The position numbers and the translations under genes were made by a program. From a virus: a stretch of 23,108 nucleotides of DNA. The notes below the pieces were generated by a model, which saw nothing but the letters and a program-made list of their open reading frames with translations, had not been told where the DNA came from and ran no database searches. Each line of letters starts with the position of its first letter. Positions within the stretch are counted from its first letter, which is position 1. Where the stretch lies: the IMG/VR virus record IMGVR_UViG_3300033146_002616, positions 1 to 23,108 of that record; one strand, given 5' to 3'. Shown here piece after piece: positions 1 through 23,108 of the stretch.

Positions 1-404
1 GCCTTAGCTGTTGTATCAAGGTCTGCTAATTGCCCTGTTTTGATTGTAGGGTGTAACTTTGTTTCTTTTATACTATTATCTGGTACTTGTCCTTGTGTTA
101 TTTCTGTTACTAACTCATCTACATATCTTTTACTTGATACTTGTGCATTTAACGTAGGTATCTCTGGCACTAATGGACTAGATGTGAATGTCTTTACTCC
201 ATCAATACTTTCATTACCTGTTTTTTCTACAAATAACTTATTTGTTCCATCTACTGTCCCATCATCTGCTATTGATATACCTACTATTGCAAAACCATCA
301 TTGATAGCTTTCATGCTTGATTCTATATCTGTATTTATTTCTGTTGGTCCACCAGGTGTCACTGATGCATTCCCTGGCACTCCATTAAATTTTTTTGTTA
401 ACAT
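1..404 (-). CDS. Tail fibre/appendage protein, N-terminal part (cut by window edge)
   Basis: The first 134 residues of a minus-strand gene that runs off the left edge. The start is fixed by the ribosome binding site GAAAGGAGAT (408-417), 4 nt before ATG at 404; the stop of the upstream tail gene lies 15 nt away. The reading begins MLTKKFNGVPGNASVTPGG. It later contains SIDGVKTFTSSPLVP and SSKRYVDELV, the pattern of phage fibre and collar proteins in which a short beta region is followed by a K/R-YVD motif. The N-terminus of such proteins usually docks on the baseplate or tail hub, and the missing C-terminus would bind the host. Position directly after the tail hub gene supports the call. The receptor-binding part is not visible, so specificity cannot be judged. 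Confidence 0.7.
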   Translation of the reverse strand, partial: MLTKKFNGVPGNASVTPGGPTEINTDIESSMKAINDGFAIVGISIADDGTVDGTNKLFVEKTGNESIDGVKTFTSSPLVPEIPTLNAQVSSKRYVDELVTEITQGQVPDNSIKETKLHPTIKTGQLADLDTTAK

Positions 405-419
405 TTTATCTCCTTTCTA

Positions 420-2468
420 TTATGATATAGGGTTAGTAACATAGTTCGTTGTAAATGCCCTTAATTTCTTGAATAAGAATGTTACTCCATAAAATTGTAT
501 ATCTGAACCTGTTGAATCTGTTTCTATTTCCCATTTAATCCATGTCCCACGTCTTCTTATATAGGCAAAGTAATATAATAATTCTTGGAATCCCCATAAA
601 GCACCCCAAGATTTTCCCCATACTAAGCTTGGTGTGATTGTTAAATTGCTGAAATTTTTCTCGCTATTATTTATAGCTACTTTTATATCTACATCTGCAT
701 CTTGTTGCGACTCTACTTGAACAAAATGTATGAACATTTTCTCAAACCATTTTCGTTCTTCTATGAACCCAAATGTTAATTTTGTTGATGCTAGTTTAAG
801 ATGTATCGGCTTTGTTCCTCCTGTTTCTATATCTACATCTAAGAATACACTACTATTTGTCTTAAGTGAAAAGTTTTTTGAAGCAATCTCTATTTCACCA
901 CTCGCTGTTGCTAAAAAATCATTGACGTATATCCCTGTATGTTTTGTGTATGCCTTAAAATAAGTGAAGTAACATAGCACTTTATTGTTTCTTGGTATAG
1001 TTTCATCATCATTATATGCCATATAATATGTGTCATTATCAAACGTTGCAACACATTTAGATTTGTCTGTTATTGCATTAATTGTATTATTAACCTTAAG
1101 TGCTGACACATTCCTAAGTGCGTTAGAATCTTGTGTTGGAACGCCTTCTTGCGTTAATATATTTGTTGAAACAACATATAATCCATCTTTTGCTAAATAT
1201 ATAAAGTTATAATAATCAAGTATTCTTACTGTCCACTCTGCTTCACAACCAAATGGTATAGGTAGTTGTCTCCATTCTGCATTAGTTGCTGGGTTTGTTC
1301 CTGAATATTCCCACCATGTATGATTGTATGATACAACTACAGATGATACTATATTAAACATTGCTTTTACTACACCATCACTTGATGTTGGAATTAATTC
1401 ATTGAATTCTTTCCAGTAGTTTATTTGATTTGGTTCGCTAAAATATATCGTTGTCGGCTTGTCTGGATTACCACTAGCTACATATCTTGCTGACTTTGTA
1501 TGCAATATGATTCTCTCGCATTTCCTGACTTCATTTATCTGATTATCATCATCTACACCATTTATTACAACATCTATAAACCCACCCACACCTGTACTGT
1601 ATGGTTGGAATACAGCATTTGTTGCATATCCTTTTGCTGTAGCAGTAAATGTTACAATGTTTTGATTAACTGAAACTGTATATCCTGTATAAGCTCCTGC
1701 ACCTAGTTTTGTCGCTACTTGGTTTTGAGAATCACTTGATGCTACAGCTACACTTGTTATTGTTTTGTCTTCACCTACGTAAGTGGTCACCTCGAGTGTT
1801 CCTGCTGTTGTAGCACCGTCTGTTATGGTTAAAGTGAAGGTTTCATCTCTTGATGGGTCAAATGCCTTCACAGTCCTTGTAACGTTACTTATAACACCTT
1901 TTATATCTGTTGCATCTTCCCATCTTGCTGTGACAGTATAGTCTTCTGTTTTTAAATCTAATGCTACATAATCTGCTTTTGCTTTATAAAAGTTTCCTCT
2001 TATACTTGTTGTTGTATAATCATCTGATACTTGCACAATATCATCTGTTTTTATATCAACAACACCTATATTACTAAAATAATCTTTTTGACCATATTCA
2101 TATAGATTTGTGTTGTCCGATATATACAAAACTTCTTGCCTTTGTATAAAATGTGGTCTATCTATATCTACTGTTATAATAGGTGTAAGTGTTGTACCAT
2201 CATCAAAATTAACTACTTTATCTATTACTATTACTTTTCTTGTGTCTAACTTTAAATAATACTCTATCCTTCTTGTTATCTCGCCATTATAAGAGGAATC
2301 ATTTATTTTACTTGTTCCTTTCCTAATAGGTAAACCACCAATCGTTTTTGTTATATCACAGTTCTCACCAATAGATAACTCATTTTGCTTAATCTTATAA
2401 GGCGTTGCTGTATCATTGTATCCACCTGAAAAATCATCAAATGTTATCTTGCTCATTCTTGCTTTCAT
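420..2468 (-). CDS. Tail hub / head-completion stabilisation protein (P22 gp10 / T7 gp12-like)
   Basis: About 682 residues. The N-terminus contains FSGGYNDTATPYKI, then a stretch of the form NELSIGENCDITKTIGGLPI and RKGTS. This opening (F-x-GG, then ENCD, then LPIRKG) is typical of podovirus tail-tube or stabilisation proteins that close the head and form the short tail. Residues about 170-300 look like an inserted beta-sandwich rich in T, V and G (FTLTITDGATTAG, later TYVGEDKTITSVAVAS), of the kind seen inserted in phage tail proteins. I prefer ATG at 2468 over an upstream GTG at 2483: GGGGTGG lies 6 nt before the ATG, and nothing comparable precedes the GTG. The chosen start lies 2 nt past the stop of the connector gene, so translation is probably coupled. 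Assignment to a named family is by pattern only. Confidence 0.75.
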   Translation of the reverse strand: MKARMSKITFDDFSGGYNDTATPYKIKQNELSIGENCDITKTIGGLPIRKGTSKINDSSYNGEITRRIEYYLKLDTRKVIVIDKVVNFDDGTTLTPIITVDIDRPHFIQRQEVLYISDNTNLYEYGQKDYFSNIGVVDIKTDDIVQVSDDYTTTSIRGNFYKAKADYVALDLKTEDYTVTARWEDATDIKGVISNVTRTVKAFDPSRDETFTLTITDGATTAGTLEVTTYVGEDKTITSVAVASSDSQNQVATKLGAGAYTGYTVSVNQNIVTFTATAKGYATNAVFQPYSTGVGGFIDVVINGVDDDNQINEVRKCERIILHTKSARYVASGNPDKPTTIYFSEPNQINYWKEFNELIPTSSDGVVKAMFNIVSSVVVSYNHTWWEYSGTNPATNAEWRQLPIPFGCEAEWTVRILDYYNFIYLAKDGLYVVSTNILTQEGVPTQDSNALRNVSALKVNNTINAITDKSKCVATFDNDTYYMAYNDDETIPRNNKVLCYFTYFKAYTKHTGIYVNDFLATASGEIEIASKNFSLKTNSSVFLDVDIETGGTKPIHLKLASTKLTFGFIEERKWFEKMFIHFVQVESQQDADVDIKVAINNSEKNFSNLTITPSLVWGKSWGALWGFQELLYYFAYIRRRGTWIKWEIETDSTGSDIQFYGVTFLFKKLRAFTTNYVTNPIS

Positions 2469-2470
2469 AA

Positions 2471-3040
2471 TCAACCACCCCACACAGGTGCTTTTGTAAA
2501 TCTTCTTCTTTTTCTATTAATTAATCTTGCGTTGGATTTACGTATCCCATTATAAAATTGTGCCAAGAATTTATCTTGTGAGTTCTCTTCATCTCCAAAT
2601 ATCTCAAGTCTTATTCTATATGCCAAATAATACGCTATATCTCTATGGTATAATTTTGGAACATTTGGTTCTTCTGTAAGTAAATTTATGTCATCTGGTA
2701 CTTTTAAATATTCCATGATGTAATCACCACAAAAGTCAAACCTTATCTTATTGTTTTGTATCAGGAAAAAATATGGCTCTTGTCCTGCAAGCATAAGTGT
2801 CGGTTTTGTGTCTTTGTAATATATTCTTCTCTCTGCTAAAAAACTATCTGGTAATGCTAGCCATTTACTTACATTTATATCATCTATGTTATATTCTTGC
2901 TCGGCTATTTCTCCTATTTCATCATACTCTGTTATGATCGCATCAACTGCTGCATTGATATAGTCAACTGCTGATAACACCTGATATCCATCAACTGCTG
3001 CAAAACGTAGTGCATCTTCTAATATCTTTTGACCTGTCAC
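2471..3040 (-). CDS. Head-tail connector / adaptor protein
   Basis: A protein of 189 residues, mostly helical in appearance, beginning TGQKILEDALRFAAVDGYQV and continuing with SAVDYINAAVDAIITEYDEI. Helical, roughly 150-200-residue proteins at this place, after the capsid gene and before the tail gene, are the ring that sits under the portal (P22 gp4, T7 gp11, SPP1 gp15 classes). The basic C-terminus (SNARLINRKRRRFTKAP) would suit contact with DNA or the acidic portal. The start is GTG at 3040, preceded by AAGGTGG 7 nt upstream. It follows the previous gene by 12 nt. I infer the role from size, composition and order rather than a specific motif. Confidence 0.65.
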   Translation of the reverse strand: MTGQKILEDALRFAAVDGYQVLSAVDYINAAVDAIITEYDEIGEIAEQEYNIDDINVSKWLALPDSFLAERRIYYKDTKPTLMLAGQEPYFFLIQNNKIRFDFCGDYIMEYLKVPDDINLLTEEPNVPKLYHRDIAYYLAYRIRLEIFGDEENSQDKFLAQFYNGIRKSNARLINRKRRRFTKAPVWGG

Positions 3041-3052
3041 ACTAACACCACC

Positions 3053-3418
3053 TTATATAAAATATTTCGCCTCTTTTATACCTTTTTGCATTTCTCTTGA
3101 TATGATTTTATTGAACTTGATACCGTCCTCTTTTTGTTTATGTTCTTCAAATATCTTCTCATCTTCTATATCTGCTATTTTTTCGCTAAATCCGTATTCT
3201 GTTTTGTTGTCTGCTTTCATTAATTTATCTATTAATCTTCGGTCTAAATTGTTTGAAAATGTAACCATGCAAGGTGCTTTGTTTTCTACATTCTCATATA
3301 CTTGAAACTCTTTCATCTTTTCATTGAATATTACACTTAATGTTCTATCGTATTCTCTTATTCCTTCGCATACATTAAGCACGTCTGATTCTATTACTTC
3401 ATATCCTCGTATAATCAT
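3053..3418 (-). CDS. Hypothetical protein between capsid and connector genes
   Basis: A protein of 121 residues that I do not recognise. It is charged and predicted mixed alpha/beta: an N-terminal MIIRGYEVIESDV, a central QVYENVENKAPCMVTFSNNL, and a C-terminal Lys/Glu-rich helix ending in EMQKGIKEAKYFI. It has no membrane segment and no signal peptide. AGAGAGG sits about 6 nt before ATG at 3418. It is the first gene after the strong terminator that follows the major capsid gene, so it should be expressed at a lower level than capsid. Possible roles are a minor head protein, head decoration or a chaperone for connector assembly; none can be chosen from the sequence. Confidence 0.75.
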   Translation of the reverse strand: MIIRGYEVIESDVLNVCEGIREYDRTLSVIFNEKMKEFQVYENVENKAPCMVTFSNNLDRRLIDKLMKADNKTEYGFSEKIADIEDEKIFEEHKQKEDGIKFNKIISREMQKGIKEAKYFI

Positions 3419-3430
3419 ATTCTACCTCTC

Positions 3431-3464
3431 TAAAATAAAAGGTGGTGGTATTTCTACCACCACC
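3431..3464 (-). terminator. Intrinsic terminator after the major capsid gene
   Basis: On the minus strand a perfect 10-bp GC-rich stem, GGTGGTGGTA / TACCACCACC with a GAAA tetraloop, is followed at once by TTTTATTTTA. It lies 10 nt after the capsid stop codon and before the ribosome binding site of the next gene. A terminator here would raise the ratio of capsid transcript to tail transcript if it is partly read through, a known arrangement in phage late operons. Confidence 0.9.
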
Positions 3465-3474
3465 CCCATTAGTT

Positions 3475-4656
3475 TTACGCTGGTGTGAATGTTGTTTTTT
3501 GGATTTGCTCATATCTAAATTGTGCTTTAGGATATTTAGCACAAAGCTCTGCATATAATACAAGTGTTGCTTCATACGCTGCTTTGTTTGATATTCTATG
3601 AAGCACGCTTCCATCATTGTTAAGGAATGAGAAATTCTCGCCAATATGCTTAATCTCAAAGTAATCTAATGTTAAAAAGTCCATCACTTGATCGCCTTGG
3701 TATTTATCTTGCTCTACTGGCACACCGTTGTAATGCATTGTGATATGACCTGCATCATATCGTGTTGAAAGTTCAGTGTATCTTTGGAACGCTGACAAGT
3801 AATCATTCAAACTTCTAAATGCTGAATACCCTGCCATTATTTGTGTTGGTTTTTCTCCTGCTTGATCATCAATTGTTTGGAATGCATTTTCCATGTAACC
3901 AGCATCAAGATCAGCTGTTCCAGCCAAACTATACACGCTAGGGTTAAACCATGCGTTAGATGATCTATCAATGTTGTATACTGTGTTTCCTGTCTGCATA
4001 AGTGCATCAAGACCTGTTATCTCTGCGTTATATGCATCTTGCAAATAAACTAAGTCTGTGCTAAGCACTGTTACATTTTGATTGACTGTTACTGTTAAGT
4101 TGATTTTGTCCACATCAATTACTTCTAAGTCTGTGTACTTATCAACATTAGCTAATGTTTTAATGTTTATTGACATCCCAATGTCTATGAACTTAGACTT
4201 ATCAACTTTAAATGTTGCAAGTGGTCCTGTTGCTGCCGAAACTTTTGCAAGTTGTGCTGAACCGTCTCCGAATAATTGTCTGTTGAAATCATTCTTTGAG
4301 TCTGTTACAAGTTCTGACATTTGTGTTTCTAATTCGTTTACAAATGCTGCACCTTTAGATGCTTTCATTAATCGGTCACTTATTTTTAACCTTCCATAGA
4401 AATTCTTAGGTGTTGCTTTGACAACTTTTCTTGCTCTTGCTTTTGCATCTGGTAAATTTGAATCTTCTGCACGTGAACCTACACCACCTGATCGGCCGTA
4501 TCTTGCTAACCAATTAAATTCGCCACCTGATGTCGCCGATTCCTTTCGTTTCATTGCTTTCCAAAACCATGACATTTTTTCATTCACTTGACTCTGGTAT
4601 CCTGGTAAAAAATCTACTTGCAATACTTGATTCGCTAATGTTATACTAACTCCCAT
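3475..4656 (-). CDS. Major capsid protein
   Basis: A protein of 393 residues. Its size, its place directly after a Glu-rich scaffold gene and before the connector genes, and the strong terminator behind it identify the main shell protein. The N-terminal arm (residues about 1-75) is Trp- and Gly-rich (MSWFWKAMKR, FNWLARYGRSGGVGS). It is followed by a helical spine-like segment with MKASKGAAFVNELETQMSEL, then a beta-rich region with ITGLDALMQTGNTVYNIDRS. The C-terminal third (DYFEIKHIGENFSFLNNDGS and AAYEATLVLYAELCAKYPKA) resembles the P-domain and A-domain of HK97-fold capsid proteins. AGAGAGGAAG precedes ATG at 4656, and the gene begins 14 nt after the scaffold stop. The HK97 fold is inferred, since all tailed phages use it. 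Confidence 0.88.
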   Translation of the reverse strand: MGVSITLANQVLQVDFLPGYQSQVNEKMSWFWKAMKRKESATSGGEFNWLARYGRSGGVGSRAEDSNLPDAKARARKVVKATPKNFYGRLKISDRLMKASKGAAFVNELETQMSELVTDSKNDFNRQLFGDGSAQLAKVSAATGPLATFKVDKSKFIDIGMSINIKTLANVDKYTDLEVIDVDKINLTVTVNQNVTVLSTDLVYLQDAYNAEITGLDALMQTGNTVYNIDRSSNAWFNPSVYSLAGTADLDAGYMENAFQTIDDQAGEKPTQIMAGYSAFRSLNDYLSAFQRYTELSTRYDAGHITMHYNGVPVEQDKYQGDQVMDFLTLDYFEIKHIGENFSFLNNDGSVLHRISNKAAYEATLVLYAELCAKYPKAQFRYEQIQKTTFTPA

Positions 4657-4670
4657 AATGTACTTCCTCT

Positions 4671-5549
4671 CTATACCTGATTTTGTTCATATTGTCTGAC
4701 TCTAGCTAGTGCAGAAGCTCTGCCTTGTTCTAAAGTCTTTGGTTTGTTTTCTGGTGTTATTGTTATTGGTTGCGTTGATGCGTTTCCACCAATTATAGGT
4801 GGCGTTGTTGAATTTAAACTAGATGTATAATCTTCTATGATTCGTTTTTTAACATCAGGATTTGACAAAATCTGTGTTAGCAACTCTTCATTATTCATTA
4901 TTCCATCTACTATATTTCCATCTTGACCCATTAGCTGACTTCCTACAGCCATTTTATAACTGGCATTCAATGCTTGGCTAGGACTCTTCTTCGCTAATTC
5001 AATCAAGTTAGGATTCTCTGCCATAAGTTTGTTCATTTGTTCTGCATATACTACAGAATTTGGATTCTCTGCTACGAAACTTCTTACTGCATCTTTCCAT
5101 TGTATATTTTGTAATTGTTCTCGTACTTGTTTTCTTTCTTCTTCGTACTTTGTTGACATCTCTTTTATCGCTTCTTCTCTTGCACGCTTTGCGAACTCAT
5201 TAAGTACGCCTCCTGCATTAGTATTTAATCGTTCAAGTAATTCTTCGTTTTCAGCATTAATCTGTTTAGGTGTCTTTTCACGTTGTTGAGATACTTGGCT
5301 TTGAATAGATTCCATGTTAGTAGATAACCCAGTTATTAAATCTTTTAACTCTGAAATCATTTGTGTGTTGTCTGGTGTCTCTACTTGTTCTACTGGCTTA
5401 GTAAATTGTTGCTGTGGATGTGGAACTATAGTTTGATTCCCTTCTCCTTCTTCTACTTCTTCTACTTTTTCTTCTTCTACTTTTTCTACTTCCTCTGCAA
5501 ATGTTTGTAGATTCATCTTTAGTTTAGTGTTCATTTTTTGATCTTTCAT
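4671..5549 (-). CDS. Capsid scaffolding protein
   Basis: A protein of 292 residues with the usual scaffold composition. Residues about 18-40 are an acidic run of E, K and V (EEVEKVEEEKVEEVEEGEG), followed by a Gln/Pro linker. A long predicted coiled coil spans about 85-150 (EENEELLERL-like heptads, then KEMSTKYEEERKQVREQLQ). A C-terminal region is rich in P, T and N, and a basic tail contains EQGRASALARVRQYEQ. Basic C-terminal helices of scaffolds bind the capsid subunit. The gene starts inside the end of the portal gene (26-bp overlap), with AAAAGGAGA about 9 nt before ATG 5549, and precedes the capsid gene by 14 nt. Portal-scaffold-capsid order is the strongest evidence. No protease motif is visible, so scaffold removal need not be proteolytic. 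Confidence 0.8.
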   Translation of the reverse strand: MKDQKMNTKLKMNLQTFAEEVEKVEEEKVEEVEEGEGNQTIVPHPQQQFTKPVEQVETPDNTQMISELKDLITGLSTNMESIQSQVSQQREKTPKQINAENEELLERLNTNAGGVLNEFAKRAREEAIKEMSTKYEEERKQVREQLQNIQWKDAVRSFVAENPNSVVYAEQMNKLMAENPNLIELAKKSPSQALNASYKMAVGSQLMGQDGNIVDGIMNNEELLTQILSNPDVKKRIIEDYTSSLNSTTPPIIGGNASTQPITITPENKPKTLEQGRASALARVRQYEQNQV

Positions 5550-7638
5550 TTTCTATTTCTCCTTTTCCTGTTTGTTGTTGCACCATTTGTGCTTCTATTT
5601 GTTGCATATATTCTTCTTGTATCGCTTGCTTATGCCCTGCTAAGTGTATCTTAAATGCTTGCTGTACTTCTTGTGGGTCTGAACGATATTCAGCTGATAA
5701 CATGTATTCTAAATGGTATTTAATAGCTATATCATGTATCTCAAAGTCATCTATTACTACTTTGTTAAACATTTTCATTTTTATGTATGCGTTTTCTTCT
5801 TTTGTTCTTGTCTTTTCTCGTATCTCTGGTGTTTGGGCAACGTCTCTATCCCCAAATTCAACCATTCTACTTACTCTATCATAATCAACTAATCCGTTTT
5901 CGTCTCTAAATGCACCCATTTGTAATAATTCTAATATCCAACCTCTTCTTTGTGCAAATGATTCTGATAACGCACTTGGGTTTTCTATATACAGTGATTC
6001 AGGATCAAGACTAGAACCTTTCCACCTAATAACTTTTTGTGCATTTCCTGCACCTTCTAATGCTATCATTCTCTCGAATGTTGCAAATTGCTTATAGGCA
6101 TATAATGTTTTCTTAGAAACCTTCACTTGACAAGTTGCCACTGACTTTGCTGTTAAACTCATTCTTGTTTCGTCCATGTCCTGTAGTACAAGCATTGCTC
6201 TTCCTGATGATACACCAGTTGGTGCTTGACTTGATTTTGATAACTCCGATACACCAGTTGTTTTTGTTATGTCTCCTAATGTGTTCATTGCCTCATTCTC
6301 AAATATTGCTGGCAAACTTCCACTATCTATTGCTCTTGGTGGCGTTTCTCCTTGCTTATATGTGAGTATTGCTCCTGGCTCTAATCCGTTCTCTTCTAAA
6401 TCATCAATCTGTGTTGATGTCTCTGGCACTGCATATACACCTATTGCAAATCTATTCATATACTCTGCCATTCTATTTTTAATAGCATTATACCTTCTTT
6501 GTGCTGGAATGGCTCTATCTATCCTACAAGTTCCCCAGAAGTAACCTACTTTTGGTATGTCCTTTTGTATGTCAAATGGTAATGTCCTCTCATTGTTTTT
6601 TGCGTTTATATATGGAAGTTCACCGTTATGTAGAAACTTATTATAATTATCACAACATACTATCAACCTTCCATTTGGATAAAATGTACTTGGGTTTTCG
6701 TAATATTCATACAACATGACAACGTCATGTTTGTTTTCTTGACCTCTTGCTGACATGTTTCCACCACTCGACATCCCTTGTGTTGATTTAGAACCTTTGT
6801 CGAATGTGAATATATTTAAATCTTCACCTAATACATCTACACCATACGTGTCATATATATCATCTATACTTACTGGTCTTGCATGTATAACATTCCTACA
6901 ATCTTCTATTCTATAATTATAAGAACTGTCTGGGAATAACTCAAAAGGTGGAACTACAACATTTTCAACATCTCCCTCTTTTACATATCGAATTGTTCCA
7001 TCTTCTTCTTGTATCCTTGCTATCTTCTTCCCTTTATTTGGATTCCATATTGTTTTCCATATTGCTGTACCTGTAGCAGCACTCCATGCATTTGCCTCTA
7101 ATTGTCTTGCCTCAAATTCTTCTGACTTTAACCAGTTTTTTATAACTGTCTTACTTACTTCTGCTGCGTTTATATCGTTTATGTCGCTAGATTGTGGGTT
7201 TGTTAAGAACGTTGGGTTGATCTTGGCATACTTAGCCATTGTTGTTTCATACACTGGTGCTATATGGTTATAAACATCTCTTTGTTGCCACTCAAAACGT
7301 GGTGGTACTGTAAATAAACTATTAATATGGTTATTGATATACATGTATTGCTGTCCACCTATGAACGCCAAATTAAGCATCCACTGTAATTCTAAGAACA
7401 ATCTATCAGTTCTTCTTTTAGCAACCTCGTTCTTTATCCACGTAACAGTCCCTTCTTCTGTAACAGGTACTCTCTTACCTGGCCTTGCTTTCATGATTGC
7501 TTTGCCTTCTCTTGATAGCCGCTCTCTCATTAAAATATCAGCTTTAAACTCTTTTGGTGTATTCACTAGTCTATACATATCGTTCATGCTATCGCCAAAT
7601 GGCTGATAATGCATATTCTTTAAAGCGTTTATATCCAT
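5524..7638 (-). CDS. Portal protein
   Basis: A protein of 704 residues, within the 500-750 range of podovirus portals. Useful landmarks are a helical N-terminus (LFLELQWMLNLAFIGGQQYM, residues about 80-99) and VVVPPFELFPDSSY (about 227-240), which is typical of portal wings. Residues about 461-481 (TGVSELSKSSQAPTGVSSG) match the portal signature in which a TGVSE motif is followed by a Ser/Gly-rich stretch before the long crown helices. The C-terminus is Gln-rich (EYMQQIEAQMVQQQTGKG) and could form the barrel. AGAGGTG precedes ATG 7638 with good spacing. It lies between the terminase block and the scaffold, as expected for the dodecameric ring through which DNA is packaged and ejected. Confidence 0.9.
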   Translation of the reverse strand: MDINALKNMHYQPFGDSMNDMYRLVNTPKEFKADILMRERLSREGKAIMKARPGKRVPVTEEGTVTWIKNEVAKRRTDRLFLELQWMLNLAFIGGQQYMYINNHINSLFTVPPRFEWQQRDVYNHIAPVYETTMAKYAKINPTFLTNPQSSDINDINAAEVSKTVIKNWLKSEEFEARQLEANAWSAATGTAIWKTIWNPNKGKKIARIQEEDGTIRYVKEGDVENVVVPPFELFPDSSYNYRIEDCRNVIHARPVSIDDIYDTYGVDVLGEDLNIFTFDKGSKSTQGMSSGGNMSARGQENKHDVVMLYEYYENPSTFYPNGRLIVCCDNYNKFLHNGELPYINAKNNERTLPFDIQKDIPKVGYFWGTCRIDRAIPAQRRYNAIKNRMAEYMNRFAIGVYAVPETSTQIDDLEENGLEPGAILTYKQGETPPRAIDSGSLPAIFENEAMNTLGDITKTTGVSELSKSSQAPTGVSSGRAMLVLQDMDETRMSLTAKSVATCQVKVSKKTLYAYKQFATFERMIALEGAGNAQKVIRWKGSSLDPESLYIENPSALSESFAQRRGWILELLQMGAFRDENGLVDYDRVSRMVEFGDRDVAQTPEIREKTRTKEENAYIKMKMFNKVVIDDFEIHDIAIKYHLEYMLSAEYRSDPQEVQQAFKIHLAGHKQAIQEEYMQQIEAQMVQQQTGKGEIENERSKNEH

Positions 7639-7648
7639 TTACACACCT

Positions 7649-7963
7649 CTATTCAACGAAATTATACTCTAACTTATCGCCTTCCTTATAGACTCCTGCT
7701 TCTTCCATTTGTTCTTTTATGATGTCTTTCCTAGTTTTTTTATGTCTTTGCTTTATTTCTTCTCCTTGTAAAGTTTTATATTCGATCATGTCTTTACTTA
7801 GTAGTAAATTGAGCATTCTGTCACTATTTTCTTGCATTCTGCTTTCCCTTTCTAGTGAAAGAGATTCAACTTTCTTAATATATAGAACAAGTGTTCCCAT
7901 TACTAGTATAGCTATAAAGTCAATTAAAATCAAGGGAATAATAATTACTGTGCTTTCTATCAT
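7649..7963 (-). CDS. Small membrane-anchored coiled-coil protein
   Basis: A protein of 104 residues. Residues about 5-29 form one strongly hydrophobic helix (VIIIPLILIDFIAILVMGTL); the rest is highly charged and probably helical, beginning ESLSLERESRMQENSDRM and continuing with EEIKQRHKKTRKDIIKEQME. With no basic residues ahead of the helix and a Lys/Glu-rich segment behind, the tail should lie in the cytoplasm. The ribosome binding site AAGGAG is 7 nt before ATG 7963. It sits between the Lys-rich protein and the portal gene. A single-helix protein with a coiled-coil tail could be a spanin-like, anti-holin or membrane-tethering factor, but in a Gram-positive phage none of these is clearly implied. 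Function unknown. Confidence 0.7.
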   Translation of the reverse strand: MIESTVIIIPLILIDFIAILVMGTLVLYIKKVESLSLERESRMQENSDRMLNLLLSKDMIEYKTLQGEEIKQRHKKTRKDIIKEQMEEAGVYKEGDKLEYNFVE

Positions 7964-7978
7964 CTTATATCTCCTTTT

Positions 7979-8896
7979 TTACTTGGTTGTTCTTCTACGT
8001 TTTGCCTTTTGTGGTGTCCTTGTCTTGGTTTTTTTTACTTCTTTTTTTACAACTTTTTTTACAACTTTTTTCCTTGTTGCAACTGGTTTGACTTCTTCCT
8101 TTTCTTCTTCCTTTTGTTTTAATTCTTCTATTATTTCTTCTTGCTTTGTTTTTTGTATCATTTTCTCTATTTCAGCACTACTTTCTCCCTTATTGCTTGG
8201 TTCAATCTTTCCTGCTATAACAATAGCTTTACCTCTCTCTACTTTCATTCTATTGCCACTTCTAAAACTTTGATACTCTTTCCCTAACTGTACCTTGTAA
8301 ACCTTTCCAAAAGCTTCGTACATTACCTTCTGTGAGTTTAGCGTAATCTCTTCAACACCTGTTCCAAGCATTCCAACTATATCTATAAATTCATATATAC
8401 CATCTTCTATGCTTACTGTTACTTTTTTCTTGACTTCCTCTTTTGGATATGGATCTCCATATACATAAAACTCTACCATCTTCTCTACAATCTTCTTGCC
8501 ATAATATTCTATGTTTTCTCTTATGAAAAATACAGACATGTCATCAGCTGTTAATGTCTTTAACTCTTTATCCATTACAAGAGCTAATATGTGTTCTAAC
8601 CTATTCATATAATTTTTTGACTTCTTCCTGTCTTCTGGCTTACCACTAGCTATAACCTTATTATTTACTTCATCAATTAATTCTATCTTCTTCACTGTTG
8701 TTTTAATGTTTGATAATGATAACATCTTTTCTATCATTTCATCAGCATGCTCTTTACATAAATATAAATCTGTAGGTGTATATCCTGCCTCTTTTGTTTT
8801 GACAACTAAATCTGCTCTGCTTTTACATCTTAAGCTATAATGGCATCTCTTTGCTTGTCTCACTCTCTTTACAACTAATTTTGTTTTATTATTCAA
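7979..8896 (-). CDS. Zn-knuckle protein with histone-H1-like Lys-rich tail
   Basis: A protein of 305 residues of unknown function. Near the N-terminus, RCHYSLRCKSRADLV and then DLYLCKEHADEM give a C-x5-C ... C-x2-H set that could bind one zinc. The middle (about residues 80-220) is mixed alpha/beta. The last 60 residues are a low-complexity basic tail (KKVVKKVVKKEVKKTKTRTP, then KAKRRRTTK), like histone H1-type or nucleoid-binding tails. It starts with TTG at 8896, overlapping the terminase TGA in the sequence TTGA; AGGA lies about 8 nt upstream, and the next in-frame ATG is about 50 codons further in, so TTG is favoured. Coupling to large terminase suggests a role in DNA handling during packaging, but that is inference. 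Confidence 0.75.
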   Translation of the reverse strand: MNNKTKLVVKRVRQAKRCHYSLRCKSRADLVVKTKEAGYTPTDLYLCKEHADEMIEKMLSLSNIKTTVKKIELIDEVNNKVIASGKPEDRKKSKNYMNRLEHILALVMDKELKTLTADDMSVFFIRENIEYYGKKIVEKMVEFYVYGDPYPKEEVKKKVTVSIEDGIYEFIDIVGMLGTGVEEITLNSQKVMYEAFGKVYKVQLGKEYQSFRSGNRMKVERGKAIVIAGKIEPSNKGESSAEIEKMIQKTKQEEIIEELKQKEEEKEEVKPVATRKKVVKKVVKKEVKKTKTRTPQKAKRRRTTK

Positions 8897-10584
8897 TTTA
8901 CTATTCCTCGCTTTCTCTTGTTTGCTCCTGTCATTAATAACCTTTTATATACTTGTGATTTCGTCTCTTTCTCCGTTACTCCTTTCGTCTTTTCAGTATG
9001 CCATGATATTAATCCATATCCTAATGAATCATACGGATTGTCTATCGTTGAATCATCTTCAACCTTTTCTTGATCGTACTTATCTTTAACTAGTAAAGGT
9101 ATCGTTTTTATTAAGTGCTGACAATTCTCCATTATTTGTAGCTTGGCTGTTTTTACTATTTTTATCTTTCCGTATTCGTCCATTATTTCTATGTCATACG
9201 GTTTTAAGTAATGATGCATTGTTGCCATTCTTAGTTTCCTATCCGTTATAGGTTTGATGAATCCATAAGGCACACCTTTTTTCCTTGTTCCATCTGGATT
9301 TATTACACCCTCTCTATAATAATCTACCAAGCATTTTCCTGACTCATCTCTATGATGTGTGTTCCAAGCATCACGGCCTGCTACTATATACTTTAATGGC
9401 TCTACTTGTGGCTTATCAGTATCTTTATAGTTTAATAAAAAATTTAACTCTTCTTTCTTTCCTGCTAACTGACATGATTCCATGAATTTTACACCTTGTT
9501 CAGCGTAATGTAACTGTTTATCATACTTCTTATCTCTTGACATCTCATAATATACAAATACAGTTCCATCTTCATTAATTGCGTATTTATACCATGCATA
9601 TGGGTCATTATACCCATTATCTACACTACCCCATTTTATCCAATGGTCTGGTATATCAAACTGTTTACATACATGTATAGAGTTGTCAAACTCTGGGAAT
9701 GCTGTTCTTTCACCTGCTGATAGTGCTTGTTCTAATGTTTCAGGATACTCCTGCATATATGAGTCTGGTGATGTCTTCTTAGCTTTCTCATACCATTCTT
9801 TTGTCCTGTTAGGATCTGTCCATACACTTAAAAATATTAGGTTGAAATCTTTTTCTTTTGCTGTCTTCACAATTTGCTCAAAAAATGTTCCACGTTGGTT
9901 AGTCGATAACCCTATGAATTTACCACTATTGTCATCTACACGGTCAATCGTTGGTAATGCTCCTGCAAAAACTGTGTTTGCAAACTCGTGGTACGCCCAT
10001 TCATCAAATATAACCTCATCTGCTGTTAGTGAACGCCCTGCACTCTTTGTTGATGGTCTTGCTGATATGACTGATGTTTGTCTCACTTCTCCTTCAATGT
10101 CTGGTATCGGGTGCCATATCTTTATTTCCTTTGCTGTCTTTTTATAAATGTAAATATCTCTTATCCCCATGTTGTTATCTTTTTTACTTGTGTTTTGTTC
10201 TCTGCAAAACCAACTAGGTAAATGCATTAACATGAACTCAACTCTTTCTATTGCATCTTGTGCATAATCTTGAGTTTGAGACATTATTAATATCTTATAA
10301 CCTTTTATCTTTAATAAATTTCTTAATCCACGTGCAAGTACTAACCATGTTATACCTATCTGTCTTGCTTTTATTATGACATTCTTTTTATGTCTGTCTA
10401 TGCTTATCCATGCTTTTTTCTGCCCTTCCCATAATACGAATAACACCTTGTTCGATTTCTCTGTATTCTCTTTATTCTCTATGTACACATAATTCTCGAC
10501 AAAATAAAATTGATCTTCTTTTATTTTCCTTCTCTCTAACTCTCTAAATGCTAATTCTTTTTTAATTCGTAGATTTATTCCCAT
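8893..10584 (-). CDS. terL: Terminase large subunit
   Basis: A protein of 563 residues, typical for TerL. The N-terminal ATPase shows the atypical Walker A ARQIGITW (73-80), Walker B VIFDEWAYHE (191-200, with D194 and E195) and the coupling motif GLSTNQRGTFF (225-235). The C-terminal RNase-H-like nuclease begins with WGSVDNGYNDPYAWYKYA (318-335), where D322 is a likely metal ligand; GRDAWNT further on probably holds another acidic residue. The protein pumps DNA through the portal using ATP and cuts the concatemer at headful or specific sites. It overlaps the small membrane gene upstream (23 bp) and the TTG start of the next gene (4 bp), implying translational coupling. Its class (headful or cos) cannot be told from these motifs. 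Confidence 0.96.
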   Translation of the reverse strand: MGINLRIKKELAFRELERRKIKEDQFYFVENYVYIENKENTEKSNKVLFVLWEGQKKAWISIDRHKKNVIIKARQIGITWLVLARGLRNLLKIKGYKILIMSQTQDYAQDAIERVEFMLMHLPSWFCREQNTSKKDNNMGIRDIYIYKKTAKEIKIWHPIPDIEGEVRQTSVISARPSTKSAGRSLTADEVIFDEWAYHEFANTVFAGALPTIDRVDDNSGKFIGLSTNQRGTFFEQIVKTAKEKDFNLIFLSVWTDPNRTKEWYEKAKKTSPDSYMQEYPETLEQALSAGERTAFPEFDNSIHVCKQFDIPDHWIKWGSVDNGYNDPYAWYKYAINEDGTVFVYYEMSRDKKYDKQLHYAEQGVKFMESCQLAGKKEELNFLLNYKDTDKPQVEPLKYIVAGRDAWNTHHRDESGKCLVDYYREGVINPDGTRKKGVPYGFIKPITDRKLRMATMHHYLKPYDIEIMDEYGKIKIVKTAKLQIMENCQHLIKTIPLLVKDKYDQEKVEDDSTIDNPYDSLGYGLISWHTEKTKGVTEKETKSQVYKRLLMTGANKRKRGIVN

Positions 10585-10771
10585 TATGCAGCACGTCCTT
10601 TGTTATTGCGTAACAAGCCCATATATTGAATATTGGTATCCCTAGAAATGCCAATGAACCAAATGCAAGTGCTATGATTATAACAAGCGAATTCAGCTTT
10701 CCATGTGTCCATAAAAAAACCCATAAATATACCACACACGCTTCCCACATTAATAATAGTAATTCGCTCAT
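10562..10771 (-). CDS. Small two-helix membrane protein between terminase genes
   Basis: A protein of 69 residues, largely hydrophobic, with two likely membrane segments: ELLLLMWEACVVYLWVFLW (about 3-21) and LVIIIALAFGSLAFLGIPIF (about 29-48), followed by a short polar tail. It begins 6 nt after the small terminase stop and ends inside the large terminase gene (23-bp overlap). That tight packing argues for a real gene, although the ribosome binding site is weak (GAGAGTGA before ATG 10771). A membrane protein in the packaging block is unexpected. It may be an accessory protein unrelated to packaging, for example a second holin-like or superinfection-exclusion protein. The overlapping frame on the same strand lacks such features and was not called. 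Confidence 0.6.
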   Translation of the reverse strand: MSELLLLMWEACVVYLWVFLWTHGKLNSLVIIIALAFGSLAFLGIPIFNIWACYAITKDVLHNGNKSTN

Positions 10772-10777
10772 TATATA

Positions 10778-11167
10778 TCACTCTCTTTCTTCGTCTCTTA
10801 ATATTTCTTGTAATTCTTTATCTGACATGTTCTTGATTTGGTCATTTGTTACGTTAATGTCTACTTTTTGTGTGTACTTGTCCATCATTTCTAGATATGT
10901 CTTTATATGCGAATGTGAACCCCTTTTAGCTTCTCTTGTTAATGCTTTTGCTACTCCTGAAAAATCTGCTTTTAGTGCTGTTGTTACTTGTGCGTTATAA
11001 TAATTTAAAAAATTAGGGTCTTTTATCCAGTTATAATATGTCTGTCTTGTCATGTCTGATGATTCTAATATCTTTTTAAGTGGTCTTCTATCATCAAAGT
11101 TTATAAGAAGTTTTATTAGTTTTGCTTGCTCTGGTGATGGTATGAATTTATTATCTGTTTTCTTCAC
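10778..11167 (-). CDS. terS: Terminase small subunit
   Basis: A protein of 129 residues directly upstream of terL. Residues about 25-55 form a helix-turn-helix of the kind used by Firmicutes phage TerS proteins (PLKKILESSDMTRQTYYNWI, then DPNFLNYYN). A conserved-looking AKRGSHSHIKTYLEMMDKYT follows, then an acidic C-terminus (SDKELQEILRDEERE) that would contact the large subunit. TerS recognises the packaging site on phage DNA and stimulates the TerL ATPase. The start is GTG at 11167 with GAAGG 6 nt before it; the ATG one base upstream reads ATG-TGA and cannot be used. It lies 14 nt after the metallopeptidase gene. Confidence 0.88.
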   Translation of the reverse strand: MKKTDNKFIPSPEQAKLIKLLINFDDRRPLKKILESSDMTRQTYYNWIKDPNFLNYYNAQVTTALKADFSGVAKALTREAKRGSHSHIKTYLEMMDKYTQKVDINVTNDQIKNMSDKELQEILRDEERE

Positions 11168-11181
11168 ATTCCACCTTCTTT

Positions 11182-11697
11182 CTAGGTTAAGTAGTTTAAC
11201 CCAAACTTATTTATTATAAAATTGAATTCCTCTACATCATGTGGTTTTATATATATGCCTGATGATGACATGCCAATATGTAGTAACTCATGTAACATGA
11301 GTGTCTCTAGTTGTTCTTCTGTTAATTGTTCAATATTAGGTTCATAAAATGTTATTAATATGTCATATGGTAAGTATATAAGGTATTCTGGCTGTACTTT
11401 TCTACAATCTGCCAATACCGTTTTCCCTTGTTTCTTTTTGTCTTCATATGAAAGTATGTAGTCTATCCTTATGTTATATGCCATTATATCATCTAATTCT
11501 TCTCTGTCTTGATATTTTTCTATGACTCTCTCGCCAATACTTTTTAATTCTTCTGAACACTCTGAATCTTGATAACCTACTTCTTCTTTCAATTGTTCTA
11601 ATATCTTTCCTTTTTCATCATCTCCACTTGTCATAAGTTGCCTATGTAATTCAAGAACTATTGACGGTTCTACAAACTTGTTTTTCCATACTGCCAT
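11182..11697 (-). CDS. Putative phage metallopeptidase (PhageMetallopep-type)
   Basis: A protein of 171 residues with a zincin motif HELLH (136-140) within LETLMLHELLHIGM, and KPHDVEEF downstream, where H153 is the probable third zinc ligand. The layout, in which an LADCRKV segment (about 95-101) and a DILITFYEP strand precede the motif and an FGLNYL end follows, matches the putative phage metallopeptidase family (PF18894 as I remember it). Proteins of this family commonly sit near terminase genes; the substrate is unknown. It has no signal peptide. AAGGTGG precedes ATG 11697 with 7-nt spacing, and the gene follows the endolysin by 13 nt. Peptidase activity is inferred from an intact motif. 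Confidence 0.8.
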   Translation of the reverse strand: MAVWKNKFVEPSIVLELHRQLMTSGDDEKGKILEQLKEEVGYQDSECSEELKSIGERVIEKYQDREELDDIMAYNIRIDYILSYEDKKKQGKTVLADCRKVQPEYLIYLPYDILITFYEPNIEQLTEEQLETLMLHELLHIGMSSSGIYIKPHDVEEFNFIINKFGLNYLT

Positions 11698-11710
11698 TAT
11701 ATCACCACCT

Positions 11711-12439
11711 TTAATCTAATAGTCTTAATTTATCAAAAAATACCATTAGTTGTTCTTCTGTTACATTGTTTTTAGCTCCTAGACCGTCTTGTATTCCTTT
11801 TGCTACTGCTTTATCCCATGATTCTTTTGCCCACTCTGATGGTTGTTCTGTGTACTCTGGTATATACCGTATGTTGAAGTAGTTACATATTCCTATAGCA
11901 TGTTCTCTTGCTACTTCTTTCTGAAATCCCTTATCTATCATAAGTAGTGCTTCTCTCTTATTATCCATAAATCCATTTTCTGAAAGTATAGCAGGCATCT
12001 TTGTCTTTCTTAATACATAGAAATTACTTTCTTTAATGCCTCTGCTTTTCTGTGGTGTACCTTTGTTTAACTCTTTTAATACATATTGTGCAACTCTTCT
12101 AGATTCTACAGACCTTGGATATATGTGTACCGAATGTCCACTAGGATTAGCTGCTTCAAATGTACCATCAAATGCATTATAGTGTATAGACACAAAAAGA
12201 TCTGCCTTCATTTTATTTGCTCTGTTGACACGTGCTTTGAGTGATGTATCAAAATTTGTAGGTGCTGTGAATATAGTCCTAAAACCACATCTTTTAAGTT
12301 CTAAATTTAGGTAATTGGCCACCTCTTTATTGAATTCATTTTCACGTATCTGTCTGTAGTGTAATTCTTTAATTGGTGGTGTTCTCTTACCTTTTGTATT
12401 CGCTCCATGTCCATCATCTATTGCGATTAAATAACTCAT
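11711..12439 (-). CDS. Endolysin: N-acetylmuramoyl-L-alanine amidase (Amidase_3) with SLH-like tail
   Basis: Using ATG 12439 the protein has 242 residues. Amidase_3 zinc and catalytic residues are all visible: H11 in AIDDGHGAN, E33 in IRENEFN, H84 in VSIHYNAFDG and E152 in ILSENGFMDN. It would cut the bond between N-acetylmuramic acid and L-alanine in peptidoglycan. The last 45 residues (PSEWAKESWDKAVAKGIQDG, then NNVTEEQLMVFFDKL) resemble one SLH-type repeat found at the C-terminus of many clostridial phage lysins. AAAGGAG lies 5 nt before ATG 12439, so it is preferred to the TTG at 12454 that overlaps the upstream stop. The absence of a signal peptide fits holin-dependent release. It follows the subtilase by 11 nt. 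Confidence 0.92.
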   Translation of the reverse strand: MSYLIAIDDGHGANTKGKRTPPIKELHYRQIRENEFNKEVANYLNLELKRCGFRTIFTAPTNFDTSLKARVNRANKMKADLFVSIHYNAFDGTFEAANPSGHSVHIYPRSVESRRVAQYVLKELNKGTPQKSRGIKESNFYVLRKTKMPAILSENGFMDNKREALLMIDKGFQKEVAREHAIGICNYFNIRYIPEYTEQPSEWAKESWDKAVAKGIQDGLGAKNNVTEEQLMVFFDKLRLLD

Positions 12440-12450
12440 ATAATCTCCTT

Positions 12451-13566
12451 TCAACCTCTTGTTGTGACTCCTTTATATCTTTCCCAACTAACTACAACTC
12501 CTCTTGCTTCATTATCCTCTCTAATTGGTAACATACCTTTAGTTTCCCCATTCTTAGCCCTTACATTCTTTAGTCCTTGTGGTATAATCTTTTCTTTACC
12601 ATTTATAAACATCACATTTTTATTATATGGATAAAAAATTGTTTTAATTGAATTCTTAAATGTTACAAACCCTGCACCTGTCTTATTATCCCAACCTGTT
12701 GTACCCATGTCAACTGCTTTACTCATAAGTATCTCATAGATTGTCTTCGCAACTGGTTCTTTCTTTCTTACTTCCCTATACTTATCTATAATGAGTGCCA
12801 CCATACCAGTTACAAGTGGTGTTGCCATTGATGTACCACTCATTGTTGTATATCCGTAAACACCGTTCCTTATTAAGTTACTAGCAGACATAACATTTGT
12901 TCCAACTTGACATAAATCTATGTCCTCATTTGTCGCACTATAATAGGCTGGTTTATAATTCTCATCTGTTGAACCTACTGTTGTTATGCCTTTTATACTA
13001 GCTGGTATATATGTCCTTAATTTATTACCGTAGTTTCCAGCTGAACACACTATAAATATATTTGCCTCTTTTGCCCTATTAATAGCGTTTATAAATTCCG
13101 TTTTTAAGCCATTTGTTAAAAACTTAGTGTCTAGTCCAAATGACATGGATATAATATTGACTTTTTTATCTATTGAATCATCAATAGCGTTAACGATTGA
13201 ATGAACTAATCCGTATTCTGTTGGTTGACCACCACCTGAATCAAGTACTTTATATGCGTAAATATCACACATTGGTGCTATCTCTGCCACAATGCCTGCA
13301 ACGTGTGTCCCATGACCATTATTATCTACTCCTGTTCCATAATCTATGACAGGATTTATATGTACTATGTTCCTTTCAAATTGTGGGTGACTAGCTAATA
13401 TACCAGTATCTAATATCGCGACTTTTACTTTGTCACCGAAGTATCCCTGCTCATGCATTCCCTTGTATCCTGAAAGTATATAACTATCTATGTCTTCTTT
13501 TTTTGGTGTTTCTACCCAATTAATGTCTTGTACTTTCCTATCCATATTTTCATCAAAACATTTCAT
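12451..13566 (-). CDS. Subtilisin-family (S8) serine protease in the lysis cassette
   Basis: A protein of 371 residues with an intact S8 catalytic centre: D53 in VAILDTGI, H85 in NNGHGTHVAG, the oxyanion N178 in VCSAGNYG and S246 in SGTSMATP. The catalytic domain spans about residues 42-300. A short N-terminal segment (1-41) could be a reduced propeptide; no signal peptide is seen. The C-terminal 70 residues (MFINGKEKIIPQGLKNV, then KGMLPIREDNEARGVVVSWE) resemble the copper-amine-oxidase-like stalk domain found on Firmicutes wall proteins. The gene lies between the holin-like gene and the endolysin with short gaps, so it is most likely part of the lysis programme, perhaps removing wall or surface-layer proteins. 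A virion-associated role or release of superinfection-blocking factors is also possible. Enzyme family is certain; role is inferred. Confidence 0.93.
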   Translation of the reverse strand: MKCFDENMDRKVQDINWVETPKKEDIDSYILSGYKGMHEQGYFGDKVKVAILDTGILASHPQFERNIVHINPVIDYGTGVDNNGHGTHVAGIVAEIAPMCDIYAYKVLDSGGGQPTEYGLVHSIVNAIDDSIDKKVNIISMSFGLDTKFLTNGLKTEFINAINRAKEANIFIVCSAGNYGNKLRTYIPASIKGITTVGSTDENYKPAYYSATNEDIDLCQVGTNVMSASNLIRNGVYGYTTMSGTSMATPLVTGMVALIIDKYREVRKKEPVAKTIYEILMSKAVDMGTTGWDNKTGAGFVTFKNSIKTIFYPYNKNVMFINGKEKIIPQGLKNVRAKNGETKGMLPIREDNEARGVVVSWERYKGVTTRG

Positions 13567-13585
13567 CTTGTCATCTCCTTTTATA

Positions 13586-13783
13586 CTAGTACTTGTTCTT
13601 TGTTAATGGGTTATTTGTAGATACAAATAATGATGTGTAAATTTCAAGAACAGCAATAGCTATTAATCTCCACATTTCAACTGCTTCAGGGTTAATCCCA
13701 TATAATAATGCGATGACAACTATTTGAGATAATATACCTGATAAAACTATAGGACTTTTTATCCTTTTTACAAATGTTTTCAT
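13586..13783 (-). CDS. Holin-like small membrane protein
   Basis: A protein of 65 residues with a basic N-terminus (MKTFVKRIKSP), a hydrophobic helix (IVLSGILSQIVVIALLYGI, about 12-30) and a second one (MWRLIAIAVLEIYTSLFV, about 37-54). It ends STNNPLTKNKY, which resembles the NNPTTKG-type end of phi-LC3 / phage_holin_1 proteins. Such holins open the membrane at a set time and let endolysin out. Its place just before the subtilase and amidase genes supports the call. It begins 1 nt after the stop of the previous small membrane protein gene, implying coupled translation. Confidence 0.75.
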   Translation of the reverse strand: MKTFVKRIKSPIVLSGILSQIVVIALLYGINPEAVEMWRLIAIAVLEIYTSLFVSTNNPLTKNKY

Positions 13784-13784
13784 A

Positions 13785-14093
13785 TTAGTACTCCTTTCTA
13801 TCCATATGATTTATAGTTTCAACCACTTCTTTTAACCACCCATTTTGACCAGACTCTTTATATATTTTGAATAATCCATTGACCGTGTCTTTGTCATAAT
13901 TGGATAAGCCATTGTTTTGACGTCCTCTGTAATACATGTCCATTATCTGTGCCTTTAATAATAACATACTTATGTCGATTAACACCTTATGCTCTTTTTT
14001 GTGTCCTTTTGTTGCCATTGCTATTGACTTTACTAGCCATGCAATAGAACTTGTAATTAAAAAACCAAATACAATTATAGGAAGCTCCATCAT
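13785..14093 (-). CDS. Small membrane protein of the lysis region
   Basis: With ATG 14093 the protein has 102 residues; a longer reading from GTG 14147 lacks a ribosome binding site. GAGAGG lies about 11 nt before the chosen ATG. One N-terminal membrane helix (LPIIVFGFLITSSIAWLV) is followed by a cytoplasmic helix-rich part with LLLKAQIMDMYYRGRQNNGL, then FKIYKESGQNGWLKEVVETI. The pattern of a helix, a short linker, then YK-x-x-G-x-NG recalls small proteins found beside holins in clostridial phages, some annotated as holin-associated. Together with the next gene it could form a holin/antiholin pair. That pairing is inference. Confidence 0.65.
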   Translation of the reverse strand: MMELPIIVFGFLITSSIAWLVKSIAMATKGHKKEHKVLIDISMLLLKAQIMDMYYRGRQNNGLSNYDKDTVNGLFKIYKESGQNGWLKEVVETINHMDRKEY

Positions 14094-14161
14094 AATATTA
14101 AATACCTCTCTTCTCTCCTTTATTTTATATATACACAAATTGTTCACTCCAATTTACAAAC

Positions 14162-14221
14162 CTATTTTTTTCTAAATTCTCTGTTAAACCTATTTGTATA
14201 ATCTATTTTTACTACTGGCAT
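14162..14221 (-). CDS. Candidate 19-residue mini-protein
   Basis: A 20-codon frame (MPVVKIDYTNRFNREFRKK, then TAG) fills the 90-nt gap between the giant gene and the small membrane protein gene. A very good ribosome binding site, AAAGGAAGG, lies 5 nt before the ATG. The product is basic and has no membrane helix. It could be a genuine mini-protein or a translated leader that couples ribosomes to the next gene. Only the start signal and position support it. Confidence 0.4.
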   Translation of the reverse strand: MPVVKIDYTNRFNREFRKK

Positions 14222-14237
14222 ATCTTACCTTCCTTTC

Positions 14238-17200
14238 TTACTTATTATCATAGTGCTTTTTATATTGCTCTATTTTTATAACATCATTTCCGTTTAAATC
14301 TTTTCCTTCTAATGCACTCATTGCAACATTATCCTTTAACACTAAAAGATCCATTAACTCTTCTAGTTTCTCTTCGCCTGTCATTGTACTACTTTCTTTT
14401 ATTGTTCTGGTTGCTTTATTTAGTACTTTCATGTATGAGTTCATTTTGTTTATATGCTTATTCTTTTCTTTGAACTCTTCTGTTTGTTCTTTTCCTTCTA
14501 TCTTGTATGTCGCTTTTTCTTTACCCATTTCATTTTTTAGATTGTAGAAATCTGTTACATATTGGCTTGAGATTAATGGATCTAAAACCATTCCTCTTAC
14601 AAACAACGCCTTGTTTAAGAAACCTTTTTCTACTGGAGTTGCTTTATCCCTTTTATCTATCATGTTTATGATTCCATCTATAGTATTTAACATTGATACC
14701 CCAGAAGAACCAAGTAATGACTTGACTGCATAATCAAACTTTCTAGGACTTACATTTAATGCTTTACCTACGCTTTTGCCTAGTTCTGATGTGTTTGTTC
14801 CATATTGATCTTTCTTTGCATAAAACTGTTCTTCATGTGGTGGGACAATAGGTCCATCATACCAGCTAGAATAATTTCCCTTAAGTTCCATACTTAATTT
14901 GTATGTGTGTGGTATCATATCTGGAGCCATCACGTTTAAAATTCTTTTTGCGTATTCGTTGTACGATTTTTTGTCATGTGTTCTTAAATACTCTAGCGTT
15001 CTCTCAACACCTGCACCGAATAATATTCCAAGCTCGTGAGGTTTTGGTATCTTAATCATTGTATCACCTATAAATATAATCCAATACATATCTTTAATAT
15101 ATAACGGTAATCTTTTATATTTTTCATCATTATCGTTGAGTAATTTAAGTACTATTGAAAAACTTGATATGTAAAATGCAGCTCTTGCTGCTACACCTAA
15201 TGGGTCTGTTACAATCGCTCTTGCTATTTTATCTGTACCTTGTATGTTTGCATTAAAGAATGGTATTAACCTGTTCAACTCTTTACTTACCCAGCCAGCA
15301 CGCATAAAATCTAATAATTCTCTTGTGTCAAGTGCAGCTTGCGTTACTGCATCGTTATGACTCCTTCCTTTTTTTATATTCTTATCATACGATTTGTGGA
15401 ATTCTCCCATTCTTGTTGAGTTCTCAACACCTTCATTAAGTGTCCTTAATAATTCAAGTGGTGATTTTATAACTTGTAATACTTTGTCTTTCTTATCTCT
15501 ATTATATAATTTTTTTGTGTCTTTCTTTATATAATCTCTATCAATAGATGCAATGGTATTGTTTAATGCACCAGCTGAAATAGCTTTATAATATAAATCG
15601 TCTTTCTTTATTTCTTTAATTAATCCATTTGTTGAATCTATAAAAGGTATAAACCCACTTTTAGAAAGTATTGCTGCTGCTATGGTGTCTCTTATTCCGT
15701 TCTTTGCTATAAATGTATCACTAAACTCTGTGGCACCTGTTCTAAGAAGCCTAGCTGGTAGCCCTAATACCTTCCCTATTGCTCCCATGTCTATTCCCCA
15801 TTCATCTGCTAAAGACTTATATAACTGTTTATCATGTATTTCATAATAAACTGGTTTACCATTTTCTAGTACCTTTATGATATTTTCATCATTTGAGTAC
15901 GAACCTTGTGTATATGTTTGTTCATTAGGTAATCCAGCAATGCCAAGCATAAATGCAATACTATCAGGCTCTAACTCTGTATTATCTTTTTTTAATTTCT
16001 TAACATATTCTTCTGTTAAATCTATCCCATATCTTTTAGATATAAGTCTTTTTAATTCTTCCCCTGTTATTGTTGATGACTTTATAGGGTTTGGTATTTT
16101 ATCAAAATACTTACCTGTGTTATGTTTATTATGTAAATCAAAGAATAATTTAAGTGCATTGTTTTTATCTATTACCTCATAAATAGCATAAGTATTTTTT
16201 ATAACACTTTCTAATGGATTAATGATGTCTCTTGAATCACCATATATTTGCTTAAAGGTGTGCATGCCTTTTGTACCACTTCCACCTTTTGAATCTTGAA
16301 CTCTTAAAAATGGCACATACGCTTTATTTAATTTCTTTATTTTTTTGTAAATTTCTTCTTGTAATACACCATATTCTACAGCAAGTTTAAGCATAGTGTC
16401 TTGAAAATTATATAATTCTTTTAATACCTTATTAAATGTTTGGTTATTCTCATATTCTTTTATCACTGCATTGAATTGCTCTGGTGTTGTTCCTGTCTCT
16501 ATATTCCTATAGTACAATTCTCTTGCTCTTAATGCTGTCGCATAATAAATAAACTCATCCATTATTTTTGCATTTTGCAATGGCTTAAGTATTTGATATA
16601 ATCCTTTCGTTAAAAACTCATCTGTTTTTGGATCAATTATTCCTCTTTCCATTGCTGCATGTAATTTACCTATAGCACTTGTTTTTGAAAGTCTTCTCAT
16701 TGTTACTGCATTAGTACTTGCTGGTATACTTTTAATATCTCCAACCATATCTTTATATGCTTTGTACATTGGAAAATCTGCATCAACACCAGCTGTATAC
16801 ACCCATGCAACTATTTCTTCTGCTGATGGTACATGTATTTCTGATTCGCCTTTTAATTGTACATTTGATGCGAATTGTTCAATGTCGGACATCTTATAAT
16901 ATACATCCATTATTCTTTTGACTTCACCTATAAACTCTTTTGTTATGTTGTCTTCTTCTATTATAGCTTCCATTTGTTTAAATGTATTTGGTGCAAGATT
17001 AAAAGCTTTCTGTTGGTCTTGTAAGTAGTATGAGAAAAATTCTGCTATCCCTTCTTTTACTATTTGGTTTCCACTGTAACTTTTTCTAGATGTTTTTAAC
17101 CCTAAATTATACAATTCTTTTCTTGCTTCTTTATTAGCTTTAATAAGAATGTTGTAATGTTTATCTAAGTAATGACCAACTTCGTGTAAAAGTGTGTCAA

Positions 17201-20180
17201 TGTTTTTCTTACTGTTTATTCTTATGATACCTGACTTTTTAAAGATGCCATACGCTTTTTCCCTAAATTTTCCTATTTTTACAGGAATGTCCGTATATTT
17301 TTCTATTATTTTGTATATATCCGTAAGTCTTACGGTGTTTCCTTTTCCTACACCTTTCCTGTTTTGTGTTTGTTTTATCTTCTTTTCTGGTCTATCTATT
17401 TTTTTGGCTGACGCTAATGTTTCTGATTCTGTACCTTTTTTATCTTTCTCTATTGACATTGCTTGCGTTGTATCTTCTTTATCGCTTAATTTATCTACTT
17501 CTTTTAATACCTCATTATATCTTTTTGTTGCCTCTTTTTTGTTTGATGTGTCAAAGAAAAACTTTCCATGCCAATATGAACCGTCATTTTTTGAAACAAT
17601 CGCTTTGACTTTTTCCCAGTTTTTACCTGTCAATCTCTTGTCTTTCTCTATTTCAAACTCATATATTCTTCCTTTTGTCTTTTCACTTACACCTTCTTTT
17701 AACTCCCCTATAACACTCTTATCTACATAATCAATTGTTGGTGCAGCGTTCTTTGGTTTTCTTAATCTTACTTTTTCTTTTGGTTTTGTTTTTTTAGTCT
17801 CAACTGTTTTAACTACTTCTTTTGTTTCGTTTTTTAAATTATTAAATTGATCTTCTGTTAAATTCTCTACACGTTCTATTATATTATCGATTGATAATTT
17901 GTTTGTTTTCCCATTATCTAAGAATCGCTGTAAATCCATAACAAGTTTTTCATACCTATTTTCTACGTGCTTACTTTTCCTTATTTTAGAAAGTTTGTTG
18001 TCATTATTCTTAAGTTCTCTGATTGTTAATTTGTTTAAAATATCTTTTATTTTTTCTTTATTTTTGATAATTGTCTCAACTTTGTTTTTAAACTCATCAA
18101 ATGTCTGCTCTTTTGATGGTTTTTCTAAAATGTTGATAATGTCTTTAGCCTGTTTTTTTGTGGTATTATTGATATTTTCAGGTATTATTTCTGTTTTTTT
18201 GGTATTTACCGTAATATCTCCTGTATCCATATTTTTAGATACGTTTTTAGCGTGCTTTTCTTTTCCTATATCTATATATCTGGTTTTACTAATATAGTCG
18301 CTATCTACTATTTCTTTTTCTGTTTTGGTGATGTCTTGTCCTTTTTCTGCCTGTTTTGATGATGTCTTGTCCTTCGTTATCTCGTATGTTGTCTTTATCT
18401 CATCAATGTCGGTTTCTTTATTATACGTCTTCTTAGTTGTGTATTTCACATTTAATCCATCAGAAGTAAACTCGCCATCTATTGTATCATCTTTTTCTTT
18501 ATCAAAAAACTCTGGATTCTTTTCTTTTATACTCTCACTCTTGGCTTTTTCTATCTTATCTTTCGATTTCTTATCTAACTTATCAAAGACTACTGTTTCT
18601 TTCTCTTCCTTTTTGCTTACATCAATAACAAGGTCTTTCTCACTCTTCCTTTTTGCTAAATCAAATCCTATTTGATCACCAGCATTAACATCTTCTTTTG
18701 TCTTTATCTTTTCTGCTTTAGTTTCTGCTCTTGCTCTATTTTTTTCTTGCTCTGTTAATTCTACAATTATTCCTTTTAACGCTTTTTCTACATTATTCTT
18801 TGTTGGTTTTGCAATTGCTCTTTTTGCATTGCTTACACCCATTCCTAGACCCATCATAAGCCAACCTGCTAAAGCACCTGTCCCACCTTCTTCTACAAAT
18901 GCTGTTAATTGATCAATAATACCTGGTATCTCTGAATCTTTATCTATTGTAAGCTTTCTAAGATATGGTTCAAGTACTGCACTCGTTCCTTCTCCTAAAA
19001 ACTCTTCAACACCATTCTTTACGAATGTTTTCCATGTCGCATTGCCTTTTAACGCTTTTGTTATGTTTTTAATAGGCAATAACTCTGTCCCTACTTCTAT
19101 TGCTGCATTGCCAAGACCATATAGCTCTTGATTGAATTTATTTGCTCCTGCAAGTTCTCCTGTTCTTTTCCCTGAACCATATGCAGTTGCTCCTATAAAT
19201 CCAAGCCCCGTTGCTTCCCCACCTAATAAAAATGGTAGCTGTGGTAATTGACCTGCCGCACCATAAATATATTTATCAGGACCTTCTAGGCTACTTGTTA
19301 TTGGTTCTGATATGGTTGCTCTATCTTGTTCGAGTCCTTCTATCATCTTAGAAAGCTTTTTATTTAATGGACTCTCATATGGATTGTACCCAAGTGCTTT
19401 TGTTGTATTTTCTATGTCTTGCTCTGATGGCAAAAATGCTCCATTTTCTGGTACAAATGTTTTGATTGCATTTAATGCACCTATATCAATATTTGACATG
19501 GTATCAAATAAAGATGCTCCTAGCTTTTGTGGTTCTGTATATCTTCTTTTGTCTTGTAGATTTCTAGATATTTCCTGACTGTCATCTAACACTTTATTAA
19601 TACTACCGTCCCATTGTTTTATTGTATTTTCTTTATTTGGTGGATTAGAAACATATCTTCTCATCTCTTCTTTGCCTCTATTTAAAAGGCTTTCTTTTTC
19701 TTTGTATTTTGCTATTACATTCCTATTTGCATTTTCATCTGAATATGTATTCTCGTTATCTTGTGTATACCCTCTCTCTTTTTGAGTTGTAATTCCTCTA
19801 TTTTTTTGACCAAAATCTATTTTAGGATTTACTAATATACTATCTAATCTTGAAATAGCTTTTGTTAGTCCATCATATTTATTTGTAAACATTGGATTTA
19901 TAGGCTGTGTCACTTCGTTATAAGACACTCCTGACGTTTTAGAAGGACTTCTGTAACTACCATACCCACCGTTATTGTAATTCGTCTTTTGGCTGTTATT
20001 CCTTAAATTGTATTTACTTACTACATTACTTTTAAAGTCTGTAACAGCGTTCTCTCCTATATCAATCATGTGCTGATACAACTTTCCTTTTGATGGATCA
20101 CTTAAATTTGAGATGGTTGAAAAGCCTGACTTTATTTGATTATATACTTCTTCTCCTGTGATTTCTTTTGTTCTTGTCAT
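14238..20180 (-). CDS. Giant polyvalent / ejection-type virion protein with internal zincin and LPD38-like region
   Basis: A 1980-residue multidomain protein. Residues 1-300 are polar, with Asn/Ser-rich linkers. About 305-350 and 428-450 are Gly-rich hydrophobic stretches (LPFLLGGEATGLGFIG; GALAGWLMMGLGMGVS) that could insert in membranes. About 480-940 is a Lys/Glu-rich, low-complexity arm. A zincin peptidase domain follows at about 950-1075, with HEVGH (999-1003) and a downstream EGIAEFF (from 1043) that can give the third ligand. Residues about 1460-1690 contain ARLLRTGATEFSDTFIAKNG, NGIRDTIAAAILSKSG and IPFFNANIQGTDKIARA (1639-1655), the pattern of large polyvalent protein-associated domain LPD38. 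The family is proposed to be packaged in the head and injected with DNA. AAGGTGG precedes ATG 20180 by 7 nt, and the promoter at 20216-20244 makes it the first late gene. Confidence 0.85.
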   Translation of the reverse strand: MTRTKEITGEEVYNQIKSGFSTISNLSDPSKGKLYQHMIDIGENAVTDFKSNVVSKYNLRNNSQKTNYNNGGYGSYRSPSKTSGVSYNEVTQPINPMFTNKYDGLTKAISRLDSILVNPKIDFGQKNRGITTQKERGYTQDNENTYSDENANRNVIAKYKEKESLLNRGKEEMRRYVSNPPNKENTIKQWDGSINKVLDDSQEISRNLQDKRRYTEPQKLGASLFDTMSNIDIGALNAIKTFVPENGAFLPSEQDIENTTKALGYNPYESPLNKKLSKMIEGLEQDRATISEPITSSLEGPDKYIYGAAGQLPQLPFLLGGEATGLGFIGATAYGSGKRTGELAGANKFNQELYGLGNAAIEVGTELLPIKNITKALKGNATWKTFVKNGVEEFLGEGTSAVLEPYLRKLTIDKDSEIPGIIDQLTAFVEEGGTGALAGWLMMGLGMGVSNAKRAIAKPTKNNVEKALKGIIVELTEQEKNRARAETKAEKIKTKEDVNAGDQIGFDLAKRKSEKDLVIDVSKKEEKETVVFDKLDKKSKDKIEKAKSESIKEKNPEFFDKEKDDTIDGEFTSDGLNVKYTTKKTYNKETDIDEIKTTYEITKDKTSSKQAEKGQDITKTEKEIVDSDYISKTRYIDIGKEKHAKNVSKNMDTGDITVNTKKTEIIPENINNTTKKQAKDIINILEKPSKEQTFDEFKNKVETIIKNKEKIKDILNKLTIRELKNNDNKLSKIRKSKHVENRYEKLVMDLQRFLDNGKTNKLSIDNIIERVENLTEDQFNNLKNETKEVVKTVETKKTKPKEKVRLRKPKNAAPTIDYVDKSVIGELKEGVSEKTKGRIYEFEIEKDKRLTGKNWEKVKAIVSKNDGSYWHGKFFFDTSNKKEATKRYNEVLKEVDKLSDKEDTTQAMSIEKDKKGTESETLASAKKIDRPEKKIKQTQNRKGVGKGNTVRLTDIYKIIEKYTDIPVKIGKFREKAYGIFKKSGIIRINSKKNIDTLLHEVGHYLDKHYNILIKANKEARKELYNLGLKTSRKSYSGNQIVKEGIAEFFSYYLQDQQKAFNLAPNTFKQMEAIIEEDNITKEFIGEVKRIMDVYYKMSDIEQFASNVQLKGESEIHVPSAEEIVAWVYTAGVDADFPMYKAYKDMVGDIKSIPASTNAVTMRRLSKTSAIGKLHAAMERGIIDPKTDEFLTKGLYQILKPLQNAKIMDEFIYYATALRARELYYRNIETGTTPEQFNAVIKEYENNQTFNKVLKELYNFQDTMLKLAVEYGVLQEEIYKKIKKLNKAYVPFLRVQDSKGGSGTKGMHTFKQIYGDSRDIINPLESVIKNTYAIYEVIDKNNALKLFFDLHNKHNTGKYFDKIPNPIKSSTITGEELKRLISKRYGIDLTEEYVKKLKKDNTELEPDSIAFMLGIAGLPNEQTYTQGSYSNDENIIKVLENGKPVYYEIHDKQLYKSLADEWGIDMGAIGKVLGLPARLLRTGATEFSDTFIAKNGIRDTIAAAILSKSGFIPFIDSTNGLIKEIKKDDLYYKAISAGALNNTIASIDRDYIKKDTKKLYNRDKKDKVLQVIKSPLELLRTLNEGVENSTRMGEFHKSYDKNIKKGRSHNDAVTQAALDTRELLDFMRAGWVSKELNRLIPFFNANIQGTDKIARAIVTDPLGVAARAAFYISSFSIVLKLLNDNDEKYKRLPLYIKDMYWIIFIGDTMIKIPKPHELGILFGAGVERTLEYLRTHDKKSYNEYAKRILNVMAPDMIPHTYKLSMELKGNYSSWYDGPIVPPHEEQFYAKKDQYGTNTSELGKSVGKALNVSPRKFDYAVKSLLGSSGVSMLNTIDGIINMIDKRDKATPVEKGFLNKALFVRGMVLDPLISSQYVTDFYNLKNEMGKEKATYKIEGKEQTEEFKEKNKHINKMNSYMKVLNKATRTIKESSTMTGEEKLEELMDLLVLKDNVAMSALEGKDLNGNDVIKIEQYKKHYDNK

Positions 20181-20215
20181 GAATATACCACCTTGTACGT
20201 ATTTACTATATTTTG

Positions 20216-20244
20216 ATTATACAACATACTCATTAATTTGTCTA
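20216..20244 (-). promoter_or_regulatory. Sigma-70-like promoter of the late operon
   Basis: On the minus strand -35 TAGACA (20244-20239), a 17-bp spacer and a perfect -10 TATAAT (20221-20216). Transcription should start near 20209, leaving a leader of about 28 nt before the giant gene and its AAGGTGG site. No other good promoter is seen downstream, so it probably drives the whole set of genes to its left. Confidence 0.8.
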
Positions 20245-20246
20245 AT

Positions 20247-20286
20247 AAAAAAAGACATCTGTTTTTTTATATAACAAATGCCTTTT
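20247..20286 (-). terminator. Intrinsic terminator upstream of the late promoter
   Basis: Minus-strand RNA can form a 14-bp stem AAAAGGCAUUUGUU / AACAGAUGUCUUUU with a 9-nt loop, complete if two G-U pairs are allowed, followed by a run of seven U. On the plus strand the same two positions are A-C mismatches, so the signal points leftwards. It would stop transcripts coming from the right just before the late promoter. Confidence 0.7.
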
Positions 20287-20325
20287 CCTATAGAAACTAT
20301 ATGAAAGGAGATGAAAAATGAACCT
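20247..20325 (-). ncRNA. Candidate small RNA of about 79 nt with anti-ribosome-binding-site sequence
   Basis: The stretch from the predicted start (near 20325) to the U-run (20247) has the layout of a bacterial sRNA. It has an unpaired 5' part containing CAUCUCCUUUCA, a small hairpin UAUAG-UUU-CUAUA (20301-20289) and a terminator hairpin. The 5' part is complementary to GAAAGGAGAU, the exact ribosome binding site of the tail-fibre gene (408-417) and nearly that of the endolysin. Expression and targets are inferred; the promoter and terminator are what is seen. Confidence 0.4.
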
Positions 20326-20338
20326 AATACTATTATAA
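20318..20338 (+). other. Plus-strand ribosome binding site with a six-codon frame
   Basis: GAAAGGAGAT is followed 5 nt later by ATG and the frame MNLILL, then TAA. It looks like a leader peptide or the remnant of a gene start, and lies opposite the candidate sRNA. No convincing plus-strand promoter was found just upstream. It may exist only because the sRNA on the other strand is complementary to ribosome binding sites. Confidence 0.2.
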
Positions 20339-20361
20339 CACATTTTTGTTTAAAATGACAA
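20332..20361 (-). promoter_or_regulatory. Extended -10 promoter ahead of the terminator
   Basis: On the minus strand TTGTCA (20361-20356), an 18-bp spacer and TATAAT (20337-20332), with an extended -10 TGTTATAATAG. The same 11 bases occur at the promoter of the three-gene regulator operon (22485-22490). No open reading frame lies between it and the terminator about 80 nt downstream. Confidence 0.55.
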
Positions 20362-20449
20362 TATTGTTTCTTTGTAAATAAATAGCCTTTAACTCTCGGT
20401 TGAAAAAAGTTAAAAGCTAGATATTGATGGGTATCAGCCACCAGACAAC

Positions 20450-20477
20450 ATATATGCCATGCCTAGATATATGCCAT
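20450..20477. repeat. 11-bp direct repeat, 17-bp period
   Basis: ATATATGCCAT occurs at 20450-20460 and again at 20467-20477. The spacing is a little under two helical turns. It lies in gene-free DNA left of the G-tract and could be an operator pair, or part of an RNA leader. Confidence 0.5.
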
Positions 20478-20487
20478 CATGACTATA

Positions 20488-20500
20488 AGGGGGGGGAGAT
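20488..20500 (+). repeat. G8 motif, copy 1 of a 13-bp inverted pair
   Basis: AGGGGGGGGAGAT on the plus strand. A perfect copy in opposite orientation is at 22008-22020. This copy is not followed by a nearby start codon with an open frame. Confidence 0.6.
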
Positions 20501-20610
20501 TTTAAACTAATATAAGTATACCATATGTAATTGATTATTGCAATACCTTTTATATAACTATTAGCTATAATGCTAAATATAAATATAACTTTTTATTATA
20601 TGAATAACCC
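20501..20610. other. AT-rich spacer
   Basis: A hand count gives about 21% G+C for 20501-20640. I see no gene in it, and no -10 element here is paired with a credible -35. It separates the repeats and G-tract from the promoter of the plus-strand RNA. Confidence 0.6.
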
Positions 20611-20639
20611 TTGCAATTATTTCCTGTCTGTTCTATACT
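20611..20639 (+). promoter_or_regulatory. Candidate promoter of the plus-strand structured RNA
   Basis: TTGCAA (20611-20616), a 17-bp spacer and TATACT (20634-20639). The match is moderate (4 of 6 and 5 of 6), but the spacing is ideal and the GC-rich structured block begins about 35 nt downstream. The start of transcription would be near 20646. Confidence 0.5.
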
Positions 20640-20645
20640 TAATAT

Positions 20646-21165
20646 AAATAACTTCATACAAAATGAGATATTTGATATCTACGGTTTTCTTGCGTTGGCT
20701 TCCCGTATTATAATTAAGCCTTGGGTTGAGATGTGCCGCTGCAATAAATCGTCTCGGTGATTTATATAGGCTACATACTATCTGTTGCCGTCAGTGGAGT
20801 TTGGAGTTTACTCTTCACGTTAAATAATAAATGCTCGGATTTGGGTTGTGCCAGTAGGTTATACTACGGATACTTGAACTGCTTGATATATGGATGGCAC
20901 CGTATAAAGGTTCTCGCTGATTAGATTCTTGATCAGACCATGTAGCTTTTTTTTCTATGATTTCTATAGTTAAAATCTGGTTTTCTTTTTGAAATGAGTA
21001 GGATAACTATGTCGAAAATCGAAAGTCTTCTCTTCCTTTAGAAAAATAAAAAATAAAAAATTAATCCTCGGTTTTTATTATAACGTAGACGCAAGTGTAC
21101 TTCTTGTGGACTACAAAAGTATTTCGCTTTATGAAATGCTTAAACTGTATTTAGCTAAAGATACC
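20646..21165 (+). ncRNA. Candidate structured non-coding RNA
   Basis: No open frame, yet 20681-20820 has about 44% G+C by hand count against about 21% just upstream. Helices on the plus strand include ATAAATC/GATTTAT (20744-20765), GTGGAG/CTTCAC (20794-20818), GTGCCA/TGGCAC (20848-20900) enclosing GTAG/CTAC (20854-20867), and CTGATTAG/TTGATCAG (20917-20936). A long-range AGGCTACAT/ATGTAGCTT (20768-20776 with 20940-20948) closes this domain. Three more hairpins follow at 21085-21114, 21117-21141 and 21147-21164. Seven G-U pairs in these helices fit only plus-strand RNA. The 3' end is either T8 at 20947-20954 or beyond 21164. The known class is not recognised; size and phage setting recall ROOL- or GOLLD-type large RNAs, without any sequence match claimed. 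Confidence 0.55.
20909..20954 (+). terminator. Possible plus-strand terminator within the RNA region
   Basis: The hairpin GGT-bulge-CTGATTAG/TTGATCAG-ACC is followed by ATGTAGC and eight T. The base of the long-range helix (20768-20776 with 20940-20948) ends exactly at the T-run, so the U-tract is preceded by paired RNA. If used, the RNA is about 310 nt long and the hairpins further right belong to something else. Confidence 0.45.
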
Positions 21166-21218
21166 CAATAACAAAAAGATTCCACTAGTAAATACAATAC
21201 TTTATTAATCGTTTACTA

Positions 21219-21233
21219 TAGTATAATATACTA
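21219..21233. promoter_or_regulatory. 15-bp palindrome, possible operator
   Basis: TAGTATAATATACTA has 7-bp arms around one central base, and a further ATACT half-site follows at 21236-21240. It covers a TATAAT on the plus strand, but I find no matching -35. It lies about 40 bp after the end of the XRE regulator gene, a plausible binding site for that protein. Confidence 0.35.
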
Positions 21234-21270
21234 ATATACTGGCTAGCTAAATATATATCTCTATAAACAT

Positions 21271-21624
21271 CTACTCTAACTCACTCTCTATCTTATCTAC
21301 TAAATCATTTATCATTAATAATTCCTTATCTGTTAATAATTCACTGACAGTTATTAATCTATATATCGCCTTAATCTGTACAATCTTACTGTTAGGTACA
21401 AATATATTAAATCTCCTGCTGTCAAGCGTTAAAGCAAGTCTAAGCTCGTACTCGTCTACACCACAAAATATTAAACTGTCTATGATCCATTCGGCTTTCC
21501 TGTAACCATTCTCTATGCCAGATATACAAGACTGGGCTACATTCATACGCCTTGCTAACTCCTTTTGGTCAATACCTTCTCTTTTCCTGAACTTCTTGAC
21601 TACATCACCATATCTGCTAAACAT
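21271..21624 (-). CDS. XRE-family helix-turn-helix transcriptional regulator
   Basis: A protein of 117 residues. The N-terminal 60 residues form an XRE/Cro-CI DNA-binding domain: VVKKFRKREGIDQKELARRM, then NVAQSCISGIENGYRKAEW, where the recognition helix follows QKELA and ends at ISGIENG. The C-terminal half is mostly helical and charged (SELLTDKELLMINDLVDKIE), suited to dimer formation; there is no LexA-type peptidase. GGAG lies 8 nt before ATG 21624 and the gene overlaps the membrane protein gene by 8 bp. In a phage this could be a repressor, a Cro-like switch or a late-gene regulator. With no integrase visible, lysogeny cannot be claimed. Confidence 0.88.
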   Translation of the reverse strand: MFSRYGDVVKKFRKREGIDQKELARRMNVAQSCISGIENGYRKAEWIIDSLIFCGVDEYELRLALTLDSRRFNIFVPNSKIVQIKAIYRLITVSELLTDKELLMINDLVDKIESELE

Positions 21625-22000
21625 TGTTTTGTCTCCATTCTAATAATAATCCATTGCCTAAATTAATAACAACTAAATACCTGACATTAAGGCTTAAACT
21701 AAATCTTGATAATATATATCCCTTATACCCATTAAAAAGAAATACCTTATATATATAAAAACCTAATATATACTTAAACGGATTCTTATAAATTAAACTG
21801 ATCTCTTTAACAGTAATCTTAAAAAGCTCTTCTCTTCGATATAAAGATTTGCCTGATGCTACAACTAAAATAAATATGACTGTTATAAATACTAAAATAA
21901 TCCTATCTGTATGACTTACATGTAATAAAAAAATAAGCATACCTAAAAAAGATATACCTATCTCAAATCCAGTCGATAATAATATAATCTTCCTTAACAT
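21617..22000 (-). CDS. Hypothetical two-helix membrane protein
   Basis: A protein of 127 residues. Two adjoining hydrophobic segments, IILLSTGFEIGISFLGMLIF (about 5-24) and IILVFITVIFILVVASG (about 34-50), are separated by a short loop. The remaining 75 residues are rich in Y, F, K and L and end in NLGNGLLLEWRQNNV. This looks like an N-terminal membrane anchor with a cytoplasmic domain of PH-like or bPH size, but no family is recognised. The ribosome binding site is unusual: a G8 tract followed by AG lies 9 nt before ATG 22000. The gene overlaps the XRE gene by 8 bp, so the two are likely co-translated; the membrane protein could be a partner that sequesters the regulator or blocks superinfection. 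Confidence 0.75.
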   Translation of the reverse strand: MLRKIILLSTGFEIGISFLGMLIFLLHVSHTDRIILVFITVIFILVVASGKSLYRREELFKITVKEISLIYKNPFKYILGFYIYKVFLFNGYKGYILSRFSLSLNVRYLVVINLGNGLLLEWRQNNV

Positions 22001-22007
22001 CTATTAC

Positions 22008-22020
22008 ATCTCCCCCCCCT
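22008..22020 (-). repeat. G8 motif, copy 2, used as ribosome binding site
   Basis: The minus strand reads AGGGGGGGGAGAT, a perfect inverted copy of 20488-20500. Its first bases belong to the TAG stop of the upstream gene, and the GGGAG end serves the gene starting at 22000. A change in tract length would alter that translation signal but not either protein. Confidence 0.6.
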
Positions 22021-22459
22021 ACTTATATATCTTCCTTAACGTGTAATCAATCATAGCATCTAATGTATCCCTATTACTGACTAGTAATTTACGTCTATCC
22101 TTCCAACGATTATAGTAATACCTACTGAAAGCTTCACCTTTTTTATTGATTGGGGCTTTGTCATATACACTAGCTATAGAATGGTATAAATCAACCTTAT
22201 AAACCTTCTTATACTCCTTATACAATTTGATGATACGCTTGCTTGCATCAATCATATGACTAGGTAATCCCTCATATAACTTCCTTGCTTCATCAGTACT
22301 AGCAGATAAACGCCCCTCTCCTTCTTTCGCCCTACTAAACTTGATAGAAAGACCTCTGTAAATGTCTTTTAAACTTTGATGCTTTACTACTAGTAATACA
22401 TTATTAATCCCTTCCTCTAATAGTAATAATTCTCTCTCACTTAATTCTATCCTATACAT
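22019..22459 (-). CDS. Hypothetical protein, first gene of the regulator operon
   Basis: A protein of 146 residues that I do not recognise. It is predicted largely helical and basic: ELSERELLLLEEGINNVLLV at the N-terminus, a middle with KRIIKLYKEYKKVYKVDLYH, and RYYYNRWKDRRKLLVSNRD near the end. There is no membrane segment and no obvious DNA-binding motif. AAAGGA stands about 11 nt before ATG 22459, with the extended -10 promoter just upstream. It is followed by the membrane protein and XRE regulator genes, so it may be an early phage accessory factor. Base composition and codon use look a little less extreme than in the late genes. Confidence 0.75.
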   Translation of the reverse strand: MYRIELSERELLLLEEGINNVLLVVKHQSLKDIYRGLSIKFSRAKEGEGRLSASTDEARKLYEGLPSHMIDASKRIIKLYKEYKKVYKVDLYHSIASVYDKAPINKKGEAFSRYYYNRWKDRRKLLVSNRDTLDAMIDYTLRKIYK

Positions 22460-22484
22460 ATAAATTACCGTCCTTTCTATTCCT

Positions 22485-22513
22485 ATTATAACATATAAAG
22501 AAAACTTAATAAA
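22485..22513 (-). promoter_or_regulatory. Extended -10 promoter of the three-gene operon
   Basis: On the minus strand TGTTATAATAG carries the -10 TATAAT (22490-22485) with the extended TG. The -35 at 17-bp spacing is weak (TTTATT, 22513-22508). Transcription would start near 22478, about 19 nt before the ATG. Confidence 0.6.
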
Positions 22514-22557
22514 GTAATAAACTAACCTAATACCTATAATACGTATTCTACAAAAAA

Positions 22558-22580
22558 TAGAAAAAATTCTAATTTTTTTT
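22558..22580. terminator. Weak AT-rich hairpin with T-runs on both strands
   Basis: TAGAA-AAAA-TTCTA is followed by T8 on the plus strand, and the mirror arrangement has T6 on the minus strand. With only one G-C pair it would be a poor terminator. Confidence 0.2.
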
Positions 22581-22860
22581 GAAAATGTTTCCTGCTAAAA
22601 AAAAATATATTTCTGACTTGCTATATTCTAAAACCACTTTATTTATAAATCTATATAAATGATTAGCTATACTACTATATTAACACATTATAAGACCTTG
22701 TATCCCTAACCGTGTGCCTTTCCTTGTAATGCCTATGAAAACAGTCGCATGGTAACTATATTACGCTTGTGGAACGCCCTATAAATACTTACTGTGCTAT
22801 GGATAAGATGGGTTGCCGACTTGTGAAAATTAGGGGCGTATTTTAAATATGGGGTATTAT
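22581..22860. other. Gene-free stretch
   Basis: No frame with a start signal was found. A short direct repeat, CCTTGTA, occurs twice near 22696 and 22723. Apart from a few -10-like ATTATA elements without -35 partners I see nothing in it. Confidence 0.5.
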
Positions 22861-22907
22861 ATATATAAAGAGAAGGCAAAACGGTGCATAGGGGGGGTAT
22901 GCCGTAC

Positions 22908-22933
22908 CAGACACACGCATGCACATATAGAAC
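22908..22933 (+). repeat. Imperfect direct repeat R1
   Basis: CAGACACACGCATGCACA followed by TATAGAA. It matches R2 at 22990-23018 with two substitutions in the CAG-to-GCACA part and a 4-bp indel. Confidence 0.5.
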
Positions 22934-22989
22934 GGACACTACACCAGTATATCCAGATATTACAATATACTACAAATAATAAATACACC

Positions 22990-23018
22990 CAGTCACACGC
23001 AGGCACACGTATATAGAA
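22990..23018 (+). repeat. Imperfect direct repeat R2
   Basis: CAGTCACACGCAGGCACACG followed by TATATAGAA. It is the partner of R1, 82 bp further right, and is followed by the G6 tract. Confidence 0.5.
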
Positions 23019-23108
23019 TGAGGGGGGCACACAGGGTTTTGTTAAAACAATCGCCAGAGAAACACCAGATGTAGCAATAGACGAACATATGTTCCCCAGC
23101 TAATCGTT

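Follow-up and report, generated by a model that had tools for sequence, protein, structure and literature searches.

The 520-nt block at positions 20646 to 21165 of the uncultivated phage record IMGVR_UViG_3300033146_002616 constitutes a true noncoding locus. Of the explanations considered, the likeliest, though to be taken only tentatively, is that it encodes a plus-strand noncoding RNA whose class is unassigned. The specific evidence for a large ornate plus-strand RNA, as proposed in an earlier note on this DNA, fails controls, and RNA-level signals are clearest not within the block but to its left, on the minus strand between 20216 and 20485.

The window, i.e., the whole stretch of DNA that was analysed (positions 1-23,108 of the record), carries tightly packed predicted genes, all of them on the minus strand, comprising structural and packaging genes, an amidase, a subtilase and a large polyvalent protein. 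The block occupies the right half of an intergenic gap of 1,090 nt (20181-21270) which separates two minus-strand operons, all the remaining intergenic gaps in the window being of 90 nt at most. On the left, the gap is bordered by the gene of the large polyvalent protein (14238-20180, minus strand, 1980 aa, LPD38 domain; Pfam PF18857, E 2e-33; phrog_9854), which is the first of the structural operon and has its start codon at 20180. On the right, it is bordered by the gene of an XRE-family helix-turn-helix protein (21271-21624, minus strand, 117 aa; Pfam HTH_3, E 5.5e-08), the last gene of the upstream operon, with its stop at 21271. The terminase and the portal show about 21-35% amino-acid identity to those of known phages, and the cultured relatives are all distant.

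The longest ORF within the block is of 55 aa, and the 3-base periodicity in the windows starting from 20601 to 20851 ranges from 0.3 to 0.7, below the 5th percentile of the gene windows taken as a yardstick (1.3, with a median of 3.8). A search of the six frames of the block gave no PHROGs match at E ≤ 1, and the earlier description of the block as gene-free was thus borne out. The lack of periodicity and of protein matches, along with a gap of such length in a window where gaps are otherwise short, speaks for an RNA gene. A decayed or frameshifted protein gene would suit the length of the block, which is that of a small gene, and the G+C content of its left part, which is not under gene level. 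However, this explanation is highly improbable and was dropped, the block being devoid of codon periodicity in every window and of family matches in all six frames.

Base composition provides the strongest general case, albeit an indirect one, both for the presence of an RNA gene and for its location on the plus strand. The G+C content is 0.390 in the left 300 nt of the block (20646-20945), 0.277 in the right 220 nt (20946-21165) and 0.199 in the flanking stretch 20500-20645, so that the claim of a G+C content about twice that of the AT-rich left flank holds for the left part of the block and not for the right one. A G+C-enriched core (20670-20945) reaches 0.406, compared to 0.329 in the genes, which places it at the 99th percentile of same-size coding windows. 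On the plus strand of this core G (0.24) exceeds C (0.17), with a G-C skew larger than in every same-size coding window. As a control we used a ROOL RNA from plasmid pMP118, the identity of which its Rfam model confirmed; this RNA has a similar composition, with a G+C content of 0.398 against 0.322 in its AT-rich flanks and G (0.23) in excess over C (0.17) on the transcribed strand. Where long intergenic regions of elevated G+C content occur in compact AT-rich genomes, they contain RNA genes for the most part, or at least an excess of them (PMC2704228). What assigns the candidate RNA at 20646-21165 to the plus strand is this G > C composition together with the hairpins at its 3′ end described below. 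The missing depletion of CpG was also considered as a mark of RNA and dropped, as the noncoding gaps of the relatives are alike (pooled 0.91).

The earlier note had further described many nested and long-range helices in the block, found by eye. When compared with dinucleotide shuffles, the minimum free energy (MFE) of the whole block was no better than that of the shuffles on either strand (z -0.29 for plus and -0.17 for minus). The core, with z +1.4 on the plus and +0.8 on the minus strand, showed no structure excess, and each of the 120-nt plus-strand windows starting from 20620 to 20980 scored -0.35 or above. Helices of at least 9 bp and of at least 10 bp were rarer in the block than in the shuffles (z -2.3 and -2.4, respectively), and the base-pair distance (z +1.0, compared to -1.3 for the ROOL control) indicated a fold less defined than those of the shuffles. 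The description of abundant helices was therefore not upheld, the energy being at shuffle level and the long helices below chance. The same applies to the statement that G-U pairs favour the plus strand, since the plus fold contains 27 of them against 26.7 in the shuffles and the energy difference between the plus and the minus strand is -25.2 kcal/mol against -24.8. The preference of the fold for the plus strand is thus due to composition, since G and T abound on this strand and make G-U pairs available there. In a G/T-rich block, helices read by eye are always plentiful and always favour the G/T-rich strand.

The same energy test was applied to sequences of known nature. The ROOL RNA of pMP118 scored z -1.1 to -1.25, one of the long RNAs of phage K detected by RNA-seq scored -1.9 and the two halves of the other -4.9 and -2.3, and random coding windows of the phage studied here ranged from -2.7 to +0.7. 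An energy no better than that of dinucleotide shuffles, as observed for the block, was among the outcomes named in the earlier note as refuting its proposal, but the test is weak, because a true ROOL RNA scores just -1.1. The near-zero z of the block lowers the case for a structured RNA without closing it, and folding energy by itself neither supports nor excludes a large RNA.

Structure in excess of the shuffles was observed on the plus strand at the 3′ end of the block, where three tandem hairpins (21085-21114, 21117-21141 and 21147-21164) follow one another over 21085-21164. The last 82 nt (21084-21165) gave z -2.93 on the plus strand vs. +0.36 on the minus strand, and the mean base-pair distance of the hairpins had a z of -2.2. 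The middle hairpin includes two G-U pairs that are broken on the minus strand. These plus-only hairpins, like the ROOL-like G+C content and G > C composition, count in favour of an RNA gene; as a sign of RNA they are suggestive only, because the segment was selected after some 70 overlapping windows had been scanned. In 371 kb of sequence from relatives, a covariance model built on these hairpins had no match.

As for the ends of a plus-strand transcript, the promoter-like TTGCAA-17-TATACT pointed out previously does exist at 20611-20639, and its match of 9/12 is at chance level, since 40% of the shuffles of 20581-20680 contained a promoter at least as good. Similarly, the T8 run reported inside the block is present, and it is not part of a standard terminator, lying about 10 nt past the nearest hairpin. 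No plus-strand terminator was found in the scan of 20100-21400. The lack of a credible plus-strand promoter and of a plus-strand terminator stands against an RNA gene, together with the shuffle-level MFE, the poorly defined fold and the absence of a homologue.

The search for known RNA families gave no support to the resemblance to ROOL and GOLLD put forward in the earlier note. With cmscan against the 4227 Rfam families, including 6S, RNase P, tmRNA, introns and riboswitches, no match above the gathering score was obtained, and no relevant match appeared at a permissive E-value. The ROOL model (RF03087), searched directly, matched nothing in the window at E ≤ 10, while the same search found ROOL in pMP118 at 130 bits. 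The GOLLD model (RF02032), searched directly, gave no match at E ≤ 10 either, the positive control of these model searches being a ROOL RNA. No tmRNA and no tRNA gene was found by ARAGORN in the 23-kb record, which is a fragment.

A blastn search with the block among 50,697 phages and 72,556 plasmids gave only short matches at chance level; a T4-like dam match (E 6e-4) sits at 20317-20369, in AT-rich sequence to the left of the block. Relatives were sought among viral contigs and prokaryote genomes through the large protein, its neighbours, the terminase and the portal. This search yielded the phage G004, at 46-60% amino-acid identity, along with several phages at about 45%, and a counterpart of the block was not detected in any of them. 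In G004, the nearest relative, the capsid, portal and tail proteins are at 60% amino-acid identity, and the region upstream of the large protein is organized differently; its gaps and those of G001 and G005 showed no similarity to the block when assessed against shuffles. This nearest relative (L030, L031 and L032, i.e., G004, and L043 and L048) occurs in two IMG/VR samples, 3300025018 and 3300008255, with 100% identity over about 30 kb. In this phage the large polyvalent protein has as its counterpart (L032:1159-11937) an open frame of some 3,592 aa, almost double the length of that in the window. In distant relatives, a single tRNA gene (Ser or Thr) is located just upstream of the large terminase (L002:8726-8812, L004:9589-9661, L013:9858-9928), which the window lacks. 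A stretch beside the terminase conserved in the relatives L004 and L015, considered as a possible RNA, turned out to hold a short ORF and a terminator and not an RNA.

A special case of a plus-strand RNA gene would be a new class of large ornate phage RNA of about 520 nt, comparable to ROOL and GOLLD in size and setting, with an elaborate and perhaps multimeric fold. The length, the phage setting and the composition of the block come near to those of ROOL, which is encoded by phages or prophages and measures about 540-570 nt. Moreover, folding of a single sequence does not see everything, as illustrated by the z of just -1.1 of ROOL itself. However, the block has no match to the model that defines ROOL, nor to GOLLD or any other Rfam model, its long helices are below chance and no homologue of it was found. 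ROOL is further characterized by covarying helices P1-P19 with pseudoknots. ROOL also often lies near tRNA islands (PMC12286853), and no tRNA gene, frequent in the surroundings of both ROOL and GOLLD, was found by ARAGORN nearby in the 23-kb fragment. GOLLD is likewise large, phage-encoded and noncoding, as the candidate RNA would be, but many of its members exceed 800 nt and share a conserved 3′ region (PMC12286853). The lnc001 and lnc002 of Staphylococcus phage K (PMC9241854) resemble the block in being long and intergenic in an AT-rich phage; unlike the block, they were detected by RNA-seq, fold better than shuffles and lie beside tRNA genes. Taken together, we consider an ornate RNA of this kind improbable.

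The minus strand to the left of the block carries much stronger signals. The hairpin at 20383-20419, with a T-rich tail, is an intrinsic-terminator-like element recognized by both the terminator scan and the fold, and it is the sole site of this type found in 20100-21400. It likely halts minus-strand transcription that reads through from the XRE operon. Immediately upstream of it there is a predicted long hairpin (20435-20485) that includes the direct repeat ATATATGCCAT (20450 and 20467), and the minus-strand fold of 20370-20490, which covers these twin hairpins, had a z of -3.9. Downstream, a promoter-like TTGTCA-18-TATAAT with a TG extension matches at 11/12 (20361-20332), and it is followed just downstream by a stable hairpin with A-tract and U-tract arms (20242-20293). 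The minus-strand fold of 20236-20326 had a z of -5.2, none of 200 shuffles being equally stable. A second promoter-like site, TAGACA-17-TATAAT (20244-20216), also at 11/12, lies 36 nt ahead of the start codon (20180) and probably marks where the operon of the large polyvalent protein starts; in the entire window there are three promoter-like sites at 11/12, and these are two of them.

From this arrangement we infer a cassette in which read-through of the XRE operon would end at 20383, the first promoter would give either a short transcript of about 80 nt or a leader subject to attenuation, and the second would drive the structural operon. The hairpin at 20242-20293 would act as a terminator or an attenuator, possibly ending the ~80-nt minus-strand RNA. 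This predicted RNA between the two promoters carries CAUCUCCUUUC, which resembles an anti-Shine-Dalgarno sequence. As judged from sequence, it would be a better small-RNA candidate than the block itself.

Given that no terminator-like site occurs between the XRE stop at 21271 and 20419-20383, the block could also belong to the minus-strand transcript of the XRE operon, as a long 3′ untranslated region extending to the terminator at 20383-20419 and perhaps carrying a minus-strand regulatory RNA. The twin minus-strand hairpins at this terminator are in agreement with such a transcript. Nevertheless, the explanation is unlikely, as the minus strand of the block folds at shuffle level, its G-C skew runs counter to that of every minus-strand gene and the hairpins of 21084-21165 fail to form on this strand.

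A reading that remains quite conceivable, if doubtful, is that the block is noncoding DNA without a structured RNA gene, such as a spacer with a regulatory role, a site of replication or of packaging, or acquired DNA, located upstream of the promoter-terminator-promoter cassette driving the structural operon. The absence of a structure excess on both strands is in line with this, as are the strong minus-strand regulatory signals adjoining the block, the very AT-rich stretch at 20500-20645 and a second noncoding G+C-rich stretch beyond the XRE operon. This second stretch (22690-23108) has a G+C content of 0.415, no codon periodicity and runs of seven and six G; it is ended by the record edge and folds no better than shuffles. 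On the other hand, a search for iterons or long direct repeats, by which a replication origin would be recognized, found none, a useless stretch of 500 nt would be unusual in a genome so compact, and the three plus-only hairpins also count against this reading.

A gene for a plus-strand noncoding RNA is the reading we tentatively place first. Such an RNA would span roughly 20646-21165 and end in the three small hairpins. Its transcription would run counter to that of every adjacent gene, making it antisense to read-through transcripts, if any, of the XRE operon. Transcription of the block, its strand, start and end, and the function of the product are all inferred from the sequence; our guess, weakly held, is that the RNA may regulate the infection cycle, acting on the transcript of the XRE operon by base-pairing or as an antisense RNA. 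It is rather improbable that the block represents a new class of large RNA in this lineage of uncultivated phages, running opposite to all the neighbouring genes and with a complex fold missed by single-sequence prediction. If the block is transcribed, it would add one more phage RNA to the short list of large ones with unknown functions.
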